Origin: a virus
IMG/VR virus record: IMGVR_UViG_3300042549_004948
Coordinates: 62,001-126,000 of that record
Reading direction: 5' to 3' (one strand)
Length of the DNA stretch: 64,000 nucleotides
Below, one piece after another: positions 1 to 64,000 of this stretch; within the stretch, counting starts at the first letter, position 1, and each line of letters begins with the position of its first letter. Below the pieces are notes generated by a model that worked only from the letters and a program-made list of their open reading frames with translations, was not told where the DNA came from and did no database searches. A program made the translations under genes and the position numbers.

Positions 1-1172
1 ATAAAGGTATCGGAGAAGTACATGGTTTTAATTGGGAAAAACTAAATGAATATGCCGGTGGAGTTGTTGAGTGGATTAGTAGAGGTGGATTATTTGGAGG
101 AAAAAAAGAAGTTATCTCTGATGTTAATAGTTACTATTGGCACTTGCTAGATAATAGTCTGAATGAAAACTTAATGGGAACAGAGGAAAGTCTGTTTTCT
201 ATTCTAGCAAAGAAATACCCTGAGATATTTAGAACTTCAAAAATAAATATAAATGGGCATATTCAAGAATTTGTAGAAGCAGTTATAAATAATACGGCAG
301 TACTAGATCCTATTCCTGAAGATAGGATAAAAAGCAAACACAAATTTGTAAATGTAGATAATTTAAAGGTCAGTCTTTATATGCTTACGTTTAACTTCCC
401 GCATCAAGTTGAACACACTATTCAAAAATGGTTGAAGCATGAGAAGTGGATAACTAATACCAGAAATATACTTATAGATAATTCTACAAACGATGAAGCT
501 AGAATAGCTAATGCAGAAATTTGTAAGAAGTATAATTTTGAGCATATAATAACAAATGAAAATACTGGGATCAATGGCGGTAGATTTAGAGCGGCTCAAC
601 ACTTTCAAGAATCGGATAGCGATTACTATATATTCTTAGAAGACGATATGGGAATAAACTCTCCTAGTGATACTACATTTTGTAGAAATGGATTTAGAAG
701 GCACATTCCGAACTTATATGATAGGGTTTTAAAAATAATTCATGATACAGATATAGACTTCTTAAAACTATCTTACACAGAAGTTTACATGGACAATAAT
801 ATCCAAGTATCTTGGTATAATGTTCCTCAAAATATAAGGTCAGAATTTTGGCCTGACTATGATAAACTGCCAGTGCAAGGTTTAGATCCAAATTGTCCTA
901 GAACTAAGTTCAATGAAATAGAAGTATTAGACGGATTAAGTTATGCTACAGGAGAGATCTACTATTGTAACTGGCCAACTATATGTGGTAAGAAGGGAAA
1001 CCAGAAAATGTTCTTAGATGTTACGTGGCAAAGTCCTTTTGAACAAACTTGGATGAGTTATATGTATCAAGAAACTAAAAAGGGAAATTTGAAACCTGCG
1101 GTATTATTGGCCAGCCCAATAGATCATGATAGAATAGCTCACTATAAGCCTGAAGAAAGAAGGGAAAACTAA
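1..1172 (+). CDS. Glycosyltransferase-like protein, 5' end outside window
   Basis: The frame is open from base 3, well upstream of the first possible internal TTG start at 144, so the gene begins before the window. The visible part reads as a GT-A-like transferase: an NTR-x-ILIDNSTND stretch, a TNENTGINGGRFRAA nucleotide-binding-like stretch and an acidic LEDD motif typical of the metal/nucleotide-sugar site. The upstream portion (GGKKE, GTEESLFSILAKKYPE) resembles the HtrL/YibB-like family of surface-sugar transferases. It probably belongs with the glycan genes at 23-45 kb although it lies on the other strand. The donor sugar cannot be told. Confidence 0.7.
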   Translation, partial: KGIGEVHGFNWEKLNEYAGGVVEWISRGGLFGGKKEVISDVNSYYWHLLDNSLNENLMGTEESLFSILAKKYPEIFRTSKININGHIQEFVEAVINNTAVLDPIPEDRIKSKHKFVNVDNLKVSLYMLTFNFPHQVEHTIQKWLKHEKWITNTRNILIDNSTNDEARIANAEICKKYNFEHIITNENTGINGGRFRAAQHFQESDSDYYIFLEDDMGINSPSDTTFCRNGFRRHIPNLYDRVLKIIHDTDIDFLKLSYTEVYMDNNIQVSWYNVPQNIRSEFWPDYDKLPVQGLDPNCPRTKFNEIEVLDGLSYATGEIYYCNWPTICGKKGNQKMFLDVTWQSPFEQTWMSYMYQETKKGNLKPAVLLASPIDHDRIAHYKPEERREN

Positions 1173-1180
1173 TATTTATT
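1171..1180 (+). promoter_or_regulatory. ATATTTAT promoter-like box before the 1187 gene
   Basis: AATATTTATT lies 6 nt before the ATG at 1187 and overlaps the stop of the preceding gene. The same box precedes many genes on both strands in this window. Assignment as a promoter is inference from recurrence. Confidence 0.4.
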
Positions 1181-1186
1181 CTTGAT

Positions 1187-1492
1187 ATGCCAATAATTAC
1201 ACCAAGACCATACACAGTTTCTTTTGTAGCAGAAAGTACTATATACCAAAATGAGGTTAGATGCTTAGTTAATGAGAATGACTTTAACTATACTCAGAAC
1301 CCATCTGCCGTACAATTAGGAACCTCAGGATCATATATAAATGCCGTAACCGGATCTGATTTTCATCCGTACTCTTCAATGGTAGGATTATATAATGACA
1401 AGGATGAACTTCTAGTCGTAGGTAAATTAGCTAGGCCATATCCAGTACCACAGAACACAGACGTTACCTTTATTATAAGATGGGATTCATAG
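1187..1492 (+). CDS. Small phage protein, unknown function
   Basis: A 101-residue protein with no signal peptide, no membrane segment and no motif I recognise. It is rich in Tyr, Val and Thr with alternating hydrophobic residues, so a small beta-sandwich is likely. It begins 14 nt after the glycosyltransferase and is followed 20 nt later by the GIY-YIG gene, so the three may be co-transcribed. An ATATTTAT box sits just before the start. A minor virion component is possible, but nothing in the sequence proves it. Confidence 0.6.
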   Translation: MPIITPRPYTVSFVAESTIYQNEVRCLVNENDFNYTQNPSAVQLGTSGSYINAVTGSDFHPYSSMVGLYNDKDELLVVGKLARPYPVPQNTDVTFIIRWDS

Positions 1493-1499
1493 TATTCTC

Positions 1500-1509
1500 A
1501 TATTTATAA
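1500..1509 (+). promoter_or_regulatory. ATATTTAT promoter-like box before the GIY-YIG gene
   Basis: ATATTTATAA ends 3 nt before the ATG at 1513. It shows the same box-to-start arrangement as at 1171, in the gap between two plus-strand genes. Confidence 0.35.
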
Positions 1510-1512
1510 TAA

Positions 1513-1974
1513 ATGGGTTTTATGAAAAAGTGGTTATATAAAGAATTAGACTCTACTAAGGAGTTTTACACCCTAGAAGATTTTCCTCAAGACACTATTG
1601 GATTCGTATATAAAGTTACTAATATATGTGACGGCCGCATATACGTGGGAAAGAAGGTTCTTTTCAATAATCTAACAAAGACATTAACCAAGAAAGAGAT
1701 CGCGGCATGGTCATCGCCTGGGCGCGTCCCACGCAAGAAGAAGGTGATAAAGGAGTCTGACTGGGAGTCTTATTGGGGAAGCAACAAGCACATAAAAGAG
1801 GATTTAAAGAATCTGGGTGAAAAGTGCTTCACTAGAGAGATCCTGACATTCTGTAAGACTAAGAAACAACTAACCTACTATGAAGTTTATTGGCAAATGA
1901 AATTAGAAGTGCTTGCCATAAACTCTTACAATGATAATATTCAAGGTAGGTTTTATAGAAAGGATCTAGAATAA
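1513..1974 (+). CDS. GIY-YIG nuclease-like protein
   Basis: A 153-residue protein whose residues 30-50 (GFVYKVTN...GRIYVGKK) match the GIY-YIG nuclease core with the usual phage variant Y-K-V-T-N/Y-V-G-K-K. The following W-x-S-Y-W-G-S-N-K segment and the Y-Y-E-x-x-W-Q-M helix are typical of phage members related to homing endonucleases. The region around 1695-1760 is notably GC-richer than its surroundings and codes a basic stretch, PRKKK, likely for DNA contact. It could be a free-standing homing endonuclease or a domesticated relative. A hairpin follows the stop at once. Confidence 0.75.
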   Translation: MGFMKKWLYKELDSTKEFYTLEDFPQDTIGFVYKVTNICDGRIYVGKKVLFNNLTKTLTKKEIAAWSSPGRVPRKKKVIKESDWESYWGSNKHIKEDLKNLGEKCFTREILTFCKTKKQLTYYEVYWQMKLEVLAINSYNDNIQGRFYRKDLE

Positions 1975-1978
1975 AAAA

Positions 1979-1998
1979 CCCGACCTTACGGGGCCGGG
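1979..1998. terminator. Hairpin terminator between convergent genes
   Basis: CCCGaCC-TTAC-GGggCCGGG forms a GC-rich stem with A6 before it and TTTT after it. It lies between the last plus-strand gene (stop at 1974) and the first minus-strand gene (stop at 2027), so it can serve both directions. Confidence 0.7.
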
Positions 1999-2026
1999 AA
2001 TTTTCTAGCATGGGATTTTATGTGTA

Positions 2027-2332
2027 TTAGTTTGTAGGTAGAACTCCAAGTTTAGAGCTTGCATCAGCTACAGCTCCTTCAAGAGCGTCTAATTTAAGAA
2101 CAATTATATTTAGGGCACGCATCCAATCTTTATCATTGTTTTGGCTTGCAATTGCATAAGCGCTGGCAAGTTCATTACGAAAGTCTTCTAAATGATCTTC
2201 AGCAGCTCTCCAAATGTCTATTTCTTCAGATACTTGCCCCATCTCAACTCCTGATGAACTCACCGTAACTTCTTCCTCAATTTCTTGTAAAAGTGGATTG
2301 TTTGTTTTATATTTCTCAAAATTAAATGCCAT
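2027..2332 (-). CDS. Small acidic protein, unknown function
   Basis: A 101-residue, mainly helical acidic protein starting MAFNFEKYK. No known domain is recognised. The N-terminus (hydrophobic-F-x-x-x-K-Y-hydrophobic) resembles that of the upstream gene product (MKDFNIAKYLKE), a pattern common among proteins of large myoviruses. It is the last gene before the convergent hairpin and lies 13 nt behind the 2346-3377 gene, so the two are likely co-transcribed. Confidence 0.6.
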   Translation of the reverse strand: MAFNFEKYKTNNPLLQEIEEEVTVSSSGVEMGQVSEEIDIWRAAEDHLEDFRNELASAYAIASQNNDKDWMRALNIIVLKLDALEGAVADASSKLGVLPTN

Positions 2333-2345
2333 AGTTTGTTTTTTA

Positions 2346-3377
2346 TTACGCTCCTACATCTTCTGTATCTAAATCTGCTAAGTTGATGTCATCTTCTTGC
2401 ATACTAAAATCAGTAGCAAAGAAGTCAACTATGTCTTGTGGATCAAATCCGTCATCAATTAGATATTTAATTGTATCTCTAGTTAGAGAGTTGGTAGCAA
2501 GCATTTTTAATACAGACATATCTGAGAATCCTTTTAGTCTAGCTAAATCAACTGCTTTTTTAATTTTAGGCAATTGAGGTATAAGTATAGTGTCTATAAG
2601 TCCCATCATACGATTCTGATCCTCACTCTCAAATCCTGAGGCAGCATCTCTTTGTGCCTGGATAAAAGAATCATCTTCCATACCCTCGTTCATTCCTAGT
2701 GTATCTTTTACAACTCTAAGAATATTTTGAGGTGTTTCTCCTTGGCTCAAAAGATTTTCAATCGCTCCAAGAAGTCGATCATATTCGTTCATATCTATAT
2801 CTTCTGCTTCTTCAACATTTGCTTCATCATCAGTAGGGGCTAAAACTCCCCAATTAGATTCTAAATCTTCTATTCTATTAAGATACGGCTTCATAGCTGC
2901 AGCATATTCATTAAAATCTGCAAATATACCTTGGTTTAAAGCCATCATATCTTCATTCTCTCCATTAACATCAATTTGAATAGGAGTAGTATCATCACCA
3001 TCATAATTAGGAGTGGCATATATAGCTATCTTATCGAAAGGCATGTCTTTGTAAGACCAAACTAAAACACCGGGATAATCATAATAACATTTCCAATTTC
3101 CAACTGTATAGGCTTCTGTACCATCTACATCTTTCATCCATGAATTTTCCATATCACCATCCATTTCATTCATACTAACATCCATGTGACGATTAAGTTT
3201 ACCACCAAGACCGTCAATAGGATCTTCAGGACCTTCATAAGGTTCTTTCATAGCTTTTTGTTGACCTAGATTAGTCTCCTCTTCTTTAAGAGGATGGAGA
3301 TCTACGTATTTACCTAAGATACCATGAGATCCTAGGCTATGTTCTTTCAAATACTTTGCAATGTTAAAATCTTTCAT
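2346..3377 (-). CDS. 343-residue acidic protein, possible virion-associated protein
   Basis: An acidic protein with no enzyme motif that I recognise. It starts MKDFNIAKYLKE and has a GGKL-N-x-H stretch, a W-K-C-Y-Y-D-Y-P region near residue 95, and a long helical Asp/Glu-rich C-terminal half (DIDMNEYDRLLGAIENLL). The short amphipathic N-terminus is a recurrent feature of large-phage proteins and may be a targeting or cleavable peptide; that is inference. An ATATTTAT box lies 21 nt upstream, so the gene probably has its own promoter. Confidence 0.6.
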   Translation of the reverse strand: MKDFNIAKYLKEHSLGSHGILGKYVDLHPLKEEETNLGQQKAMKEPYEGPEDPIDGLGGKLNRHMDVSMNEMDGDMENSWMKDVDGTEAYTVGNWKCYYDYPGVLVWSYKDMPFDKIAIYATPNYDGDDTTPIQIDVNGENEDMMALNQGIFADFNEYAAAMKPYLNRIEDLESNWGVLAPTDDEANVEEAEDIDMNEYDRLLGAIENLLSQGETPQNILRVVKDTLGMNEGMEDDSFIQAQRDAASGFESEDQNRMMGLIDTILIPQLPKIKKAVDLARLKGFSDMSVLKMLATNSLTRDTIKYLIDDGFDPQDIVDFFATDFSMQEDDINLADLDTEDVGA

Positions 3378-3398
3378 TTATTTTAAATTTATCTAGTA

Positions 3399-3406
3399 AT
3401 AAATAT
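3399..3406 (-). promoter_or_regulatory. ATATTTAT box upstream of the 2346-3377 gene
   Basis: ATATTTAT on the minus strand, 21 nt before the ATG at 3377, in the gap to the preceding minus-strand gene. Confidence 0.35.
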
Positions 3407-3410
3407 CTAC

Positions 3411-3695
3411 TTATTTAATAAATAAGGATTTAAGGCTAGCCCACAAAACCACGAGAGGGGCGACGACGAAAGCCGAAACCACGCTAGACACAGCAAAGAT
3501 TATAAAGCCTACGATCATATAAACTATACTATACATAGTCATCTTTATACCTAGGTCTAGATTAATAGGCATTACAACAATACCTAGAACTGCGATAGCT
3601 ACAAGTATTCCAAATAGAGCAGTTAATACCTTACTAAACTTGACTACTAAAAAACTAACTATGATACAGGAAATTGAAAACATGATCCATGCCAT
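3411..3695 (-). CDS. Small membrane protein with three predicted helices
   Basis: 94 residues, almost entirely hydrophobic, with predicted membrane segments at about 2-20, 23-45 and 52-85. It ends in a short basic tail (SLKSLFIK). No holin dual-start motif or charged antiholin tail is obvious, and the clearer holin candidate is at 54.6 kb. It may be an inner-membrane protein that alters the host during infection, but its function is unknown. Confidence 0.6.
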   Translation of the reverse strand: MAWIMFSISCIIVSFLVVKFSKVLTALFGILVAIAVLGIVVMPINLDLGIKMTMYSIVYMIVGFIIFAVSSVVSAFVVAPLVVLWASLKSLFIK

Positions 3696-3748
3696 AAAAA
3701 TCGTTTTTTCGTGAAGGGGCCTAAAAATATTGTATTTACAAATTTATA

Positions 3749-4012
3749 TTAAAGATAGTTTTTTACCTTAGTATTCATAAACTCAGGAGTAAATTCACCA
3801 TCCGCAAACACGACTTCGTCAGAAGCAGTAATAACCCTAGATACACTAAGTCCTTCTAGGGCGGCAGTAGCGATAATAGTTTTTACATAGTGAAACGGAG
3901 ACTTGATATTATGCGCATTTTGAAGCGCCCCATTACTAAGCTTAATGAATAAATGATAACCTCCAGGAATCTTACTTAGTGGATTTAATTCGTACGTGTT
4001 TTTTGTTTTCAT
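3749..4012 (-). CDS. Small protein, unknown function
   Basis: 87 residues starting MKTKNTYELNPLSKIPGGYHLFIKL, with no recognised motif. It follows the T5orf172-domain gene by 11 nt and shares the A-rich leader (AAAAACAAGTTATG) found before many genes here. This spacing suggests co-transcription with 4024-4524. Confidence 0.55.
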   Translation of the reverse strand: MKTKNTYELNPLSKIPGGYHLFIKLSNGALQNAHNIKSPFHYVKTIIATAALEGLSVSRVITASDEVVFADGEFTPEFMNTKVKNYL

Positions 4013-4023
4013 AACTTGTTTTT

Positions 4024-4524
4024 TTATTGATTAAAATCTTTAGGTACTACGGTTAATTTTTCTCCTAGCTCTTTAATAACGTCAATCGCATCTTTCGAGG
4101 AGATCTCGAATCCTTCACGCCTATCGTTTACTCTATAGCCACGGCTCGCCAGGTACTCGTGGACCGCTTTCTCTAACACATGGCTATTGATACATTGGTA
4201 TTTAAAAACCTCGAACCACGGCGTTATTACACCAGTTGCAGAATTGATCTCCTTGATCCTTTGATGAACCGAAGTGGTAGTCATTCCTATTTTACATATA
4301 CCTGGCATAGACTTATTCACTAAAACGTATACCCACTCTGGTTTTCTTACACTCATAGTAGGATCTAGGATACCTTCACCATAGTAGGTGACATCTTCCC
4401 AGCCCTCAAACCCTGTATCGGTAGACGGAGTCAAGGTGAAGGCAACAGCCTTTCTGGATAGATTATCTACTCCGTGTTCTAACTTAATGTAAAAGGGAGT
4501 TTCGTTTTCAGTTATCTTTTTCAT
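4024..4524 (-). CDS. T5orf172 / GIY-YIG-like domain protein
   Basis: 166 residues. Residues 60-160 (EWVYVLVNKSMPGICKIGMTT...R-x-x-E-I-N-S-A-T-G...E-K-A-V-H-E-Y-L...DRREGFEIS) match the T5orf172/MUG113 branch of the GIY-YIG fold, with the VYVL/CKIGMT core and the conserved Glu in the LEKAVHEYL helix. Proteins of this family occur in phages and may cut or bind DNA. The N-terminal 55 residues are family-unspecific. Whether it is an active nuclease is not clear from the sequence. Confidence 0.7.
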   Translation of the reverse strand: MKKITENETPFYIKLEHGVDNLSRKAVAFTLTPSTDTGFEGWEDVTYYGEGILDPTMSVRKPEWVYVLVNKSMPGICKIGMTTTSVHQRIKEINSATGVITPWFEVFKYQCINSHVLEKAVHEYLASRGYRVNDRREGFEISSKDAIDVIKELGEKLTVVPKDFNQ

Positions 4525-4635
4525 ATTTACGTAAATTTGTTTTGCGTATATGATGTAGGATTATTTTTCCTATACAAAAACCAATTAGGTAGTGGATTAT
4601 AAAGTTTAATATCATAATTTATGTATTTACTTTTT

Positions 4636-4893
4636 TTAGAAAATCCTACTTTCCCCGGACTTTTGGAGAGTGTTTTCCACTTCTTGCTTGAATTTCCCTG
4701 TATCGGAATCGATCAACAAATCATACCAACTATAGTATATACAAGAGGACATGTCTGATTTGAGATTCTTCATCAATTCAACAGACTCTATAAATTCCAT
4801 TATATAGCCGGCATCATTAATTTCTTTAATTTGATCAAGAGCTTCTTTAAATTGCTGTTTGTCTAACTGTTTAGATAAGCTTAGTATATCCAT
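4636..4893 (-). CDS. Small protein, unknown function
   Basis: 85 residues, helical, starting MDILSLSKQLDKQQFKEAL and ending in KSGESRIF. No motif is recognised. The start is preceded by an A-rich leader (AAAAACAAATACTATG). It lies 11 nt downstream of the small membrane-protein gene and probably shares its transcript. Confidence 0.5.
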   Translation of the reverse strand: MDILSLSKQLDKQQFKEALDQIKEINDAGYIMEFIESVELMKNLKSDMSSCIYYSWYDLLIDSDTGKFKQEVENTLQKSGESRIF

Positions 4894-4904
4894 AGTATTT
4901 GTTT

Positions 4905-5081
4905 TTAATAAGAATCGTAGGGATTTTCATCAACGATGTTTCTTCTCCACCATTTTTTAAGCCTGGTGTTTTTACATTTAGGAATGATTAGAAATTCTAT
5001 TACTATTCCAAATGTTATCAATACTCCACCTGAAAGGCACATCCAAAAGATAATGTCTATAAAAATTTTTATGGCTGTCAT
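4905..5081 (-). CDS. Small single-span membrane protein
   Basis: The open frame extends upstream, but the likely start is the ATG at 5081 (MTAIKIFIDIIFW), which abuts the stop of the gene ending at 5083. From there it is 58 residues with one strong membrane segment (about 4-30), then a basic segment KKWWRRN and an acidic tail ENPYDSY. The topology suggests a short inner-membrane protein with a cytoplasmic C-terminus. Function unknown. Confidence 0.5.
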   Translation of the reverse strand: MTAIKIFIDIIFWMCLSGGVLITFGIVIEFLIIPKCKNTRLKKWWRRNIVDENPYDSY

Positions 5082-5082
5082 A

Positions 5083-5355
5083 TTATTTACTTTTATTGTT
5101 TTTGTAATATCTTGCACTCCATAATCCACTTGGGTTTTTAAATACTCCACAACTACCTCTACCATTTACCATATATCCACTCCACCTAAGATTGAAGTTA
5201 GTAGCATAGAAGCCACGATCTGCTGAATTATAATTGTATTCATAATTTGGACCTTTAACTATTTGTAAGATCTTCTTGATCATGTCGGTATAAGTAAAGT
5301 CATTTCCGTTCTCTAACATATAATCTACAAGCTTTTCTTTTATAGTCTTCTTCAT
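5083..5355 (-). CDS. Small protein, unknown function
   Basis: The open frame runs further upstream into GC-rich DNA, but I place the start at the ATG at 5355 (MKKTIKEKLVDYML), which is preceded by an A-rich leader. From there it is 90 residues: a helical N-terminal half (ILQIVKGPNYEYNY) and a Gly/Arg/Trp-rich C-terminal half (NLRWSGYMVNGRGSCGVFKN). The C-terminal half could bind nucleic acid. No family is recognised. Confidence 0.5.
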   Translation of the reverse strand: MKKTIKEKLVDYMLENGNDFTYTDMIKKILQIVKGPNYEYNYNSADRGFYATNFNLRWSGYMVNGRGSCGVFKNPSGLWSARYYKNNKSK

Positions 5356-5394
5356 TTTATTTATGTATTTACTTTTTATAGGAATTTGGAAATT

Positions 5395-5535
5395 TTCCCG
5401 GTGTGCACCACCAGTCAACGCGAGGCTCCCTGCTAGGGCCCCCCTATCTACCACAATTAGCCCTTTACCAGGATGCTAGTTGGCTGCTAATGACTAGGAG
5501 CAAGGCACCAGCATGATGCTAGTACCTCGACTCTC
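5395..5535 (-). ncRNA. Possible structured RNA in a GC-rich gap
   Basis: This gap between the DUF932 gene and the 5083-5355 gene is clearly richer in G+C than its surroundings. It contains several short inverted repeats (for example CTAGT/ACTAG and AGCATcATGCT) and two copies of ATGCTAGT. The upstream end of a spurious reading frame passes through it. It could be a non-coding RNA or a structured leader. No known family is recognised, and the strand is assumed from its neighbours. Confidence 0.25.
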
Positions 5536-5543
5536 TAACCAAT

Positions 5544-6356
5544 TTATTTTACGTAAGAGTCAGCCAATTCCCAAAGGTCTCCGTTTAGATTGAAGTCCTC
5601 TATAGGGTTTTTGATAGCCCTAGCTTGACGGTTGTTCAATTGGAAGCCGCCTTTGATTAGGTTCTCTTGTAAGATGTTATAGGTATTCCACAAGGTCTTT
5701 CCTTCATCAGCAGAACGCTTAGGGCTTAGGATGTCCATGATCTCGTATTGTTCGGGTTGTCTGTCTGTTCCCATTCTTAGGGCCAAGGCTTCTACAGCAA
5801 AACCAAATCTCTCCTTATCATTCATCTCAACCATATTCCACTGGCTGATCTTACCTACAATACTCTGGAGTCCTTCTACCTTACTATCTATAAGGTTCTT
5901 TACTTCTTGGAAGTTCATCTTAGTATGTCTTTCTCTAAAGCTTCCCATGTCTTGGGACTTAACGATCAGGCCATTCTCACACACTAGGCGGAACAGTCCC
6001 ATCTCAAATTGGATAGGTCTAGTGCCATCATGTGAGTTGATCAGTACAACCTCAGGCCTTGCTTCGATCCCACCCTCAGGGTTCTTGATATAGAGGTCCG
6101 GGTGTTGGAAGCGGGTGATGTGGATACCCCAATTCTTACGTAGGTCGACGTTTGACTTTGACTGCTTGACGCCAGTCAATAGATAGCCCATGTCTTGCAT
6201 GTGTTCGATAACCTCAAAGGTCGGGGTGAATTGATACTTGGGACTCTTAATGGTAGGAGCGGGTGAAGTTGCAAAGATAGCCGGAGCCAGAGTCTTTGCA
6301 GAGTCCATTGAAATTGAAGTGATAATGTTGTTCTTAAAATCTGTTGCTTTTGTCAT
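5544..6356 (-). CDS. DUF932 phage/plasmid-like protein
   Basis: 270 residues with the layout of the DUF932 (TIGR03299-like) family common in phages and plasmids: a YQFTPTFEVIEHMQDMG start of the core near residue 45, a long beta-rich middle (RPEVVLINSHDGTRP-x-Q-F-x-x-G-x-F-R-L-V-C-E-N-G-L) and a helical C-terminus. The C-E-N-G-L-I motif is highly characteristic. The molecular role of this family is not established; it is often highly expressed. Codon use is richer in G+C than its neighbours, which is often seen for strongly expressed phage genes. Confidence 0.8.
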   Translation of the reverse strand: MTKATDFKNNIITSISMDSAKTLAPAIFATSPAPTIKSPKYQFTPTFEVIEHMQDMGYLLTGVKQSKSNVDLRKNWGIHITRFQHPDLYIKNPEGGIEARPEVVLINSHDGTRPIQFEMGLFRLVCENGLIVKSQDMGSFRERHTKMNFQEVKNLIDSKVEGLQSIVGKISQWNMVEMNDKERFGFAVEALALRMGTDRQPEQYEIMDILSPKRSADEGKTLWNTYNILQENLIKGGFQLNNRQARAIKNPIEDFNLNGDLWELADSYVK

Positions 6357-6382
6357 AACCTTTATTGTTTTTGTTTGTATAA

Positions 6383-6393
6383 GTAAATATAAG
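6383..6393 (-). promoter_or_regulatory. CTTATATTTAC promoter-like box
   Basis: The minus strand reads CTTATATTTACTTATA, 26 nt before the DUF932 start. The same block precedes 7367, 12833 (weaker) and 48928. It resembles the Bacteroidota -7 element TAnnTTTG. Confidence 0.45.
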
Positions 6394-6422
6394 ACTTTTA
6401 ATTGATAGTAGAAAAATTATCT

Positions 6423-6617
6423 TTAGAGTGTCATGAAGCACTTGATAAGATCTATCTGAAGGTTCTTGGCATCATTTAGCTCTTGTTGATATGCTTCCTT
6501 CGCTGTCCGATCTTCTTCTCTACTAAAGATCTCTATCAGCTGTTCTATCCTTTCTATCCTGTTCACAAGTGCGGCTGAGAGGATCGGGTAATTTTTGGCT
6601 GTAATTTCTAGTTTCAT
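6423..6617 (-). CDS. Small coiled-coil protein
   Basis: 64 residues, strongly helical with heptad-like Leu/Ile spacing (NRIERIEQLIEIFSREEDRTAKEAYQ). No known family. The start carries the recurrent leader AAAAATAAAAAGTTATG. It could form a dimer or bind a partner; no more can be said. Confidence 0.55.
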   Translation of the reverse strand: MKLEITAKNYPILSAALVNRIERIEQLIEIFSREEDRTAKEAYQQELNDAKNLQIDLIKCFMTL

Positions 6618-6655
6618 AACTTTTTATTTTTAATTTTAATTTTATTGATTAGTAA

Positions 6656-6889
6656 TTAGTAAGGCGTCCATGTAATAACCTCGCACTCAAGATCTTTGAG
6701 GAGCTGTCCGTATCCTATATGCCTCTTAACAAAAGACTTATCTATCCATACTGTATCGACGGTATAGTTTTCATCTCCAGCATAGCCTGAGAAATAACTG
6801 GCTGTCTGATTGAGATTTCTCTTTTTAAGGGCTCTTAGTAGCTGGCTGAGGTTCATCCTGTCGATAGTCGTGGTAGATACTGTAGTCAT
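6656..6889 (-). CDS. Small protein under a repeat-type promoter
   Basis: 77 residues starting MTTVSTTTIDRMNLSQLLRALKKRN, with an amphipathic basic helix (LLRALKKRNLNQ) and a C-terminal half rich in Tyr, Gly and Asp. No family is recognised. Directly upstream lies one of four copies of the promoter-iteron repeat (6896-7054), so it is likely part of a set of co-regulated genes with 7786-8022, 17420-17614 and 20948-21286. Confidence 0.55.
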   Translation of the reverse strand: MTTVSTTTIDRMNLSQLLRALKKRNLNQTASYFSGYAGDENYTVDTVWIDKSFVKRHIGYGQLLKDLECEVITWTPY

Positions 6890-6895
6890 TCTGTT

Positions 6896-7054
6896 ATTGA
6901 TTTGTTATATAGTAAAATTAAGCCATTCCAGCGACATAAAAAAATCTTTTTAGTCTTTTCCCAAAAGTTTTTATTGGCAACCAATCAGTTATAAGTGGTT
7001 CAGAATCAATCAGTTAGCCAGATCCTAAGTAGTTGATTATCAATCAGTTATAAA
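6896..7054 (-). repeat. Promoter-iteron repeat, copy 1
   Basis: The plus strand shows a conserved block (GTTATATAGTAAAA...CATTCCAGCGACATAAAAAA), then an AAAAGTTTTTATTGG spacer, then three copies of a motif like ATCAATCAGTTATAA. Read from the minus strand it lies straight upstream of the gene starting at 6889. Related copies are at 8025, 17624 and 21294. It is interpreted as a shared promoter with upstream operator repeats. Confidence 0.6.
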
Positions 7055-7060
7055 AAGAAA

Positions 7061-7082
7061 GGCCCGGGCAAAAGCCCAGGCC
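7061..7082 (-). terminator. Rho-independent terminator after the HTH gene
   Basis: On the minus strand GGCCTGGGC-TTTT-GCCCGGGCC is followed by TTTCTTTTT. It lies 40 nt after the stop of the helix-turn-helix gene at 7122 and before promoter repeat copy 1. Confidence 0.85.
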
Positions 7083-7121
7083 GGAAATAAATAACAAATG
7101 TAACCAATCTGTCAATAGGTC

Positions 7122-7367
7122 TTATGCATCAAGGTTAGAAAGCTTGAACACGTTTGACAACCTACCACGAGTCATATCATAGGCCTCGTTAACGATACGA
7201 CCGTTGAAATACTTACCTGACAGGACGTCAGATACATGTGTAGTAGAAAAACCTGTTGTTTCGGCAACTTTAGTAATGTCACCAAGGCGAAGCTTACGAT
7301 TAACACGGCTTACCTTCTGAATGTAGCTAAGTTTGTTGTAGCTAGTAGGACGATTTGAATTTTGCAT
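7122..7367 (-). CDS. Helix-turn-helix DNA-binding protein
   Basis: 81 residues. Residues 30-60 (ITKVAETTGFSTTHVSDVLSGK) read as a Cro/C1-like helix-turn-helix with an A-x-x-x-G turn and an S-x-x-x-V-S-x-V-L recognition helix. The N-terminus is basic (VSRVNRKLR). It is a good candidate for a phage regulator and could act on the nearby iteron repeats, although that link is inference. It has its own CTTATATTTA promoter box at 7402-7412 and its own terminator, so it is a single-gene unit. Confidence 0.75.
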   Translation of the reverse strand: MQNSNRPTSYNKLSYIQKVSRVNRKLRLGDITKVAETTGFSTTHVSDVLSGKYFNGRIVNEAYDMTRGRLSNVFKLSNLDA

Positions 7368-7401
7368 AACTGCTTGTTTTTGTTTTATAATTGTTTATAT
7401 A

Positions 7402-7412
7402 TTAAATATAAG
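7402..7412 (-). promoter_or_regulatory. CTTATATTTAA promoter-like box
   Basis: The minus strand reads GTCTTATATTTAATATATAAAC, 35 nt before the HTH gene start. It is nearly identical to the boxes at 6383 and 48953. Confidence 0.45.
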
Positions 7413-7462
7413 ACTTATTTTTGATACTGATATGGTAGATCTTTCTAGTTAACCACTTTTTT

Positions 7463-7663
7463 TTAAAAGCTATTGTCACTAAAGAGATCGTCCTCACTCC
7501 AATCATCTATGATCGGCTGGTTCATTTCCGAATTAATCATATCCAATAACTGGACAGCATAGTCTTTATCTACCCAACCTGAGTCATCTACGCTTACAAT
7601 GTCACCGATGTAATAGAGACCGGCTTGTTTTTTTAGATCTTTCAATTTAACTGTGTATATCAT
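7463..7663 (-). CDS. Small acidic protein, unknown function
   Basis: 66 residues from the second ATG (7663), chosen because it follows GGTTATG like many starts here; an in-frame ATG two codons earlier is possible. It has a basic N-terminal half (TVKLKDLKKQ) and an acidic end (DDWSEDDLFSDNSF). No domain is recognised. Its upstream region carries the paired 15-bp repeats at 7702 and 7758. Confidence 0.5.
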   Translation of the reverse strand: MIYTVKLKDLKKQAGLYYIGDIVSVDDSGWVDKDYAVQLLDMINSEMNQPIIDDWSEDDLFSDNSF

Positions 7664-7701
7664 AACCATTTATATATTTATGTAAATTTAACTTTTGTTT
7701 A

Positions 7702-7772
7702 AAACGACCGTGGGTTTATACCATATATCTATTTCTAGTAAATATATATTTTGGTAGAAACGACCGTGGGTT
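7702..7772. repeat. Paired 15-bp direct repeat AAACGACCGTGGGTT
   Basis: Perfect copies lie at 7702-7716 and 7758-7772, 56 bp from start to start, between the genes 7786-8022 and 7463-7663. The repeat is G+C-rich in AT-rich surroundings. It may be a pair of operator sites for the gene starting at 7663. Confidence 0.5.
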
Positions 7773-7785
7773 CTGATTATAGTGT

Positions 7786-8022
7786 TTAAAGATAATCCTG
7801 AAGATCATAACTATGCACAGTAGGGTAAGTCTTAACCAATCTCTCACCATAGGCTTCTACTGTTTTCATATAAGATTCTCTACTCTTGACAGGGAAATCT
7901 ATGATCCCACCTTCTGGATGTCTAACCTCTACTCTCACACAGTCATATGATTCTATATATCCGGTTCTTTCTGATTCATAAAGGTCTTCGCAAGTCTGGT
8001 AGGTGAAATTGAATTCTGTCAT
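7786..8022 (-). CDS. Small protein under a repeat-type promoter
   Basis: 78 residues, starting MTEFNFTYQTCEDLYESER, likely an alpha/beta fold (VRVEVRHPEGGIIDFPVKSRE). No known family. Promoter-iteron repeat copy 2 begins 3 nt before the start codon, grouping it with the genes at 6656, 17420 and 20948. Confidence 0.55.
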   Translation of the reverse strand: MTEFNFTYQTCEDLYESERTGYIESYDCVRVEVRHPEGGIIDFPVKSRESYMKTVEAYGERLVKTYPTVHSYDLQDYL

Positions 8023-8024
8023 AC

Positions 8025-8124
8025 TGATTGATTTGTTATATAGTAAAAGTAAGACAATCCAGTGATATAAAAAAATTTGGAGCTAACTATTTTCAAAAGT
8101 TTTTAGTGGTAATCAATCACTTAT
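8025..8124 (-). repeat. Promoter-iteron repeat, copy 2
   Basis: The plus strand has GTTATATAGTAAAAGTAAGACAATCCAGTGATATAAAAAAA, split by a spacer, then one iteron AATCAATCACTTATG. This is the shortest copy, with one iteron compared with about three in the others. Confidence 0.6.
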
Positions 8125-8595
8125 GTATATTCTTATTTATAATTCCTAACTTATTGGGAATCAAGTACTTAGGTGCCGCGGGCATGATATGGCACCTGGC
8201 CTATTATTATGTTTCTTTATATACTATTGACACAAACTAACACAAATAAACACATTCTAACACTTTATATTTTATACACCCATAGGTTTTTTCTAGTATA
8301 TCTTTATATTCCTATATCCATATACAGTTTTAGGTGGCCTGTGGGTTGTATGGGCTTGTATGGGTTGGTCTTTCTTTTATTATCCTTATATCTCTATTCT
8401 TATTAATAGATGTAGATGTAGGTGTATCTGTACCATTCCTATTACTGGTATTATTATCTATTTCTTATACTGGATTTATTATATTATGTATTTCTTGGGC
8501 TGCTCGTCCTTTCTTTTTAAATAGGAAAAGGCCAGATCTTTCCAGCCTTTCTTATATTCTCTATTTTACTTTGGGTGATGATTATTTTGCCGGTA
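8125..8595. other. Gene-poor region with stem-loops
   Basis: About 470 bp between the 7786-8022 promoter and the stop of the ParB-like gene. It holds a perfect 7-bp stem (AGGTGCC at 8171-8177 with GGCACCT at 8191-8197), runs of related words such as AACACAAA, and a hairpin AAAGGC/GCCTTT at about 8527-8551. The hairpin is followed on the minus strand by TTTTCC and may terminate the ParB-like gene. A hydrophobic plus-strand frame (8334-8693) exists but runs into the opposite gene. I see no convincing gene. Confidence 0.4.
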
Positions 8596-8985
8596 CTATT
8601 TACCACTCTTTGACACCCACGCCCTTATCGTCCGCTCTCCTCTGTTGTAAAGCGTTGCAATCCTCGAATAACCGTCTATCACTTTGTCCCTAAACACAAC
8701 TATCGGCGCGTACTCCTCTCCCTCTATAGGCGTTAGGTCAGACTCCCCTCCCTGTCCGTATCGCACTTCCCCACTCTCTACATAGTTCCTCAGATTTTCA
8801 TCAGCCTTCAATAGGTCAGATACTTTTACCGTCATCATTTCAAATTCTTCTCCGCTCTTAAGAACTGCCGAGATGAACAGGTCCGGATGATCTGAATCGC
8901 TCGGTGTCTTGCTCTTTATATACTCTACGGTTTCCTCTGCTGACATTGTTTCCTCTAATAATAATATATCTATTAGCTTTATCAT
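8596..8985 (-). CDS. ParB/sulfiredoxin-like domain protein
   Basis: 129 residues. The C-terminal half (APIVVFRDKVIDGYSRIATLYNRGERTIRAWVSK) matches the ParB N-terminal/sulfiredoxin-like fold, with the D-G-x-x-R motif that binds nucleotide in this superfamily. The N-terminus MIKLIDILLLEE is a short amphipathic helix like that of the next gene product. Phages carry many small ParB-like proteins, some acting as nucleases or regulators. Which role applies here is not visible. Confidence 0.65.
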   Translation of the reverse strand: MIKLIDILLLEETMSAEETVEYIKSKTPSDSDHPDLFISAVLKSGEEFEMMTVKVSDLLKADENLRNYVESGEVRYGQGGESDLTPIEGEEYAPIVVFRDKVIDGYSRIATLYNRGERTIRAWVSKSGK

Positions 8986-9033
8986 CTCTTGTTTGTTTTT
9001 ACTTTGGTATAAAGATCTTTATTAGTTTCACTA

Positions 9034-10074
9034 TTATTTATTTGGAAGTATAATTTCTATATCTCCAGTTCTGTCTACATATACCTCAGATCCTTTAGGA
9101 GCATTTTTCTTTACGTAGGCTTGATAGAGTTTAGATCTTCTATTATCAGAGTAATCTACTTCGCCTTCATCATCAGACCTTTTGGTTGGGCTTATGAATA
9201 TAGTATTTATGATCTTTCCTTCAGCTTGATCAGTAGCAAGTTCTTTTTTGGTTGCATCTAATACAGTTGACATTACTCTGTACATCTCTCCTTTATTAAC
9301 TTCTTTATTGAAGCTAATAGTAGTTTTGTCAGGTCCTATTTTAAATTCTACTCCAAAACTAATATCATAATCAAATTCATTAGATCCTGCTTGATATGGA
9401 TCATCATCTTTATGTATAGCTATAAGATATTTGGTTCCTGATTCTGATTGGAATTCGTATTCTGCTTTATATTCGGTAGAAGCTTTGATCTTTCTATACT
9501 CATAAGGTTGTGCTGTACCTTCTCCTACCTCTTGTATTTTATTTTTTTGCTTGAAATTCTTGTTGATAAACTTAATGAAGCTACTACTAGATTGTCTTAG
9601 ATCCTTTTTAAAATTAGGAAATAGAGTGTTTATGTAGTGATCATACACATTCTTTCTTTTCTTGTCTGACGGAGAAAATAATATGGAATATATATTTTCA
9701 TCTCCACCTTCTTTCTTCATAGTGTTCTTTGTAGCTTGTACCACTGTTGCTAACACTTTAATAAAGTCTTGAGCTCCAGTCTTTTCAGAGTATTTCTTTT
9801 CCTGTTCCTCATCATTATCATACTCCTCCTCATCAGGCTCAGTAGGATCGTACTTCTTGAAAGCAATATAGATTGATTTACCAGGATCATTTGGATGTTT
9901 TGTAACCATATTAGAGATTTCCATCGGATCTCCATTTTGATTGGTATAAACATACGTGTGCATGGTACCGTAGCCTAGGTCTTTTTTTGTAATGGCATCA
10001 AACTTATAAGCATCCTCAGGTCTTGGGACGTTTAGTTCACTTAATACTTCTTTAAGTATCTTGGATAATTTCAT
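9034..10074 (-). CDS. 346-residue protein, two-fold internal repeat likely
   Basis: The protein appears to contain two related halves: residues ~20-160 (YTNQNGDPMEI...YIAFKKYDPT...QDFIKVLATVVQATKNTMKKEGGDENIYSILFSPSDKKRKN...LYQ-like) and ~190-340 (TKYLIAIHKDDDPYQ...FKIG...EMYRVMSTVLDATKKEL...INTIFISPTKRSDDE...KLYQAYVKK). Both end in V-x-x-A-T-K-(x)n-I-(F)-S-P-(S/T)-(D)KR and similar. That points to an internal duplication. The start MKLSKILKEVLSEL resembles the N-termini of many large-phage proteins. Function unknown. A promoter box lies 15 nt upstream. Confidence 0.6.
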   Translation of the reverse strand: MKLSKILKEVLSELNVPRPEDAYKFDAITKKDLGYGTMHTYVYTNQNGDPMEISNMVTKHPNDPGKSIYIAFKKYDPTEPDEEEYDNDEEQEKKYSEKTGAQDFIKVLATVVQATKNTMKKEGGDENIYSILFSPSDKKRKNVYDHYINTLFPNFKKDLRQSSSSFIKFINKNFKQKNKIQEVGEGTAQPYEYRKIKASTEYKAEYEFQSESGTKYLIAIHKDDDPYQAGSNEFDYDISFGVEFKIGPDKTTISFNKEVNKGEMYRVMSTVLDATKKELATDQAEGKIINTIFISPTKRSDDEGEVDYSDNRRSKLYQAYVKKNAPKGSEVYVDRTGDIEIILPNK

Positions 10075-10089
10075 TTAGGTTACTTCTAT

Positions 10090-10097
10090 ATAAATAT
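10090..10097 (-). promoter_or_regulatory. ATATTTAT box before the 9034-10074 gene
   Basis: The minus strand reads GATATTTATATAG, 15 nt before the ATG at 10074 and just after the stop of the small gene at 10100. Confidence 0.45.
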
Positions 10098-10099
10098 CT

Positions 10100-10258
10100 T
10101 CACGGCCATTCTGGTGTATGGTCTATTTGTATCTTCTTTGTTTGTTGATCTATATTTAGGATCTCTAATATCTGATTTAAACGTTTATCTATATCGTACA
10201 TCTTGTCTTCAATAGAATCAAGTTTACTATTAAGATCATCTATTTCTTCTGGGTTCAT
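10100..10258 (-). CDS. 52-residue coiled-coil protein
   Basis: ATG at 10258, TGA at 10100. The product (MNPEEIDDLNSKLDSIEDK...) has clean heptads through residue 38 and ends HTPEWP. It resembles short coiled-coil proteins common in T4-like phages. No function is assigned. It fills an otherwise empty gap and its stop is 2 nt from the promoter box of the next gene, which supports it being real. Confidence 0.55.
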   Translation of the reverse strand: MNPEEIDDLNSKLDSIEDKMYDIDKRLNQILEILNIDQQTKKIQIDHTPEWP

Positions 10259-10292
10259 ACTATTACTTTAAAGGTTTTTGAGTAAATATCTC

Positions 10293-10619
10293 TTAATGCA
10301 TTGGTGTCTTTAGTCCGAATTGATCGCTGTCATCGAACTCTTGATTAGTTAAGTATTCTTGTTCATTGCCATAATTCTCACAATCGTTTATGTGGTTGCA
10401 CTGTGCATCCGTATATCCTGCGTTGTAATCTTTATTTCTTTGCTCTTTCTCCATTGCTTTGGCTTGTTTAAAAACATTTACATTATGGGAAAAATCTTTT
10501 TCACTAAAAGGATTTCCGATTAAATTATCTTCCAACCATTCTACTGCTGTTAAGTTTTTAGGTATCCCTATATTCATATCTGCATTACTCGTGTGTGTTA
10601 TCTTTATTTCTTGTTTCAT
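10293..10619 (-). CDS. Small hydrophilic protein, unknown function
   Basis: 108 residues, rich in Asn, Asp and Glu, with a QAKAMEKEQRNKDYNAGYTDAQCNH segment that could be a helix and possible metal ligands (C, H, C). No family is recognised. It follows the 10626 gene by 6 nt, so the two are probably co-transcribed. Confidence 0.55.
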   Translation of the reverse strand: MKQEIKITHTSNADMNIGIPKNLTAVEWLEDNLIGNPFSEKDFSHNVNVFKQAKAMEKEQRNKDYNAGYTDAQCNHINDCENYGNEQEYLTNQEFDDSDQFGLKTPMH

Positions 10620-10625
10620 AGTTTA

Positions 10626-10859
10626 TTATTTTACCATATCAAAATTGACATTATTTTCAGACATCAATTCCCGTAACTTATCTCTGACCTCCTCATAAGC
10701 ATAGTACTTGTCTTGAGGCAAATCATCAGCAGCGTACTTAGTTTTTGCTCTTAGGTCTTGGTCAAGTTCCCAAAGAACACTCCAAAAGTTTAGTGCATTA
10801 TTCGCCAAATCGTATTCTTGCTGGTCATCGGGTAGGTTGAATTCTAATATTGCTTTCAT
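10626..10859 (-). CDS. Small phage protein, unknown function
   Basis: 77 residues (MKAILEFNLPDDQQEYDLANNALNFWSVLWELDQDLR). The FNLPDD...E...A-x-x-A sequence is common in a family of small T4-like phage proteins in Bacteroidota phages as far as I recall, but its function is unknown. It begins a few bases after the frameshifted gene at 10863. Confidence 0.55.
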   Translation of the reverse strand: MKAILEFNLPDDQQEYDLANNALNFWSVLWELDQDLRAKTKYAADDLPQDKYYAYEEVRDKLRELMSENNVNFDMVK

Positions 10860-10862
10860 AGT

Positions 10863-11055
10863 TTATTTATTATTAATTACTATATCTGTTATCTTATCAC
10901 GACTTCCTTTAATCTGATTATCTATATTATCTACTTGGGCATTTAGATAACCAATTATAAATCCAGTCATCCAAAATTGTTTATCATTCTCATCACAACC
11001 ATGACATCCTTCCCCAAGCAGATTCTGCTAACTGTTCTAGTTCTTTTCTTGTCAT
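10863..11055 (-). pseudogene. Frameshifted small gene (or programmed frameshift)
   Basis: The ATG at 11055 opens MTRKELEQLAESAW, then the frame stops after 20 codons. Removing one G from the GGGG run at about 11013-11016 would join it to a second open segment (EGCHGCDENDKQFWMTGFIIGY...) that ends at 10863, giving a 63-64 residue protein. That second segment is well formed, with a C-x-x-C motif and a helical tail. It may be a recent disabling mutation, a sequencing error in the G run or programmed frameshifting. Confidence 0.55.
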
Positions 11056-11058
11056 AGT

Positions 11059-11235
11059 TTATAGTTTTCCTATTTCTTGTTTTACTTCTGTCCAAAACTC
11101 GAATCCTCCATCTGAGCCCATAAATCTTAATACTTCATCAGCAGCTATTAATGCGGATTGTTTAGCCCATCCATCACCCATTCCTACATTGAGGTATGCT
11201 GTAAATAATTCCAATGCTTTTTCTTTTGGTGTCAT
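11059..11235 (-). CDS. 58-residue protein, unknown function
   Basis: ATG at 11235 to TAA at 11059. The product begins MTPKEKALELFTAYLNVG and contains the helical segment WAKQSALIAADEVLRFMG and a tail ending EIGKL. Such small helical proteins with MTxKEKAxEL starts are common in phages. It is followed at once by the ATG of the frameshifted gene, preceded by the leader ATAAACTATG. Confidence 0.55.
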   Translation of the reverse strand: MTPKEKALELFTAYLNVGMGDGWAKQSALIAADEVLRFMGSDGGFEFWTEVKQEIGKL

Positions 11236-11251
11236 AACTTATTTAATTTAG

Positions 11252-11369
11252 TAGTCAGGGCCGGAATCGAACCGGGGGAAGTAACCTTACGACTCCATGA
11301 TTTTGCACCTTGATCGGTGTCCATTGGTCTCTAGGACTCGGGACCATCCCTCATTACACCCACCTGACT
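11252..11369 (-). tRNA. tRNA-like element with insertions, identity unclear
   Basis: The two ends form a perfect 7-bp acceptor-like stem (AGTCAGG at 11363-11369 with CCTGACT at 11253-11259), then discriminator A. The 3' part has a T-arm with a TTCGATT loop flanked by CCGG/CCGG. GGTG...CACC can form a D-stem, but the loop between them carries about 28 extra bases with its own GGGA/TCCC hairpin. I could not place a normal anticodon arm. At 118 nt it is too long for a standard tRNA. It may be a decayed, intron-bearing or repurposed tRNA. Confidence 0.45.
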
Positions 11370-11556
11370 AAAGGAGTGGGCCTTTCCCCACGGTCAGAAG
11401 AACTTACAACTTACCTACGCACAGTGAGGTATTCTTCATGTTTGTTCACAGAGCCTGTTCAGAGTGCACCATTCCAGGTTGTCGTGCGTGTCATTATAAA
11501 ATTAATCAATCTATTTGAATCTTAGGCTGTTGATCTCCGAAGTAGGGCCAAAATTC
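11370..11556. other. GC-rich gap next to the tRNA-like element
   Basis: About 190 bp with no credible gene. It includes a hairpin (minus strand GTGGGGAAAGGCCCAC) immediately 5' of the tRNA-like element and other short inverted repeats such as CAGAG...CTCTG. It may be the leader of that RNA, or the RNA may be longer than the tRNA-like part. A plus-strand frame here looks spurious. Confidence 0.3.
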
Positions 11557-11772
11557 TTAGAACACTACAATGATTAGGCCAGGATTATAGTGCCACTCTA
11601 TACTTTTTAGTTCAAGTCTTTCTACTTCTTTTAAAACCAAGGCTTTCAATGTCTTGTCTCGGCCACAATCTAAAAGGACTTGCGCACCATCTTTTGATTC
11701 AAGTAACCATTTAGGTAGCTCTAACTCTATTTCTTTATATGGCAGATCTTTTAAATTAAATTTCTTTTGCAT
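11557..11772 (-). CDS. Small protein, unknown function
   Basis: 71 residues (MQKKFNLKDLPYKEIELELPKWLLESKDG...) with a beta-hairpin-like C-terminus ending in a hydrophobic strand (PGLIIVVF). No family is recognised. It lies 14 nt downstream of the 11787-12128 gene, so the two likely form one unit. Confidence 0.5.
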   Translation of the reverse strand: MQKKFNLKDLPYKEIELELPKWLLESKDGAQVLLDCGRDKTLKALVLKEVERLELKSIEWHYNPGLIIVVF

Positions 11773-11786
11773 ACCTATTTGTATTT

Positions 11787-12128
11787 TTATAGATCTATCG
11801 CTACTGCTGGCAGTTGAGAGTTTAAATACCCACTTTCAAGTAATTTCCAAAGTCCACGTAAATCCTGAGCAACCAACTCTTTTTTATCGTTATAGGCGTC
11901 GTATTCTTTTTTTTGCTGCCAGTCAGTTTCGAATATATACCAATCAATCCAGTCCACTCCATTAGAATTATATTCGATTCCCATGGTTTCATTAAACAAG
12001 ACATAGAAGTGGCTCATGATATCGTATTTGCCCTCGGATAAGTTTAAGCCTATCTCGTGAAGTGCGTGCATGTCTTGCAAGGCTTGTTTATAGGTAAGCA
12101 TTATTTTTTCGAATGATTCCCATTTCAT
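11787..12128 (-). CDS. 113-residue protein, unknown function
   Basis: A helical N-terminal half (MLTYKQALQDMHALHEIGLNL) and an aromatic middle (GVDWIDWYIFETDWQQKKEYDAYNDKKELVAQDLRGLWKLLE). It reads like a small phage protein of the type often labelled hypothetical in T4-like genomes. No motif for catalysis or DNA binding is visible. Confidence 0.55.
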   Translation of the reverse strand: MKWESFEKIMLTYKQALQDMHALHEIGLNLSEGKYDIMSHFYVLFNETMGIEYNSNGVDWIDWYIFETDWQQKKEYDAYNDKKELVAQDLRGLWKLLESGYLNSQLPAVAIDL

Positions 12129-12203
12129 AGTCTGTATATTGTATATTTGTATTTATATAGATTTTTAGGCCCTCTCGGATCGCCCCCTACCCCCCTGGCC
12201 TTT

Positions 12204-12833
12204 CTAAGGTCTTTCTCCTACAATTCTTTCTAATTCTTCTTCGAGCATGCTTGTACTATATCCGTTATGATATTTGGTATTTGGATCTAAGTCTTTGATT
12301 TGTTGGACTAAGTCCTCTCTTCTTCCTTGGTTATAGAATTGTTGTTCTATCGAGTTTGTTAAATTGTGCATTTGATCTGTACCAGCAACGCTGATCCTTA
12401 GATCGTAGTCATGCCACTTAGTTTTATAATCCCATATCAGGAAGTTTTTAGTTAACCTTCTTTTAAGATCGCTAAGTGTACGATTCCTTACTCGAACAAT
12501 GGAATTATCATCTCCAAATAGATGTAAAAACCTGAGAACCCACCTAGGACACCATTTTGGTTTTGCCTTGTAGTCCATGAATATAACTAAAGGCTCCATA
12601 GCTTTAAAGATTGGGCCTTCCTCTTTCCAAGGTACACTTCCTAAATAATGGTATTTCTCATAGAAGTTTTTAGGAAAGAACACAGATCTAAGATCTTCGA
12701 ACGTGATGTTCCTTGTATGGATCATGCCTTTGCTTCTGCCTTTCCAGAATAGTAGACTCTGTAAAAAATCTACAGCCTTTTCTTTCAATGGTCTTCTGTC
12801 CTTGAACGGACCGAACTTACTTTTATTTTTCAT
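12204..12833 (-). CDS. 209-residue Trp/Arg-rich phage protein
   Basis: A basic protein with PKWCPRWVLRFLHLFGDDNSIVRVRNRTLSDLKRRLTKNFLIWDYKTKWHDYDLRI. The aromatic-basic layout and the W-D-Y-x-x-x-W-x-D-Y-D-L motif resemble another product in this window (62921-63502: RRELWSHRWWDYRFTLEVL), so the two may be distant members of one phage family. Proteins of this kind occur in large phages; their role is unknown to me. A CAGGGGGGTAGGGGG G-tract lies just after its stop, in the gap 12150-12200. Confidence 0.6.
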   Translation of the reverse strand: MKNKSKFGPFKDRRPLKEKAVDFLQSLLFWKGRSKGMIHTRNITFEDLRSVFFPKNFYEKYHYLGSVPWKEEGPIFKAMEPLVIFMDYKAKPKWCPRWVLRFLHLFGDDNSIVRVRNRTLSDLKRRLTKNFLIWDYKTKWHDYDLRISVAGTDQMHNLTNSIEQQFYNQGRREDLVQQIKDLDPNTKYHNGYSTSMLEEELERIVGERP

Positions 12834-12850
12834 AACTTTTTGTTGTATAT

Positions 12851-12860
12851 GTAAATATAA
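12851..12860 (-). promoter_or_regulatory. TATATTTAC promoter-like box
   Basis: The minus strand reads TTATATTTACATATACAAC, 17 nt before the ATG at 12833. Confidence 0.4.
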
Positions 12861-12890
12861 TTAAATTCAGTCAATCGTGTATACTTATCT

Positions 12891-13001
12891 TTAGAGTGAA
12901 TTTAATATGGCTAGATTAGCCTTTATCCTCTTTTGATGTTTCTTGTGGTTTTTTGTACTTTTAAGATTAGCGGGTTTTTGATGCTTTTTGCTTTTTGCCA
13001 T
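12891..13001 (-). CDS. 36-residue highly basic peptide
   Basis: ATG at 13001, TAA at 12891. It starts MAKSKKHQKPANLKSTKNH and is about one third Lys/His with a hydrophobic end (LAILNSL). It overlaps the 3' end of the PQ-loop gene by 35 nt in another frame. An ATATTTAT box lies at 13012-13019, 10 nt before the start, in the position seen for other genes. It could bind nucleic acid or be a chance frame. Confidence 0.4.
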   Translation of the reverse strand: MAKSKKHQKPANLKSTKNHKKHQKRIKANLAILNSL

Positions 13002-13263
13002 GATTTTTACTATAAATATAAGTACGAACTTTATAATAAACCATTGTTCCAACCATTATTAAGTTCAAAGTATAATTCAATATCAATGGATAATCCCAAG
13101 GTCTGAATAGAATATAGGTGAGCATAAACACTTCACCAAAAAACCAAAGTAGTAGAAATGGCCAACCTAGATGACACGCTCCGTCCTTTATGGTTCTAAC
13201 GAGTTCTGGGAACCCACAGACCGCTAAAAATATCCCGCCTAAGTATCCTATCATTTCTATCAT
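12967..13263 (-). CDS. PQ-loop / SemiSWEET-like membrane protein
   Basis: 98 residues with three predicted membrane helices (about 2-18, 32-52, 58-80) and a short basic tail. The first helix ends in CGFPELVRTIKDG, which fits the PQ-loop pattern P-(Q/E)-x-x-x-x-x-K at the helix 1-2 junction. One three-helix unit is the size of bacterial SemiSWEET sugar transporters, which work as dimers. Substrate cannot be deduced. Its stop overlaps the basic peptide gene. Confidence 0.6.
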   Translation of the reverse strand: MIEMIGYLGGIFLAVCGFPELVRTIKDGACHLGWPFLLLWFFGEVFMLTYILFRPWDYPLILNYTLNLIMVGTMVYYKVRTYIYSKNHGKKQKASKTR

Positions 13264-13264
13264 G

Positions 13265-13507
13265 TCAGCTTATTTTTAGCTTTGCGTAGTTCTGATAGAT
13301 GTTAACATAATTCCTATCTTCTGGATTTCCTACTGTTTTAAAACTTAAGTATTCTTTATTTACTTCAAATTCTACTTCTTTATTCTTTAGTCTCCAAAGT
13401 CCTTTAGTCTTTAGTTGACCAGGGTGTAATGGCATCAGAAATTTATCGGATCCTTCTAAATATTCTATGAACCACTGATCTTCTTTCTTAATTAGTTTTC
13501 CTTTCAT
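13265..13507 (-). CDS. Small beta-rich protein, unknown function
   Basis: 80 residues (MKGKLIKKEDQWFIEYLEGSDKFLMPLHPGQ...) with alternating strands and turns, resembling small SH3-like or beta-barrel phage proteins. The W-F-I-E-Y and P-L-H-P segments are typical of a family seen in large phages, role unknown. It precedes the PQ-loop gene by 1 nt. Confidence 0.55.
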   Translation of the reverse strand: MKGKLIKKEDQWFIEYLEGSDKFLMPLHPGQLKTKGLWRLKNKEVEFEVNKEYLSFKTVGNPEDRNYVNIYQNYAKLKIS

Positions 13508-13527
13508 AGTGAGTTTATGATTTCTTC

Positions 13528-13644
13528 TTAGATTTTTTGTCCGTACTCTCTAATTTTTTGAAGATCTTTTGCTAACTGGTGATCATAAACCATTTTAAAT
13601 ATCAAAGAACATAGTACTATTACAAACATAATTGCTCCTATCAT
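13528..13644 (-). CDS. 38-residue single-span membrane peptide
   Basis: ATG at 13644, TAA at 13528. It starts MIGAIMFVIVLCSLIF, one membrane segment, followed by a charged helix (DHQLAKDLQKIREYGQKI). Its start overlaps the stop of the upstream gene as ATGA, a common sign of translational coupling. Function unknown. Confidence 0.55.
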   Translation of the reverse strand: MIGAIMFVIVLCSLIFKMVYDHQLAKDLQKIREYGQKI

Positions 13645-13907
13645 AACATTCTTTTTTTCTGTAAATTAATAAATTTTTCGTATTCTATCCAATGTCCAAC
13701 TTCTTCTATTCCTGTATCTTCCCAATCAGGAACATATAGAATTATAATTCCTTCCATATCCTTTCCTATTGATATAAAACCAAAGCCTTCGCATATACAC
13801 GGCATATGATATCCTGGTACAAGATCCTTTGCCACTTCTTCTATATCAAAGTCCCAAGGAAATTCAGGATCATTTATATCTGCCCATTGTTTTGAAAAAT
13901 CAGCCAT
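13641..13907 (-). CDS. Small acidic protein, unknown function
   Basis: 88 residues (MADFSKQWADINDPEFPWDFDIEEVAKDLVPGYHMPCICEGFGFI...) rich in Asp, Glu and Trp, with a C-x-C pair. No known family. It overlaps the 38-residue membrane peptide gene by 4 nt and directly follows the 13908 gene, so the three are coupled. Confidence 0.55.
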   Translation of the reverse strand: MADFSKQWADINDPEFPWDFDIEEVAKDLVPGYHMPCICEGFGFISIGKDMEGIIILYVPDWEDTGIEEVGHWIEYEKFINLQKKRML

Positions 13908-14177
13908 TTAATTAATTTTTTGAGAGGTATCCGACAAATATCTTTTTAATACTTGATAATTAGGTGCGTCTTCTGAGCATCCTAGTCCCATGTTACTTAA
14001 GATAAATTTAACATCTCCAACTGTACTAACTTTATTCCAATCTATCGAATACCATTTAGGTATGGGGTCTTCTGTTATTTGCATAACTTCAGCATTAAGA
14101 TATTCTACAGGAGGAGTAGGTGCTGGCATTGCAACTACAGGCGATTTTTTCTTTCTAGGTTTTTCACTTACTGCCAT
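13908..14177 (-). CDS. Small protein, unknown function
   Basis: 89 residues with a basic, Pro-rich N-terminus (EKPRKKKSPVVAMPAPTPPV) likely disordered, and a compact C-terminal part (WNKVSTVGDVKFILSNMGLGCSEDAPNYQVLKRYL) that looks like a small helical fold. No family is recognised. It lies between 14179 and 13907 with almost no spacing. Confidence 0.55.
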   Translation of the reverse strand: MAVSEKPRKKKSPVVAMPAPTPPVEYLNAEVMQITEDPIPKWYSIDWNKVSTVGDVKFILSNMGLGCSEDAPNYQVLKRYLSDTSQKIN

Positions 14178-14178
14178 A

Positions 14179-14343
14179 TTATTTAATTTTGTTGTACATT
14201 TTAAATTTACACAATTTATTTAATTCGTCGATAATTAAGTTTATAGTGGTTTCCCACTCTTTGTATTCTTTCTTCTTTCTCCTATCTGGTTTCTCAGAAA
14301 ACAGATCTTCTACTCTTTCAACTAATGATGTAACATTTGACAT
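14179..14343 (-). CDS. 54-residue helical protein
   Basis: ATG at 14343 (MSNVTSLVERVEDLFSEKPD), TAA at 14179. It has a charged Lys-rich middle (RRKKKEYKEWE) and a helical tail. The stop lies 1 nt before the ATG of the next gene, and the frame fills the gap exactly. Function unknown. Confidence 0.5.
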   Translation of the reverse strand: MSNVTSLVERVEDLFSEKPDRRKKKEYKEWETTINLIIDELNKLCKFKMYNKIK

Positions 14344-14350
14344 TAGATTT

Positions 14351-15118
14351 CTATTTTACTGAATTAGTTTTTAATATTCCATCTTCAATAATAAGATAGT
14401 CTCCTGATGTTTCCATAGTATCTATAAAGTAGTATCTACCTCCTGTATGTTTATCTGATCCTATTATATCTATTTCTCTCATTCGAGTATGCCCGACAAT
14501 TTGAATGTAGTCTTTCTTTAATCCCTTGCCGTGTTTCTTATTTATAGACATTAATGATCCAGGTCTAATCCAAATTGGCGTTTGCTCTTGACTATCTCCA
14601 TGAGGATCAAAGCCATTAAATTCAAATGCTTTAGGTTTATATCTAAATAATTCATTCAAATCAACTACAACACTCTCCTTACTCCAATCATCAGAACCAA
14701 ATACTTGATCCATAAATCTTGGACTTACACCTGCATGAGTGAATAGATATTCACCAAATCCATAAGCCATTTGCAAATGATATCTATTCTCATCTACAAC
14801 CTGAGTAATTGAATGTCCTACACCTGATTGATATCCACTAGTGCCTGTGTAACCTATCTCAGGAAAATAATGATGATCGTGGTTACCTATAAGTAATACT
14901 ACTTCAGTTTTATGTTGATTATCTTTACCATCATTTGTAAATGAGGTTTCTTTATATTCTATGATTTCTTTAAAATTGTGTATCTGCTCCACTCCACTTA
15001 TTTCAAATGAGTCAAAATAATCGCCCATAAAAATAACCCTATCTGGATTTTCTTTATATACAGCGAGTTTCCAATCTGATCTCCCATGCAAATCTCCTAT
15101 AACAATAGTTTTTGACAT
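14351..15118 (-). CDS. Calcineurin-like metallophosphatase
   Basis: 255 residues with all signature motifs of the metallophosphoesterase superfamily in order: GDLHGR (residues 8-13), GDYFD (32-36), GNHDHH (~78-83), THAG (~128) and GHTR (~214). It is close in length and layout to lambda-type protein or dinucleotide phosphatases. Two divalent metals are expected at the active site. Phage enzymes of this kind may dephosphorylate host proteins, nucleotides or RNA ends; the substrate is not evident. Confidence 0.9.
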   Translation of the reverse strand: MSKTIVIGDLHGRSDWKLAVYKENPDRVIFMGDYFDSFEISGVEQIHNFKEIIEYKETSFTNDGKDNQHKTEVVLLIGNHDHHYFPEIGYTGTSGYQSGVGHSITQVVDENRYHLQMAYGFGEYLFTHAGVSPRFMDQVFGSDDWSKESVVVDLNELFRYKPKAFEFNGFDPHGDSQEQTPIWIRPGSLMSINKKHGKGLKKDYIQIVGHTRMREIDIIGSDKHTGGRYYFIDTMETSGDYLIIEDGILKTNSVK

Positions 15119-15155
15119 AATATAAATTTAAGACTATTTAATGAAATAAATTAGA

Positions 15156-15497
15156 CTATCTCCAAAGTACTTGAATTGCCACTATAATTACTCCTAATAT
15201 TAAAGACACTATGGTTTTAGGTGTTAACTGTTCTCCAAATAATAGCCAGCTCATTAAAGAGAATACTATGATCCCGAGGCCGAAACCTATCAATCTTTGT
15301 GGCCAGAGTTCACCATCGAATGCGGCTATTAAATTCTCTATTGATCTTAGAAAGATCCAACTAATCGGGATAGATAAAAGAAGTAAGGCCCATTGATGTT
15401 TTGTATTCCATCCATATCTTATGCCTACTTGTAATTGGGTGAAAGACAAGATCTGTCCTACGAGCCCATATAATATTCCGAAAACTAAATTCTGCAT
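15156..15497 (-). CDS. Four-helix membrane protein, DMT/SMR-like
   Basis: 113 residues with four predicted membrane helices (about 3-22, 32-50, 66-86, 92-112). The end (FGEQLTPKTIVSLILGVIIVAIQVLWR) resembles the last helices of small drug/metabolite transporters of the SMR/EamA group, where L-F-G-E-x-L-T-x-x-x-x-x-G is typical. A Glu inside helix 1, as in EmrE, is not seen, so drug export is not supported. The start at 15497 follows GGTTATG; an ATG six bases upstream is possible. Confidence 0.6.
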   Translation of the reverse strand: MQNLVFGILYGLVGQILSFTQLQVGIRYGWNTKHQWALLLLSIPISWIFLRSIENLIAAFDGELWPQRLIGFGLGIIVFSLMSWLLFGEQLTPKTIVSLILGVIIVAIQVLWR

Positions 15498-15519
15498 AAC
15501 CATTTTACTTTATTTTTTA

Positions 15520-15795
15520 TTATTCTTCTGGTTGTAACACTAGTCCTGATGACATGTTACCTCCGGTCTCTTCTAATGCTTCTTCATTTAGAAGTTCGTG
15601 GATCTCTTTCTTGATTTCTTTTATAGCATCAATATATTGCGTTAACTTCTCTTTTTTATCTGGAGATAAATTGGAGATTCTTTCTTTCATACTCATTTCG
15701 CCTTTAACTTGCACTACTTCGTCTGTAGATTCTGATTCTATTTCCATTAAGGCTTTGAGTTTCTTGCTATATTCTACTGGATTCAAATAATTCAT
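15520..15795 (-). CDS. Coiled-coil protein, unknown function
   Basis: 91 residues, helical, highly charged (SMKERISNLSPDKKEKLTQYIDAIKEIKKEIHELLNEE) with an acidic tail. No known family. It lies 2 nt after the 15798 gene. A scaffold or adaptor role is possible but not shown. Confidence 0.5.
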   Translation of the reverse strand: MNYLNPVEYSKKLKALMEIESESTDEVVQVKGEMSMKERISNLSPDKKEKLTQYIDAIKEIKKEIHELLNEEALEETGGNMSSGLVLQPEE

Positions 15796-15797
15796 TT

Positions 15798-16010
15798 CTA
15801 TGCTTTATTATAAATATTTGACATCTGAACTAATTTCTTACCCAATTCAGGATCCTTGATGATATGAACTTCAAAGTCACTCTTAGATCCAGCGGCAATG
15901 ATTCCAGTATACCTCTCTGAAGTAGAGTGCTTTACACATGTCGTACCATACCCTAGTTGTACTCTTTTAGGATGAATTTCCTCATTACATACTTTACAAT
16001 ACTTTGTCAT
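15798..16010 (-). CDS. Small zinc-ribbon protein
   Basis: 70 residues. C-x-x-C at residues 6-9 (CKVCNEEIHPKR) and later Cys/His (TTCVKH) could bind one zinc. The pattern resembles phage proteins with a DUF6011-type zinc finger (CxxCGRxL...GxxCxxK). It likely binds nucleic acid or another protein. Start leader ATAAACTATG. Confidence 0.6.
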   Translation of the reverse strand: MTKYCKVCNEEIHPKRVQLGYGTTCVKHSTSERYTGIIAAGSKSDFEVHIIKDPELGKKLVQMSNIYNKA

Positions 16011-16029
16011 AGTTTATTTGTTTTTATTA

Positions 16030-16488
16030 TTACCAACTTGAATGATACTCAAAACTTTCTGCATCTTTATCTCCTAGGCATTCTTCTAGAATGTCTATAG
16101 TTTCTATAATACTTCCATAATAATATGGATCATATTCTGTTGAGCCAAAGAAAAATCCTGACTCGCTTGAAAGTAATTTAGGACCTTTACTATTGTCTTC
16201 CATAACCTCTTGACATATTTCGAATAGATCTTTCAATTCTGACTTAGTAACTCGATAATAGCCACAATCGTCCACGCCGTTTTGAACATTATCCACGAAC
16301 CATTTGTGAATGTGGTTGGCCTTTCTCCAATATCCTACTTCCTCTATCACATACTTAATGCGGTTGCTCTTTATTGTAGGATGGGAATTTCCACCTCTAG
16401 TAATTGTAATGCCTTCTCTAAATTCTTCCTTAACCCAATCTCCCGAGGTAATATACACCTTCTTGTACAAATACATGTCAAGTCCCAT
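16030..16488 (-). CDS. MGLDMYL-family phage protein
   Basis: 152 residues starting MGLDMYLYKK. This start, followed by a W-R-K-A-N-x-I-H-x-W-F motif and a C-terminal YDPYYYGSI-x-x-T-I-D-x-L, is characteristic of a family widely found in phages and prophages. Its role is not known. Residue H in the WRKANHIHKWF stretch and the E-E-V-G-Y-W start suggest a conserved functional surface. A GTTATG leader precedes the start. Confidence 0.75.
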   Translation of the reverse strand: MGLDMYLYKKVYITSGDWVKEEFREGITITRGGNSHPTIKSNRIKYVIEEVGYWRKANHIHKWFVDNVQNGVDDCGYYRVTKSELKDLFEICQEVMEDNSKGPKLLSSESGFFFGSTEYDPYYYGSIIETIDILEECLGDKDAESFEYHSSW

Positions 16489-16512
16489 AACTTTTATTTT
16501 AATTGTTTTTGA

Positions 16513-17400
16513 TTATGCTTCTACTTTAGAATATGTTTCGTAACGTTTTGCTGCAGAGTTCTTGGCACTTTGACTTCCGCCATTTTGCCAATCGTATACT
16601 TCTTGAATAAAGTCATTAAATTTCTTAGCCGATACTTCATAGACCGTAGTTTTTTCTATAGATTCGCCTTTGTCTTGCGTAACTTCGACGCTAACTTTAT
16701 ACTTATTTATTTTTAGAATTTTAAATGAAGTAGCCCATACGTAATTGTGGTTAAATCTACCTGTAGAAAGTTTGATGACGTGATTATATTGTTTGATTTT
16801 GTATTCGGGATCCTCAGGGGTCCAATTTCTTTCACAAATAGTCTTTTCGTCTAAAGTAAGCGCAAAACCTTCCTTCTTGTAACTATCTAGACCTTGTACT
16901 CTAAGATCCGATTCTACTTGATGTATACTTCTATTGATATCATGTATCTCATATTCTAACTCTTCTAGTTTAGCACTGATATTTTTAAAAGCTGGATACC
17001 AATTATTAATAAACTCATGAGAGATTATTCCTAACTTAGAAGCCACGGCTCCGAAGATTTCTACATCTATAAGAGTATTTTCGTCCTCTAGTCTAGCACT
17101 AGAACCATACCAATTCATTTTAACTGATATCGGATTTCTTGTTTTATAGTCTATGTCTAAAGATAGCGTGCATCCACCCCACGATGAATTTGGACTTTCA
17201 CTCCTTGATATTTCTATAGAGTGTTGCGATGCATTAATGTTAGGGACTTTTGAACTAACATTTTTTTTGAACCACTCTAGAATATTTAGTCTTAGCTCAT
17301 TATTCTTAGGAGAATAAGATTGTTCCTTATGTTCTAATGCTATCTTTTGCTTTTCTAGTAACTGCGCATTCAATGCGCTTAATATAATTTTGTTGCTCAT
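16513..17400 (-). CDS. 295-residue protein, unknown function
   Basis: The start is placed at ATG 17400 (MSNKIILSALNAQLLEKQK), which follows AAAATAAAAGTTATG; the frame upstream overlaps the next gene. It has a helical N-terminus, a middle with a long coiled coil (ISAKLEELEYEIHDINRSIHQVESDLR, residues ~145-175) and a beta-rich end. No catalytic motif. It may be a structural or DNA-associated phage protein. Confidence 0.6.
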   Translation of the reverse strand: MSNKIILSALNAQLLEKQKIALEHKEQSYSPKNNELRLNILEWFKKNVSSKVPNINASQHSIEISRSESPNSSWGGCTLSLDIDYKTRNPISVKMNWYGSSARLEDENTLIDVEIFGAVASKLGIISHEFINNWYPAFKNISAKLEELEYEIHDINRSIHQVESDLRVQGLDSYKKEGFALTLDEKTICERNWTPEDPEYKIKQYNHVIKLSTGRFNHNYVWATSFKILKINKYKVSVEVTQDKGESIEKTTVYEVSAKKFNDFIQEVYDWQNGGSQSAKNSAAKRYETYSKVEA

Positions 17401-17419
17401 AACTTTTATTTTATTTTGA

Positions 17420-17614
17420 TTATTGAAAAAAACAATTCTTTTGCTTCCACATACCGTTGCGATTTGTTTCGATAACATAGTCGCCATTGTAGGCTCTATT
17501 TTCACGAAGTACTAACCACACTTTTACTTTTTCTGTTTCGATTTTGAGTTCATCGCCGTCCCAGGCTTGTTCGATTGTCTCTAGGCTTTCTAACTGTCTT
17601 TTTGTGTATTCCAT
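17420..17614 (-). CDS. Small protein under a repeat-type promoter
   Basis: 64 residues from the ATG at 17614 (MEYTKRQLESLETIEQAWDGDELKIETEKVKVWLVL); the frame continues upstream into the promoter repeat, so the upstream starts are rejected. Function unknown. Promoter-iteron repeat copy 3 lies right upstream. Confidence 0.55.
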   Translation of the reverse strand: MEYTKRQLESLETIEQAWDGDELKIETEKVKVWLVLRENRAYNGDYVIETNRNGMWKQKNCFFQ

Positions 17615-17623
17615 AACCTTTAT

Positions 17624-17768
17624 TTGATTGATATATGTAAATCTACAACAATCCAGTGACATAAAAAAATATTTTTAGTACTTTTTCAAAAGTTGTCGAT
17701 TGGAAATCAATCAGTTATAAGTGATTGATTATCAATAAGTTATAAGTAGTTGGAAATCAATAGGTTAT
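17624..17768 (-). repeat. Promoter-iteron repeat, copy 3
   Basis: The conserved block ATATATGTAAATCTACAACA followed by ATCCAGTGACATAAAAAAAT is almost identical to copy 4 at 21294. Three iterons follow (GAAATCAATCAGTTATAA, TTATCAATAAGTTATAA, GAAATCAATAGGTTATG). It feeds the gene starting at 17614. Confidence 0.65.
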
Positions 17769-17771
17769 GTA

Positions 17772-18083
17772 TTAATAACCATATTTGTTTATAAGCCTAT
17801 CAATTATCTCTTGATCTGACTTATCTATTGAGCCTCTACTATGTAGTTTTTTTATGTATTCAATATGCTTTTCTACTACAGGCTTATTTGAACTATTTCT
17901 AACTATTGCTAGTTTATATTCTTGAGTGAGGACTTCTTTTAATATCTGAACTTTCTTAATGTAGTCTGGAGTTATTAACTTGATTTCTTTGTCTTTAGCT
18001 TTCTTATCAAAATGTTCTTTATGTTCCATTGCTTTTACTAACATATCAGCCATTTTGTTTAAAGAAAGTTTGTTGATACTCAT
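17772..18083 (-). CDS. Basic helical protein, unknown function
   Basis: 103 residues from the ATG at 18083, which overlaps the TGA of the upstream gene; a GTG one codon earlier is possible. Lys-rich throughout (KHIEYIKKLHSRGSIDKSDQEIIDRLINKYGY). No known family. The gene ends just before iteron repeat copy 3. Confidence 0.5.
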   Translation of the reverse strand: MSINKLSLNKMADMLVKAMEHKEHFDKKAKDKEIKLITPDYIKKVQILKEVLTQEYKLAIVRNSSNKPVVEKHIEYIKKLHSRGSIDKSDQEIIDRLINKYGY

Positions 18084-18373
18084 CACTCCTTGTTTTTAAT
18101 CATGTAAGTAAAGATAGTCTTTTGTAATGAATTTAAAACCTCTGTATTTTCTTTTATAAGATCTGCAAGTCTATCTCTTTCTTCTATCAACAGTTGCATC
18201 ATTTCTTCTTGCATTCTATCTACCTTTTGCTCTAATGCATCATTCTTTGCTACTAATCTTTGATATTGTATCCAAGCAAAATATCCTAGTAAAAAAGCTA
18301 GCAATCCTAATATTCCATATTCCATGGCATGAGACTCTAATATATCCATTTTTATGTCTTGTAGTAATACCAT
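18083..18373 (-). CDS. Membrane-anchored coiled-coil protein
   Basis: 96 residues: a short N-terminal segment, one membrane helix (about 17-36, YGILGLLAFLLGYFAWI) and a coiled coil (LVAKNDALEQKVDRMQEEMMQLLIEERDRLADLIKENTEVLNSLQ). The layout resembles BhlA/UviB-like holin proteins and i-spanins (one membrane span then coiled coil). A role in lysis is possible although the main lysis cassette is at 54.6 kb. Coupled to both neighbours. Confidence 0.55.
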   Translation of the reverse strand: MVLLQDIKMDILESHAMEYGILGLLAFLLGYFAWIQYQRLVAKNDALEQKVDRMQEEMMQLLIEERDRLADLIKENTEVLNSLQKTIFTYMIKNKE

Positions 18374-18374
18374 C

Positions 18375-18587
18375 TTAGTTTACCGCTGAAAATCTTTTAT
18401 ATAATAATTCTTCCCATGATTCTGCATAAATTAATAGATTCTCATATTTAGAGTCTATTACTTTATACTCTAATAACTCAGTCATAATCTGAACCCAGGT
18501 TTCTCTTGAATTTACATATAAAAGAGGGTGAATGCCACTAGGTATTTTTATGTCGGCTACTTCGTCTAATACGTCATAGTATAACAT
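18375..18587 (-). CDS. Small protein, unknown function
   Basis: 70 residues (MLYYDVLDEVADIKIPSGIHPLLYVNSRETW...), mixed alpha/beta, no known motif. Its stop is separated from the next ATG by one base (TAAGATG), suggesting translational coupling to the membrane coiled-coil protein. Confidence 0.5.
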   Translation of the reverse strand: MLYYDVLDEVADIKIPSGIHPLLYVNSRETWVQIMTELLEYKVIDSKYENLLIYAESWEELLYKRFSAVN

Positions 18588-18605
18588 GTTAATAAATATT
18601 TTAGT

Positions 18606-18995
18606 TTACTTAAAAGATTCTATATTGAAGACTTCTTTAAGACATTTTTTAGTGTCTTTTTTTGCCACTCTATGAGCTTCTATTTCCATTGGATTTTTAT
18701 CATCTGATAAATATAAAGCTAAGATCTGGTAATGCCGCATGTTCTGTTTATAGTGAGTATACTCATGTATGATGCTATTGGCTAATTCGTACAACGTTTG
18801 ATGCTGGTTTTTATCTATAAATATAATAGAGTCAATCTCATCATAGTATGCCATGCAACCTTCTGTATAATAGTCAGACTTTCTGAACTCTAGATACGGG
18901 AATTCTCTATTGAACTTTGATTTACCATAAGTTTTTAAGCACCATTCTAACATCTTAGTGGCGTGACCTCTTGTAATCTTTAATGGTTCATTCAT
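18606..18995 (-). CDS. HExxH metallopeptidase-like protein 1
   Basis: 129 residues with IIHEYTHYKQ at residues ~88-97, a classic HExxH zinc site, preceded by a strand IIFIDKNQHQTL that fits the beta-strand edge of a minimal zincin. A third ligand could be the Glu/His of IEAHRVAKK after the motif, as in small phage zincins (SprT/DUF-like). It is adjacent to a second HExxH protein. Whether it is an active protease cannot be told. Confidence 0.65.
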   Translation of the reverse strand: MNEPLKITRGHATKMLEWCLKTYGKSKFNREFPYLEFRKSDYYTEGCMAYYDEIDSIIFIDKNQHQTLYELANSIIHEYTHYKQNMRHYQILALYLSDDKNPMEIEAHRVAKKDTKKCLKEVFNIESFK

Positions 18996-18997
18996 AA

Positions 18998-19591
18998 CTA
19001 TAATCCTTCTTGTTCAAATACTTTTTCTATTCTTTTTGGCATTGTAGAGTAATCTTTCATGAAATACCTAGGCATCTTTTCTATGATCTTTATATTACTA
19101 TATGGACTATTTTTTGGAGTGCACCATTTTCTAGTGGCTAATAATCTACTATAAAAAAAGACATAGGCATTGGCTTTCTTTATATAGTTGTCTATATCTA
19201 TGTTCAGATCAAACTTCTTTATAATCTTAACCGCTCTCTTCTCATTGTCTAATTCTAGGCTTCTGCATACATCTAAATGTTTTTTAATATTAGGAACTTC
19301 TTCTCCACCCAACCAAGCATCTACCAAAGGCATAGATACACCTACAGATTGCCATAGATCTGTATTCTCTTTCCACTGGGTAAAGTGTCCAAATTCATGT
19401 GCTAATATCTCTAGTGAGTCAGGTCTGTTCATAGAACATACTAAAGTCGGTATTTCCTCATCAAAATATCCGGAACACTTTATATTTCCTGAAAGCTTAA
19501 CATACTTTGTATTTCGTAGATCACATTTAACTCCGTATTCTTTACATTCAGACTTAACATATTTTATGAAGTCTTTAGATTTTTTATTCAT
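18998..19591 (-). CDS. HExxH metallopeptidase-like protein 2
   Basis: 197 residues. EILAHEFGHFTQW near residue 62 is an HExxH zinc motif followed by E in ...LELDNEKRAVKII (residues ~112), a likely third ligand in an E-x-x-x-x-x-x pattern typical of gluzincin-like toxins and phage proteins. The gene is 2 nt upstream of the other HExxH gene. The pair may act together on host or virion proteins. Confidence 0.65.
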   Translation of the reverse strand: MNKKSKDFIKYVKSECKEYGVKCDLRNTKYVKLSGNIKCSGYFDEEIPTLVCSMNRPDSLEILAHEFGHFTQWKENTDLWQSVGVSMPLVDAWLGGEEVPNIKKHLDVCRSLELDNEKRAVKIIKKFDLNIDIDNYIKKANAYVFFYSRLLATRKWCTPKNSPYSNIKIIEKMPRYFMKDYSTMPKRIEKVFEQEGL

Positions 19592-19619
19592 AGTATACGG
19601 TTTATTGGTTAATGTATCT

Positions 19620-19943
19620 CTATGATAAATATGAAGACTTGATATCCTCTACATGTTTACAAGATCTTTTGTTGCCAGAGAATTTAAAAGAGTGGCAATT
19701 GCAAGACCAATTACCGTTATACAATTCTACTTCATACTTTCTTCCGCCTGACCCATCTATATCCCAAGTCACGTCAATTTTAAACACTTCGTTCTTTCCA
19801 CCAGGATACGGCCTTCTGAACCACTTGAGATCGTTTCTAGTAGTTCCACTTGGAAGATCTGTCCGGCCTCTATCGTCGATCACATACGGGCCCGACTTAT
19901 CTATCCAGAAAAAAGGTGCCTTGAAGCTGTGTATAATTACCAT
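19620..19943 (-). CDS. SWIM zinc-finger protein
   Basis: 107 residues ending with WSCNCHSFKFSGNKRSCKHVEDIKS, which fits the SWIM motif C-x-C-(x)n-C-x-H. Residues 30-80 form a beta-rich part (WFRRPYPGGKNEVFKIDVTWDIDG). SWIM domains bind DNA or protein partners. It overlaps the 19937 gene by 7 nt. Confidence 0.7.
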   Translation of the reverse strand: MVIIHSFKAPFFWIDKSGPYVIDDRGRTDLPSGTTRNDLKWFRRPYPGGKNEVFKIDVTWDIDGSGGRKYEVELYNGNWSCNCHSFKFSGNKRSCKHVEDIKSSYLS

Positions 19944-20164
19944 AGGTCTGCTAATATAAGGTTTTTTATTCTGTCTACAAAATTTACCTTCTTAGTAGGT
20001 CGAAAGACTTTTTGAAAGTCATATTGTAAATTCATAAAGTATGCCCTATTGTCATTACTATATTTTTCTATTCTACTACCTACTTTGTAGATCTCGAACC
20101 ACTCGTTAGTTTCGATTAGTTTTTCTGGTATATATGTACTTTTGATTTTAAGCTTTTTACTCAT
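19937..20164 (-). CDS. Small basic protein, unknown function
   Basis: 75 residues (MSKKLKIKSTYIPEKLIETNEWFEIYKVGSRIEKY...) with beta-strand pattern and basic charge. No known family. Overlaps the SWIM gene start, so the two are coupled. Confidence 0.5.
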   Translation of the reverse strand: MSKKLKIKSTYIPEKLIETNEWFEIYKVGSRIEKYSNDNRAYFMNLQYDFQKVFRPTKKVNFVDRIKNLILADLW

Positions 20165-20166
20165 AA

Positions 20167-20424
20167 TTAATTTATTTTCATGAATTCATTTAGATAGTGA
20201 ACTGTTGAAGAATTGTTTAAATGCCATTCTCTGAAGTACGAATCTCCTTCTTGATCATATAATATTTCTGAAGTATGTACTTCTGTATTAGATCCACCCT
20301 CGCTGTAAATAGTATAAGTCTTATAAGATACCTCGTCTCCAGAATTATTGATCATGATTTCCATACCGTGAGAATTACTAAGAGTCTTGTAAGCTTGTGG
20401 CTCGAACCATTGAATTGTTGTCAT
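20167..20424 (-). CDS. Small protein, unknown function
   Basis: 85 residues (MTTIQWFEPQAYKTLSNSHGMEIMINNSGDEVSYKTY...), probably an antiparallel beta fold. No motif. The start follows AAATAAAAGTTATG. Confidence 0.5.
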   Translation of the reverse strand: MTTIQWFEPQAYKTLSNSHGMEIMINNSGDEVSYKTYTIYSEGGSNTEVHTSEILYDQEGDSYFREWHLNNSSTVHYLNEFMKIN

Positions 20425-20436
20425 AACTTTTATTTT

Positions 20437-20550
20437 TTATGTTGCAATAGCGGCTACTGCAAAAATTATTACTAATAAGATTAATAATACTACAGAATCT
20501 GAATCTTCTGACTCTGTTTGATCTTTTTTCCATTCTTTAAACGTCTTCAT
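20437..20550 (-). CDS. 37-residue membrane peptide
   Basis: ATG at 20550, TAA at 20437. A charged N-terminus (MKTFKEWKKDQTESEDSDS) is followed by one membrane helix (VVLLILLVIIFAVAAIA) at the very end, as in tail-anchored peptides. Start follows AAATAAAAGTTATG, the window's usual leader. Function unknown. Confidence 0.55.
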   Translation of the reverse strand: MKTFKEWKKDQTESEDSDSVVLLILLVIIFAVAAIAT

Positions 20551-20555
20551 AACTT

Positions 20556-20921
20556 TTATTTTTTGTAACCAAATAATTTAGCATCGCTGTGTTCTGTTAG
20601 TATGTAGTCCACTTTAATGATCTTCTCTAAAGACTTTTCTGTTATTGTTCCTGTTAAACGATCTTCGATCATAACAGAGCCGACTCCATCATATATGTCT
20701 AAGTCTACGTCATTGTAATAAGCTTCCGCTTCTTCATAGGTATCAAAAACTAGAGTCTCTGAGCTACTATCGTTATCGAACCCATCTAACAATTGTGACT
20801 CTCGATCTCCGAACTCATCCACTTCATTGTAATAAGGACTAGAGGTTACAAAAAACATGTTTGGCGTTTTACCGTCGCCTACGATCTCTGTTGCTAATGC
20901 TTTTGCTTCTTGATTTGTCAT
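20556..20921 (-). CDS. 121-residue acidic protein, unknown function
   Basis: Starts MTNQEAKALATEIVGDGKTP. Contains FVTSSPYYNEVDEFGDRESQLLDGFDND and a YEEAEAYYNDVDLDIYDGVGSVMIEDRLTG stretch that resembles a family of small phage proteins of unknown role. Start follows AAATAAAAGTTATG. Confidence 0.55.
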   Translation of the reverse strand: MTNQEAKALATEIVGDGKTPNMFFVTSSPYYNEVDEFGDRESQLLDGFDNDSSSETLVFDTYEEAEAYYNDVDLDIYDGVGSVMIEDRLTGTITEKSLEKIIKVDYILTEHSDAKLFGYKK

Positions 20922-20947
20922 AACTTTTATTTTATATGAGGGGGTTT

Positions 20948-21286
20948 TTACAGATTTTGTGAAAGTAGATTATATGAGTGGGCCATATCTTCGTAGTTTG
21001 ACATATCGCTATCGCTTTCCATAGCGCCTTTATACCACTTACTCATGTACTCGTCCCATGTCATGCGACCCTCGTCGTAAGCGATCTCGTCCTGTGTCAT
21101 GTTGTACGGACGAGCAAAGATGAAATTCTCTTTATCGATAGCGAAGTTGACTTGACAGTCGGGGTACATTTCGCTGAAGGCTTTGTGGTTGGCCTCTGCG
21201 ATGGCATAATCGCCATTGACTTCGATTGTGCTGTCAATGATTGTCTCGTGGGTAAGGTAGTCGAAAACGAAGATCTTGATATTCAT
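20948..21286 (-). CDS. 112-residue protein under a repeat-type promoter
   Basis: Starts MNIKIFVFDYLTHETIIDSTIEVNGDYAIAEANHKAFSEMYPD, a mixed alpha/beta N-terminus, and has an acidic helical C-terminal half (YDEGRMTWDEYMSKWYKGAMESDSDMSNYED). GC content is higher than its neighbours. Promoter-iteron repeat copy 4 lies right upstream. Function unknown. Confidence 0.55.
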   Translation of the reverse strand: MNIKIFVFDYLTHETIIDSTIEVNGDYAIAEANHKAFSEMYPDCQVNFAIDKENFIFARPYNMTQDEIAYDEGRMTWDEYMSKWYKGAMESDSDMSNYEDMAHSYNLLSQNL

Positions 21287-21293
21287 ACTGTTG

Positions 21294-21441
21294 TTTGATT
21301 GATATATGTAAATCTACAACAATCCAGTGACATAAAAAAATATTTTTTAGTGTTTTATGAAAATTGTTGATTGAAAATCAATCAGTTATGCAATCTATTG
21401 AAAATCAATTAGTTATAAATGGTTGAAAATCAATCACTTAT
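21294..21441 (-). repeat. Promoter-iteron repeat, copy 4
   Basis: Conserved block ATATATGTAAATCTACAACA and ATCCAGTGACATAAAAAAAT, then three iterons (TTGAAAATCAATCAGTTATG, TGAAAATCAATTAGTTATAA, TGAAAATCAATCACTTAT). The last iteron overlaps the stop region of the HNH-like gene at 21438. Confidence 0.65.
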
Positions 21442-22196
21442 TTACGGATGTCAATAAATTCATCTCCGTCATCAGGTTCTTTATCATCTAAAGGATTGTG
21501 ATTTTTAAATAAAACATCTCCAGATCCTTCGAGACCTAAGTTTTTTAGATGATTATAATAAAAATCATCAAGTTGATAGAATTCTTGTACATCCTCTTTT
21601 ATTTCTGGAGTTTCTATAGGATTAGATTCTACTCTCTGTATCATCCTGTTAGCAAAAGGATCTTCTACAAATAAAAAATAGCAATTATAGCAAAGCCATT
21701 GTAAGTTCTCTATTCTCCAATCGCTTTTCTTTGAGTTCTTAAAATTAAGAAGTAGTGGAACTTTTAAATCGGTTAATCTTTTCTCAGCAAATTTACAAGC
21801 AGAGCACTGATATCCAAGTCTTCCATCTTTCATTAAAGCTTCTTTAAGCCTTACTATTTTTTTAGAATTGATAGGTTGATTCTCGACTAGCATTTCATCT
21901 AAATCTTTTTTCCAAATACCGCCTGCCCAGTTTTTAGGCATTCCTTTTCCAGACTGATTTTTGTGAAGTTCGAATAGACTTTTTCCTGACGCTTCGTCAA
22001 AAGTATTTTTAGAATACTTTTTGTATGTGATATCTGTAATACCTAACCATCTCGCAGCTTCTTTATTACTACGAGTATTAGCCATTGCCTCTCTTAATTG
22101 AGCTTCTGTTAATTGTAGTCCTCTATGCCACCAACTTTCAGGCCTTTTATCTTTGGCCATGTTATCTTTTGTAAAAAACGGAATCTTCTTAGTCAT
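21438..22196 (-). CDS. HNH-like zinc-binding protein with helix-turn-helix
   Basis: 252 residues. Residues ~30-60 (TEAQLREAMANTRSNKEAARWLGITDITYKKYS) form a helix-turn-helix. Residues ~128-175 (QCSACKFAEKR...VPLLLNFKNSKKSDWRIENLQWLCYNCYFLFV) match the HNH-nuclease layout with C-x-x-C, the N-L-Q-x-L-C-x-x-C half, but the catalytic D-H of the first beta-strand is replaced by L-N-F. It may thus be a DNA-binding factor rather than an active nuclease. It overlaps the next gene by 8 nt. Confidence 0.6.
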   Translation of the reverse strand: MTKKIPFFTKDNMAKDKRPESWWHRGLQLTEAQLREAMANTRSNKEAARWLGITDITYKKYSKNTFDEASGKSLFELHKNQSGKGMPKNWAGGIWKKDLDEMLVENQPINSKKIVRLKEALMKDGRLGYQCSACKFAEKRLTDLKVPLLLNFKNSKKSDWRIENLQWLCYNCYFLFVEDPFANRMIQRVESNPIETPEIKEDVQEFYQLDDFYYNHLKNLGLEGSGDVLFKNHNPLDDKEPDDGDEFIDIRK

Positions 22197-22596
22197 TTAA
22201 CTTAGGATTTATTTGGCACAATAAATTCCACAAATCGTATGGACTATTTAAGAAGATCTCTTTATCATCATCAGTCATGATAGCATTTAATGTACCATCA
22301 GAATTCATTCTTTCATATAGATAAAATGAAATAACTTCCATACACTGTTTACCAAAATGCATATATAGTAGAGCGTCTATTACTGTAAAGAACTTTTCAT
22401 CATAATTAGCAAAGTCTAAATTCAAATCTGCGTACAATATATTTTGTCTAACAGTAAGTTCGTCTACATTGTTAATCAAACTAAAAAATAGCTCTCTCTT
22501 CTTATCTGAATTGGATTTCTTTTTTCTTCTTATTAGAGTTTTAGTTCCTAACATAGAGTCTACTCCCAACTGTATCTGCTTGAAATCTTTATCCAT
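22189..22596 (-). CDS. 135-residue protein, unknown function
   Basis: Starts MDKDFKQIQLGVDSMLGTKTLIRRKKKSNSDKKRE, a basic linker, then a helical C-terminal domain (NVDELTVRQNILYADLNLDFANYDEKFFTVIDALLYMHFGKQ). Overlaps the genes on both sides by 8 nt, so the three genes 21438-22936 form a coupled unit. Function unknown; the shared operon with an HNH-like protein suggests a DNA-related role. Confidence 0.55.
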   Translation of the reverse strand: MDKDFKQIQLGVDSMLGTKTLIRRKKKSNSDKKRELFFSLINNVDELTVRQNILYADLNLDFANYDEKFFTVIDALLYMHFGKQCMEVISFYLYERMNSDGTLNAIMTDDDKEIFLNSPYDLWNLLCQINPKLND

Positions 22597-22936
22597 TTGT
22601 TTTCTTTTTGTTTAATGATAATTTAGATTTTAATTTATCATGAATGGAATGGATTAGATTCTTTATGTGATTACACATTTCATAGTCTTCGTCATCTACA
22701 TACCAAACAAGGCAAGTCTCTAGTGCTTGTATCCAATTATTTTTATGGATCTCAATGTAATTGTTTGAATCATTGATCTCAAACAAAGCTGCATAAATCT
22801 TGCTTTGAACTAAAGCATCTTCAATAGCAGTCGGAAGATGTTTTTTTAAAAGATCTTTTAGTATCTCTGATTTTGATACCTCACTAGCTGTAAGTAATTC
22901 TGGACTATTGAATATTGCCCTTGCCGTCTTTCTCAT
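22589..22936 (-). CDS. 115-residue helical protein, unknown function
   Basis: Starts MRKTARAIFNSPELLTASEVSKSEILKDLLKKHLPTAIEDAL. Mostly helical with an ALETCLVWYVDDEDYEMCNHI stretch. No motif known. First gene of the coupled trio with 22189 and 21438. Confidence 0.55.
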   Translation of the reverse strand: MRKTARAIFNSPELLTASEVSKSEILKDLLKKHLPTAIEDALVQSKIYAALFEINDSNNYIEIHKNNWIQALETCLVWYVDDEDYEMCNHIKNLIHSIHDKLKSKLSLNKKKTNG

Positions 22937-22957
22937 AACCCTCTATTTTAAATTTTA

Positions 22958-23272
22958 TTATGCGCTTCCCTTAAGGATCTTCACGAGCATATTTGATATT
23001 GATGCAAGTGGAACAATAAATCCTATAACATTTTTGTATGGATTTCTATCGTCGTAGTCAACCATGATACCAGCATCTCCGAATCTTTTTTGTAGTGCTA
23101 CACTTATTTTAGTAGCTAATGCTTGTTTGTCTCTAGGATCTTCGAACTCTTGATCAAGAATGAACTGCATTTTAACTCCCTTCTTTGTAGGGTTTTCGTT
23201 TACATCGAATTGAAGTTGATACTTCTTTCCTTCTATTGTAATAGTATATAGTGGATTAATAGCTTGAGCCAT
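22958..23272 (-). CDS. 104-residue protein, unknown function
   Basis: Starts MAQAINPLYTITIEGKKYQLQFDVNENPTKKGVKMQFIL, a beta-rich N-terminus, followed by a helix (KQALATKISVALQKRFGDAG) and a hydrophobic end. No family recognised. An ATATTTAT promoter box lies 10 nt upstream, and the glycan cluster ends just above it, so it begins a new transcription unit. Confidence 0.55.
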   Translation of the reverse strand: MAQAINPLYTITIEGKKYQLQFDVNENPTKKGVKMQFILDQEFEDPRDKQALATKISVALQKRFGDAGIMVDYDDRNPYKNVIGFIVPLASISNMLVKILKGSA

Positions 23273-23282
23273 GGTTTTTAAT

Positions 23283-23290
23283 ATAAATAT
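23283..23290 (-). promoter_or_regulatory. ATATTTAT box at the end of the glycan cluster
   Basis: The minus strand reads TAATATTTATATT, 10 nt before the ATG at 23272 and 13 nt after the stop of the last glycosyltransferase gene. Confidence 0.45.
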
Positions 23291-23303
23291 TAGTAAAAGT
23301 ATG

Positions 23304-24590
23304 TTACTCTATAGTGAGTAGATTCATATCGAATGGTGGGTTTTGAACTACAACTTGATCCTGAGCTAGGCTGACTACATTCAGGACATTAATTCTTGCT
23401 GCACCTAGTTCATATATTCCTGGTTCAGAAGGCTCTATAATGTCGCCCAAGCGCGTCAGGTTAGATAGGAATAAATCTTTACCTGGATCTACTATAGAAC
23501 TAAAGTTCAGATCTATTTTTATATTATAATTCTGCGGTTCTCCTATTTGATAGACTTGATTATAGTCTGTTATACTAAAGAATTTTTTAGACACTTCCCA
23601 GTCTTCCTTAGAGAATTTTAGAAGCTCATTGGCAACATCATGCTCTGTAGAATATAGATCTACAACAAGCTTTTTATCTTCTTTTGTTTGAAGCCAGACT
23701 CTGGAAAAGAACGGTTCTATTTGCACTAGAAACATTGGACTAATCTTCATGTCGCTCTTTATAACAAGATCAATATCTAACTTGTTGAGCTTAACTTGTC
23801 CATGATTAAAGTTGCCCCACTTCTTAATGAACCTTCTGAGTTCAATACCATCTGCTATCTTCTGAAGTTCCACTCTCTTTTTAGCTTCCTGACTATTAGG
23901 ATCAAACCAATTCTTTCCTCTAGAACTTACACAAGTAAAATGGTAAACATTTGCTTCCCATGTTTGTAATAACTTAATGCCAGCATGTATGCATCTTTGA
24001 ACTAAATCAGAGTCTTCTCTAGATCTTCTGAACCTAGTGTCATAGCCTCCAATACTTTGCCATACTTTTTTATAAAATGTTATTGGAGCAAAGAAGTATT
24101 CTGCAGATCTATTTGATTTTATAGACTCTGAATACTTGTTCCATCTTTCCATATCAAATACAGTTGGATCTGTTCCAAAGTCTTGTGTTATAGTGTAATC
24201 TGAATATCCATGTAGTGGTGGTTCTACTCTAGTTGCTGATAAGATGCAATTCTCTTCTAAATAAGATAATACGTTAGTATCATAATGAGGTCCAATTACC
24301 ATGTCTGATTGTAGATAGCTTACGATATCGTGTTTAGCTAATTCAACTAGTAGATTATTATTTCTAGCATAACCTACACAAGGATTAAGTTTATGAGTTA
24401 TTATTTTAAGATCAAAGAAGTCTTTCTTAAGATTCTTTAAATACCCATAAACATCTTCATTGTCTGAATCTATAAAGACAAGTATCTCATGCTCCTTTTC
24501 ATCTAGGTTATCACGAAGAGACTTCATTAAGAGTTCTATATGATCTCTAGTATTTACAGATGTATTAATTATAAAGCTTATATTTTTCAT
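23304..24590 (-). CDS. Family 2 glycosyltransferase
   Basis: 428 residues. The N-terminal 250 residues form a GT-A domain: SFIINTSVNTRDHIELLMKSL, EILVFIDSDNEDV, a Q-S-D-M acidic metal motif at ~95 and an R-x-x-R-S-R-E-D-S-D-L motif near 190 typical of the acceptor/catalytic ED region of GT2. The C-terminal 170 residues, with no motif I know, may be a separate acceptor-binding part. It is the last gene of the glycan cluster and overlaps the epimerase gene by 26 nt. Sugar and acceptor unknown. Confidence 0.8.
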   Translation of the reverse strand: MKNISFIINTSVNTRDHIELLMKSLRDNLDEKEHEILVFIDSDNEDVYGYLKNLKKDFFDLKIITHKLNPCVGYARNNNLLVELAKHDIVSYLQSDMVIGPHYDTNVLSYLEENCILSATRVEPPLHGYSDYTITQDFGTDPTVFDMERWNKYSESIKSNRSAEYFFAPITFYKKVWQSIGGYDTRFRRSREDSDLVQRCIHAGIKLLQTWEANVYHFTCVSSRGKNWFDPNSQEAKKRVELQKIADGIELRRFIKKWGNFNHGQVKLNKLDIDLVIKSDMKISPMFLVQIEPFFSRVWLQTKEDKKLVVDLYSTEHDVANELLKFSKEDWEVSKKFFSITDYNQVYQIGEPQNYNIKIDLNFSSIVDPGKDLFLSNLTRLGDIIEPSEPGIYELGAARINVLNVVSLAQDQVVVQNPPFDMNLLTIE

Positions 24591-25359
24591 ATTCTAATTT
24601 TAATGCTTGTTCAAATCCTATTAATTTTAATTCCAAGTTTTCTAAGATTGTTGAATCACCGAAATATTCTTTTGTTGGCATAAATATATGAGGAGGAGCC
24701 ACTACTTCAACTTCATAATCTCCTAAACTGTTAATTGTATTAGCTATTCCTCTAAGAGTTTTTTTATATTCACCGTAACAACAATCTATTTCTTTGGGTG
24801 GATTAGGATTATTAATGTAGTACTTAACCAAAGTCCATAGGTCTTCCATATAGAAGAAGTCCATGATTTTGTTTTCATTAATTTGTATTGGTTGCTTATT
24901 AATATAATTTTGAAGACTTGCTCTTATGAATCTAGTTTCTAGTTCTCCGTCTCCAAACAAACCATATATCCTAATGTTATAAAAGTTGTCTTTATCAGAC
25001 ATGGATTTTGTTATGGCTTTTTTACTAAGTCCATAAGGTTCATTTGACATATAAATTTCAGCACCAGATCCGAAGGTTATAAATCTACCATACTTATCTC
25101 TATGATCAAGTAGATTAAGATACATTTTAATATTAGTATCCATAGCACCCCAGCCATCTTTTGCAAGTCTGCTGCCTCCCTTTACTGCACAATGAATTAT
25201 TAAATCAAAATTATTATTGTGTTTAAAAAAGTAATCTACTTGCTCCTTGTTACTAAAATCAACGGCAGAACTTTTAGGAGTAAACACATCATGATCTTTA
25301 AGTTTCTTTGTTAAGAACTTTCCGATCACTCCATTAGATCCTGTAATTAATATCTTCAT
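24565..25359 (-). CDS. NAD-dependent sugar epimerase/reductase
   Basis: 264 residues, extended short-chain dehydrogenase. GSNGVIGKFLTKKL at the N-terminus is the Rossmann G-x-x-G-x-x-G motif, a serine appears in FGSGAEIY and the catalytic pair is Y-G-L-S-K (YxxxK). The size and C-terminus resemble RmlD/GDP-fucose synthase-like reductases. It probably modifies a nucleotide-bound 4-keto sugar made by the dehydratase at 27147. It overlaps both neighbours (4 and 26 nt). Confidence 0.8.
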   Translation of the reverse strand: MKILITGSNGVIGKFLTKKLKDHDVFTPKSSAVDFSNKEQVDYFFKHNNNFDLIIHCAVKGGSRLAKDGWGAMDTNIKMYLNLLDHRDKYGRFITFGSGAEIYMSNEPYGLSKKAITKSMSDKDNFYNIRIYGLFGDGELETRFIRASLQNYINKQPIQINENKIMDFFYMEDLWTLVKYYINNPNPPKEIDCCYGEYKKTLRGIANTINSLGDYEVEVVAPPHIFMPTKEYFGDSTILENLELKLIGFEQALKLEYEKYKLYN

Positions 25360-25832
25360 CTCTTTAAATTAATGTAAGCTGCAGATTGTTTTGTTAAACT
25401 ATAGTTGATTGCATTCACTAATTCATCTTGATCAACAGGCTTAAACGTCTTGATATTATCAAAGTTTGACATGATTTTAACATCATCTTCTGACCAGTGG
25501 GAAAATCCTAAATATCCGTAGTCGCGATCTCTTCCTCCACCAATAACATTAACACAGATATTCTCATGATCTAAATAGTTACGAATCATTTCAAATGGTC
25601 TATATATAGCAAACGGAGTTATAGAATATACAAAAGGTATCTTATCTTCCATAGCAAGACCTATTCCCATTCCTAACATCGCCATCTCAGAAGATCCCAC
25701 GTTATAGAATCTATCTGGATATGTATCTCTAACTTGATCCCATAGACCATAACCAAGGTCTCCTGTTATAAGGTAGATGTCTTTATTATTTGCCATTTCA
25801 TTGAATAGCAATTGTGCAAAGTCTCTTCTCAT
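25356..25832 (-). CDS. Transketolase pyrimidine-binding domain, separate protein
   Basis: 158 residues covering only the pyrimidine (Pyr) domain of transketolase. It has ITGDLGYG, then V-G-S-S-E-M-A-M-L-G-M-G-I-G-L-A, where the Glu is in the place of the catalytic Glu that activates thiamine diphosphate. The usual third domain is missing. The partner PP domain is the next upstream gene (4-nt overlap). Split transketolases occur in archaea and in some polysaccharide clusters. It probably forms a two-subunit enzyme moving two-carbon units. Confidence 0.85.
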   Translation of the reverse strand: MRRDFAQLLFNEMANNKDIYLITGDLGYGLWDQVRDTYPDRFYNVGSSEMAMLGMGIGLAMEDKIPFVYSITPFAIYRPFEMIRNYLDHENICVNVIGGGRDRDYGYLGFSHWSEDDVKIMSNFDNIKTFKPVDQDELVNAINYSLTKQSAAYINLKR

Positions 25833-26452
25833 TTAAGTATATTTAAAGCTTCATTATAGTTTTCTTCTGTCATTACATGGTAGTGAGCATTTAATCCTTT
25901 CAAGAATGGAAAATGTTCAACGGTTGTATGTACAATGTTTATAGTAGGAAGGAATGCTTTTAATCTTTGTTCTAGGTATATCGAATCAACTTCCATATAA
26001 GCAGCGTATCCATTTACATTAACATGCACTTCTATATTTGTTATATTCTGCTCTACTATAGTTTTCAAAGATTCCCATATACTTCCTTCAGCAGATTCAC
26101 CATCACTTATTAATACCCATACTTTTCTATTTGGTTTCGCTACTGCTCTTCCTAATGCAATACATATGCCCAAACCTAAACTACCAGTAGAACAATAGAT
26201 ATGATTCTCTTCATCACGGTGAGGATGGCCACCATGTTTAGCAAATAACATTTCAGCATCGACTCCTTTGTATTTTTCCAATACAACATATAGTGCTAAT
26301 GCAGCATGTCCTGATGATAGGATAAAAATATCGTCTTTATCCATCTTAGAATATATGTTATCAATAATCTGTAAACTGGAGAAGTAACTCCCTAAATGCC
26401 CTAACTTATTCTTGTAAGCTATTTCAACTAATCTTTTTTTAAGCTCTTTCAT
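25829..26452 (-). CDS. Transketolase thiamine-diphosphate domain, separate protein
   Basis: 207 residues, the diphosphate-binding (PP) half: GHLGSYFSSLQIIDNIY, ILSSGHAALALY, a KHGGHPHR loop, CSTGSLGLGICIALG and the Mg/TPP motif (I)SDGESAEGSIWES...NVNGYAAY, which is the G-D-G-x(n)-N motif with Ser in place of the first Gly. Coupled by 4 nt to the Pyr-domain gene and by 1 nt to the methyltransferase. It may prepare a ketose or branched-chain sugar precursor for the cluster. Confidence 0.85.
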   Translation of the reverse strand: MKELKKRLVEIAYKNKLGHLGSYFSSLQIIDNIYSKMDKDDIFILSSGHAALALYVVLEKYKGVDAEMLFAKHGGHPHRDEENHIYCSTGSLGLGICIALGRAVAKPNRKVWVLISDGESAEGSIWESLKTIVEQNITNIEVHVNVNGYAAYMEVDSIYLEQRLKAFLPTINIVHTTVEHFPFLKGLNAHYHVMTEENYNEALNILK

Positions 26453-27147
26453 TATCTATGTTTAAATATCATATAGTGATTCCAATCTGTTAAGTTCTCA
26501 TCTGGTAGTAAACTCTCACTACTAATTCTTGGATAAGCAGGGGTCTTTAATTGTGATCCATAAAATCCTTCTAATTGAAATGCGTGTGTGTATAGGAAAT
26601 ATACGAAATTATCAAAGTCAAACAAACCTCTGTAGACATATTGATGAGCCATTCTCCAATTAGGATTACTAATAAAGAATACTGAATCTGGATTTGTTAA
26701 TCTGTGTATGGTGCTAACAATGATGTGAGGATTGAATACGTGCTCAATAAAGTCATTTGCTATTACTAAATCGTACTTAGGTAATAGTTCGTGCGTGTCA
26801 AAGCTACTAGAAAGATCCTTAACGAAAAAAGTTCCTTTAAACTTATTCTCATCAAAGTACTTCTTGGCAAATGGCTTATCTACTAAATGATAGTTTATGT
26901 TTGGATGTGTCTCTAATATCTTCTGAGACAATATTCCTGGACCACTACCGATCTCTAATATGTTTTTAATGTGCGGATTTTCTTGAATCACTGCACTAAC
27001 TAATTTAGCTTCATACTCATACCTTTCTTGCCAAGCAGATTCTTGAAGTCTACCTGCATCTTCCCATTCATTAGTATGCGCTGTATCAAAATGTTCTGTT
27101 GAGAATGTTTCCTCAAAGTTTGTATGTGTGACTCTAAATAATCCCAT
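26452..27147 (-). CDS. SAM-dependent methyltransferase
   Basis: 231 residues from the ATG at 27147, which overlaps the stop of the upstream gene as TAATG; a TTG two codons upstream is less likely. Class I Rossmann methyltransferase: NILEIGSGPGILSQ (motif I), YHLVDKPFAKKY (motif II), YDLVIANDFIEHV (motif IV region). The N-D-F-I-E-H-V sequence is seen in sugar and small-molecule methyltransferases. Probably methylates a sugar in the glycan. Confidence 0.8.
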   Translation of the reverse strand: MGLFRVTHTNFEETFSTEHFDTAHTNEWEDAGRLQESAWQERYEYEAKLVSAVIQENPHIKNILEIGSGPGILSQKILETHPNINYHLVDKPFAKKYFDENKFKGTFFVKDLSSSFDTHELLPKYDLVIANDFIEHVFNPHIIVSTIHRLTNPDSVFFISNPNWRMAHQYVYRGLFDFDNFVYFLYTHAFQLEGFYGSQLKTPAYPRISSESLLPDENLTDWNHYMIFKHR

Positions 27148-28115
27148 TACCAAATAAATTTATGCTTGTAATAATTTACTATGCCTTTTAATTCTTTATC
27201 AAATTCTGCTTGTGGTTCCCAACCTAAAGTTTTTAATTTAGAATCATCTAAAGCATATCTAACATCCTGACCTGCTCTATGATATGATAAATCTAAATAA
27301 TTTTCTAGACTTAAATGACTTTGTTCTTTAGAGTTGTAAGCTTCTATTAACTTTTTTATTGTATCATAATTAGATTGCTCAAAGCCTCCTGCTATATTGT
27401 ATATTTCATTCTCTACTTCAGATTCAATTATTTTTATAATCGCACTTGCAGTATCTGATGCATGTAACCAGTTTCTGATTGGAGTACCATTATTATGTAG
27501 AGGTATATTTTTTCCTAAATTTAAAAACTTACATGCTTTGGGAATTAATTTTTCTACATATTGTCCTATTCCATAATTGTTAGTAGGTCTTACTATAATA
27601 TATGGGAGGTTATATGTTCTAGCCCAAGCTAATATAAGCATGTCTGCAGCAGCTTTAGTTGCAGAATACGGATTAGAAGGTTTTAATAAATCTTTTTCTG
27701 TATGGGCGCCATCTTCTATATCTCCATAGACTTCATCTGTACTAAAGTGTAGAAAGATTGGTTTCTTTGAAGACTCTTGTCTGTAGTTCTTAATTAATTC
27801 TAATAAGTTGTGTACTCCGTTTATGTTTGAATGTACGAACTCGTTACTATTAGCAATAGAATTTCCTACATGAGTTTCTGCGGCTGTGTTAATTACATAG
27901 TCACATTCATACAAAAATTTTAAATCATTAATATCCTCTCTTTCAAAATAGAACTGATCCGGATAATTTTCTGTGAATTCAAAAAGGAGTTCTTGATTCG
28001 AAGCATATGTACACTTATCTATACCTCTCACATACCAGCCTTTTTCTAAACATGCTCTAGTTACATGAGAGCCAATAAAGCCTAAGCATCCTGTTACGTA
28101 AACTACTTTAGTCAT
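27147..28115 (-). CDS. dTDP-glucose 4,6-dehydratase-like enzyme
   Basis: 322 residues, extended SDR: GCLGFIGSHVTRACLEKGW (NAD site), INTAAETHVGNSI (the RmlB-type A-A-E-S/T-H-V-D/G-x-S-I), HFSTDEVYGD (the T-D-E catalytic triad part typical of 4,6-dehydratases) and YSATKAAAD (YxxxK). These are the hallmarks of RmlB/RfbB. It would make a 4-keto-6-deoxy nucleotide sugar for the cluster. Which nucleotide (dTDP, CDP or UDP) is not certain. Confidence 0.85.
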   Translation of the reverse strand: MTKVVYVTGCLGFIGSHVTRACLEKGWYVRGIDKCTYASNQELLFEFTENYPDQFYFEREDINDLKFLYECDYVINTAAETHVGNSIANSNEFVHSNINGVHNLLELIKNYRQESSKKPIFLHFSTDEVYGDIEDGAHTEKDLLKPSNPYSATKAAADMLILAWARTYNLPYIIVRPTNNYGIGQYVEKLIPKACKFLNLGKNIPLHNNGTPIRNWLHASDTASAIIKIIESEVENEIYNIAGGFEQSNYDTIKKLIEAYNSKEQSHLSLENYLDLSYHRAGQDVRYALDDSKLKTLGWEPQAEFDKELKGIVNYYKHKFIW

Positions 28116-28116
28116 A

Positions 28117-29265
28117 TTAATCTATTTTATAATTTTTATATGTTTTTAAATAACTGTTTAGAATCTCTCTCTCTACTTTAGATTCTATATAAGGATTATA
28201 TCGAAAATCTGAATAGATTTGTTCTAATACTGCTTTCAATCTATACTGAATCATCTCCTCTTCTATAATATAAGGACTATTATCTATTTCATCAACTCTA
28301 TTTTGCCACATTAAAGGTAAATCTTCTAAAGTTATTTTATCTTCTACTCCGCTTAAATCTGCGGCTCTATAATTCTCTGCTTTAGGATTTAAATTGACCC
28401 ATCCTTCTTTTCGATCTTCATATCCATATCTAAGTTTAATCTTAGAATCAAAAAAGCCTTCTGGTATAATTAGAGACGGACAAATGTTATTATCTATTCT
28501 CTGATGCATATACCCATCAAAGTGTCTCATTTGTTCTTTAAATGGAATAATTACTATTTGTTCTGGAAGTGGTATGTTTAAACGCTGTCTTATATTAATA
28601 ATGCTAGGATAGACTCCTGAGATTCCATCTACTCTTGGTAGAGGTACTTCCGTCCACTCTCCTGTGAAGAACCAATTGTAATATAAATCCTTTGTTATAA
28701 TATTTAAACTATCAATAGAAGTGCCTTTATAACTTAATCCGTAATCTAAAATAGAATAATCTTTATTTAATTGTCTTGGAGTAGTTTCGTTTAGCTCTAT
28801 GTATCCAGATTTAGCCCATCTAATATTTTCAGGCCAATGACTCATAACAATAGTGGTGTACTTATCATGCTTTTGATTAACTATTTGTTCTAAACACTCT
28901 CTACTTGAATCTAAAAAGATATGATCGTGGTTACATAATAGTAAGATTAAGTCAGCATTTATTTCTTTATATAAGCTCTTCCACTCTTGCTGATAAACTG
29001 CTCTCTTATTATTATAAAGTAATTCTATACCGCTAAACTCTTTCTTTACAAAAGCTTTTAATTCTTCTCTATCTTGTTCGCTGTATAACTTAGTATCTAG
29101 TTCTACATTTATAATAGCTTTAGTCCAAGCATAAGCTACAGCAAGACTTGATAGACTATACTTAGTTATATCTAACTTACTATAAGGGGGTAATATACCT
29201 CTAGTAATTCCAGAGTATGGATTACCTGAAGTGTCAGTTAAGTATACGTTAAAGATTAGTACCAT
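28117..29265 (-). CDS. Probable glycosyltransferase-like protein, 382 residues
   Basis: No family is recognised with certainty. NADLILLLCNHDHIFLDSS near residue 110 looks like the acidic strand of a GT-A fold, and the W-F-F-T-G-E-W and PRVDGISGVYPS stretches look like acceptor-site loops. It lies between the dehydratase and the GT2-GT10 fusion, overlapping the latter by 17 nt. By context it should act on sugars. Confidence in the exact role is low. Confidence 0.55.
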   Translation of the reverse strand: MVLIFNVYLTDTSGNPYSGITRGILPPYSKLDITKYSLSSLAVAYAWTKAIINVELDTKLYSEQDREELKAFVKKEFSGIELLYNNKRAVYQQEWKSLYKEINADLILLLCNHDHIFLDSSRECLEQIVNQKHDKYTTIVMSHWPENIRWAKSGYIELNETTPRQLNKDYSILDYGLSYKGTSIDSLNIITKDLYYNWFFTGEWTEVPLPRVDGISGVYPSIINIRQRLNIPLPEQIVIIPFKEQMRHFDGYMHQRIDNNICPSLIIPEGFFDSKIKLRYGYEDRKEGWVNLNPKAENYRAADLSGVEDKITLEDLPLMWQNRVDEIDNSPYIIEEEMIQYRLKAVLEQIYSDFRYNPYIESKVEREILNSYLKTYKNYKID

Positions 29266-30931
29266 CTATAATATTTTTGTAGTAGTTATCGTAAAGCATA
29301 TCGTTATTTAAAGGCCATTCAAAGCACTTCTTATAATTAGCTTCTATGTAAGGAAGCATCTCTTGATACTTCTCTAAGCTTAAACTATTCATTATAGTGT
29401 CTAACTCCTCTTGAGTCTGAAAAGATAGAATACCTCTCTCGTCAAAGAACTCTCCTATATGAATACATCCATGATAGACAGGAATAGTTCCAGTTAAGAA
29501 GCAATCTATAATTTTTTCTGAGAAGTAATTATCATCACAAGAAACATTCTCGATAGCAATATTAAACATATAGTCTCTCAATGCATCAAGCTTACTAGGA
29601 ATCTCTCTAATACCTCTACCGTATAAATCTATTCTATCTTTAATTGTATTTACAAACTCTAATCTCTTTTTATGTCCAGGTAGAAAAGCTTTTGTAGATA
29701 TTACAGCAGATACTAACTTAGACTTTGGAAAAATATGATAAGCTCTATCTTCTGGGATCTCATACTGATCGAAATGATCTGACTTATAAGGAGTATGTCC
29801 GGCTGGATTAGGAAGTCTGTTGAACTGAGTTACTTCTGTTGGAGGTAAGAATTTAGCATTAGGTAAGATCTTTAATAACTCTCTATCAAATGTTAAGATA
29901 GTATGAAACTTATCTTGATGTTGAATAACTAAATTGTAAAGCTCTTTATGAAAGTACTCTCTTTGTTCAAATAATCTAGCTACAATAGGAACTTTTCTAT
30001 CTATTTTAATTCTACCTTCTAAGTAGTCTTTAATAGCTGGATCACAAAGCAATACTATATCAAACTCTCCGTCTACCTGCTCGTAGCAATAAGTAAACTT
30101 CTTTGGTACTGAATTATATTCCATGTAGTAGTCTTTATTAAAGACATTTATTTGAGGAAGCTTTCCGTTTCCTAATCCCTCTCTGTAGGTTTTCTTATTT
30201 CTAATCTCTACCTCATACTTAGAATTATCTGTAGCTTCTCTCTCTTTTGTTCTTTCTTGATTTTTTGGAGTAGCATTATATACGTGAGTTGTAAAATTTA
30301 CAACACCGATCTTATCTTTAGAACACATTTCTAAAGCAGGATACGCCCAAGCAAGATCACTCGCATGCCAATAATACTCTCCATCTATTCTAGACTTCAA
30401 ATCTTCTCTATCTATGTTCTTCCAAAGAGAATACCTATAAGTTCTTAAATGACTAGCTCTCCATTGATCTCTTCTATAGAATTTATGTCTATGGATAAAA
30501 TCATCATAAGGAGTGCCTTGAGGAAAAGATTGAGTACCATTACCGGTTCCATCCCAGCATACAAATTGCCCGTAAGTCATCCAGCATTTTGTCTTGTTAT
30601 AAAAGTCATTTAACTTCTCTAATACACTCTCATCAAAGAGCCAATCATCTCCGTCTAGGTGAACTATAATCTCATCGTCTTCTGGAAATAAATGTCTAAC
30701 CGGTTCGATGTAGTTATACGCAGCTCCTTTATTAATTTCGTTTCTGATGACTTTACATTGAGTATTATTTTTTAGTATTTCAGAAACTTTTTCAAAGGTA
30801 CCGTCTGTAGAACAGTCGTCTATGTAGAGCAGCCTCCAATTAGTATAAGTTTGATTAAGTACACTTGCTAAGTTATACTCAACATAGTCTAGATTATTAT
30901 ACGAAGGAGTTATTATTGTAAACTTATTCAT
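29249..30931 (-). CDS. GT2-GT10 fusion glycosyltransferase
   Basis: 560 residues with two transferase domains. Residues 1-240 are a family 2 GT-A domain: FTIITPSYNNLDYVEYNLASVLNQTY, LLYIDDCSTDGT, VHLDGDDWL (DxD-like). Residues ~270-555 resemble family 10 (alpha-1,3/4-fucosyltransferase): KLVSAVISTK, RLEFVNTI, LYGRGIREIPSKLDALRDYMFNIAIENVSCDDNYFSEKIIDCFLTGTIPVYHG matches the GT10 C-terminal donor-binding region. One protein may thus add two sugars in order, the second probably fucose-like. Confidence 0.85.
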   Translation of the reverse strand: MNKFTIITPSYNNLDYVEYNLASVLNQTYTNWRLLYIDDCSTDGTFEKVSEILKNNTQCKVIRNEINKGAAYNYIEPVRHLFPEDDEIIVHLDGDDWLFDESVLEKLNDFYNKTKCWMTYGQFVCWDGTGNGTQSFPQGTPYDDFIHRHKFYRRDQWRASHLRTYRYSLWKNIDREDLKSRIDGEYYWHASDLAWAYPALEMCSKDKIGVVNFTTHVYNATPKNQERTKEREATDNSKYEVEIRNKKTYREGLGNGKLPQINVFNKDYYMEYNSVPKKFTYCYEQVDGEFDIVLLCDPAIKDYLEGRIKIDRKVPIVARLFEQREYFHKELYNLVIQHQDKFHTILTFDRELLKILPNAKFLPPTEVTQFNRLPNPAGHTPYKSDHFDQYEIPEDRAYHIFPKSKLVSAVISTKAFLPGHKKRLEFVNTIKDRIDLYGRGIREIPSKLDALRDYMFNIAIENVSCDDNYFSEKIIDCFLTGTIPVYHGCIHIGEFFDERGILSFQTQEELDTIMNSLSLEKYQEMLPYIEANYKKCFEWPLNNDMLYDNYYKNIIDGTNL

Positions 30932-31293
30932 TAGATTTCTATATTTTTTATTCCTTTATCGCGATCAACAACAATAGCAACTGCTGTCTCTTCTGTGCTG
31001 TTTGGTTTATAATCATTGATTAATACTCTTACTCCTCCTCCTATACCCATGATAAGCATATCATAAAAAATACCTGCTTGCTCTAATTGCTTCTCTGTAA
31101 ATTTTCTCATAGACTCTTTTCTACCAGTCGTAAGAATTATTTTATAGCCCTTCTTATCCCACTCAAGTATTTTTTCTGTAACACCAGGTAATGCTTTTGG
31201 ACTAAACTCATGAAAATTACTTCCTGGAGGAAAGTGTTCAATTAAAGTTCCGTCTATGTCACAGAATATTGTCTTAGGTCTAGGATCTATCAT
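30931..31293 (-). CDS. HAD-superfamily sugar phosphatase-like protein
   Basis: 120 residues. FCDIDGTLIEHFPPG is motif I (DxDGT), IILTTGRKE is motif II with T-G-R, and LINDYKPN supplies the late acidic motif. The short size without a cap fits the HAD type found in capsule and LPS clusters (KdsC/NagD-like small phosphatases). It probably removes a phosphate from a sugar phosphate intermediate. Overlaps both neighbours by 1-4 nt. Confidence 0.8.
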   Translation of the reverse strand: MIDPRPKTIFCDIDGTLIEHFPPGSNFHEFSPKALPGVTEKILEWDKKGYKIILTTGRKESMRKFTEKQLEQAGIFYDMLIMGIGGGVRVLINDYKPNSTEETAVAIVVDRDKGIKNIEI

Positions 31294-32426
31294 ATAACTT
31301 TTATATTTGGGTTTATACTTTCTATTTGCTTTTTAATCTCTTCGTTGTAAACTCCCGTCTTTACTATTACAGTTCCGGATTCTACATCTCTTAATGCTTC
31401 TGGAGACTTAACTATTAGATCTGTTCCATATAAACGTTTATTTTGTTTATTAGGGTCATTATCTAAAATGTTTATAATTTTTTTAGCATCTAATCCAAAC
31501 TGTAATAAGGTTTGAGAAAAGATATGTGCTCCAAAAAGATAGACATCTCCTTCTATTTTATTTAGCTCTGAAACTAACTCTTCATGGTACTGTGTGTAAT
31601 TTAAAAATAAGGCTAAATTATGCATATAGAGTTGATCTTGCTGTCCTGAAGTTATATAGATTTCTTCTTTAGATTCTCTTACCTTTTTTGCACAAAAGAA
31701 GATACTATGGTCTTCTTTAAAGTAGCTTTCTTCTAATAACTCATATCCAAAATGACTTAATAAAAGCTCAACATAAGGCTGGCTTGCAAAGTAAGTATGT
31801 TCGAAGTTAAGGCAGTTAGTATAGTTATTACGAAGCATTGCTTCTAAATTAGGAACAGACATTATAAGTAAAGAATCCTTCTTCATAAAGTCTGATATGT
31901 GTTGCATAAACGTTAATGGATCATACACATGCTCTAATACATGAGAATGAATAACTGCATCGTATTTTTCTTCTGAAATAAATTTATCATCAAAAAAGCC
32001 TTTTATTACTTTGACAGGTAAGTTAGCAGGAACTCTAGGGTTAGGTTCTATTATAGTCCAATCTAAGTTTCTTTTTGCTAAAGACTTCTTTGCTAAATGT
32101 CCGTGTAGTCCTCCTATTTCTAGAACAGATTTAATAGAAGAAAACTTAGTAACAAATTCAGCGAAAGCTTCATGATGTTGATTCCAAATATCTCCTACAG
32201 TTCCTGATCCATGTTCTTCTGCATAAACGACCTCTAAAGGCAATAGCGGATTTAACTGTATCATTCCTGAAGAGATACTCATCTGCCAGCTCATATCTGC
32301 TACAATGTCTTTCTCTTTAGGTTGATCAGTACATCCCATAAACACAGGAAAGTTTTTGAAAGTATATAACTCTCTTAAATCTTTTTCTCCTGTTATTACG
32401 TCTCTGTCTCTACGAATATAGTTCAT
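31290..32426 (-). CDS. C-methyltransferase with extra C-terminal domain
   Basis: 378 residues. A SAM Rossmann domain lies at ~90-210 (VLEIGGLHGHLAKKSL; DAVIHSHVLEHVYDPLTFM). A second Rossmann-like part at ~285-375 (DVYLFGAHIFSQTLLQFGLDAKKIINILDNDPNKQNKRLYG) matches the C-terminal domain of sugar 3-C-methyltransferases (TylC3/NovU-like, Methyltransf_14). The N-terminal zinc domain of that family is reduced: there is a C-T-D-Q-P-K-E start but few cysteines. It probably adds a methyl branch to a keto sugar. Confidence 0.75.
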   Translation of the reverse strand: MNYIRRDRDVITGEKDLRELYTFKNFPVFMGCTDQPKEKDIVADMSWQMSISSGMIQLNPLLPLEVVYAEEHGSGTVGDIWNQHHEAFAEFVTKFSSIKSVLEIGGLHGHLAKKSLAKRNLDWTIIEPNPRVPANLPVKVIKGFFDDKFISEEKYDAVIHSHVLEHVYDPLTFMQHISDFMKKDSLLIMSVPNLEAMLRNNYTNCLNFEHTYFASQPYVELLLSHFGYELLEESYFKEDHSIFFCAKKVRESKEEIYITSGQQDQLYMHNLALFLNYTQYHEELVSELNKIEGDVYLFGAHIFSQTLLQFGLDAKKIINILDNDPNKQNKRLYGTDLIVKSPEALRDVESGTVIVKTGVYNEEIKKQIESINPNIKVI

Positions 32427-33372
32427 TTAATTTATTTGTAATGTTCTGTTTTACTTTCTCATCTATACCTGGAAATTGAGATTTAATCTCATTAATAAAT
32501 TCAGGATTAGATAATACATAATGGCCGCAAATCTTAATCAACTCTTTTCTGTTTACTTCAGGATTAAAATCAGAATTTACCCATTTAACCCATCTTTTAG
32601 AATCGTAGCATATTTGCCAGAATCTATTAAATAAAGTAACGTCCTCTATCTCCTTAAGATATGTTAAAGTTTCTATTAATCCAAATTCAGGAGCAATATT
32701 TATAGCATCTAATCCTAAACTAAATTTCTCTTTAATAACTTCTGCAGGAATATAATCTCCGTTATGCTCCTTAGATAACATATCGTAGCTTCTAGCTACT
32801 TCAATCATCTCTTTTAAACGAGTAGAATCGTAATTGCCTGTCTGATCAATTCCTTTAAGGGAAGTTCCTGATTGAATAACCAAATACTTTATTTGCCAAT
32901 ACACTTCTTCAGGTAGAGCTGATCGTAGGCTTGCTACTAATAAGTCTAACTCGTCTGGGTCGAATGGTCTAATTGCTTCTTCTGTACCGACTTCAAATAT
33001 TAACGTAGGATTAATTTTATAAGCAAACTTAATCATCTCGATAGTCTTTTCTAAGCCGTCTGAGAAGTTAGGATATTTCTTCCAAGGATCGATATGAATT
33101 AACTGGAAGTGTTTAGCATCGTGAGCTAAAGATTCCAATCCATCGTCATCGTTGTTACCTTGACCTGGACCTCCGTGATCACGTTGAATAGGTAAAGTAG
33201 TAACATACTTACTAAACTCTTCTGTAGTCCAGTTGTTAACATAACCTCCGTCCCATTCTACTTGTCTACGAGAAGGAATAAAAGCTATTTGATTTCCTGT
33301 AGCATTACAGAAATCTACTATAGCATCTACTACATTCTTAGTCATAGGTCCGATAAAGTACTTTACATCCAT
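32410..33372 (-). CDS. GatZ/KbaZ-like TIM-barrel protein
   Basis: 320 residues. IAFIPSRRQVEWDGGYVNNWTTEEFSKYV followed by QRDHGGPGQG matches the pattern of GatZ/KbaZ-like proteins (non-catalytic subunit of tagatose-bisphosphate aldolase, with G-G-Y-T-x-x-x-x-x-F and G-G-D-H-x-G-P). Also HIDPWKKYP, LIFEVGTEEAIRP and LDAINIAPEFG, typical of (beta/alpha)8 aldolases. In this context it may be an aldolase for an unusual sugar. Coupled to AroE-like and methyltransferase genes by overlap. Confidence 0.7.
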   Translation of the reverse strand: MDVKYFIGPMTKNVVDAIVDFCNATGNQIAFIPSRRQVEWDGGYVNNWTTEEFSKYVTTLPIQRDHGGPGQGNNDDDGLESLAHDAKHFQLIHIDPWKKYPNFSDGLEKTIEMIKFAYKINPTLIFEVGTEEAIRPFDPDELDLLVASLRSALPEEVYWQIKYLVIQSGTSLKGIDQTGNYDSTRLKEMIEVARSYDMLSKEHNGDYIPAEVIKEKFSLGLDAINIAPEFGLIETLTYLKEIEDVTLFNRFWQICYDSKRWVKWVNSDFNPEVNRKELIKICGHYVLSNPEFINEIKSQFPGIDEKVKQNITNKLNELYS

Positions 33373-33986
33373 TCTTTATAAATTTTATATTGTTCTTCAG
33401 CTTGTAAATCAGCAATCATTCTACCCTGCCCTTCAACAAAGGGTCTACCGTCGATCAATGTTCCTCTTACTTCTACATCTACAGGTGTCGCATTGAATAC
33501 CATTCCGTCTAAATTAGGCACTTTGTCCCATTCGGCTCTAAGAATAAATCTGCAAGGTATGCTTAATTGAATACAAGCATACTCTACCGCTTTACCAAAA
33601 CCGCCGTTACCTAAAATGTATAACTGCTCAGGTTTAGTTAATAAAGAAAGGTAGTTATAAACCCCCATCCAGTCGGTATTGTATGCTTTTAAAAAGCCGT
33701 CTTTGTTTACTACAGTATTTGCTGCACCGATTATCTTAGCAGCAAAATCAACTTCGTCAACGTGCTTTAATACTTCTGCTTTAAATGGCATACTAATAGC
33801 AAAGCCTTTAAATTTTAATATTTTAGCGGCTATTACCGAACTTAGAATATTATCTGAATAAAATGACTTGTATATAGCATTTATACCTTCTTGTTGAAAG
33901 CGAGTATTAAAAAAGATACAGCCATTGTTTCCTGGATTAGAGGAGAATGAACCGTATAATTTAGTATCTTTATTTACAATATTCAT
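33363..33986 (-). CDS. Shikimate-dehydrogenase-like protein
   Basis: 207 residues, shorter than the usual AroE (about 270). KLYGSFSSNPGNNGCIFFNTRFQQEGINAIYKSF is the substrate domain start (AroE I-x-x-S-x-S-P-x-x-H-N), AISMPFKAEVLKHVD matches the V-T-x-P-x-K-x-x-V motif with the catalytic Lys, GAANTVV and YNTDWMGV keep N-T and N-T-D, and ILGNGGFGKAVEYA is the NADP site. It may reduce or oxidise a polyol or carbocyclic intermediate. It overlaps the tri-domain gene by 17 nt. Confidence 0.8.
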   Translation of the reverse strand: MNIVNKDTKLYGSFSSNPGNNGCIFFNTRFQQEGINAIYKSFYSDNILSSVIAAKILKFKGFAISMPFKAEVLKHVDEVDFAAKIIGAANTVVNKDGFLKAYNTDWMGVYNYLSLLTKPEQLYILGNGGFGKAVEYACIQLSIPCRFILRAEWDKVPNLDGMVFNATPVDVEVRGTLIDGRPFVEGQGRMIADLQAEEQYKIYKEWM

Positions 33987-35877
33987 TTAAAATTTCAATT
34001 GCTTTAAACCATAGCATTTTTGCAAACTTCTCATCGTGTAAAGGAGACATATTCAAAAATATTATACCTGTTATTAATTTTACTTTCTCTAAATCAAAGC
34101 CATTCTCTATAAGCCAGCTTTCATAATACTCTCTAAATTCATATAGGTCTTCACTAACAAAATAATTGTAAGTAACTGCTGTAGAGCCTTCATGAAGAGT
34201 AACAGCGTTTTCCTGTTTCATCATATCATACGGTATAATAGTACCGCCATACAACTTAGCTAAGTCGTAATAAATGTCTCCGCCTTTTGTTGATCCGCCA
34301 AAGGACTCTCTCCAATCAATATAAGTAAATTTACTCATACGATTATCCCAAAGTATATTATCGAACTGTAAGTCTCCGTGGAATAGAGTATAAAGAGGAT
34401 TCTCGTAAAATTGTTTTGTATCAATCTTACTTGTAATACTATCTATTGAAGGATATTGTTTACCGTTAATAATAAACTTCTGATTAAAATAACTTGCTCC
34501 AAACCTATCTAAAAAAGCTGCTATTCTTTCTGTAGTTTTCTTACCGTAAAACTTATCAAATAGTTCTGTATCACCGTCATACTTTTCACTCTTAATAATA
34601 ATAGTCTTTAGCTTATCTAAAAACTTCTTATAGGTATAAAATGAATTGTAACGGTAGAGTGTATCTCCTGATTCCCAATCGTAGCCTATAAAGTTATCTG
34701 TCCATTTAAAGTTAGATGGAATTAAGCTCTGCAATGCTTCTGCTCGTTTTACTTTGTTAAGATTTATTTCTACACTAGGTGTAAATTTCATAAAGCTACT
34801 TCCTTTATAAGTAATCTCTCCTGTAGTCTTAGCTAAAGATAAAGGAGTGTCTCCGAAATACTCTTTAGCTCTTTCTAAGTCATCTAAGTTACCTGTATCT
34901 AACCATTTTAATTCTTTAGCTTTAAAGGTAGGATACACAGATGGAGTACTAAACGCAGAAACAATCTCGTTGTTCTCTCCTAACTCTTTCCAGAAGATGC
35001 CGTAATCCCAAATACTAGCCAAGCCAATGAAAGCATTATCATATCCATTTACGTCCTTATTGGCAAAATTTGTAATAGTACCTTCCTTATTTGCTTCTAA
35101 AGTAGCGTACTTTTCAGGATAGCTTGTAGGATGAACTCCTAACCAGTTTCCGTCTAAGTGAGGTACTTTACCTTCTATTAAACAATCTACCACCGTAAAG
35201 TAGAAAGGACGTTGGAGATGCTGTTTACATTGTAGAGCCGAGTAGCCAGGGCCTGAATTTTCTCCTTCGTATTTATCTATTTCGACAAATGTAAATTTAT
35301 GATCTGGATATGCTAGTTGACAGTATTGTTGTAACTCTACTCCTTTGTATCCTAGCGCTACTACGAAATCATACTCTTTAGGAAATTTTTCTATAATATG
35401 AGAGATAATAGCTTTATTGTTAATAGGAAGCATACCCTTATTAACGTTCTCTGTAAGACCTTTCAATCTAGTTCCTAAACCAGCAGCTAGTATTAATACA
35501 GCCGGAGTTTTATGCTCTGCTTCTACTTTACCATCCGCTCTATTAAACTCATCGTCAATTCTAAATACATCATCTACATGCGGTGTAGATACTTCCTGTA
35601 AAATAATATCTGTAATAGCTATCACTCTATGCTTCTTAGGAGGTGTCACGTTAAAGAACTCTCCACCTCTCATTATTTTTTTCTCTACAACTCCTTCATC
35701 GTTTTCTAACCATACTTCAGCTTCGCCTGAAATAATGTAATTTGTTTCTTTTTTAAACTCATGATACTGGAAGGAAGTTTTATAACCAGCATTGATATAA
35801 ATTCTCTTATAACAATAGGCATCGTTTAATTCAAGCCATTCTTCTTTACCCCAAGGTTTGTGAACTACTTTATACAT
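33970..35877 (-). CDS. Cupin-nucleotidyltransferase-kinase fusion
   Basis: 635 residues in three parts. Residues ~1-110 are a cupin of the mannose-6-phosphate isomerase/GMP type (HKPWGKEEW...YKTSFQYHEFKKETNYIISGEAEVWL). Residues ~124-345 are a nucleotidyltransferase (VLILAAGLGTRLKGLTENVNKGMLPI). Residues ~395-630 are a choline-kinase/APH-like kinase (FHGDLQFDNILWDNRM, then FTYIDWRES). The order kinase plus NTP transferase suggests phosphorylation and nucleotide activation of a scavenged molecule, as in LicA/LicC for choline, or a sugar. First gene of an overlapping set down to 30931. Confidence 0.85.
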   Translation of the reverse strand: MYKVVHKPWGKEEWLELNDAYCYKRIYINAGYKTSFQYHEFKKETNYIISGEAEVWLENDEGVVEKKIMRGGEFFNVTPPKKHRVIAITDIILQEVSTPHVDDVFRIDDEFNRADGKVEAEHKTPAVLILAAGLGTRLKGLTENVNKGMLPINNKAIISHIIEKFPKEYDFVVALGYKGVELQQYCQLAYPDHKFTFVEIDKYEGENSGPGYSALQCKQHLQRPFYFTVVDCLIEGKVPHLDGNWLGVHPTSYPEKYATLEANKEGTITNFANKDVNGYDNAFIGLASIWDYGIFWKELGENNEIVSAFSTPSVYPTFKAKELKWLDTGNLDDLERAKEYFGDTPLSLAKTTGEITYKGSSFMKFTPSVEINLNKVKRAEALQSLIPSNFKWTDNFIGYDWESGDTLYRYNSFYTYKKFLDKLKTIIIKSEKYDGDTELFDKFYGKKTTERIAAFLDRFGASYFNQKFIINGKQYPSIDSITSKIDTKQFYENPLYTLFHGDLQFDNILWDNRMSKFTYIDWRESFGGSTKGGDIYYDLAKLYGGTIIPYDMMKQENAVTLHEGSTAVTYNYFVSEDLYEFREYYESWLIENGFDLEKVKLITGIIFLNMSPLHDEKFAKMLWFKAIEILNEYCK

Positions 35878-35889
35878 CTTAAAAATTTA

Positions 35890-36849
35890 TTAATTAAAGA
35901 ATCCTTTGCATGCACATTCTTCTTCGAAGAATTTAATAGTGTCTGCATTGAATAAATGCTTTTTATACACCTCTGTTATATTATCAAAGTCTTCTTTCGG
36001 TCTACCGTGTAGTCCTTCTGCAATATGCCATACTTTAATATGCTTATGATCGGGAGTAAATAACTTACCTTCTTTAACATACCAATTTCTAATATAAGAC
36101 TGTCCAGGATTATTCATTGCTATCTGAAAAATAATACCTGATTGGTCCACTCCTTTAGCTTTTACATTATAAACAACATCAGATAAAATATAAGGACCGT
36201 CTAATACTTTAGATGTAAATCCGCTATCTTGCATTGTAAATAATTGGTTTATAGCTCCTTGCTCTCCAAAGTCTGTAGGATGCGTAAAACATAACTCAAC
36301 AGACTTCTCTAAAGCTTTTAAATTATTAAAGCACATAACTCCTGTATTGATATTTACAACCTCTTTAACTTGAGTACCGTCTTCATACTCTAATACATAA
36401 GAAGGAGGAGTCCAGTATTTAGTTGTTTCAAACCTATTATAGTTCATCGAGAGTAACATATCAGTCTCGTCGTCTTCCAACATTTCTGTAAGTCTTGAAG
36501 TAGTAATGGTGTCAATATCTATAATAATTAACTTATCTGCTTTATAATACTGTGCTGCTGCTAGAGCTAAGATTAGTTTCTGTACAACAGCGCTATTAAC
36601 GAACTTGATATCACCAAAAAGCTTAAAGTACTCCTCTAAGTTATTATCATCAATAAAAATAGTCTCTACGTCTGGATGCCATTTTTTAAAGCTAGCTACT
36701 GCACATTTTGCATACTCATCGTATCTACTTTGATCGTTCCCGTAAAGTAACCCCAACTCTGTATACTCTTTTACCTCTTGTACTCGGTCCATAAACTTTT
36801 CCGTAGTAACATTGCTAAATACTGCTAAAGTCTTTTTTCTTTCTAACAT
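35890..36849 (-). CDS. Family 8-like glycosyltransferase
   Basis: 319 residues. YYKADKLIIIDIDTITTS gives the D-x-D metal motif in the position of GT8/nucleotide-diphospho-sugar transferases, followed by VVNINTGVMCFNNL (N-x-G-V-M motif) and GEQGAINQLF. The last part ends with HKHIKVWHIAEGLHGRPKED, an H-x-x-G-x-x-K-like phosphate-binding region with the spacing of GT8. Donor sugar unknown. Next to the UDP-galactopyranose mutase gene. Confidence 0.75.
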   Translation of the reverse strand: MLERKKTLAVFSNVTTEKFMDRVQEVKEYTELGLLYGNDQSRYDEYAKCAVASFKKWHPDVETIFIDDNNLEEYFKLFGDIKFVNSAVVQKLILALAAAQYYKADKLIIIDIDTITTSRLTEMLEDDETDMLLSMNYNRFETTKYWTPPSYVLEYEDGTQVKEVVNINTGVMCFNNLKALEKSVELCFTHPTDFGEQGAINQLFTMQDSGFTSKVLDGPYILSDVVYNVKAKGVDQSGIIFQIAMNNPGQSYIRNWYVKEGKLFTPDHKHIKVWHIAEGLHGRPKEDFDNITEVYKKHLFNADTIKFFEEECACKGFFN

Positions 36850-36850
36850 A

Positions 36851-37960
36851 TTATTTATTGTTTATTTTATCTACAAAGTTTAAAGCGGAGTCTATAACTT
36901 GATGCATATCGTAGTACTTATACTCTGCTAGTCTACCTCCAAAAATAACATTTTTTTCTTTATCTGCCAACTGCTTATACTTTAAGTATTTAGTATTATT
37001 TTCTAAATCGTTTACAGGGTACATTGGCTCTGTTTCTTCTGGTTTATACTCTGTGGGATATTCCCAAGTTAGGTAAGTCTTATCTGATTCTGTATTTTCG
37101 AAATGTTTATGTTCTATTACTCTTGTATGAGATGATTCACTATCGGTATAGTTCATTACAGCTGTTCCTTGATAATTTCTATCATCAAGTATATGATGCT
37201 CAAATCTAGTAGTCTTATATTCTAAATCTCCGAACTTGTACTTATAAAAAGTATCTATAGGTCCTGTATAGATTACTGTATCGTATTCAAAATCAAACTC
37301 ACTAGTAAAGTAATCATAATCTAATCGCACGTCTACTCCTTCTAACAGCTTTTCAAATATTTGAGTATACCCTCCTATCGGAATGCCTTGATACTTATCG
37401 TTAAAGTAGTTATTATCATAGTTAAAGCGAACTGGAAGGCGTTTAATTATTTCTTTAGGAAGTTGGGTGCAAGGCTTTCTCCATTGTTTTTCTGTATAGC
37501 CTTTAATTAATTTTTCGTAAACATCTACTCCAACTAACTTGATAGCTTGTTCTTCTAAGTTAGTAGGCTCTCCTATATGTTTACTTTGTTGTCTTATACG
37601 CATTTCAGCTTGATTAGGATGTGTAACATTCCATAGCTTAGAGAAGGTCCACATATTAAAAGGAAGAGAGTAAATCTCTCCGTTATAGTTAGCAACTGGT
37701 CTATAAGTAAAATTATTAAACTTTACAAACTGGTTAATCCACTTCCATACCTTTTCGTTAGAGGTATGAAATATATGTGGACCATAAACATGAACGTTAA
37801 TTCCTTCTACATTTTTTGTATAGCAATTTCCGCCTATGTGATCTCTTTTCTCAATTACTAAGACTTTGTAGTCTTTTTTAGTTAATTCATGAGCACAAAT
37901 AGCTCCAAAGAAACCAGCTCCAACTATTAGATAATCATATTTGTTTTCTGATCCACTCAT
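36851..37960 (-). CDS. glf: UDP-galactopyranose mutase
   Basis: 369 residues, the usual length. YDYLIVGAGFFGAICAHELTKKDYKVLVIEKRDHIGGNCYT is the FAD site, VHVYGPHIFHTSNEKVWKWINQF has the conserved H-x-Y-G-P-H-I-F-H-T, and the RP/W and EYKYYDMHQV end (FGGRLAEYKYYDMHQVIDSAL) supply substrate Arg/Tyr residues. Converts UDP-galactopyranose to UDP-galactofuranose, so galactofuranose is likely in the final glycan. Overlaps the epimerase gene by 26 nt. Confidence 0.93.
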   Translation of the reverse strand: MSGSENKYDYLIVGAGFFGAICAHELTKKDYKVLVIEKRDHIGGNCYTKNVEGINVHVYGPHIFHTSNEKVWKWINQFVKFNNFTYRPVANYNGEIYSLPFNMWTFSKLWNVTHPNQAEMRIRQQSKHIGEPTNLEEQAIKLVGVDVYEKLIKGYTEKQWRKPCTQLPKEIIKRLPVRFNYDNNYFNDKYQGIPIGGYTQIFEKLLEGVDVRLDYDYFTSEFDFEYDTVIYTGPIDTFYKYKFGDLEYKTTRFEHHILDDRNYQGTAVMNYTDSESSHTRVIEHKHFENTESDKTYLTWEYPTEYKPEETEPMYPVNDLENNTKYLKYKQLADKEKNVIFGGRLAEYKYYDMHQVIDSALNFVDKINNK

Positions 37961-38957
37961 AAGTATGTATTAAACCTTCGTACAATGAGTAATTTGGTAC
38001 CCAATCTAATTTCTCTTCAATTAATTTATTATCAGAATTCCTACCTCTAACTCCTGTAGGCCCTGGAATATTCTTAATAGTTATTTTCTTACCGCTAATA
38101 TCTATTGCATATTGAGCTAATTCATTAATAGTAACCATCTCTTCACTTCCAATGTTAACTGGTCCTTCGAAGTCTGATCTTATTAACTTTAGTACACCTT
38201 TAACACACTCATCTACGTATAAAAAGCTTCTAGTCTGCAAACCATCACCCCATACTTCAATCTCACCTCCCTCTAAAGTTTCTGCAACTTTACGGCATAT
38301 AGCAGCAGGTGCTTTTTCTTTGCCTCCTTTATATGTACCTTCTGGTCCAAATATATTATGGAATCTAGCTATACGAACTTCTAAGCCGTAGTTTCTAGCA
38401 AATGCTAAGTACAACCTCTCACTAAATAATTTTTCCCATCCATACTCTGAATCTGGATTAGCTGGATAAGCTGAACTCTCTTCGCAGTTTGGATTCTCAG
38501 GATTTAACTGATTATGTTCAGGATACATACAAGCAGATGAGCTATAGAATACACGCTTTACTTTGTGTCTTACAGCTGCTTCAACAACATTTAAATTAAT
38601 TGTAGCAGAGTTATGCATTACATTAGCATCATTCTCACCTGTAAAAATATATCCTGCACCACCCATATCGGCTGCTAATTGATATACTTCATCCCATTGC
38701 ATATGCTGTATAAACGGACGAGGTGATTGAATAGAGTACTCTAAAGGATATTCTCCGTTATTCGATTCCAATAGCATAATATTATTTACTACTCTAGGAT
38801 CTCTTAAGTCGCCAATAACAAAGTCATCAGCTGCTGTTTTAGAAAACTCAGGATACTTTAAGTCTACACCGCGAACCCAAAATCCTTCCTCTTTTAATTT
38901 TCTTACTAAATGTGAGCCAATGAATCCACCAGCTCCTAATACTAATGCTGTTTTCAT
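37935..38957 (-). CDS. GDP-mannose 3,5-epimerase-like enzyme
   Basis: 340 residues, extended SDR. GAGGFIGSHLVRKLKEEGFWVRGVDLKYPEF, then EVYQLAADMGGAGYI, YSSSACMYPEHNQ with the catalytic Cys, and YGWEKLFSERL (YxxxK) match the GME pattern very closely, including the ADMGG and SSACxYPE signatures. Converts GDP-mannose to GDP-L-galactose or GDP-gulose in known enzymes. It suggests that a GDP-sugar is one of the donors. Confidence 0.88.
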   Translation of the reverse strand: MKTALVLGAGGFIGSHLVRKLKEEGFWVRGVDLKYPEFSKTAADDFVIGDLRDPRVVNNIMLLESNNGEYPLEYSIQSPRPFIQHMQWDEVYQLAADMGGAGYIFTGENDANVMHNSATINLNVVEAAVRHKVKRVFYSSSACMYPEHNQLNPENPNCEESSAYPANPDSEYGWEKLFSERLYLAFARNYGLEVRIARFHNIFGPEGTYKGGKEKAPAAICRKVAETLEGGEIEVWGDGLQTRSFLYVDECVKGVLKLIRSDFEGPVNIGSEEMVTINELAQYAIDISGKKITIKNIPGPTGVRGRNSDNKLIEEKLDWVPNYSLYEGLIHTYEWIRKQI

Positions 38958-39941
38958 TTATATAAAATTTAATATTTTAAACATTTTTCTTTTCCAAGAA
39001 TCTAATGAATACTCCTTATTATAATAGTGTTTTGCATCTTCACTACATCTATGATAAAAGCTTTTATCTTCAACAAGTCTTTTAGCTAATTGTCTTGCTG
39101 ACTCTACATCGGCTATGTCCACAGCTAAGTCTTTTTGACACCGCATTTGAGTATCAACTTCTATATTTCCTATGCATGGTATACCTAAGTAAGAACAGTT
39201 TAAAACGAAAGTACCTGCTGCTACTGTTGGCATTAAGTGTACTGCATATTTAAAGGTACTTAATTGCTGAATCCATTCTGTCCACATTACTCTAGGTAAG
39301 GGTAGTATTAATTGATCTTCCAGGATTTTCTTAGCATGAGAAGTTTGTCCCCAAATAGGTACTTGAAATTCTTGAGCTACTACGTAGCTTTCAAACCCTC
39401 CATACCATCTTGCAAAGTTACCTCCTATGATAGCTTTATCTTCAGGCTTCCATTCTACATTTAGAATAGTATCTTCTATCATTAAGCTAGGAATAGTTTT
39501 AATAGGAGTATTAGGAACTAAACCCGCGTAATACTTTACATCACTATTATTGTGAGCAAATATCATATCAACTGATGTAAGCATATTATAGAAATGGATC
39601 TGGTCTGATATCTCTAGCTCAGTAAACATCCAATGAGGACCTTCCTGTACGTAATATACTTTTTTATTATTAGCTTTTAACTTAAGTAGCCAATCACTAG
39701 CAAGTAATTGAGAATGAGGATTAGGTATGTCACCTAACTTAACTCCTATAGTACTGTAATTAATTTGTCCTTTTGGAAAGATGATGAAAACATGATCATA
39801 TTCCTGAATCTCTGCATAATGGTAAAGATGTCTGTGATCTGCATCTAGTGCATACATCCAAGCAAACTCTGTCCTCATATTATAATGATCTACAGGAATC
39901 TTTCCTTCAAAACCCATCTCAGTTAAAAAAGCTATTTTCAT
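38958..39941 (-). CDS. Glycosyltransferase-like protein, GT-B type
   Basis: 327 residues. It has GGNFARWYGGFESYVVAQEFQVPIWGQ near the middle and a C-terminal donor-site-like region AVHLMPTVAAGTFVLNCSYLGIPCIGNIEVDTQ followed by ARQLAKRLVEDKSFYHRCSEDAKHYY, as in GT4-type GT-B enzymes. The N-terminal half is divergent. Its ATG abuts the aminotransferase gene with a 4-nt overlap. Sugar unknown. Confidence 0.7.
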   Translation of the reverse strand: MKIAFLTEMGFEGKIPVDHYNMRTEFAWMYALDADHRHLYHYAEIQEYDHVFIIFPKGQINYSTIGVKLGDIPNPHSQLLASDWLLKLKANNKKVYYVQEGPHWMFTELEISDQIHFYNMLTSVDMIFAHNNSDVKYYAGLVPNTPIKTIPSLMIEDTILNVEWKPEDKAIIGGNFARWYGGFESYVVAQEFQVPIWGQTSHAKKILEDQLILPLPRVMWTEWIQQLSTFKYAVHLMPTVAAGTFVLNCSYLGIPCIGNIEVDTQMRCQKDLAVDIADVESARQLAKRLVEDKSFYHRCSEDAKHYYNKEYSLDSWKRKMFKILNFI

Positions 39942-41251
39942 AATCTGTTAATAAATCTATCTAGAATAATTTCTATATAATCAATTTTATCTTTATCAAT
40001 AACCGGAGATGTTCCTAAGAAGAATGTATCTGTTGTAACTTTTCTTGCAACCGGATACTTCGTAAGTACTTCTTGTGGATCCATAAGTCCTTCATAAGCG
40101 GGTTGAAGCATAATATTACCTGCGAAGTAAGGTCTAGTTTGTACTTTATTTGCTTCAAAGAATTGACAGATATCTGATCTTTTGAATGGTGCTCCATCTC
40201 TAACTGTTATTGGAAAAGCAAACCAATCAACATCAGCTCCTGGTTGTGCTTCATGTAAATGAAAATATTGTTTATACTTACTAAAGGCAGCAAATAGATT
40301 TTTGTAATTCTCTCTACGCTTTTGTCCTATTTCTTCAAGCTTCTCCATTTGAACTAATGCGATTGATGCTTGGAGCTCAATAGGTTTCAAATTATAACCT
40401 ATTTCTTCATAAACATATTTGTGATCAAACAAATCATTTGGCAGCGATGGTAGCCATGTATTGAAGCGACAACCGCAAGATCCTTTCTCTAATAGGTTTT
40501 GTTTGCCTATACAATAACAGCCTCTACCCCACTCTCTAAAGCTACGAATAATTCTTTCGGTATTCTCATCTTTACATGCAACAAAACCACCTTCACCCAT
40601 AGTCATATGATGTGCTGGATAGAATGAGCAACTTGCTAATTCGCCGAATGATCCTAAAGGTTTTCCTTCATAGTATGATCCTAAAGCATCACAACAATCT
40701 TCTAATAGGATTAGTTTATACTTCTCAACTATTTCCATCAATCTATTTATATTAGGAGGATTTCCTAATACGTGAGCAAATGTAATTATTTTAACATCTG
40801 GATTGTCTATACAAGCTTTTTCTACTTGGTCTAGATCTAAGTTTAATGTTTCTAATTCGATGTCTACAAACACAGGAGTAAATCCTACTTGTAAAATAGG
40901 ATTGATTGTTGTTGGAAAACCTGCGATAGGTGTAATTACTTTTGTGCCTTTAGGAAGATTTAAACCTCTCTTAGAAGTCAATGCTAACATCATAAGTAAG
41001 TTAGCGCTAGATCCTGAATTGGTCAACAGTCCATAATCTTTACCAAACTTCTTTGGGAATTTAGTTTCAAACTTATTTGCATCAGCACCTAATACAAGCC
41101 ACTCACTAAGTAAGCTTTTAACTGCTGCTACATATTCTTTAGAATCAAAGTAAGGTCCTGCATACTGTACCCAATCTTCACCAGCTTTCCAAGTTTTTTC
41201 TTTATGTTTTTCATTAATGAACTTCTCTACTAATTCTAATAGTTCTTTCAT
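39938..41251 (-). CDS. RfbH/ColD-type DegT aminotransferase-fold dehydrase
   Basis: 437 residues, PLP-dependent DegT/DnrJ family. The active-site loop CSFYPAHHMTMGEGGF has His where ordinary family members have the PLP-binding Lys. That change marks the 3-dehydrases RfbH (E1) and ColD, which remove the C-3 hydroxyl of 4-keto-6-deoxy hexoses. WAGED..YAGPYFD, GSSANLLM and CCDALGSYYEGKPLGSFG fit as well. It would yield a 3,6-dideoxy sugar precursor. No reductase partner of the RfbI type was seen nearby. Confidence 0.9.
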   Translation of the reverse strand: MKELLELVEKFINEKHKEKTWKAGEDWVQYAGPYFDSKEYVAAVKSLLSEWLVLGADANKFETKFPKKFGKDYGLLTNSGSSANLLMMLALTSKRGLNLPKGTKVITPIAGFPTTINPILQVGFTPVFVDIELETLNLDLDQVEKACIDNPDVKIITFAHVLGNPPNINRLMEIVEKYKLILLEDCCDALGSYYEGKPLGSFGELASCSFYPAHHMTMGEGGFVACKDENTERIIRSFREWGRGCYCIGKQNLLEKGSCGCRFNTWLPSLPNDLFDHKYVYEEIGYNLKPIELQASIALVQMEKLEEIGQKRRENYKNLFAAFSKYKQYFHLHEAQPGADVDWFAFPITVRDGAPFKRSDICQFFEANKVQTRPYFAGNIMLQPAYEGLMDPQEVLTKYPVARKVTTDTFFLGTSPVIDKDKIDYIEIILDRFINRL

Positions 41252-41314
41252 AACTATATTATTTGTGATCTTTATTAAATATAAAAAATTTTTTGTTTCA
41301 TTTAAAATTAATCT

Positions 41315-41932
41315 TTATAGTATAGAGTATAATTCATTTTGGTACTCTTGCCTTTTTATAGTTTTATGATGAATGATGCAATATTCTTCATCGAAAGGAA
41401 AAAATGAATACTTTGTATGCCCGACTAAAACCTCATGAACCTTGTTAGCCCAATTGATCTTGGGTGAGTTCTGGAGAATTCTTGGTTGTAGGTCTGGAAA
41501 ATTTACCCAACCTTTCTCATTTACATTCCACTTCCACTGATTTATATGCTCTTTAGTTATTCCTTCTACGGTATTTATTCTTGCTAGTAAAAAAACTTCT
41601 ACAGTAGGATTCTCATTTAGTATCAAGTGTAGATTTTGTATGAACTCTTCTTTGAAGTATTCATCAGCATCAATTTGAAATATCCAATCTCCTAAGCAAT
41701 TCTTTTTAAGATTGTTTTTGAATTGACCAAAGTTTCCTTTCAAAGGATATTCAATAAGCTTGATTTGATTTTTAAATTTATCAATTACTTCATAGACTTC
41801 CTTGGTAGTATTTCCTAGATCAGCTTGAACTACGATCTCATCCTCAGGTCTTTTATTATTTGCTAATAGAGTCAATAATCTATTTAATTCCTCATGCTCA
41901 TAGCATACAGGAATAGCGTATGAAATTTTCAT
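41315..41932 (-). CDS. Family 2 glycosyltransferase, short form
   Basis: 205 residues. ISYAIPVCYEHEELNRLLTLL, a K-G-N-F-G-Q-F-K-N motif, WIFQIDADEYF (DAD metal motif) and a C-terminal V-H-E-V-x-x-G segment mark a short GT2 related to the WaaE/KdtX-like group (beta-1,4-glucosyltransferases), in which D-A-D-E and N-x-V-H-E are conserved. It is set apart from the aminotransferase gene by 64 nt of AT-rich DNA. Confidence 0.82.
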   Translation of the reverse strand: MKISYAIPVCYEHEELNRLLTLLANNKRPEDEIVVQADLGNTTKEVYEVIDKFKNQIKLIEYPLKGNFGQFKNNLKKNCLGDWIFQIDADEYFKEEFIQNLHLILNENPTVEVFLLARINTVEGITKEHINQWKWNVNEKGWVNFPDLQPRILQNSPKINWANKVHEVLVGHTKYSFFPFDEEYCIIHHKTIKRQEYQNELYSIL

Positions 41933-41937
41933 AACAT

Positions 41938-42390
41938 TTAGTTTAGTTGCACATCAAAGAATCCAATATAGTCACATGCTTCAAAATAATCTTTACCAAA
42001 GTTTTGAAGTGTTTTAGAATCTGACTTGGATGTCTTTCCTTTAAACCTAGTGCTTTCTTTTTCCTCTTCTGTAAGTGAAACAGATTTGATAGCACTCCAC
42101 TGCCAATCATCTTTAGAAGATCCATTAGCAAACACCGTGCCTTTGCCTTCTAGATTAATGATATGAGGATACCAAACTCTTCCTTCTTCGTCTACGTGTT
42201 TAATGTCTTTATATAACTCTGGAAGTTCTTTCTCATACTCATTGAAGTCAAATTCACCTTGACGCATTAAGTCACTTGTTTGAAAACCACAATTAAAACA
42301 AACATATGAATTGTGAAATTCATTTATAGGTATTACGTAGCAAGATTCTTGAACCCCACATTTAGGGCATGTTATTAAATTATCAGTCAT
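41938..42390 (-). CDS. Zinc-ribbon protein, unknown function
   Basis: 150 residues from the ATG at 42390 (MTDNLITCPKCGVQESCYVIPINEFHNSYVCFNCGFQTSD). C-P-K-C-G ... C-F-N-C-G is a complete zinc ribbon. The rest (ELYKDIKHVDEEGRVWYPHIINLEGKGTVFANGSSKDDWQW) occurs in T4-like phage proteins of unknown role as far as I recall. The frame extends further upstream but overlaps the 42383 gene; the start overlaps its end by 8 nt. Confidence 0.65.
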   Translation of the reverse strand: MTDNLITCPKCGVQESCYVIPINEFHNSYVCFNCGFQTSDLMRQGEFDFNEYEKELPELYKDIKHVDEEGRVWYPHIINLEGKGTVFANGSSKDDWQWSAIKSVSLTEEEKESTRFKGKTSKSDSKTLQNFGKDYFEACDYIGFFDVQLN

Positions 42391-42760
42391 TGAGTTGTTG
42401 TTTTTTATTTTTACTTTCTGCACTACTATTTGTATAATATCCAAAACCGTCTGGGTAATTAGTATAATGCCAAGCTGCCATTTTATCATTCCAGACCATA
42501 GATGTATGAGTATTCGAGACTCCTAAAGATCCTGATGTATTTAAAGATCCTGATGTGTTCATAGATCCATTTAGTGGTATGTTGCTTATTGGATTAGGTG
42601 TATGATACCAATCATCCCAAGCCTCTTTATCTTCGTCATATGAATCTTCTACGCCACTTAGTGCATCTTTAATTCTATTCCATTGTTTAGGAGTTGCAGT
42701 TAAGCCTTCACAAGCTTCTGTAAAACCTTTTAGCCATAATACAAATTCTATACTATTCAT
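42383..42760 (-). CDS. Phage protein with Ser/Gly/Asn-rich repeats
   Basis: 125 residues. MNSIEFVLWLKGFTEACEG...TPKQWNRIKDAL is a small conserved helical start common in T4-like phages. A spacer with short repeats (NTSGSLNTSGSLG; about 42530-42565) follows, then a C-terminal aromatic stretch. The N-terminal part is probably a protein-protein domain. Function unknown. Confidence 0.6.
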   Translation of the reverse strand: MNSIEFVLWLKGFTEACEGLTATPKQWNRIKDALSGVEDSYDEDKEAWDDWYHTPNPISNIPLNGSMNTSGSLNTSGSLGVSNTHTSMVWNDKMAAWHYTNYPDGFGYYTNSSAESKNKKQQLND

Positions 42761-44082
42761 TACTTATTAAGTTTTGGAAGTTCTATCTTATTAAGTTTTG
42801 GAAGTTCTATCTTCTTAAGTTGCGGAAGTTTTAAAGGCTCTTGTTTAGGAATAACATCTAAATAAGTTCCTAATAACTTTTTCATTTCTGTAAAACTAAA
42901 GTTTGTTTTTGATAAATGAGATTGTCTTTTAGCTAACTCTTGATACTTTTCATATTTTTCGTAGACATCTTTTAAATAATGTACAGCTTGATTAATATCA
43001 GCGCTAAACCATTTAGACTCTGCTAAGATCATATTTGGTACTTGAGCTGATGGATGTACATTTGTTAGTTGTCCTTGTACTAAACATGTATATTCTTGAT
43101 TTAAAAAATCAGTATGTCCTGACCAACCTGATACTATGATCGGTTTTTTAGCCATAGTAAATTCAAGTAGCGGTCTACCAAAGCCTTCACCTTTAGTTAG
43201 ATTAAACATAGCTTTAACTTTTCCATGATTGTAAAGATCATTAATATCTTTATCATCTAATTCACCGTGTAATAAGTATATATTAGGAAGATTTCCTGAT
43301 ACTGTTGATTTTATAATGTCTAATTTTCTTAAGATTTCATCTCGATCCATAATACTTGAGCCTGCACCAGAAGTCTTTATAATAAGAGCTGGTTTATTCT
43401 TTTTATCTTTAAATGTTTCTAAGAATGTTTTGATCATAAGAGGGACATTTTTTCTATCCTCTCCCATATCTCCTTGTAACCAATGTCCTACAAACAAATA
43501 ACAGAACTCTTCTTTTATTTCATCAAGAGCAGATACCAATTCAGTGGCTTCTATGTCTTCATCTTCTATATGAAAATACCGATCTAAATCTAATCCTTCA
43601 AATAATACTTCAACAGGTTTTTCTAGTTTAACTAACTGAGTTTGTCCTGTTGCGGTATCTTTCTTTTCAAATTTAGATGATTCGAATACTGACTTTGCAT
43701 GTTTTGATGATACTAAAGTAAGATTCATTCTATTTACTCCTTCTATCCAAGTAGCATCGCATATAGTAGTTTCAATACCTGCAGTTATTCCAATATTATG
43801 TTTTCCTAGTGGTTGAAATTCATTAGGTACTGTTATTTGAATCCAAATATCCGGTTGTTTAGGAAGTTGTGCGCCCGCAAATATCATTGGGATCACCCAT
43901 CCCCAATCAGCTTTATTATCTTTAATATATCCCCAAGGAGTTGATCCCCAACGTTGGCTTATGACAATAAATTCATATTCTTCTTTTTTCAATTCATGTA
44001 GAGCTTTAAAAAAATCTCTAGCTCTAGCACCATAACCTGAGTATGTGTCAATAGGACACGATATTACGCACAACTGTTTCAT
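42760..44082 (-). CDS. Family 4-like glycosyltransferase with C-terminal tandem repeat
   Basis: 440 residues. A GT-B fold with a typical C-terminal donor domain: AMFNLTKGEGFGRPLLEFTMAKKPIIVSGWSGHTDFL contains the E-x(7)-E-like glycine-rich GT4 motif. The C-terminus carries three copies of an 8-residue unit like KIELPKLN encoded by a 24-bp repeat (42766-42838), which may be a flexible anchor. Starts MKQLCVIS. It forms a pair with 44084-45526. Confidence 0.8.
   Translation of the reverse strand: MKQLCVISCPIDTYSGYGARARDFFKALHELKKEEYEFIVISQRWGSTPWGYIKDNKADWGWVIPMIFAGAQLPKQPDIWIQITVPNEFQPLGKHNIGITAGIETTICDATWIEGVNRMNLTLVSSKHAKSVFESSKFEKKDTATGQTQLVKLEKPVEVLFEGLDLDRYFHIEDEDIEATELVSALDEIKEEFCYLFVGHWLQGDMGEDRKNVPLMIKTFLETFKDKKNKPALIIKTSGAGSSIMDRDEILRKLDIIKSTVSGNLPNIYLLHGELDDKDINDLYNHGKVKAMFNLTKGEGFGRPLLEFTMAKKPIIVSGWSGHTDFLNQEYTCLVQGQLTNVHPSAQVPNMILAESKWFSADINQAVHYLKDVYEKYEKYQELAKRQSHLSKTNFSFTEMKKLLGTYLDVIPKQEPLKLPQLKKIELPKLNKIELPKLNK
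42766..42838 (-). repeat. 24-bp tandem repeat at a gene 3' end
   Basis: Two identical and one related unit (CTTATTAAGTTTTGGAAGTT...) encode KIELPKLN-type octapeptides at the end of the GT4-like protein. Likely slippage-prone and variable among relatives. Confidence 0.75.
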
Positions 44083-44083
44083 A

Positions 44084-45526
44084 TTAGTAGATTAATTTAT
44101 GTAGAATCTTTTTTCTAGGTAGTTTTTCTGTTTTAATTAATTCAAAGTTATTTCTAGGTTTCCATGTAGCAAAAGTCTCTTCAAATGTGTCAATTACATT
44201 TTTACACATTATTCTAGCACTCATCATGGATTCATCTGAAGTTACCCATTCTCTAGCTTTCATCCCTCTTACATGTCTTTCTTCTGATCCTAGATTGTAA
44301 ACTTCTTCTATAGCTTTAGCTACGTCTCTAAAATCGCAACGATCATCAAAGATATAAGGAGTCGGAATGGATCCTACAATACTTAAGTTAGTAGGAAATA
44401 CTGGTACCGCCCATTCGCCATGTTGTTTATAAGTTCCGTAATGATTAGAACAGAAGTTATCGTTAAAATCAATCCACTTGCCATCCTCATCTACAAATCT
44501 CATTTGATCTTGCATTCCTCCAGTAACATTAGCTATGATCATCTTACCTGCCATCATTGCTTCAGTTAAAGAAAGTCCCCATCCTTCATTAGAAGATATT
44601 AATGCCGTTACATCTGATATATTATATAACCTATTAACCTCTTCTGTATTAAGTCTTGCTTCGGAGAAGTATACTTTTTGATATTCAGGATCACATAATA
44701 ATTCTGAAACTGCTTTTAAGTCTGTACCGTTCTCATCCATAACTTGAGTATGTAAAAGAAGCGCACACTTGCTTGCTTTTTCTTTTCCTATTTTATCACA
44801 GAATACAGCATACGCTGCCACCAAGTCAGAGGTACATTTACGTCTAATGTTTCTTGCATTATAAAATACAATAAACTCAGGATCAAAGTTTCCAAATAAT
44901 TGTTTTTTCTTTTCTTGAGTAAGCCTATTCTCTTCTACCATAAATTCATTGATAGGAAAGAAAGCTTTTTCATTAATACCATGCGGTACATACTTTAATA
45001 TCTTATTTTTTGCAGTATCTCCAAGTACCATTCTATTGATATTGAATGTCTGCTTAGATATGGACATTAATGCATCGCAAGATTCATAGTAGGATTTATT
45101 ATATAAGGGAGCCGGTAGATCATCCCAAATATTCAAATAGACAATAGGAACTTTTTTTCTAATTTCATTTTCCATTTGAAATAACCAAACCCAATAACGA
45201 GGATCTGTGAATATCATTATAGCATCAGGCTTCTCCATTTCTAATAGTTGCCTAACTAACTCTGGAGATCCATATCCATTTGTAGGGTATAAAAATATAG
45301 ACGCGTCAGAAATACCTGCTATAGCATTTGTATCTTGAGAAATATCTAATCTCTTTCCTTGTTCTGGGTGATTTATTGCGCCACCTACATTGACCCAATT
45401 AAATCTATGCGCAGTACCTAAAACTATTTCTCTAGCCATTGTAGAAATTCCAGATGTCATTCTAATGTCATCACATAGGAGTAGAATTTTTTTTCTTTCC
45501 TCTTTTTTGATATAACCATTTACCAT
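44084..45526 (-). CDS. Family 4-like glycosyltransferase
   Basis: 480 residues. LLLCDDIRMTSGISTMAREIVLGTAHRF at the start is a GT-B acceptor-domain opening with G-I-S; FIVFYNARNIRRKCTSDLVAAYAVF starts the donor domain, and ALISSNEGWGLSLTEAMMAGKMIIANVTGGMQDQM carries the G-x(n)-E-A-M-A-G-K motif of GT4 enzymes. It is the first glycan gene in the direction of transcription. Sugar unknown. Confidence 0.85.
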   Translation of the reverse strand: MVNGYIKKEERKKILLLCDDIRMTSGISTMAREIVLGTAHRFNWVNVGGAINHPEQGKRLDISQDTNAIAGISDASIFLYPTNGYGSPELVRQLLEMEKPDAIMIFTDPRYWVWLFQMENEIRKKVPIVYLNIWDDLPAPLYNKSYYESCDALMSISKQTFNINRMVLGDTAKNKILKYVPHGINEKAFFPINEFMVEENRLTQEKKKQLFGNFDPEFIVFYNARNIRRKCTSDLVAAYAVFCDKIGKEKASKCALLLHTQVMDENGTDLKAVSELLCDPEYQKVYFSEARLNTEEVNRLYNISDVTALISSNEGWGLSLTEAMMAGKMIIANVTGGMQDQMRFVDEDGKWIDFNDNFCSNHYGTYKQHGEWAVPVFPTNLSIVGSIPTPYIFDDRCDFRDVAKAIEEVYNLGSEERHVRGMKAREWVTSDESMMSARIMCKNVIDTFEETFATWKPRNNFELIKTEKLPRKKILHKLIY

Positions 45527-45535
45527 ATTTGTAAC

Positions 45536-45754
45536 TTATTTTATTGCTTCAATAATACTAGATCCAGTATAATGCGTGTTGTATTGTTCGTGAATAGTCT
45601 GTCTAAATTTTGAATCTGTCAAATACATAAACATAGCTCTTTCAACTATATCCTGTAAATTCATTTTACTTCTTATAGAAGTCATTTTAAAATCTTCGTA
45701 TAGTGTCTGCGGTATTTTTACCGAGGTTATTACTCTTTTTGTTTTATTAATCAT
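45536..45754 (-). CDS. Ribbon-helix-helix-like small protein
   Basis: 72 residues from the ATG at 45754 (MINKTKRVITSVKIPQTLYEDFK), because the upstream extension is low-complexity Ile/Tyr/Phe-rich. Strand V-I-T-S-V-K-I-P followed by two helices (LYEDFKMTSIRSK; LQDIVERAMFMYLTD) fits a ribbon-helix-helix regulator. An ATATTTAT box lies 10 nt upstream. It sits at the head of the glycan cluster and could control it. Confidence 0.6.
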   Translation of the reverse strand: MINKTKRVITSVKIPQTLYEDFKMTSIRSKMNLQDIVERAMFMYLTDSKFRQTIHEQYNTHYTGSSIIEAIK

Positions 45755-45764
45755 ATATTTTATA

Positions 45765-45772
45765 ATAAATAT
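45765..45772 (-). promoter_or_regulatory. ATATTTAT box upstream of the ribbon-helix-helix gene
   Basis: The minus strand reads TATATATTTATTATAAAATATATG, 10 nt before the ATG at 45754, and lies between two genes. Confidence 0.45.
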
Positions 45773-45809
45773 ATAGAAATACAAAATAAATATGTAAATA
45801 AAAAATATT

Positions 45810-46715
45810 TTATTTATTTTTATCACATAGTTCTGGCTTATTGGTATAAGGACAGAATTTGCAACTATTTAAATTTTTAGGGTATACTCTGTCTATTCTA
45901 TATTTTGCTTTATCTGTAAAACACTCTCTTATAAAACTAGACATATCTTTGACTGCATCTTCTACTTTCTTTTTACCATTAGCCGGTATAAACTCTTGAA
46001 CTCTATATGTAGGAAAGTCTGGGCTATTAAATACTTTTCTTTTTACTATAAAGAATTTGACATCTATTTTGTCTTCAGGAATATTCATTCCTTTAGAATA
46101 GAATCTTTTATATAGTAATATCTGATTCAGTTTAGTTTGATCCTTCTTTTCATAATCGGACCAGCCTTTAGTACTCGTTTTAATATCATAGATGGTATAC
46201 CTGTCTACAGCTTTCTCATAAATGATAAAGTCAATAGATCCATTCATTAGAATGTTTGGCATGTCATCTAAAATAGGAAGCAGAATTGGTATTTCTATCC
46301 CTACTAACTCAGATGTTTTTCTTGAGAAGTATTTAGCTCTATTCTTTTTAAACCAATCTAGAGTAGCTTGTCCGTCTGCTAAGAATTCTTTAAGCTCTTC
46401 TTTAGTGCTGAAGTGTTCATTTTTATTCTCAGCTATAGACTCTTTATAATTAGCCACTAGTCTTTCTTCTAGCATCTTATTAAGATCTAAATCATCAGCA
46501 GCTTTTCCTGATTTATCATACATTATTTGCAAATACGATTGTATAACTTCGTGCATACTAGTACCGTAAATTAAATATATAGACGGTTTAAAACTACTCT
46601 CTTTCTTTATATAAGTTAAGTACCATTGATGTTGGCATTGTTTATATATAGAATACTGAGAATAGCTTACTGCTTTTTGATAAGCATAATTGATGTCTAT
46701 TTTTGGTCTTGGCAT
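45810..46715 (-). CDS. RecB/Cas4-like PD-(D/E)XK nuclease
   Basis: 301 residues. YSQYSIYKQCQHQWYLTYI is the usual start of RecB-family nucleases (S-x-x-x-x-x-x-C-x-x-x-W/Y), MNGSIDFIIYEK and YTIYDIKTSTKGW give D...D-x-K (motifs II and III), and the C-terminal CKFCPYTNKPELC with the first Cys can hold a 4Fe-4S cluster as in Cas4 and AddB. Likely a DNA exonuclease of the phage for recombination or replication. No CRISPR array is present. Confidence 0.8.
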   Translation of the reverse strand: MPRPKIDINYAYQKAVSYSQYSIYKQCQHQWYLTYIKKESSFKPSIYLIYGTSMHEVIQSYLQIMYDKSGKAADDLDLNKMLEERLVANYKESIAENKNEHFSTKEELKEFLADGQATLDWFKKNRAKYFSRKTSELVGIEIPILLPILDDMPNILMNGSIDFIIYEKAVDRYTIYDIKTSTKGWSDYEKKDQTKLNQILLYKRFYSKGMNIPEDKIDVKFFIVKRKVFNSPDFPTYRVQEFIPANGKKKVEDAVKDMSSFIRECFTDKAKYRIDRVYPKNLNSCKFCPYTNKPELCDKNK

Positions 46716-46981
46716 TAGTTCTTTTTACCGTCTATGATTCTTTTCAATTTCTCTATATAATTAACTGCATCCATCAACTCTTCTTGGAGGTGCGTAAGCC
46801 AATCTGATAAAGATAGATCTTCTCTATCTAGATCTGTATTATACTTTTTCTTTCCTACCCTTGAGCGACTAATAAACTTGTCTAGAACTGAATCTACTAT
46901 TGAATCAGTTTTAAGAATTGTTCTACTGTTCTCAGGTTTATATTCGGTAATTGTTCCCCAGATTTCTTTATTCTTGCTCAT
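46715..46981 (-). CDS. MazG-like nucleotide pyrophosphohydrolase
   Basis: 88 residues. SRSRVGKKKYNTDLDREDLSLSDWLTHLQEELMDAVNYIEKL matches the phage MazG-like family: K-x-K-Y near the start and E-E-L-M-D-A-V-N-Y with the metal-binding E-E-x-x-D. It probably hydrolyses (d)NTPs or lowers ppGpp-like signals during infection; the substrate is not visible. It overlaps the zinc-ribbon gene by 14 nt. Confidence 0.75.
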   Translation of the reverse strand: MSKNKEIWGTITEYKPENSRTILKTDSIVDSVLDKFISRSRVGKKKYNTDLDREDLSLSDWLTHLQEELMDAVNYIEKLKRIIDGKKN

Positions 46982-47207
46982 TCTTAGTTAATTCTTTAGG
47001 ATAAAACTCTTTGTTAACATGCCCACATTTTACACAAGCAAATGTAGCAATAGGCATTACGCCGTCTTGTGCATCACCAGTTAAAAATCTACTTACTTTA
47101 CGTAACATTAAAGCTTCTTGAAATGCGCTACTACCGCATTCTTCACATGTAACACCAGTAGTTTTATCTAGAGGTATTTTAACTTGTACAGGTTTTTGTT
47201 GTTGCAT
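46968..47207 (-). CDS. Zinc-ribbon protein
   Basis: 79 residues with two Cys pairs, TCEECGSSAFQEA and ACVKCGHVNKEFYP, forming a zinc ribbon around a KVSRFLTGDAQDGVMPIATF middle. It resembles small T4-like phage zinc ribbons of the Gp-like type sometimes linked to transcription. Overlaps the MazG-like gene. Function inferred only. Confidence 0.65.
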   Translation of the reverse strand: MQQQKPVQVKIPLDKTTGVTCEECGSSAFQEALMLRKVSRFLTGDAQDGVMPIATFACVKCGHVNKEFYPKELTKNEQE

Positions 47208-47208
47208 T

Positions 47209-47466
47209 TTATTTATTTTTAGTGTTCCAATATAATTCTCTGACTTTAGATCCTAGCTCTTGATCATTAGGTGTATTATATACCAATTCCTCGCTGATTG
47301 TGATTAGTCTTCTACTTTTTTCTTGACTACACATATGAGATTGATAACATCCTTGGCCTGAGCCTTCTACGTATCCTATTCTCAAATCAATGTGATCATT
47401 AAATCTATATGGGGTATCTTTACCACATATTACGCATTTTTCTATGGGATTGTTGTCTGTATTCAT
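47209..47466 (-). CDS. Small Cys-rich protein
   Basis: 85 residues: CVICGKDTPYRFNDHIDLRIGYVEGSGQGCYQSHMC gives a zinc-binding set (CxxC, C, H..C). It resembles phage zinc-finger proteins with R-x-G-Y-V-E-G-x-G-Q-x-C, often labelled hypothetical in T4-like phages. Lies next to the tRNA block. Probable role in nucleic-acid or protein binding. Confidence 0.6.
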   Translation of the reverse strand: MNTDNNPIEKCVICGKDTPYRFNDHIDLRIGYVEGSGQGCYQSHMCSQEKSRRLITISEELVYNTPNDQELGSKVRELYWNTKNK

Positions 47467-47481
47467 AACTGTTTATTTTAG

Positions 47482-47565
47482 TACCTAAGATGGGATTCGA
47501 ACCCATACGGGCTTTCAGCCCATTTGATTTTAAGTCAAACGCGTATACCGTTCCGCCACTAAGGT
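47482..47565 (-). tRNA. tRNA-Leu (anticodon UAA)
   Basis: Cloverleaf with acceptor ACCTTAG/CTTAGGT (one T-T mismatch), anticodon arm TTTGA-CTTAAAA-TCAAA giving UAA, a long variable arm GGGCT...AGCCC, and T-arm ATGGG-TTCGAAT-CCCAT. The 84-nt length suits a class II tRNA. No CCA is encoded. Reads UUA codons, which are frequent in AT-rich phage DNA. Confidence 0.93.
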
Positions 47566-47571
47566 ATAAAG

Positions 47572-47727
47572 CTATCAGAGAAGGATTCGAACCTTCACGC
47601 AGTGATTCGGTAAGAGACAAAATAGCCGGCTTGTGGTCAACCCATATCCATTTACCTATTTCAAACTCTGCGCCCGCGAGACGGGCGGGTGTGTCTGCCA
47701 TACTCTAGAGTGTTTCACCATCTGATA
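47572..47727 (-). tRNA. Oversized tRNA-like element
   Basis: Ends pair perfectly (TATCAGA at 47721-47727 with TCTGATA at 47573-47579), and the T-arm GAAGG-TTCGAAT-CCTTC is perfect. The 5' part (GGTGAAA...TGGCAGACAC) is like a tRNA-Leu D-arm but interrupted by the palindrome ACTCTAGAGT. An anticodon-like arm CGCCC-GTCTCGC-GGGCG and a very long variable arm (CGCAG/CTGCG with an inner AAATAG/CTATTT stem) follow. At 156 nt it is about 70 nt too long. It may be a non-standard, spliced or repurposed tRNA. Confidence 0.5.
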
Positions 47728-47805
47728 ATCTATTATCTAAATATAATACTAAATCTTCTAATTTATTAAATAGATCTTTTGAGTATATTAATTAATTTGT
47801 AAGAG

Positions 47806-47876
47806 ATGTTCCTTTAGGATTCGAACCTAAACTAAGTGGACCAAAACCACTTGTGCTACCGTTACACCAAGAAACA
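47806..47876 (-). tRNA. tRNA-Gln (anticodon UUG)
   Basis: 71-nt cloverleaf: acceptor TGTTTCT/AGGAACA, D-arm GGTGTAACGGTAGCACAA, anticodon arm AGTGG-TTTTGGT-CCACT giving UUG, T-arm TTTAGG-TTCGAAT-CCTAAA. Discriminator is T; no CCA is encoded. Reads CAA codons. Confidence 0.93.
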
Positions 47877-47887
47877 GTGTAAAAAAA

Positions 47888-47911
47888 TGGGCAGTTCAAT
47901 TAAGAACCGCC
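47888..47911 (-). terminator. Rho-independent terminator between tmRNA and tRNA-Gln
   Basis: On the minus strand GGGCgGTTC-TTAATT-GAACtGCCC is followed by ATTTTTT. It lies downstream of the tmRNA and just before tRNA-Gln, so it ends the tmRNA transcript. Confidence 0.88.
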
Positions 47912-48002
47912 CTGTTAAAAGACTTAGCCTGGGGCAGAAAACGTAGGGATCTGTGCTAAATACTATTATCTATAATTATCTGTAAATTCAGATAATTTTT
48001 TG

Positions 48003-48445
48003 TGGACCTGGAGAGATTCGAACTCTCGTCTCCGATAGAGACAATAATACTAACGTATCACATGCTTAGTACTGCTTGCGCTGCACCGTACATCAGTTGT
48101 TTAATAGGTACAACTAATAAAACCTTGATAGCACGGCTTCGCCCCCTGTATACCGTGTCGTAGAATGCTTGAGGTACGCCTCAACGTAGCTAGGGAGCCA
48201 CTCATTCCCACAGTCCTTATTTAACGAGTTGATCGTGAATACTCGGAGTAGTTCTGTTCCTAGGTTACTCACCCGATGCGGACTAAGCTGCTACAGCTAG
48301 GTCGGCGCCTACGAAGTCCATAAGGTCTTCGAAGGTGAATGAAGATAATTCTTCAGCGTTTATTGTTTAGTATCTTCTAAGGCAGTATACTCAAATGCCT
48401 GCATGTAGTATTACCTCAACAACCGGATCAATTCCAGTCAGGCCC
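48003..48445 (-). ncRNA. ssrA: tmRNA (transfer-messenger RNA)
   Basis: The 5' end GGGCCTGACTGGAATTGATC and 3' end pair as an acceptor (GGGCCTG with CAGGTCC), followed by discriminator A. The 3' T-arm is GAGAG-TTCGAAT-CTCTC. An internal reading frame at 48357-48283 starts GCT GAA and ends GCA GCT TAG. It encodes a 24-residue tag that begins AEELSSFTFEDL and ends GADLAVAA, the -AA end used by ClpXP. The tag is longer than the usual 9-11 residues of Bacteroidota tags. GC-rich pseudoknot-like stretches follow the tag. It would rescue stalled ribosomes during infection. Confidence 0.93.
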
Positions 48446-48458
48446 ATAAGTTAAAGAA

Positions 48459-48695
48459 CTACACACTATATTCAGGAGTTGGTTGTTGCGCCCAATAAGC
48501 TTCTTCAAGCTCTAGAGTCCATCCGTCTTCTGCTTCTGAAAGTACTGCAAATCTATCATGCGAGAAAGATGTATATCCTTCTGGTACTTCTATTTCTTCT
48601 AGTAGATAATTACCGTTAGGAGTTAAAGCTGTAACTGTATACGTAGCTCCTTCTGTCAATAGACCTTCATGTCCTTTGATACACATAACTTGCAT
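48459..48695 (-). CDS. Small phage protein, SH3-like
   Basis: 78 residues from the ATG at 48695 (MQVMCIKGHEGLLTEGATYTVTALTPNGNYLLEEIEVPEGY). The longer frame upstream runs through non-coding-looking DNA and is rejected. G-x-x-Y-x-V and the alternating strands resemble the small SH3-like phage family (E-G-x-x-Y-T-V). Ends just before the tmRNA. Function unknown. Confidence 0.6.
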   Translation of the reverse strand: MQVMCIKGHEGLLTEGATYTVTALTPNGNYLLEEIEVPEGYTSFSHDRFAVLSEAEDGWTLELEEAYWAQQPTPEYSV

Positions 48696-48775
48696 ATAAT
48701 AAGTATTTGATTTATTTGTAAAAAGGAGTTTCAACGGTATCCTTTCCGAGCGGTGCCCTCGACATCCCATGTAAA

Positions 48776-48928
48776 TTACTTAGCAGAAGCCGTATCTACA
48801 GCTTGAGCCGTAGTATCCACAGCTACAGTAGAATCTACAGTTGTAGAGTCAGTAGCAATTTGTTCAGCAGGGGCTCCACAAGCAGCAAACATAAGTGCGG
48901 CTGCGATAACGATCATTACTTTTTTCAT
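48776..48928 (-). CDS. 50-residue lipoprotein
   Basis: ATG at 48928. MKKVMIVIAAALMFAACGAP is a lipoprotein signal peptide with the lipobox F-A-A-C at Cys17; the mature part is 34 residues of Ala, Thr, Asp and Val (TDSTTVDSTVAV...). Small acidic lipoproteins of this type are common in Bacteroidota. It would sit in the host membrane. A strong CTTATATTTAC promoter box lies 24 nt upstream, so it is expressed on its own. Confidence 0.8.
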   Translation of the reverse strand: MKKVMIVIAAALMFAACGAPAEQIATDSTTVDSTVAVDTTAQAVDTASAK

Positions 48929-48952
48929 GTTCTATTTTGTTTTGTTATAAGG

Positions 48953-48963
48953 TAAATATAAGA
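48953..48963 (-). promoter_or_regulatory. CTTATATTTAC promoter-like box
   Basis: The minus strand reads GTCTTATATTTACCTTATAAC, 24 nt before the lipoprotein start. Nearly identical to the boxes at 6383 and 7402. Confidence 0.45.
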
Positions 48964-49001
48964 CAGATTTTTAAAACCATTATTATTTATCTTTATAGTA
49001 C

Positions 49002-50240
49002 TTATAAATTTAACTTGCTTCCTATCATAAATGAATTAAGAATTGGCAATTCTTTATTTGTGCTGATTAATACTTTAAAGTTTACGTTTACTTTAAATTT
49101 TCTAGTTAATTTAAAATCAGTAGCAAATCCAGTTAAAAACATGAGGCTCCTATCTCTAAGTTCTGTTTTGTTAGTAAAAGAATAGCTATATGGAGAACTG
49201 ATCATAAATATATCCGGGATTATGATTTTTCTTTTAAACTGTATTGGACGCATAGCAAAACATATAATTGACGGGGCTAAGCTATATTGACCTGTATTTA
49301 ATAGTGTGCTGTTAAAACTAATATTATATCCAGTGATTAATTTATCGATAGGTTGCACATAGGTATATGCAGCAAACATCATATGATTTTTAAAATCTGT
49401 AAAGTATGTATTACTAAATGTGTGTACTGCTTCTAATTGACCTACGCTATTTGTTTCATTTTTACTATATCTAGCTCCAATTGCAATTTTACTAAGGTCC
49501 ATAAATATAGTTGATGATATACCCCAACTAGACATTCCAGTAAATGATGATTGAGAAATTCCTACATTCATAGTAGGTACTATATTTTTTTGTGGAGGTT
49601 GTTCTGCAAAAGATAAATCAGCAGATACTATAACAGGATTTATTGATTGAAGTTTTTCTTTTTTGCTATCTTTCTTTTCTTCTTTCTTTTCTTCTTGTTT
49701 TTGCTCTTCTTTTTTTTCTTCACTTTTAGATTCACTCTTACTTTCACTCTTACTTTCAGTTTTAGATTCAGAAGATGTACTTTTAGATTCAGAAGATGTT
49801 GAACTAGAAGATCCGCTAGAAGATGAACTTGTAGATGGAGAAGCAGAAGGACTAGAAACAGAGGCTGATGCGCTAGATGATGCTGAACTAGAAGCGGCGC
49901 TTGAGGCGGCTGAACTTGCAGCCGATGATGCAGCCGATGATGCAGCTTGAACTGCAGATTGTGTAACTACTTGAGCAGTTTGTTGATTAACAGGACATGG
50001 CTTAGAAAATATAGACTTTATCCATAAGTCTACTGAACCAGATCTAAAATCGTTTACTGTAAATATTTTGCTCTCACTTCTAATTACAATTAGAACTCCA
50101 ATATTTGTTAGTGGAAAAGATACTGTATAAATCTTATTATCACAAGGATCAACATAGACGTTTGTAATAGTTTGGCTTTTAGCATTACCGGCTAATAATA
50201 TTAAAACTAATATTGTTAAACTTGTAATCCATGTTTTCAC
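49002..50240 (-). CDS. Outer-membrane beta-barrel protein with Ser/Ala-rich linker
   Basis: 412 residues: a signal peptide (MKTWITSLTILVLILLAGNAKSQ), a short N-terminal domain with two Cys (~33 and ~86), then a low-complexity linker at ~100-200 (AASSAASSAASS..., then ESKSESKSE, then Glu/Lys-rich), then a C-terminal part of 200 residues with alternating strands and an aromatic/Leu end (SFMIGSKLNL) as in outer-membrane barrels. The linker could reach through the periplasm or interact with peptidoglycan. It lies next to the CsgG-like gene, with 4 nt between. Role unknown. Confidence 0.7.
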   Translation of the reverse strand: MKTWITSLTILVLILLAGNAKSQTITNVYVDPCDNKIYTVSFPLTNIGVLIVIRSESKIFTVNDFRSGSVDLWIKSIFSKPCPVNQQTAQVVTQSAVQAASSAASSAASSAASSAASSSASSSASASVSSPSASPSTSSSSSGSSSSTSSESKSTSSESKTESKSESKSESKSEEKKEEQKQEEKKEEKKDSKKEKLQSINPVIVSADLSFAEQPPQKNIVPTMNVGISQSSFTGMSSWGISSTIFMDLSKIAIGARYSKNETNSVGQLEAVHTFSNTYFTDFKNHMMFAAYTYVQPIDKLITGYNISFNSTLLNTGQYSLAPSIICFAMRPIQFKRKIIIPDIFMISSPYSYSFTNKTELRDRSLMFLTGFATDFKLTRKFKVNVNFKVLISTNKELPILNSFMIGSKLNL

Positions 50241-50244
50241 TTAA

Positions 50245-50973
50245 CTAGTTTTTGAATATTGCTTTTTTAATCATTCTATCTAATATATTTGCGCATGCTA
50301 TGTCTAAAGCTTTTTTAGTAGCAATAGAAATGGTAGATTGATTAAACTTAATAGGATCTATAGAATCATCTGAAAGTAATGTTAACTCTCTAGTAGTTTT
50401 TGCTTCGCCTAATCCTGATGCACCAAAGACTATCCCTGTTTCTGCATTAGTAAAACGTACTTGTAAACCAAGTCTAGTTACCATATTATCTTTAATCCCA
50501 TCTTTTAAATTAATAGTTTCGTCTTCTGATATAGAATAGTCATAAACTTCAATAGTTACGAAGTATTCAGCTAAGTTAATTTTACCTCTGCCATCTAATT
50601 TATTCTCACTAATACCAGCTTGAGAAGCCTGGAATTGTTTTACCATTCTATTTTTAATCTCAGTTTTATCTTCTGTAAATTTAAACCTATTTAAGTTTTC
50701 TAAATATTCCATAGAAATATTAGCAACTCCTAAACCAACTCTCTTTTCTTTAAGTTCAGGATACATTTCGTATATTTCGTCAGAAATACCGCATTTTAAT
50801 ATTTGAATTGGAATCTGAGGTCCTTCGTAATCAAGGTAGGCAGATATATCTTTCTTTTTTTCAAAATCTGCTTTAAACTCTTCTGTTTTTGTAGATCCTA
50901 TTACTTGACAGCGTGCTGTTTTATTTAGTAGAAATATGTTTAATAGACATAAAATCACTATAAAGTATTTCAT
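50245..50973 (-). CDS. CsgG-like secreted protein
   Basis: 242 residues with a signal peptide (MKYFIVILCLLNIFLLNKTARCQ). RVGLGVANISMEYLENLNRF resembles the start of the CsgG fold (x-x-x-I-A-V-x-x-F), followed by a helix-rich R-x-x-x-x-x-Q-A-S-Q-A-G segment, AEYFVTIEVYDYSI, and LGLQVRFTNAETGIVFGASGLGEA, as in the ring domain of CsgG pores. No clear lipobox Cys; the one at C22 could be one. CsgG-like proteins have been reported in some marine T4-like phages. It has its own promoter box and follows a terminator. Confidence 0.65.
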   Translation of the reverse strand: MKYFIVILCLLNIFLLNKTARCQVIGSTKTEEFKADFEKKKDISAYLDYEGPQIPIQILKCGISDEIYEMYPELKEKRVGLGVANISMEYLENLNRFKFTEDKTEIKNRMVKQFQASQAGISENKLDGRGKINLAEYFVTIEVYDYSISEDETINLKDGIKDNMVTRLGLQVRFTNAETGIVFGASGLGEAKTTRELTLLSDDSIDPIKFNQSTISIATKKALDIACANILDRMIKKAIFKN

Positions 50974-50994
50974 ATTACGTAGTTTTATCTACGT

Positions 50995-51002
50995 ATAAAT
51001 AT
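50995..51002 (-). promoter_or_regulatory. ATATTTAT promoter-like box after a terminator
   Basis: The minus strand reads TTTTATATTTATACGTAG, 21 nt before the CsgG-like start and directly behind the terminator at 51009-51027. The terminator-box-gene order is the best support that this box is a promoter. Confidence 0.55.
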
Positions 51003-51008
51003 AAAAAA

Positions 51009-51027
51009 AGGGAGTATTTAGCTCCCT
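51009..51027 (-). terminator. Rho-independent terminator after the beta-helix lipoprotein gene
   Basis: The minus strand reads AGGGAG-CTAAATA-CTCCCT followed by TTTTTT, 9 nt after the stop of the 51036 gene. Confidence 0.85.
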
Positions 51028-51035
51028 AATATTTA

Positions 51036-52238
51036 TTAATGTCCCTTATTTGGGAATCTAGTCCATCCAACTGTCCAACCAGGTTTTGACAGTGTTTCCA
51101 TTTCGTTTTTAGTATAAGACACTTCTTTATTTCCTTGACTCAATGCTTTTGTTTTCATTTCTGATGCAATTATTACAGCAGATGTAGATCTAAAATTTTG
51201 TAATGGATCAAATGCTTGTACTTCGTTATTTTCAAACTTGCTGACTCCATCTTTATAAGCTTGAGCAGTTTCATTTGACTCTATACTAAAGCCGCCTTTC
51301 ATGTAACCTAGTATCTTGGAGTTAGTTATTGTGAATTGGGTGGCTCTCCTCCACCTCAATCCTAAGTTATGATTGGTTATTGAGTTAGCATCAAAAGGGC
51401 CTACCAGAATCATCCCAATTAGCTTTGGGTGAGTAAATGGCTGCGCGCTTGATCCTGTTCCATCATTATCGCATTCTACACCATTACCAGCATCTCCATT
51501 ATCTACAAATTGAGGATCGCGTTTTGATACTCCGTTTGTTACAGTTCCAGTATATCCAAAGTCAAAGTCGAAGTCATCGTCTGCTGTAGCATACGCATAT
51601 AAGTTCTTAGGTGATACTGTGCCTCCAAAAAATTCAAAGGCATCGTCGTTAGCGTAGATAGTTTGGACATTTTCGATTGTAGTACCTGATCCTACTGCAC
51701 CTAAAGTTAATCCATTGATTTCTGAGTTTGGTAGTGCAGCTATGCCTGCATATTCTATACGAATATACTTTAATATACCACTATTATCATTATCATTCAT
51801 ACCACCATAAGGTCTACCAATACCACCTTCAATAGTTGGTTCAGCCGATCTATTTGTTTTAGCGCGGCCTAGTATTACAATACCTCCCCAATCTCCAGGA
51901 GTTTTTTCTCCTTCAGGTTTTCCTGATGTAAACACGATAGGTTTTGATACGGTTCCTTCTGCAATTATTTGTGCGCCTCTTTCAATACATAGTGCACCTT
52001 TCTCAGCAATATCACTTATTATAGTAGTGCCAGGCTGAATGATTAATCTAGCACCATCAGTTACATACACGTATCCTTTGAGTGTCCATACTTTGTCTGA
52101 TGTTAAAGTAGTTGTAGTATTAATGTTACCACTCAATGTAGTTACAGAAGGTACGTTGATAGGTTGCGCGTCGCCGCCTAGTTCTTTAGTGCAACTGAAG
52201 ATACTGGTAGCAATTAGTAATAAGAAAAGCTTTTTCAT
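51036..52238 (-). CDS. Beta-helix lipoprotein paired with a TonB receptor
   Basis: 400 residues. MKKLFLLLIATSIFSCTKE is a lipoprotein signal with Cys16. The rest (LTSDKVWTLKGYVYVTDGARLIIQPGTTIIS...GGIVILGRAKTN...YIRIEYAG) reads as right-handed parallel beta-helix turns. Such lipoproteins are encoded next to TonB-dependent receptors in many Bacteroidota and appear to work with them in uptake of a solute. It overlaps the receptor gene by 4 nt and ends with a terminator. Seeing this pair in a phage is unusual. Confidence 0.78.
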   Translation of the reverse strand: MKKLFLLLIATSIFSCTKELGGDAQPINVPSVTTLSGNINTTTTLTSDKVWTLKGYVYVTDGARLIIQPGTTIISDIAEKGALCIERGAQIIAEGTVSKPIVFTSGKPEGEKTPGDWGGIVILGRAKTNRSAEPTIEGGIGRPYGGMNDNDNSGILKYIRIEYAGIAALPNSEINGLTLGAVGSGTTIENVQTIYANDDAFEFFGGTVSPKNLYAYATADDDFDFDFGYTGTVTNGVSKRDPQFVDNGDAGNGVECDNDGTGSSAQPFTHPKLIGMILVGPFDANSITNHNLGLRWRRATQFTITNSKILGYMKGGFSIESNETAQAYKDGVSKFENNEVQAFDPLQNFRSTSAVIIASEMKTKALSQGNKEVSYTKNEMETLSKPGWTVGWTRFPNKGH

Positions 52239-54487
52239 AAGTTTACGTTTAGTGTTAATGAGACTGTTTGTTCATTGTTTATTTTTATTAAGTCGCCTCT
52301 ATTCTTTTGATAATATCTAGAAGGCTGAGCTAATACATCTGATATGGCTAATTTTATTTCAGCTTTCTTTATCTTTCTAAGATACACAATATCTACTACG
52401 TCTCTAGAATTTTCAAATATATCTGAATAACCTTGAAAACCTACTGCAGATATTCTATCTCCGACTCTATTGTATGTTACATTTAATGTGTTAGAGTTTT
52501 TGTGTAAATTTAATCCTCCATTGATAATATAATTAGACTGACCTTGTAGTTGTCTTTTAGATCCATTTACATTTACTTGTGATGTCATGATCGATGTATT
52601 AGCGTAGAAGTCCATCCAGCAAGTCATTTTCTTTCTTACTTCTATTTCTACACCATACAAATGTGCTTGATCTGGGTTCATATAAGTTAACAGTAAGTTT
52701 GAAGGAACAGATCCATCTGCTACGATTTGTTCGATAGGTTTTATGAATTGCTTACCAAATACTCCAATAGATATTGTTTCACCGGCTTTAGGATAGTATT
52801 CCCATTTTAGATCTATATTGTAAACATCAGACTTTTCTAATTTCGAGTTACCTAGTAGTTGTGCATTTCTAATAAAGTCATAGTAAGCAAAGTTAGCTAC
52901 TTCTCTAAATTCTGGTCTTGCTAAGGTTTTGCTTATAGAAAACCTCTTCTTAATTCTGTCTACTGTTTTTGATATATTTAATGAAGGTAAAAAGTCTAAA
53001 TACTTTCTGTCTACATTTACTTTTTGCCCACTAAAATCTGCTGTGTTAACTGTGAATACATTATACTCTGTTCTTAGGCCCGTGTTTAACTTCCAGTCTC
53101 CAAACTCTCTATCGTACATGATATAACCAGTCATCAAATCGAAATCAGCTTTATATCTGTCTGTGTTGTTTGTTATTTCGTTCATCAAGTCAGAAGCTTC
53201 GTATCTAAATACTCTTGCTTGAAACTGTCTAATCTTTTTTAAATAATTAGAACCTATCTTAATATTGTTAAATTGTTTGTTAACGCTTGCATTGAAACTA
53301 TTTTCATTCATTACACTCCAAAATCTGTAAGTATCTCTCCAAGCTATGGAATAGTTTTGATTTGTTCCTAATGATTTAGTAATAGGATTTACTCTATAAT
53401 CAGGTTGATCTCTCAACATTAAGTTATAACCTATATTAAAATCAACAGTCTTGATCTTAGTATCGAATTGAGAATTAAGAACAGTCTTTACTATTTTATT
53501 ACTCGATGTACTTCTAACGTCTTGAACGTTGTCGTAGTTCTCACCGAACCTGGTAAGATAGGATTGTTCTGTTTGATGATTGAATAAAGTTTTTAGACTA
53601 TATCTATACTTTCCTATGTAAGTAATATTCAAAAGAGAATTAACAGATTCTATTTGTGTGTAAGAAGTGTCTCTGTATTTGTACGCAAGCTCTGTAGAAG
53701 ATTGATAGTCTAATCTATCGATGTAATTTAAAGTGTGAGATCTCCTTCCTGTAGAACTCAATAAAGCATTCCATTTATTTTTATTAATTCCAAATGAAAG
53801 TGATCCATTATAATTAGGGCTAGATGTAAAACTTTTTGGTTCATAAGATTGAAGCATCTTTGTGTATGCTCTTCTATCTCCTAAACTACCGACTCTAAAG
53901 TTATACGTAGAAGGAAACGCGGAAGGGAATTTAGCTCCTTGTACTAACTTGAAGCCTTTCGAAGTTGAAACTAAACCCCAACCGGTTCCTAGAGAAATAT
54001 TTAAAAAACTATTAGATACATCTTTAGTTGTTATTTGAATTAATCCGCCAGAAAAATCTCCGGGTAGATTTGCTGCAGCAGACTTTGCTACAACTATATT
54101 GTCTATTAAGTTAGAAGGAACTATATCAAAAGAGAAAGCTCTTCTATCTGGTTCTGTTGATGGAAGCAGGGTTTTATTTAGTAAGGCTGAATTGTATCTA
54201 TCCGCTAGCCCTCTAACTAAAACGAATTTATCGTTTTGAATAGTAACTCCGTTAATTCTTTTTAAAGCATCACCTACAGTTCTATCAGGAGTCTTTTTTA
54301 TATACTCTATAGATATTCCGTCTGATACTACAGAACTATTTTTGATGGAGTTAATTACCGCTAAATTACTTTCTTTCTTGGCTACTGACTTTACTGTTAT
54401 CTCTCTTAAATTTTTATTGAAAACTGTATCTTGAGAGTATGCTAAAATAGGAAACAGCGAAACAAAAATAAAAAACGACTTAATCAT
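52235..54487 (-). CDS. TonB-dependent outer-membrane receptor
   Basis: 750 residues. A signal peptide (MIKSFFIFVSLFPILAYSQ) and then the plug domain: VGDALKRINGVTIQNDKFVLVRGLADRYNSALLNKTLLPSTEPDRRAFSFDIVPSNLIDNIVVAKSAAANLPGDFSGGLIQI, the classic receptor plug with G-D-F-S-G-G. A long beta-barrel follows, ending with the strand QTVSLTLNVNL. The carboxypeptidase-like N-terminal extension of SusC types is absent. It would sit in the host outer membrane, for nutrient uptake or to block other phages. Confidence 0.88.
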   Translation of the reverse strand: MIKSFFIFVSLFPILAYSQDTVFNKNLREITVKSVAKKESNLAVINSIKNSSVVSDGISIEYIKKTPDRTVGDALKRINGVTIQNDKFVLVRGLADRYNSALLNKTLLPSTEPDRRAFSFDIVPSNLIDNIVVAKSAAANLPGDFSGGLIQITTKDVSNSFLNISLGTGWGLVSTSKGFKLVQGAKFPSAFPSTYNFRVGSLGDRRAYTKMLQSYEPKSFTSSPNYNGSLSFGINKNKWNALLSSTGRRSHTLNYIDRLDYQSSTELAYKYRDTSYTQIESVNSLLNITYIGKYRYSLKTLFNHQTEQSYLTRFGENYDNVQDVRSTSSNKIVKTVLNSQFDTKIKTVDFNIGYNLMLRDQPDYRVNPITKSLGTNQNYSIAWRDTYRFWSVMNENSFNASVNKQFNNIKIGSNYLKKIRQFQARVFRYEASDLMNEITNNTDRYKADFDLMTGYIMYDREFGDWKLNTGLRTEYNVFTVNTADFSGQKVNVDRKYLDFLPSLNISKTVDRIKKRFSISKTLARPEFREVANFAYYDFIRNAQLLGNSKLEKSDVYNIDLKWEYYPKAGETISIGVFGKQFIKPIEQIVADGSVPSNLLLTYMNPDQAHLYGVEIEVRKKMTCWMDFYANTSIMTSQVNVNGSKRQLQGQSNYIINGGLNLHKNSNTLNVTYNRVGDRISAVGFQGYSDIFENSRDVVDIVYLRKIKKAEIKLAISDVLAQPSRYYQKNRGDLIKINNEQTVSLTLNVNL

Positions 54488-54595
54488 TATTAAGGATTGT
54501 TAGTACCTTTATAATTATTAAGCCGCTTTTTAGGTGGGCTATTTATTGTGTTATTAAATTATTAACTAATTTTAAAATTTTTATTAATTAACTTT

Positions 54596-54835
54596 TTACT
54601 CTCCACTTTTTTTATTTATAAATTTATCAACAGAAGCTATACCAAAGCAAGCGATTGTTAATATTTTAAATGAATCAAAAATAAACTCATTTATAAGTAG
54701 CGGTTTATTCATAGCTCCTGTTATGATGTCTGTAATAGCAAACATACACATCATTAAGAAAGCTGCGAATCCTATAACTGCTTTTTCATTGATAGAATTA
54801 CTATCATTGAAAAGATCGTGAAAAAATTTTTTCAT
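54596..54835 (-). CDS. Holin-like protein
   Basis: 79 residues. Charged N-terminus (MKKFFHDLFNDSNSINEKAVIG), two membrane helices (~20-40 and ~55-72) with a short loop (ITGAMNKPLLINE), and a basic end (KFINKKSGE). This is the usual size and layout of small two-helix holins, and the GH19 endolysin is three genes upstream in the same transcript. It would make the membrane lesion that starts lysis. Confidence 0.65.
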   Translation of the reverse strand: MKKFFHDLFNDSNSINEKAVIGFAAFLMMCMFAITDIITGAMNKPLLINEFIFDSFKILTIACFGIASVDKFINKKSGE

Positions 54836-54875
54836 TTCAATAATTTTAATTTATTTAATATCGATAACTTTATTC

Positions 54876-55298
54876 TTACTCTTTTATTTTTCCGCATTTT
54901 AAACATTCCAAATCACCATCATTATCAAAATCTCCCCAAACGTGTTCACATTGTCTATGCGCGAAGTACTCATCAATTTTACCATCGCCATCGAAATCTA
55001 ATCCATCCATTACACCATCTCCATCTTCATCAATTTCAACGCACCCTCTTGCTTCGGCACTTACACCCACTTCTGCGGTTGCTGCAACAGATGTATCCGT
55101 TATCTCAACACCCACACTTGCGTGAGCCTCACCAGTAACCTCAACGGTTAATTCTACACCATCAACAGTAGTACTTACTGAAGATGAATCTTCAACACTC
55201 GCACCATCTTGTGGGTCTGCAGTGATTTGGCCACCACCAGTTTCAAATCCAATTTTTAGACCGTTATCTTCCTGTGCTTTTTTTACTTCTTCTGACAT
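54876..55298 (-). CDS. Acidic protein with Ca-binding DxDGDG repeats
   Basis: 140 residues starting MSEEVKKAQEDNG. It is rich in Thr/Val with EVTGEAHASVGVEITDTSVAATAEVGVSAEA, then DEDGDGVMDGLDFDGDGKIDEY, which is a calcium-binding DxDxDG loop pair like dockerin/thrombospondin type 3 repeats, then a C-terminal C-x-x-C (LECLKCGKIKE) with H and C nearby (QCEHVWGDFDNDGD). No signal peptide. It lies between the spanin-like and holin genes in the lysis set; its role there is unclear. Confidence 0.55.
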   Translation of the reverse strand: MSEEVKKAQEDNGLKIGFETGGGQITADPQDGASVEDSSSVSTTVDGVELTVEVTGEAHASVGVEITDTSVAATAEVGVSAEARGCVEIDEDGDGVMDGLDFDGDGKIDEYFAHRQCEHVWGDFDNDGDLECLKCGKIKE

Positions 55299-55313
55299 AT
55301 TTTTAATATTATA

Positions 55314-55622
55314 TTACCACAGCGGTTCTTTTTCTTTAAATTCGTCTCCTTCTTTTTTCTTAGGTTTAGCTGTAGCTTCTTTTACTGTTTCTTTTTCTTT
55401 AATAATAATAGTTTTCCCTCCAGCTGCTTGCTGCTGTTGTTGAGTATTGTTAATAATAATACTAGGTTGAGCTTGTACTGGTTGAGCGGTATCGTTTCCG
55501 CCACCAAACAATGTTGATCCTAACCAAGCCCCACCGGCTGTTACAACTGTAGCTAACGTACCTACAATAGTTTTTTTTAGCCCAGTCCAAGTTCCTTCTT
55601 GCTGATTTGTTTCTTCTGACAT
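55314..55622 (-). CDS. Single-span protein of the lysis cassette
   Basis: 102 residues starting MSEETNQQEGTWTG, one membrane segment (~19-38, TIVGTLATVVTAGGAWLGSTLFG), then Gln-rich and Lys/Glu-rich periplasmic-like tail (QQQQQAAGGKTIIIKEKETV...). It follows the endolysin by 3 nt. The layout suits a spanin-like or holin-accessory protein. It shares the MSEE start with the next gene. Confidence 0.55.
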   Translation of the reverse strand: MSEETNQQEGTWTGLKKTIVGTLATVVTAGGAWLGSTLFGGGNDTAQPVQAQPSIIINNTQQQQQAAGGKTIIIKEKETVKEATAKPKKKEGDEFKEKEPLW

Positions 55623-55624
55623 AG

Positions 55625-56227
55625 TTAACTGTTTAAAAGGTTATAGTATTCTTTAAAATGTTTAATTCTATCTGGAAGTCCAATTGTACCTCCATTTACT
55701 CTTTTTGTTACTTTAGTAACTACTAAATCACTGGCTCCTTCATCTGCTATTTTATGTAAGCTATTTTTATAAAAGAACCACGCTGCAGAAGCTAAAGGAT
55801 ATTTTGTAGCTACTAAATCAGGATTTGCTACACAATCTTCTCCAATAGATTTTGAGAACGCAGTATAGTTATCTTTTCCTGTAAGTTGTATAAATCCTCT
55901 TCCTTTAAATTTAGATCCATCACCAGAAGTTTCAGAACCGTTACCCATTCTACTAGCGTATACTTTATTTGCTATTTTATCAGGCTGTCTTTGATATTGA
56001 TTAGCCACTGCTTCTGTAGGAAAATACTTCTTAAATATTCCCATCAAACCTTTACTAGAATAATTTAAATTTTCTTTCAAGAATTTAAATCCTCCTGATT
56101 CATGTCCGCACTGTGCTAAAAAGTGAGCGAGTCTAATTGGAGTATTTAATTCAAATTTAGCTATTGTGTCTGGTATTTGGGCTAGTACTTGATCTGGGAT
56201 ATGCCCTTTTAATTTTTGTATATTCAT
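55625..56227 (-). CDS. GH19-type endolysin (chitinase-like lysozyme)
   Basis: 200 residues. AHFLAQCGHESGGFKFLKENLNYSSKGL contains the catalytic Glu of GH19 phage lysozymes, and GDGSKFKGRGFIQLTGKDNYTAFSKSIG is the second conserved motif (G-R-G-x-I-Q-L-T-G-x-x-N-Y). Cuts peptidoglycan at the end of infection. No signal peptide, so it needs the holin. The head of the lysis set with 55314 and 54596. Confidence 0.9.
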   Translation of the reverse strand: MNIQKLKGHIPDQVLAQIPDTIAKFELNTPIRLAHFLAQCGHESGGFKFLKENLNYSSKGLMGIFKKYFPTEAVANQYQRQPDKIANKVYASRMGNGSETSGDGSKFKGRGFIQLTGKDNYTAFSKSIGEDCVANPDLVATKYPLASAAWFFYKNSLHKIADEGASDLVVTKVTKRVNGGTIGLPDRIKHFKEYYNLLNS

Positions 56228-56233
56228 AAATTA

Positions 56234-56593
56234 TTACTTTTTGATTATTATATTTGTTTTATATTCAGTGCCTTGAATGTCTATAAGTATTAAATTATAG
56301 TCGCCATTTTTAAGATCAGAAAAATCTAACTTTTTTGTTACATTAGAACTTTCTGCAGTAAAACCTAATATTTTTAATTCTTTTCCAAGTAAATTTGTTA
56401 CCTGGAGTGAATACTTGGCGTTTGTAGTTAACGTCATGTCAACTACTATATTTGAGCCATTTGAAACAATTGGAGAAACTTTGTTAATAACAGATGCTTT
56501 GGGAATAGCACCTAATTCTATTTTTAGAGGCTCAATTTGTATTTTTGTGCATCCAACAAATATAAATATCAAGATGTATAGTAGCTTTTTCAT
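56234..56593 (-). CDS. Lipoprotein with sorting-domain-like C-terminus
   Basis: 119 residues. MKKLLYILIFIFVGCTKIQ is a lipoprotein signal with Cys15. The C-terminal 80 residues (YSLQVTNLLGKELKILGFTAESSNVTKKLDFSDLKNGDYNLILIDIQGTEYKTNIIIKK) look like a type IX secretion sorting domain (SxxVYDxxGxxV...LxxGxYxLxxxxxGxxxxxKIIIxK). A type IX signal on a lipoprotein is odd, so it could be a decoy or a domesticated fragment. It precedes the cohesin-like gene by 1 nt. Confidence 0.65.
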   Translation of the reverse strand: MKKLLYILIFIFVGCTKIQIEPLKIELGAIPKASVINKVSPIVSNGSNIVVDMTLTTNAKYSLQVTNLLGKELKILGFTAESSNVTKKLDFSDLKNGDYNLILIDIQGTEYKTNIIIKK

Positions 56594-56594
56594 A

Positions 56595-58364
56595 TTAATT
56601 AAAGTTATTGTATCCGGTTAATTTTATGGACTGAGTATTTAAATTGATTCCTAACTGATTGCCATTATTGTCTGAAGCATCCAGGTTCGAGGTTATTTGT
56701 ATTTTAGTATTCAGATCTAACCCGTTTTCGAGTGCCGAGAATTTTAGTTTAAATGGTAGTGATGCGCCTATTATAGAATTTTTAAGATCTTTGTCTATAG
56801 CTCCAAATTTTATTTTACCTTCTTTAGAATTAGCAAATACATACCATGAATTAGGTACTTCAGATTTAATATCCTCAAATTTTACTTTAGTATTATCATA
56901 GACAAATTCAAATTGTATTGCAGATACATTATTTCCTTTAGTGTCTAAATTTATAGGAATTTCTATATTGTTTGATGTGATAACTATATTTTTTAAATTA
57001 ACATCTATATAAGAAACATTTTTAATATCATTAAAACCATATGCAGCATTTGAAAGCCCAGATAATAACAAACTATTTTTTGCGGTTGTTATAGTTTGTC
57101 CATTTAATACAACTTGAGAAGAGTGAGACCTATTTATATCTCCTGGTACTATATATTTTAAATCAACTGTATCAGCCACACTTTTAGTTTTGAACTTAAC
57201 TTTAAAAGAGTTCATATCTGTAAGTGTTAGTTGCAAAGCTTCATCTACACCAACATTGTCAAAATAGTTTTTTGTGAATATAGGCAAATTAGTAATATTA
57301 GAATTAGCTTGGCTATTAAATATAGTGTCCGCTCCTACTGCTTGAGCAAAAAGTAAGGCTAAATCTCCTCCGTCAAACTTTTGATTTCTATTAACATCTG
57401 CTGCAAAAAAACTCATTCCTGATGTCATTGAAATTTTATTAAATGTTCCATCAAGGTTTTGTTTAATAAATTCATTTTGTGCTGCTGTGTAATCTGATAC
57501 TGTTACAGCTCTAGATAGTATGCTCCCTAAACTATCTGAAGGGATCCATGCGGATGCATAATAAGTTGTATTAGGCAAAATCTCACTAGATAAATTATAA
57601 GATCCATTAGTACCAACTGATCTACTTGCTCTTAGTATATTATTAGTAGAATCTGTAAAAGCTAGTGTAGGCTTTAAATTACCAAATAAATTTCCGTTGA
57701 CTTGAAAAGTTCCGCGAATTAGTGCATTTAAATTGGGATCTAGATTAATCCAAGCAGAATTAGGTTTGGGCATTGTAATTGTCATTTCTTGACCTGAGTT
57801 ACTCCATCCGTATGCAAAGTTATAATAAATAGAATCATAAGCAAAACCTGCTTGGATATTAACTACTTTAAAACGAAGATAACAAAGAACACCATTGTTC
57901 AGTTGTGTCATATTACCATTAGGAGTGGCAGTATTAATGTTAATACGATTAATAGCTTTAGTTTGTCCTTGTGCATATTGATACTGCGCATTTTGTGAAT
58001 TTTGCAAACCATTCTCGGTATTATTGTTTGCATTATTAAACCAATTATATCCTGGATAGTAATTATTAGAAAACGAAGTTTGAGTTCCAATAGGAATAGC
58101 TTCTGTTCCTGATTGTGGAAACACAATTCCTATCATACTGATAGCCGATATTTGATGTTGGAAGTCAAGATAAAAGTTTCTTATATTAGAGTTATTATTC
58201 TTTAATACAAGAGCGACTTCAACTGTATCATCTTTTTCAATGGCTCCGCCATTAATATCTGTAGTTATTAAGTTAGGCCAGATTTTAAGTTCTGGTGGTG
58301 TATTCTGGCTATAGGATGAAAAAGCAACTATAAAAGTAGCTAAAAGCAAAATTATTTTTTTCAT
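56595..58364 (-). CDS. Secreted protein with cohesin-like and dockerin-like parts
   Basis: 589 residues. Signal peptide MKKIILLLATFIVAFSSYSQ. Residues ~40-210 and ~450-585 read as cohesin-type beta-sandwiches (NISAIQFEFVYDNTKVKFEDI...). A central dockerin-like loop pair (FFAADVNRNQKFDGGDLALLFAQAV) is typical of calcium-binding dockerins. Proteins like this mediate surface or matrix contacts. The small lipoprotein at 56234 is the next gene. In the phage context it may remodel the host surface. Confidence 0.65.
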   Translation of the reverse strand: MKKIILLLATFIVAFSSYSQNTPPELKIWPNLITTDINGGAIEKDDTVEVALVLKNNNSNIRNFYLDFQHQISAISMIGIVFPQSGTEAIPIGTQTSFSNNYYPGYNWFNNANNNTENGLQNSQNAQYQYAQGQTKAINRININTATPNGNMTQLNNGVLCYLRFKVVNIQAGFAYDSIYYNFAYGWSNSGQEMTITMPKPNSAWINLDPNLNALIRGTFQVNGNLFGNLKPTLAFTDSTNNILRASRSVGTNGSYNLSSEILPNTTYYASAWIPSDSLGSILSRAVTVSDYTAAQNEFIKQNLDGTFNKISMTSGMSFFAADVNRNQKFDGGDLALLFAQAVGADTIFNSQANSNITNLPIFTKNYFDNVGVDEALQLTLTDMNSFKVKFKTKSVADTVDLKYIVPGDINRSHSSQVVLNGQTITTAKNSLLLSGLSNAAYGFNDIKNVSYIDVNLKNIVITSNNIEIPINLDTKGNNVSAIQFEFVYDNTKVKFEDIKSEVPNSWYVFANSKEGKIKFGAIDKDLKNSIIGASLPFKLKFSALENGLDLNTKIQITSNLDASDNNGNQLGINLNTQSIKLTGYNNFN

Positions 58365-58368
58365 ATTT

Positions 58369-58998
58369 TTAATCTAGTAATTTAGTAATCAACGCAACAC
58401 AGGTTTTCTTAACTGCATTTCTCATGACCGTTGAATTAAATTGACCAGATTCAGAAATCAATAATGTTGAGGTGGAGATTTCTGAAGACTCATCTGTGAC
58501 AGTTTGTCTTTTGATGATCTTACCTTTATTGTCTAATAGTACTCCTTCCATTCTAATGATGACAGCGTTTTCATCTTTGTGGAATATAGACACATTGGTA
58601 TTAGTTTGTTTTTGATCCATATAAACTATATTTGCACTGATCAAAAACTCGGCGTCTTCTTTGTTTGTTAAATTATAACCTTTATCTTGAGCAACTTCTT
58701 CTATAATATTTTTAACTCCAAAAGCTAGATTTTTGTTACCTGTCATCGGACCTATTTTCACACTATTTACAACAGTATTAATGTAGATCGTTTTATATTG
58801 CGCAGAGAATGCGCTAGATTTACTAAAAGTTCCGTCAAATTTATGTATATACCAAGTATTAATTGACGTAGCTATATTTTTAAACCCAGAAAAATCTAAA
58901 ACTATTAAGCTAATTTGTAAAAATAGTCCTAGAAGGACAAAAGATATAATTAACTTTAGAAATAATTGTTCTAAAAGAATATATATATACTTATTCAC
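58369..58998 (-). CDS. Secreted/anchored protein, CsgG-related class possible
   Basis: 209 residues from the GTG at 58998 (VNKYIYILLEQLFLKLIISFVLLGLFLQ...), chosen because an ATATTTAT box lies 19 nt upstream; an ATG at 59034 is possible. One N-terminal membrane segment is followed by a periplasmic-like domain (AQYKTIYINTVVNSVKIGPMTGNKNLAFGVKNIIEEVAQDKGYNLTNKEDAEFLISANIVYMDQKQTN) like the second fold of CsgG-type or LptE-like proteins. Function not known. Confidence 0.55.
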   Translation of the reverse strand: MNKYIYILLEQLFLKLIISFVLLGLFLQISLIVLDFSGFKNIATSINTWYIHKFDGTFSKSSAFSAQYKTIYINTVVNSVKIGPMTGNKNLAFGVKNIIEEVAQDKGYNLTNKEDAEFLISANIVYMDQKQTNTNVSIFHKDENAVIIRMEGVLLDNKGKIIKRQTVTDESSEISTSTLLISESGQFNSTVMRNAVKKTCVALITKLLD

Positions 58999-59017
58999 TC
59001 TATAATTGGTTATATAA

Positions 59018-59025
59018 ATAAATAT
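59018..59025 (-). promoter_or_regulatory. ATATTTAT box before the 58369-58998 gene
   Basis: The minus strand reads GATATTTATTTATATAACC, 19 nt before the GTG at 58998. It overlaps the alternative longer reading frame, which supports the shorter start. Confidence 0.4.
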
Positions 59026-59053
59026 CAAAACCAATTATTAATTTATAAAGTAT

Positions 59054-59311
59054 CTATTTAAATTTAGCCAAAGTTGATTTAAGTTGATCTTTAGACATAA
59101 CTCCAGAACTTCTGAACAGGGTATTTCCTGCATGATCTACAACTACAATAGTTGGAACTGCGCTAATTTCATACTTTTGAGAAAAAGTAGTATCATAATC
59201 AACGTTAATATCGTTTATAGAAATACCTAAATCTCTTGAAACTTCTTGAACAATAGGCTTAAAAACTTTACACGGTCCACACCATGGAGCTGAGAAATAC
59301 AAAACTTGCAT
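59054..59311 (-). CDS. Thioredoxin-like protein
   Basis: 85 residues. FSAPWCGPCKVFKPIV is the classic WCGPC site at residues 10-14, and ISAVPTIVVVD supplies the cis-proline. No signal peptide, so it works in the cytoplasm; many T4-like phages carry a small thioredoxin or glutaredoxin to feed ribonucleotide reductase. It starts 1 nt after the secreted nuclease stop. Confidence 0.9.
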   Translation of the reverse strand: MQVLYFSAPWCGPCKVFKPIVQEVSRDLGISINDINVDYDTTFSQKYEISAVPTIVVVDHAGNTLFRSSGVMSKDQLKSTLAKFK

Positions 59312-59312
59312 A

Positions 59313-59957
59313 TTACTTTATTTTAAATTTTAAATTCGTTAACTTTTCTACTTCTTCTATTGTTACTTTGTTATCTTCTATACCGTTAGGTTTAGATTGA
59401 TCATTTTGAAAGATATAAGCTAGCCAACTATTAGAACTCTTTATGTATAAAACTTTCCAACACTTTTCAGGAATAGATAGTCTTCCTACCTTCTTGGCCT
59501 CTCCTACTGATCCTGTCCATATTTTTATAGAGTCTTGAGCTTTTGCCCACTCTCTAGTTTTCATCTCTAGTATCTTCCAGTCTCCTCTATTCAATGATCC
59601 GTATTGTGGAGTCATATTTGAAAAGTAGAAAGACTCTTTCATAGCATCAGGCCCAGAACATTGATTATCGGCTGCTGGGGCCATGTGGCCGCGATCAAAG
59701 CCAGATCCAATATAATCTTTAGCTATGTTTGTTTCAGCCTCTAGAAGTGGATCAGGTACAAACTGGTCTTTTCTTGGTATTGGATTTGTACACGATACTT
59801 TTTGCTTGGTTAACCACCACTCCACAAGTACTGGATACTTTAAAGATTTAGAAAATACTGTAGTATACTCTTTATGATTTAACCTTACTGTATCTTGTGC
59901 CTTTAATGACACACTAAAAAAAAGAACTATTGCAATTGAGTATAATAATTTAAACAT
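59313..59957 (-). CDS. Secreted DNA/RNA non-specific nuclease
   Basis: 214 residues. Signal peptide MFKLLYSIAIVLFFSVSLKAQ. GSGFDRGHMAPAADN is the DRGH motif with the catalytic His of NUC1/EndA nucleases, FYFSNMTPQYGSLNRGDW carries the metal-binding Asn. A secreted nuclease in a phage could degrade extracellular DNA, prevent entry of other DNA or release nucleotides. Promoter box at 59966-59973. Confidence 0.88.
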   Translation of the reverse strand: MFKLLYSIAIVLFFSVSLKAQDTVRLNHKEYTTVFSKSLKYPVLVEWWLTKQKVSCTNPIPRKDQFVPDPLLEAETNIAKDYIGSGFDRGHMAPAADNQCSGPDAMKESFYFSNMTPQYGSLNRGDWKILEMKTREWAKAQDSIKIWTGSVGEAKKVGRLSIPEKCWKVLYIKSSNSWLAYIFQNDQSKPNGIEDNKVTIEEVEKLTNLKFKIK

Positions 59958-60127
59958 TCTTTATTATAAATATCGATTGTTCTAATTGTTCTTTTAGGAT
60001 TAAAGGTATAGGAGTTTTTAGGTTTATTTTTCTTTTGCCACTCTTCGTATTTATCTTCTTGAAGCCAATGGTCTGTTTGCTTCTTCATTATTTTTAGAAG
60101 CTGGTCTCGTCTTTGTTCGTAACTCAT
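59927..60127 (-). CDS. Small basic protein, unknown function
   Basis: 66 residues (MSYEQRRDQLLKIMKKQTDHWLQEDKYEEWQKKNKPKNSYTFNPKRTIRTIDI...), charged and helical at the start. It overlaps the nuclease gene by 31 nt in another frame and so also overlaps the nuclease promoter box. No family known. Preceded by a TATATTTG box at about 60131-60138. Confidence 0.45.
   Translation of the reverse strand: MSYEQRRDQLLKIMKKQTDHWLQEDKYEEWQKKNKPKNSYTFNPKRTIRTIDIYNKECLNYYTQLQ
59966..59973 (-). promoter_or_regulatory. ATATTTAT box before the nuclease gene
   Basis: The minus strand reads CGATATTTATAATAAAGAATG, 8 nt before the ATG at 59957. Confidence 0.45.
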
Positions 60128-60144
60128 ATATCAAATATAAAAAA

Positions 60145-60163
60145 AACCTCTTATTTAGAGGTT
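60145..60163 (-). terminator. Rho-independent terminator after the DUF1501 gene
   Basis: The minus strand reads AACCTCT-AAATA-AGAGGTT followed by TTTTTT, 29 nt after the stop of the DUF1501 gene. A 15-bp inverted repeat ATAGTGATTCACTAT lies between (60174-60188). Confidence 0.88.
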
Positions 60164-60191
60164 ATCTTTATTTATAGTGATTCACTATTTT

Positions 60192-61646
60192 TTAAACTAT
60201 GATTCCGTTAACTACTTTACCAGCTACATCGGTAAGTCTATATCTTCTTCCTAAGTGTTTATATGTAAGCGTTTCGTGATCTATTCCCATCAAGTGTAAT
60301 ATTGTTGCGTGGAAGTCATGAACATCTACAGGATCTTTTATAATATTGTATCCAAATTCATCTGTTTCTCCATAAACAATACCGGGCTTAATTCCTCCAC
60401 CTGCCATCCAGATGCTGAAACACTTTGGATGATGATCTCTGCCATAATTTATAGGATCAATTCTTCCTTGACAAAAGTTTGTTCTTCCAAATTCACCACC
60501 CCAGATTACGAGTGTTTCGTCAAGGAGTCCACGTTGCTTCAAGTCTTTTATAAGTGCTGCTGAAGCGCGGTCTACGTCTTCTGCCTGCATTTTCATATCG
60601 TTAACAAGATTGCCATGGGTATCCCATCCTTGGTGATAGAGTTGAACAAAACGAACGCCTGATTCAGTTAACTTTCTTGCTAGCAAACAATTCGCAGCAT
60701 ATGTTCCAGGAATTAAACAATCTGCTCCATACATTTTAATGACATGGTCAGGTTCTTTATTTAAGTCTGTTAATTCAGGAACTGCTGTTTGCATACGATA
60801 AGACATTTCGTATTGTTGAATTCTGGTATTTATCTCAGGATCTCCAAAATTTTGAAATGCTTCGGTGTTAAACTTTGCTAGTTGATCTAGCATATCTCTT
60901 CTATTTTGCTTATTGTGTCCTTCTGGATTTTTAAGATATAATACTGGATCTTCGCCGCTGCTAAACACAACTCCTTGGTGCATACTATCTAAAAAACCAT
61001 TGCTCCAAAGTTTTGAATATACACCCTGACCATTGCCGCGTCCACGGGAAAGCAAAACCGTATAAGCAGGAAGATTAGAATTTTCACTTCCAAGTCCATA
61101 ACTCATCCATGCACCCATACTAGGTCTATTGCCTTGTTGTGCACCTGTTTGGAAAAATGTTAGTGCAGGATCGTGGTTAATTGCTTCTGTATTCATACTT
61201 CTGATGATACAGATATCGTCTGCTATTGATCCTATATGTGGAAATAAACTTGATATAGAAGCACCTGATTGTCCGTACTGATTGAAACCAAATGCAGAGC
61301 CTACCAATGGGAACTTATCTTGGTTTGCAGTCATGCCAGTTAACCTTTGCCCATTTCGTATTGAGGCAGGTAGATCTTGACCATGCATTGTATTCAATAG
61401 AGGTTTGTGATCAAAGGTTTCAAGTTGAGACGGTGCTCCATTTTGAAACAAGTATATAACTCGTTTTGCTTTTGGTGCAAATTGTGCAATACCAAGTGGT
61501 AAAGATTTAACTTCTCCACTAGATCCAAACAATTGATCTTTGAATAGCATGGTTCCTAAAGCAGCGCTTCCGATACCTAGACCTGCCTTTGTTAGAAAAT
61601 GCCTTCTAGTAATGTTTAGTCTAAACTGTTTTTCTTGGTTTTCCAT
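60192..61646 (-). CDS. DUF1501 (sulfatase-fold) protein with Tat signal
   Basis: 484 residues, full length. ITRRHFLTKAGLGIGSAALGTMLF is a twin-arginine signal. RVIYLFQNGAPSQLETFDHKP is the metal-site start of the DUF1501/alkaline-phosphatase fold, with later GWDTHGNLVNDM, VIWGGEFGRTNFCQG, GRDHHPKCFSIWMAGGGIKPG and DPVDVHDFHATILHLMGIDHETLTY. The family is typical of Planctomycetota and Bacteroidota, where it pairs with DUF1553/DUF1800 proteins. No partner is seen here. Likely taken from a host; substrate unknown. Confidence 0.88.
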   Translation of the reverse strand: MENQEKQFRLNITRRHFLTKAGLGIGSAALGTMLFKDQLFGSSGEVKSLPLGIAQFAPKAKRVIYLFQNGAPSQLETFDHKPLLNTMHGQDLPASIRNGQRLTGMTANQDKFPLVGSAFGFNQYGQSGASISSLFPHIGSIADDICIIRSMNTEAINHDPALTFFQTGAQQGNRPSMGAWMSYGLGSENSNLPAYTVLLSRGRGNGQGVYSKLWSNGFLDSMHQGVVFSSGEDPVLYLKNPEGHNKQNRRDMLDQLAKFNTEAFQNFGDPEINTRIQQYEMSYRMQTAVPELTDLNKEPDHVIKMYGADCLIPGTYAANCLLARKLTESGVRFVQLYHQGWDTHGNLVNDMKMQAEDVDRASAALIKDLKQRGLLDETLVIWGGEFGRTNFCQGRIDPINYGRDHHPKCFSIWMAGGGIKPGIVYGETDEFGYNIIKDPVDVHDFHATILHLMGIDHETLTYKHLGRRYRLTDVAGKVVNGIIV

Positions 61647-61662
61647 ACTAATAAATATTTAA

Positions 61663-61749
61663 TTAGATAGTGGAGCTTTGATTGCCGTGTGTGATTGATA
61701 GTTCTAACTTTATTATTCTTGTAATTCTAGGATCAGAATAATTTTGCAT
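61663..61749 (-). CDS. 28-residue frame, uncertain
   Basis: ATG at 61749 (MQNYSDPRITRIIKLELSI), TAA at 61663. Fills the gap between DUF1501 and the 61762 gene. Too short to judge; it could be a small peptide or the remains of a gene. Confidence 0.3.
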   Translation of the reverse strand: MQNYSDPRITRIIKLELSITHGNQSSTI

Positions 61750-61761
61750 GCTTATATTTTA

Positions 61762-62154
61762 TTACAATTCATTTGCATATTTTTTACCGTCTTCTGTAAG
61801 AGAATAAAGTATATCTCCATTTTCTCCTACTGAAACTTTTGCTAATCCTTTATCTACTAATCCATCTAGTAGCTCTTGAGTGTGTTTTAATGATGCTTTT
61901 TCGTAACACTTTTTTACATCCTCATCTGTTATTAGATAAGTCTCTTTATTTCCTTTTAGATACTCTACATAGCTATCTAGTGCTAGATTATAAACACCGT
62001 TGCACCAGTCGTCTAAAAGCTCTGAATCCATGTTTCCTTCTCCTAATTTAGAAATTTCATAAGAGATATCCATCGCGTATTCTTCAGGTAAAGTATACTT
62101 TTTATTCTGCATATTCTGGGTGATTTTGTAACCAATCTGATATTGTAAGTCCAT
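61762..62154 (-). CDS. 130-residue protein with winged-helix-like end
   Basis: An N-terminal helical part (YQIGYKITQNMQNKKYTLPEEYAMDISYEISKL) and a C-terminal part (HTQELLDGLVDKGLAKVSVGENGDILYSLTEDGKKYANEL) that reads as a winged-helix end with L-T-x-x-G-x-x-Y/A. May be a small DNA-binding protein. Overlaps the next upstream gene by 53 nt. Confidence 0.55.
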   Translation of the reverse strand: MDLQYQIGYKITQNMQNKKYTLPEEYAMDISYEISKLGEGNMDSELLDDWCNGVYNLALDSYVEYLKGNKETYLITDEDVKKCYEKASLKHTQELLDGLVDKGLAKVSVGENGDILYSLTEDGKKYANEL

Positions 62155-62410
62155 AACAAAGATCGAACCATGCCATTTCCGTCTGAGCTGATTTTAGATT
62201 AGTTCTAAGTTTAGTTTTTATGAACTTAGTACCCCACTCTTTCCATTCTTTATTCTGAGCTTCTGTCATGGTCCATTGTTGATACCAGTTGTCAGTTCTA
62301 CCTTCAACATCTTTGTATCTAATATCGTGGCCTGCAAACTCAAACATTTTATCAATAAGAGTTATTGCCATCTGTTCTTTTGTTTGACGTTTTTTTTCTG
62401 GTCTTGTCAT
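62102..62410 (-). CDS. 102-residue phage protein, unknown function
   Basis: MTRPEKKRQTKEQMAITLIDKMFEFAGHDIRYKDVEGRTDNWYQQWTMTEAQNKEWKEWGTKF-x-x-x-x-L: The D-x-x-W-Y-x-x-x-x-M-T-x-x-Q-x-x-x-W-x-x-W motif is typical of a widespread small T4-like phage family of unknown role. Overlaps the 61762 gene. Confidence 0.65.
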   Translation of the reverse strand: MTRPEKKRQTKEQMAITLIDKMFEFAGHDIRYKDVEGRTDNWYQQWTMTEAQNKEWKEWGTKFIKTKLRTNLKSAQTEMAWFDLCYGLTISDWLQNHPEYAE

Positions 62411-62417
62411 GTAACTT

Positions 62418-62687
62418 TTATTTTAGCATGTATAAAATATCTTCAAACTTTTTAGCTGCTATGGAATCTTCTTGTTTTAGATTTTCTAGAGTTACTTCGT
62501 ATCTTTCTAGGTCTATTCTTAAAATATTAATAGAGTCAAGTAACTCTGCTTTATAGATATCCCCGCCTCCTTCAAGTCCTATTTCAGAACAACTGTAATT
62601 TTTTATAATCATATTTTGATAACCTACTAGAATTACTAAAATTGCAACTATAGCAAAGTAAACTAGATATCGTAACTTATTTTTCAT
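62418..62687 (-). CDS. Membrane-anchored coiled-coil protein
   Basis: 89 residues from the ATG at 62687 (MKNKLRYLVYFAIVAILVILVGYQN), which follows an A-rich leader; the longer frame upstream overlaps another gene and is rejected. One membrane span at ~5-25 and a coiled coil (ELLDSINILRIDLERYEVTLENLKQEDSIAAKKF). The layout matches i-spanins. Paired with the 62689 gene. Confidence 0.55.
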   Translation of the reverse strand: MKNKLRYLVYFAIVAILVILVGYQNMIIKNYSCSEIGLEGGGDIYKAELLDSINILRIDLERYEVTLENLKQEDSIAAKKFEDILYMLK

Positions 62688-62688
62688 A

Positions 62689-62880
62689 TTAAAATATTTC
62701 ATCATGTAAATTTTCATCCCATCCGTCGCGACCAGCTTTATTGTGGATATCTTTATCCCAATTAAAGAAATCTTTTCCTTTCTGTTTTGAAGTTTGCCTT
62801 TTGATGTAATCAATACCACCTGATAAAAGCCAAGTAAGAGATGCTGAGATTGCGACGATAAATAAAACTAAGCCTAACAT
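62689..62880 (-). CDS. Small membrane protein
   Basis: 63 residues, one membrane span at the start (MLGLVLFIVAISASLTWLLSGG), then a polar, Lys/Asp-rich tail (RQTSKQKGKDFFNWDKDIHNKAGRDGW). It ends 1 nt before the start of the coiled-coil protein gene. The pair could be a membrane complex; no function known. Confidence 0.5.
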   Translation of the reverse strand: MLGLVLFIVAISASLTWLLSGGIDYIKRQTSKQKGKDFFNWDKDIHNKAGRDGWDENLHDEIF

Positions 62881-62920
62881 ATTATATTTTTTAAATTGGT
62901 TACATCGCTAATGCCGCTAA

Positions 62921-63502
62921 TCAATCCCACCAGCCTCTTAAATCTGATCCGTCATAATCTTTATACTCCTTATATTTTTTCCCTTCTATTATCTGCCATA
63001 ATTCTTTCCACTCTTTTGCTTCTAGTTGATGTGCTTTACTGAAGATCATTTTGTTATGTAACTTCTGTTCTTCTGTCTCTTCATCGACTAACATATAATT
63101 TCCATTATCAGTCTTTTCAAAACCAAAATCTGATAGGTACAATTCTCCAAACTCTTTTTCAATCCTCTCTAGATAGCTGTCTTGTATCTTATTTTCCAAT
63201 AACTCTATAGCCCTTCTCATTTTAGCTAGCTTCTTGTTTAGACTCGTAGATTCTTCATTTCCACCTACTATCATTCCAGCTTCTTGAATCTCAAGAGATT
63301 TTTTTAACACTTCTAAAGTAAACCGATAATCCCACCAGCGGTGAGACCACAATTCACGGCGAAAACTCCAAACGTTCCTAATGAACCCAGGGAGTCCGTA
63401 TCGTACGGCATCATAAGCCTTATAAATAGGGCTTTCATGCCATCTTAATTTCCTCAAACTCTTGAAAAAAGAATCTTCTGCGATAATATTCATAACCTCC
63501 AT
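62921..63502 (-). CDS. 193-residue phage protein, related to 12204-12833
   Basis: MEVMNIIAEDSFFKSLRKLRWHESPIYKAYDAVRYGLPGFIRNVWSFRRELWSHRWWDYRFTLEVLKKSLE shows a W-R-x-E-L-W-x-x-R-W-W-D-Y aromatic-basic motif. A middle helix pair and an acidic end follow. A similar layout occurs in the 12204 product. These proteins are common in large phages, function unknown. A second ATG three codons on is possible. Confidence 0.6.
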   Translation of the reverse strand: MEVMNIIAEDSFFKSLRKLRWHESPIYKAYDAVRYGLPGFIRNVWSFRRELWSHRWWDYRFTLEVLKKSLEIQEAGMIVGGNEESTSLNKKLAKMRRAIELLENKIQDSYLERIEKEFGELYLSDFGFEKTDNGNYMLVDEETEEQKLHNKMIFSKAHQLEAKEWKELWQIIEGKKYKEYKDYDGSDLRGWWD

Positions 63503-63554
63503 TTATAACAAATATATGAAAAAAATAAAAAAGAATAAAAACTATGTCTATAGT

Positions 63555-64000
63555 TTAATAAAAATTTTCAGATGCTAATACTTTAGACATTTTCATGCTA
63601 TTTGCAAATCTGCCATTTTTTAGCTGTACACAATGAGCATATAGATCCATCACGGTTCCATCAAAATCTTCCATCATATTTTCAAGATCTTCCTTAGGCA
63701 TGCCGAATTCCTTACAAAAGTCTTTTTTCATATTCTTTGTAGTCTCTGCTTCATCTTTTAGGAAGTCTTCATGAAGCTTTTTGTATCTGGCTCTAAATAA
63801 GCTAATCTTATCTAGCTTATCATCATAGTGCTTCATGTCTTTTATAGCATCTTCAAGAAGATAGTTCTCGTGTTCTGCTTGATAGTAGTAGTCTGAGGGT
63901 TCATAATCGCCATTAGCTATTTTATCATGTAAACTACTTTTATCTGGTAAGATCTGCCTTTGTTGATAGCGTCTCCACCAAATAAATTGATTGTAGTTTT
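63555..64000 (-). CDS. Phage protein, 5' end outside window
   Basis: The frame stays open to the window end, well upstream of the in-frame ATG at 63836. The full visible product starts NYNQFIWWRRYQQRQ, then DKSSLHDKIANGDYEPSDYYYQA, then helices to KMSKVLASENFY. The W-W-R-R-Y...D-Y-x-x-S-x-Y-Y-x-Q pattern belongs to a phage family of unknown function as far as I recall. It is mostly helical and charged. Confidence 0.7.
   Translation of the reverse strand, partial: NYNQFIWWRRYQQRQILPDKSSLHDKIANGDYEPSDYYYQAEHENYLLEDAIKDMKHYDDKLDKISLFRARYKKLHEDFLKDEAETTKNMKKDFCKEFGMPKEDLENMMEDFDGTVMDLYAHCVQLKNGRFANSMKMSKVLASENFY

Follow-up and report, generated by a model that had tools for sequence, protein, structure and literature searches.

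Phage tmRNAs have so far been noted singly, and what a phage gains from one is poorly understood; reviews list only a few of them, chiefly from mycobacteriophages and phage G (PMC4131195). What such a gene may do for its carrier is the question raised by the window analysed here, a stretch of 64,000 nucleotides representing bases 62001–126000 of a 162,469-base virus record. From its sequence alone, the window had been predicted to encode a phage-borne tmRNA with paired tRNA-like ends, a perfect T-arm and a 24-residue tag of its own, which could steer stalled proteins to a different protease or change the speed of their degradation.

The locus is confirmed as a full-length tmRNA gene (Table 1). 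Running the covariance model RF00023 on the minus strand (cmscan) returned a match at 48445–48000 (-) that covers model positions 1–374, its full length, with 56.1 bits (E 2.5e-19; gathering cut-off 47 bits). Without CCA the tmRNA spans exactly 48003–48445, the 3' CCA being incompletely encoded. The predicted tRNA-like domain (TLD) can be read directly from sequence and alignment: the ends form a 7-bp acceptor stem, GGGCCUG/CAGGUCC, with a G3–U70 wobble, which is the alanine identity pair, and are accompanied by the perfect T-arm, without an anticodon arm. Acceptor and T-stem variants among ten aligned relatives preserve pairing, and the relatives' acceptor stem GGGGATA/TATCTCC keeps the G–U pair.

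Table 1. Features of the tmRNA locus in window coordinates.
Feature	Position	Strand	Basis
tmRNA (ssrA) gene, 443 nt	48003..48445	-	RF00023, end pairing, alignment with 10 relatives
Acceptor stem, 5' strand GGGCCTG	48439..48445	-	Pairs with CAGGTCC 48010-48004, read from sequence
PK1 pseudoknot, S1 48400-48396/48384-48380, S2 48391-48387/48373-48369	48369..48400	-	Covariation, 14 relatives
Tag frame, resume codon GCT to stop TAG, AEELSSFTFEDLMDFVGADLAVAA	48283..48357	-	Rfam resume-codon alignment, peptide conservation
T-arm GAGAG-TTCGAAT-CTCTC, perfect 5-bp stem, loop TTCGAAT	48011..48027	-	Sequence and RF00023 alignment
tRNA-Gln (TTG), next RNA gene downstream of tmRNA	47805..47876	-	ARAGORN, RF00005
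tRNA-Leu (TAA), same RNA-gene cluster as tmRNA	47481..47565	-	ARAGORN, RF00005

PK1 is an H-type pseudoknot (AGGCA/UGCCU and AGUAU/AUACU) that ends 11 nt upstream of the resume codon. It was assessed by covariation in an alignment of 14 relatives; an automated pseudoknot finder chose other pairings in many relatives. Pairing is retained in 95.7% of the cells, against at most 58% for slid controls, with 26 double-change cells distributed over six pairs versus a shuffle mean of 8.5, and the covariation score was matched by none of 500 shuffles. Behind the tag, the region at 48100–48250 (-) where PK2–PK4 would lie aligns poorly to close relatives and differs from them in sequence and length, the window's module being about 50–60 nt longer, whereas TLD, PK1 and tag align well. 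This suggests that pseudoknot modules are exchanged between phage tmRNAs. The longer post-tag module may also be the reason why ARAGORN, proposed as a second check on the minus strand, did not call the tmRNA at 48003–48445 in the window.

The resume codon GCU (48357–48355) aligns to the Rfam consensus resume codon GCA and opens a frame of 24 codons with a UAG stop at 48285–48283, encoding the peptide AEELSSFTFEDLMDFVGADLAVAA with a hydrophobic, Ala-rich C-terminus (AVAA). Covariance-model match, PK1 and the position of the resume codon all agree with the original prediction, which also had both the start and the end of the tag right. The frame is not a chance one, as it is conserved as a peptide in at least 244 loci and the fold of the entire gene reaches z = -2.7.

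These loci came from IMG/VR, where a first scan with a 3'-end tmRNA pattern blind to the tag yielded 108 viral loci, many with related long tags, and further members were gathered with degenerate tag patterns; the family size is a lower bound. At least 244 contigs carry a tag of 22–27 residues with the core ELSxMTFEDAMxFVGAD and the consensus (x)ELSTMTFEDAMAFVGADYAVAA. IMG/VR includes near-duplicate contigs, one of them (L081) identical to the window across the compared region. Clustering of the loci gave at least 172, 113 and 39 clusters at 98%, 90% and 80% identity, respectively. A tag HMM matches all 25 viral family records, the window tag with an E-value of 1.3e-14 while itself being among the model's 18 rows; every phage genome gave a single match, with no repeat of the peptide at another site. 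The C-terminus is VAA, LAA or IAA in 227 of 243 members. Only 162 of the at least 244 loci are called by ARAGORN and 82 are missed, some of them truncated by contig or locus ends; standard annotation overlooks many such tmRNA genes. Two other types of long tag recur in phages, xxTQSSRVAEGDAILASIFGEVAIAA (L025, L032, L039, L055) and LSDYTVESLFAELEGELALA (L023, L029), which are possibly parallel tag families. A motif shared between the present family and other long phage tags (SRVAEGDAILASIFGEVAIAA; LSDYTVESLFAELEGELALA) is unproven, as profile comparison gave a probability of only 15%.

As far as tested, the tag family is confined to phages in the collections searched. The degenerate tag pattern, which matches 128 of 140 viral members, was absent from all 84,980 species genomes of bacteria and archaea, and the tag HMM matched none of 396 genomes of the phylum Bacteroidota. 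Neither the tmRNA nor the tag was matched in isolate phages by DNA and protein searches, among which tblastn with a short query has little sensitivity for tags that have diverged, and a phmmer search of PDB chains was likewise empty. The contrast with host tags that had been pointed out is borne out: bacterial tmRNAs found with the same 3'-end pattern, mostly from Bacteroidota, have a median tag of nine residues, with GENNYALAA-like tags dominant, versus the 24 residues of the window tag. The commonest tag length in a database of 97,179 tmRNAs is ten residues (PMC11915505). Long phage tags per se are already known, as exemplified by the 25 residues of mycobacteriophage Yucca. The novelty appears to lie in a conserved, widespread and phage-specific tag family that seems undescribed, its core peptides being absent from the literature searched.

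The substitution pattern indicates that the tag frame is under purifying selection as a peptide. When each of the 113 clusters at 90% identity is sampled once (93 distinct cores), pN/pS in the tag frame is 0.26 (bootstrap 0.13–0.42), compared with 1.58 and 2.18 in the other two frames and 0.96–0.97 in all frames of the adjacent non-coding PK1 stretch upstream. Over the 88 distinct cores of 51 nt, entropy averages 0.41, 0.25 and 1.04 at the first, second and third codon position, and S3, M11, F13 and G15 are invariant, with synonymous codons varying where possible. As members were partly gathered by the tag pattern, its fixed positions are favoured; this bias is small, since 33 of the 35 family members from the tag-blind scan fit a looser tag pattern. 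The peptide could also be conserved for co-translational needs instead of binding.

We consider it likely that the gene encodes a functional one-piece tmRNA that is charged by the host, bound by host SmpB and used to tag stalled proteins for ClpXP, and whose conserved module binds a protein. During infection, host alanyl-tRNA synthetase would recognise G3–U70 and charge the RNA with alanine, and host SmpB would bind it; use of the host protein is probable because no SmpB was found in the phage. The charged tmRNA would then enter ribosomes stalled on broken mRNAs, where alanine plus AEELSSFTFEDLMDFVGADLAVAA would be appended to the stalled protein before normal termination. An end of the -VAA type is the usual ClpX-type degron of ssrA tags, and host ClpXP would probably degrade the tagged fragments. 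The conserved -VAA/-LAA end argues that this signal is retained and not replaced. The 17-residue module ELSxMTFEDAMxFVGAD would represent the phage-specific part, maintained by selection on the peptide; it probably binds a protein, and we lean towards a host proteolysis or ribosome-associated factor as the partner, since no gene family exclusive to the tag phages and no constant neighbour gene was found, and the record gave no ClpP match. More tentatively, and at somewhat less than even chances in our view, a widespread T4-like phage clade, with uncultured members, would during infection replace the host ssrA tag with this module plus a ClpX degron. The module would recruit one particular factor, probably of the host, and thereby either reroute the products of trans-translation or turn the tagged fragments into effectors of host takeover. 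The virus appears to use a label of its own, and the idea of a dedicated function is much stronger now that the long tag belongs to a widespread family with a core conserved at the peptide level. Conservation of this peptide over more than 100 viral clusters, together with its absence from the searched bacteria, shows that selection acts on the message of the phage tmRNA and not on ribosome rescue alone, and as a short defined peptide the tag can be synthesised to fish for its partner.

The record itself is that of a T4-like phage, and Flavobacterium phage immuto is a relative of it. It encodes a T4-like module of TerL, gp20-type portal and gp23-type major capsid protein (phrog_2, phrog_213, phrog_138), along with GroEL, DNA polymerase A and ribonucleotide reductase, and the gp23 capsid family was found in 16 of the 25 tag-family records, several of the remainder being fragments. 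The closest TerL proteins of isolates are those of phage immuto (55.6%) and Microcystis phage Mel-JY01 (54.1%), while that of an uncultured 484-kb phage, which carries a tmRNA as well, is 46.7% identical. A Bacteroidota host is likely. Bacteroidota-like genes in the window (52235–54487, 56595–58364 and 60192–61646, all (-)) encode TonB-plug/outer-membrane barrel, cohesin-domain and DUF1501 proteins, an annotated cohesin-domain protein being present in immuto too, and a long block of sugar-nucleotide, glycosyltransferase, aminotransferase and methyltransferase genes at 23304–45526 (-) compares with the 49–60 kb region of immuto. Five of 26 records searched (25 of them tag-family) have full-length GOLLD RNA (RF02032, 257–306 bits) at a distance of a few kb from their tmRNA; in L123 the GOLLD RNA is at 2810–3221 (-) and adjoins a tRNA array, and the others are the records of L127, L183, L207 and L259. 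No GOLLD RNA was found in the window's own record.

The best-surviving alternative to a host partner, albeit an unlikely one, is that the conserved peptide binds an adaptor, protease or inhibitor encoded by the phage, which would create a private pathway of degradation or sequestration. Exclusivity of the tag to phages in all collections searched fits this idea, as do divergent ClpP-fold proteins in some family phages. Against it, the window's record gave no ClpP match, and no neighbour gene is constant, the most frequent one accompanying 37 of 140 loci. At BLAST sensitivity, moreover, no family common to at least five of the six other tag phages is missing from the tag-less immuto. A partner could nevertheless be found among the approximately 30 shared core genes or be a fast-evolving protein. 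SmpB was found neither in the record nor in any other tag-family record tested; the sole SmpB among the tested records comes from one of 298 kb, whose tmRNA is a different one.

Much less probable is that a tmRNA acquired from the host simply drifted to a longer tag, with a functionless extension and only the -VAA end of importance. Its 3' half and TLD do resemble Bacteroidota tmRNAs, and scattered cases of long tags are found in both bacteria and phages. Peptide-level conservation of the tag frame, however, excludes simple drift and has already largely refuted this explanation: conservation is higher in the extension than in the surrounding RNA (pN/pS 0.26 versus 0.97 upstream), and the four invariant residues persist while their synonymous codons vary. 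Slightly less credible still is a tmRNA whose main effect is to compete for, or titrate, host SmpB, with tagging incidental. Phages with TLD-only tmRNAs do exist, as in phage DS6A (PMC4131195), whose RNA inhibits the host tmRNA (PMC11915505), and a 112-nt TLD-like RNA was encountered at locus L234; the present gene, however, retains PK1, resume codon, long frame and stop codon, and the frame is under selection. Least plausible of all is conservation of the tag for RNA structure inside the tmRNA. The tag region of a tmRNA can contain helix P5, and the Rfam alignment puts a hairpin across the tag, but peptide-level conservation argues against an RNA-only explanation, substitutions being concentrated at third positions of the tag frame and pN/pS exceeding 1 in the other frames.

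Returning to the preferred reading of a host-serviced tmRNA with a phage-specific tag, parallels exist in several known systems. Mycobacteriophages of cluster C (Bxz1-like) likewise combine a phage tmRNA, a long tag and a tRNA cluster, and the 25-residue tag of Yucca, ATDTDATVTDAEIEAFFAEEAAALV, was confirmed; the sequence is a different one, with the C-terminus ALV and actinobacterial hosts, and by eye the few positions identical to the window tag are not significant. Huge phages have been reported with both tmRNA and SmpB (PMC7162821). Huge phage LR756508.1 has a T4-like TerL 46.7% identical to that of the record and its own tmRNA at 72 bits, but its tag falls outside the ELS...FVGAD family. 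Read by eye, this tmRNA (L232, about 1501–1944 (+)) has an apparent 36-residue tag, GVNNADYESAGFTAEDFAQMDGESLYHGSERKPAAV, while ARAGORN reads another frame. The same genome contains, besides this full tmRNA, the 112-nt RNA of L234 (1501–1612 (+)), which fits both ends of RF00023 with 58.2 bits, lacks the message part and resembles the TLD-only tmRNA of DS6A. Flavobacterium phage vB_FspM_immuto_2-6A (Immutovirus) has many core genes in common with the record and a similar glycosyltransferase gene order, but carries no tmRNA. The ssrA of Bacteroidota (RF00023) shares the TLD with G3–U70, PK1, the resume codon context, the -[VL]AA end and a common 3' sequence pattern (CTAAGCATGT...GACG); the phage gene differs from it in lying in a record without an SmpB gene match, and in a tag of 24 residues versus a median of nine, whose conserved N-terminal module is absent from the bacteria searched.
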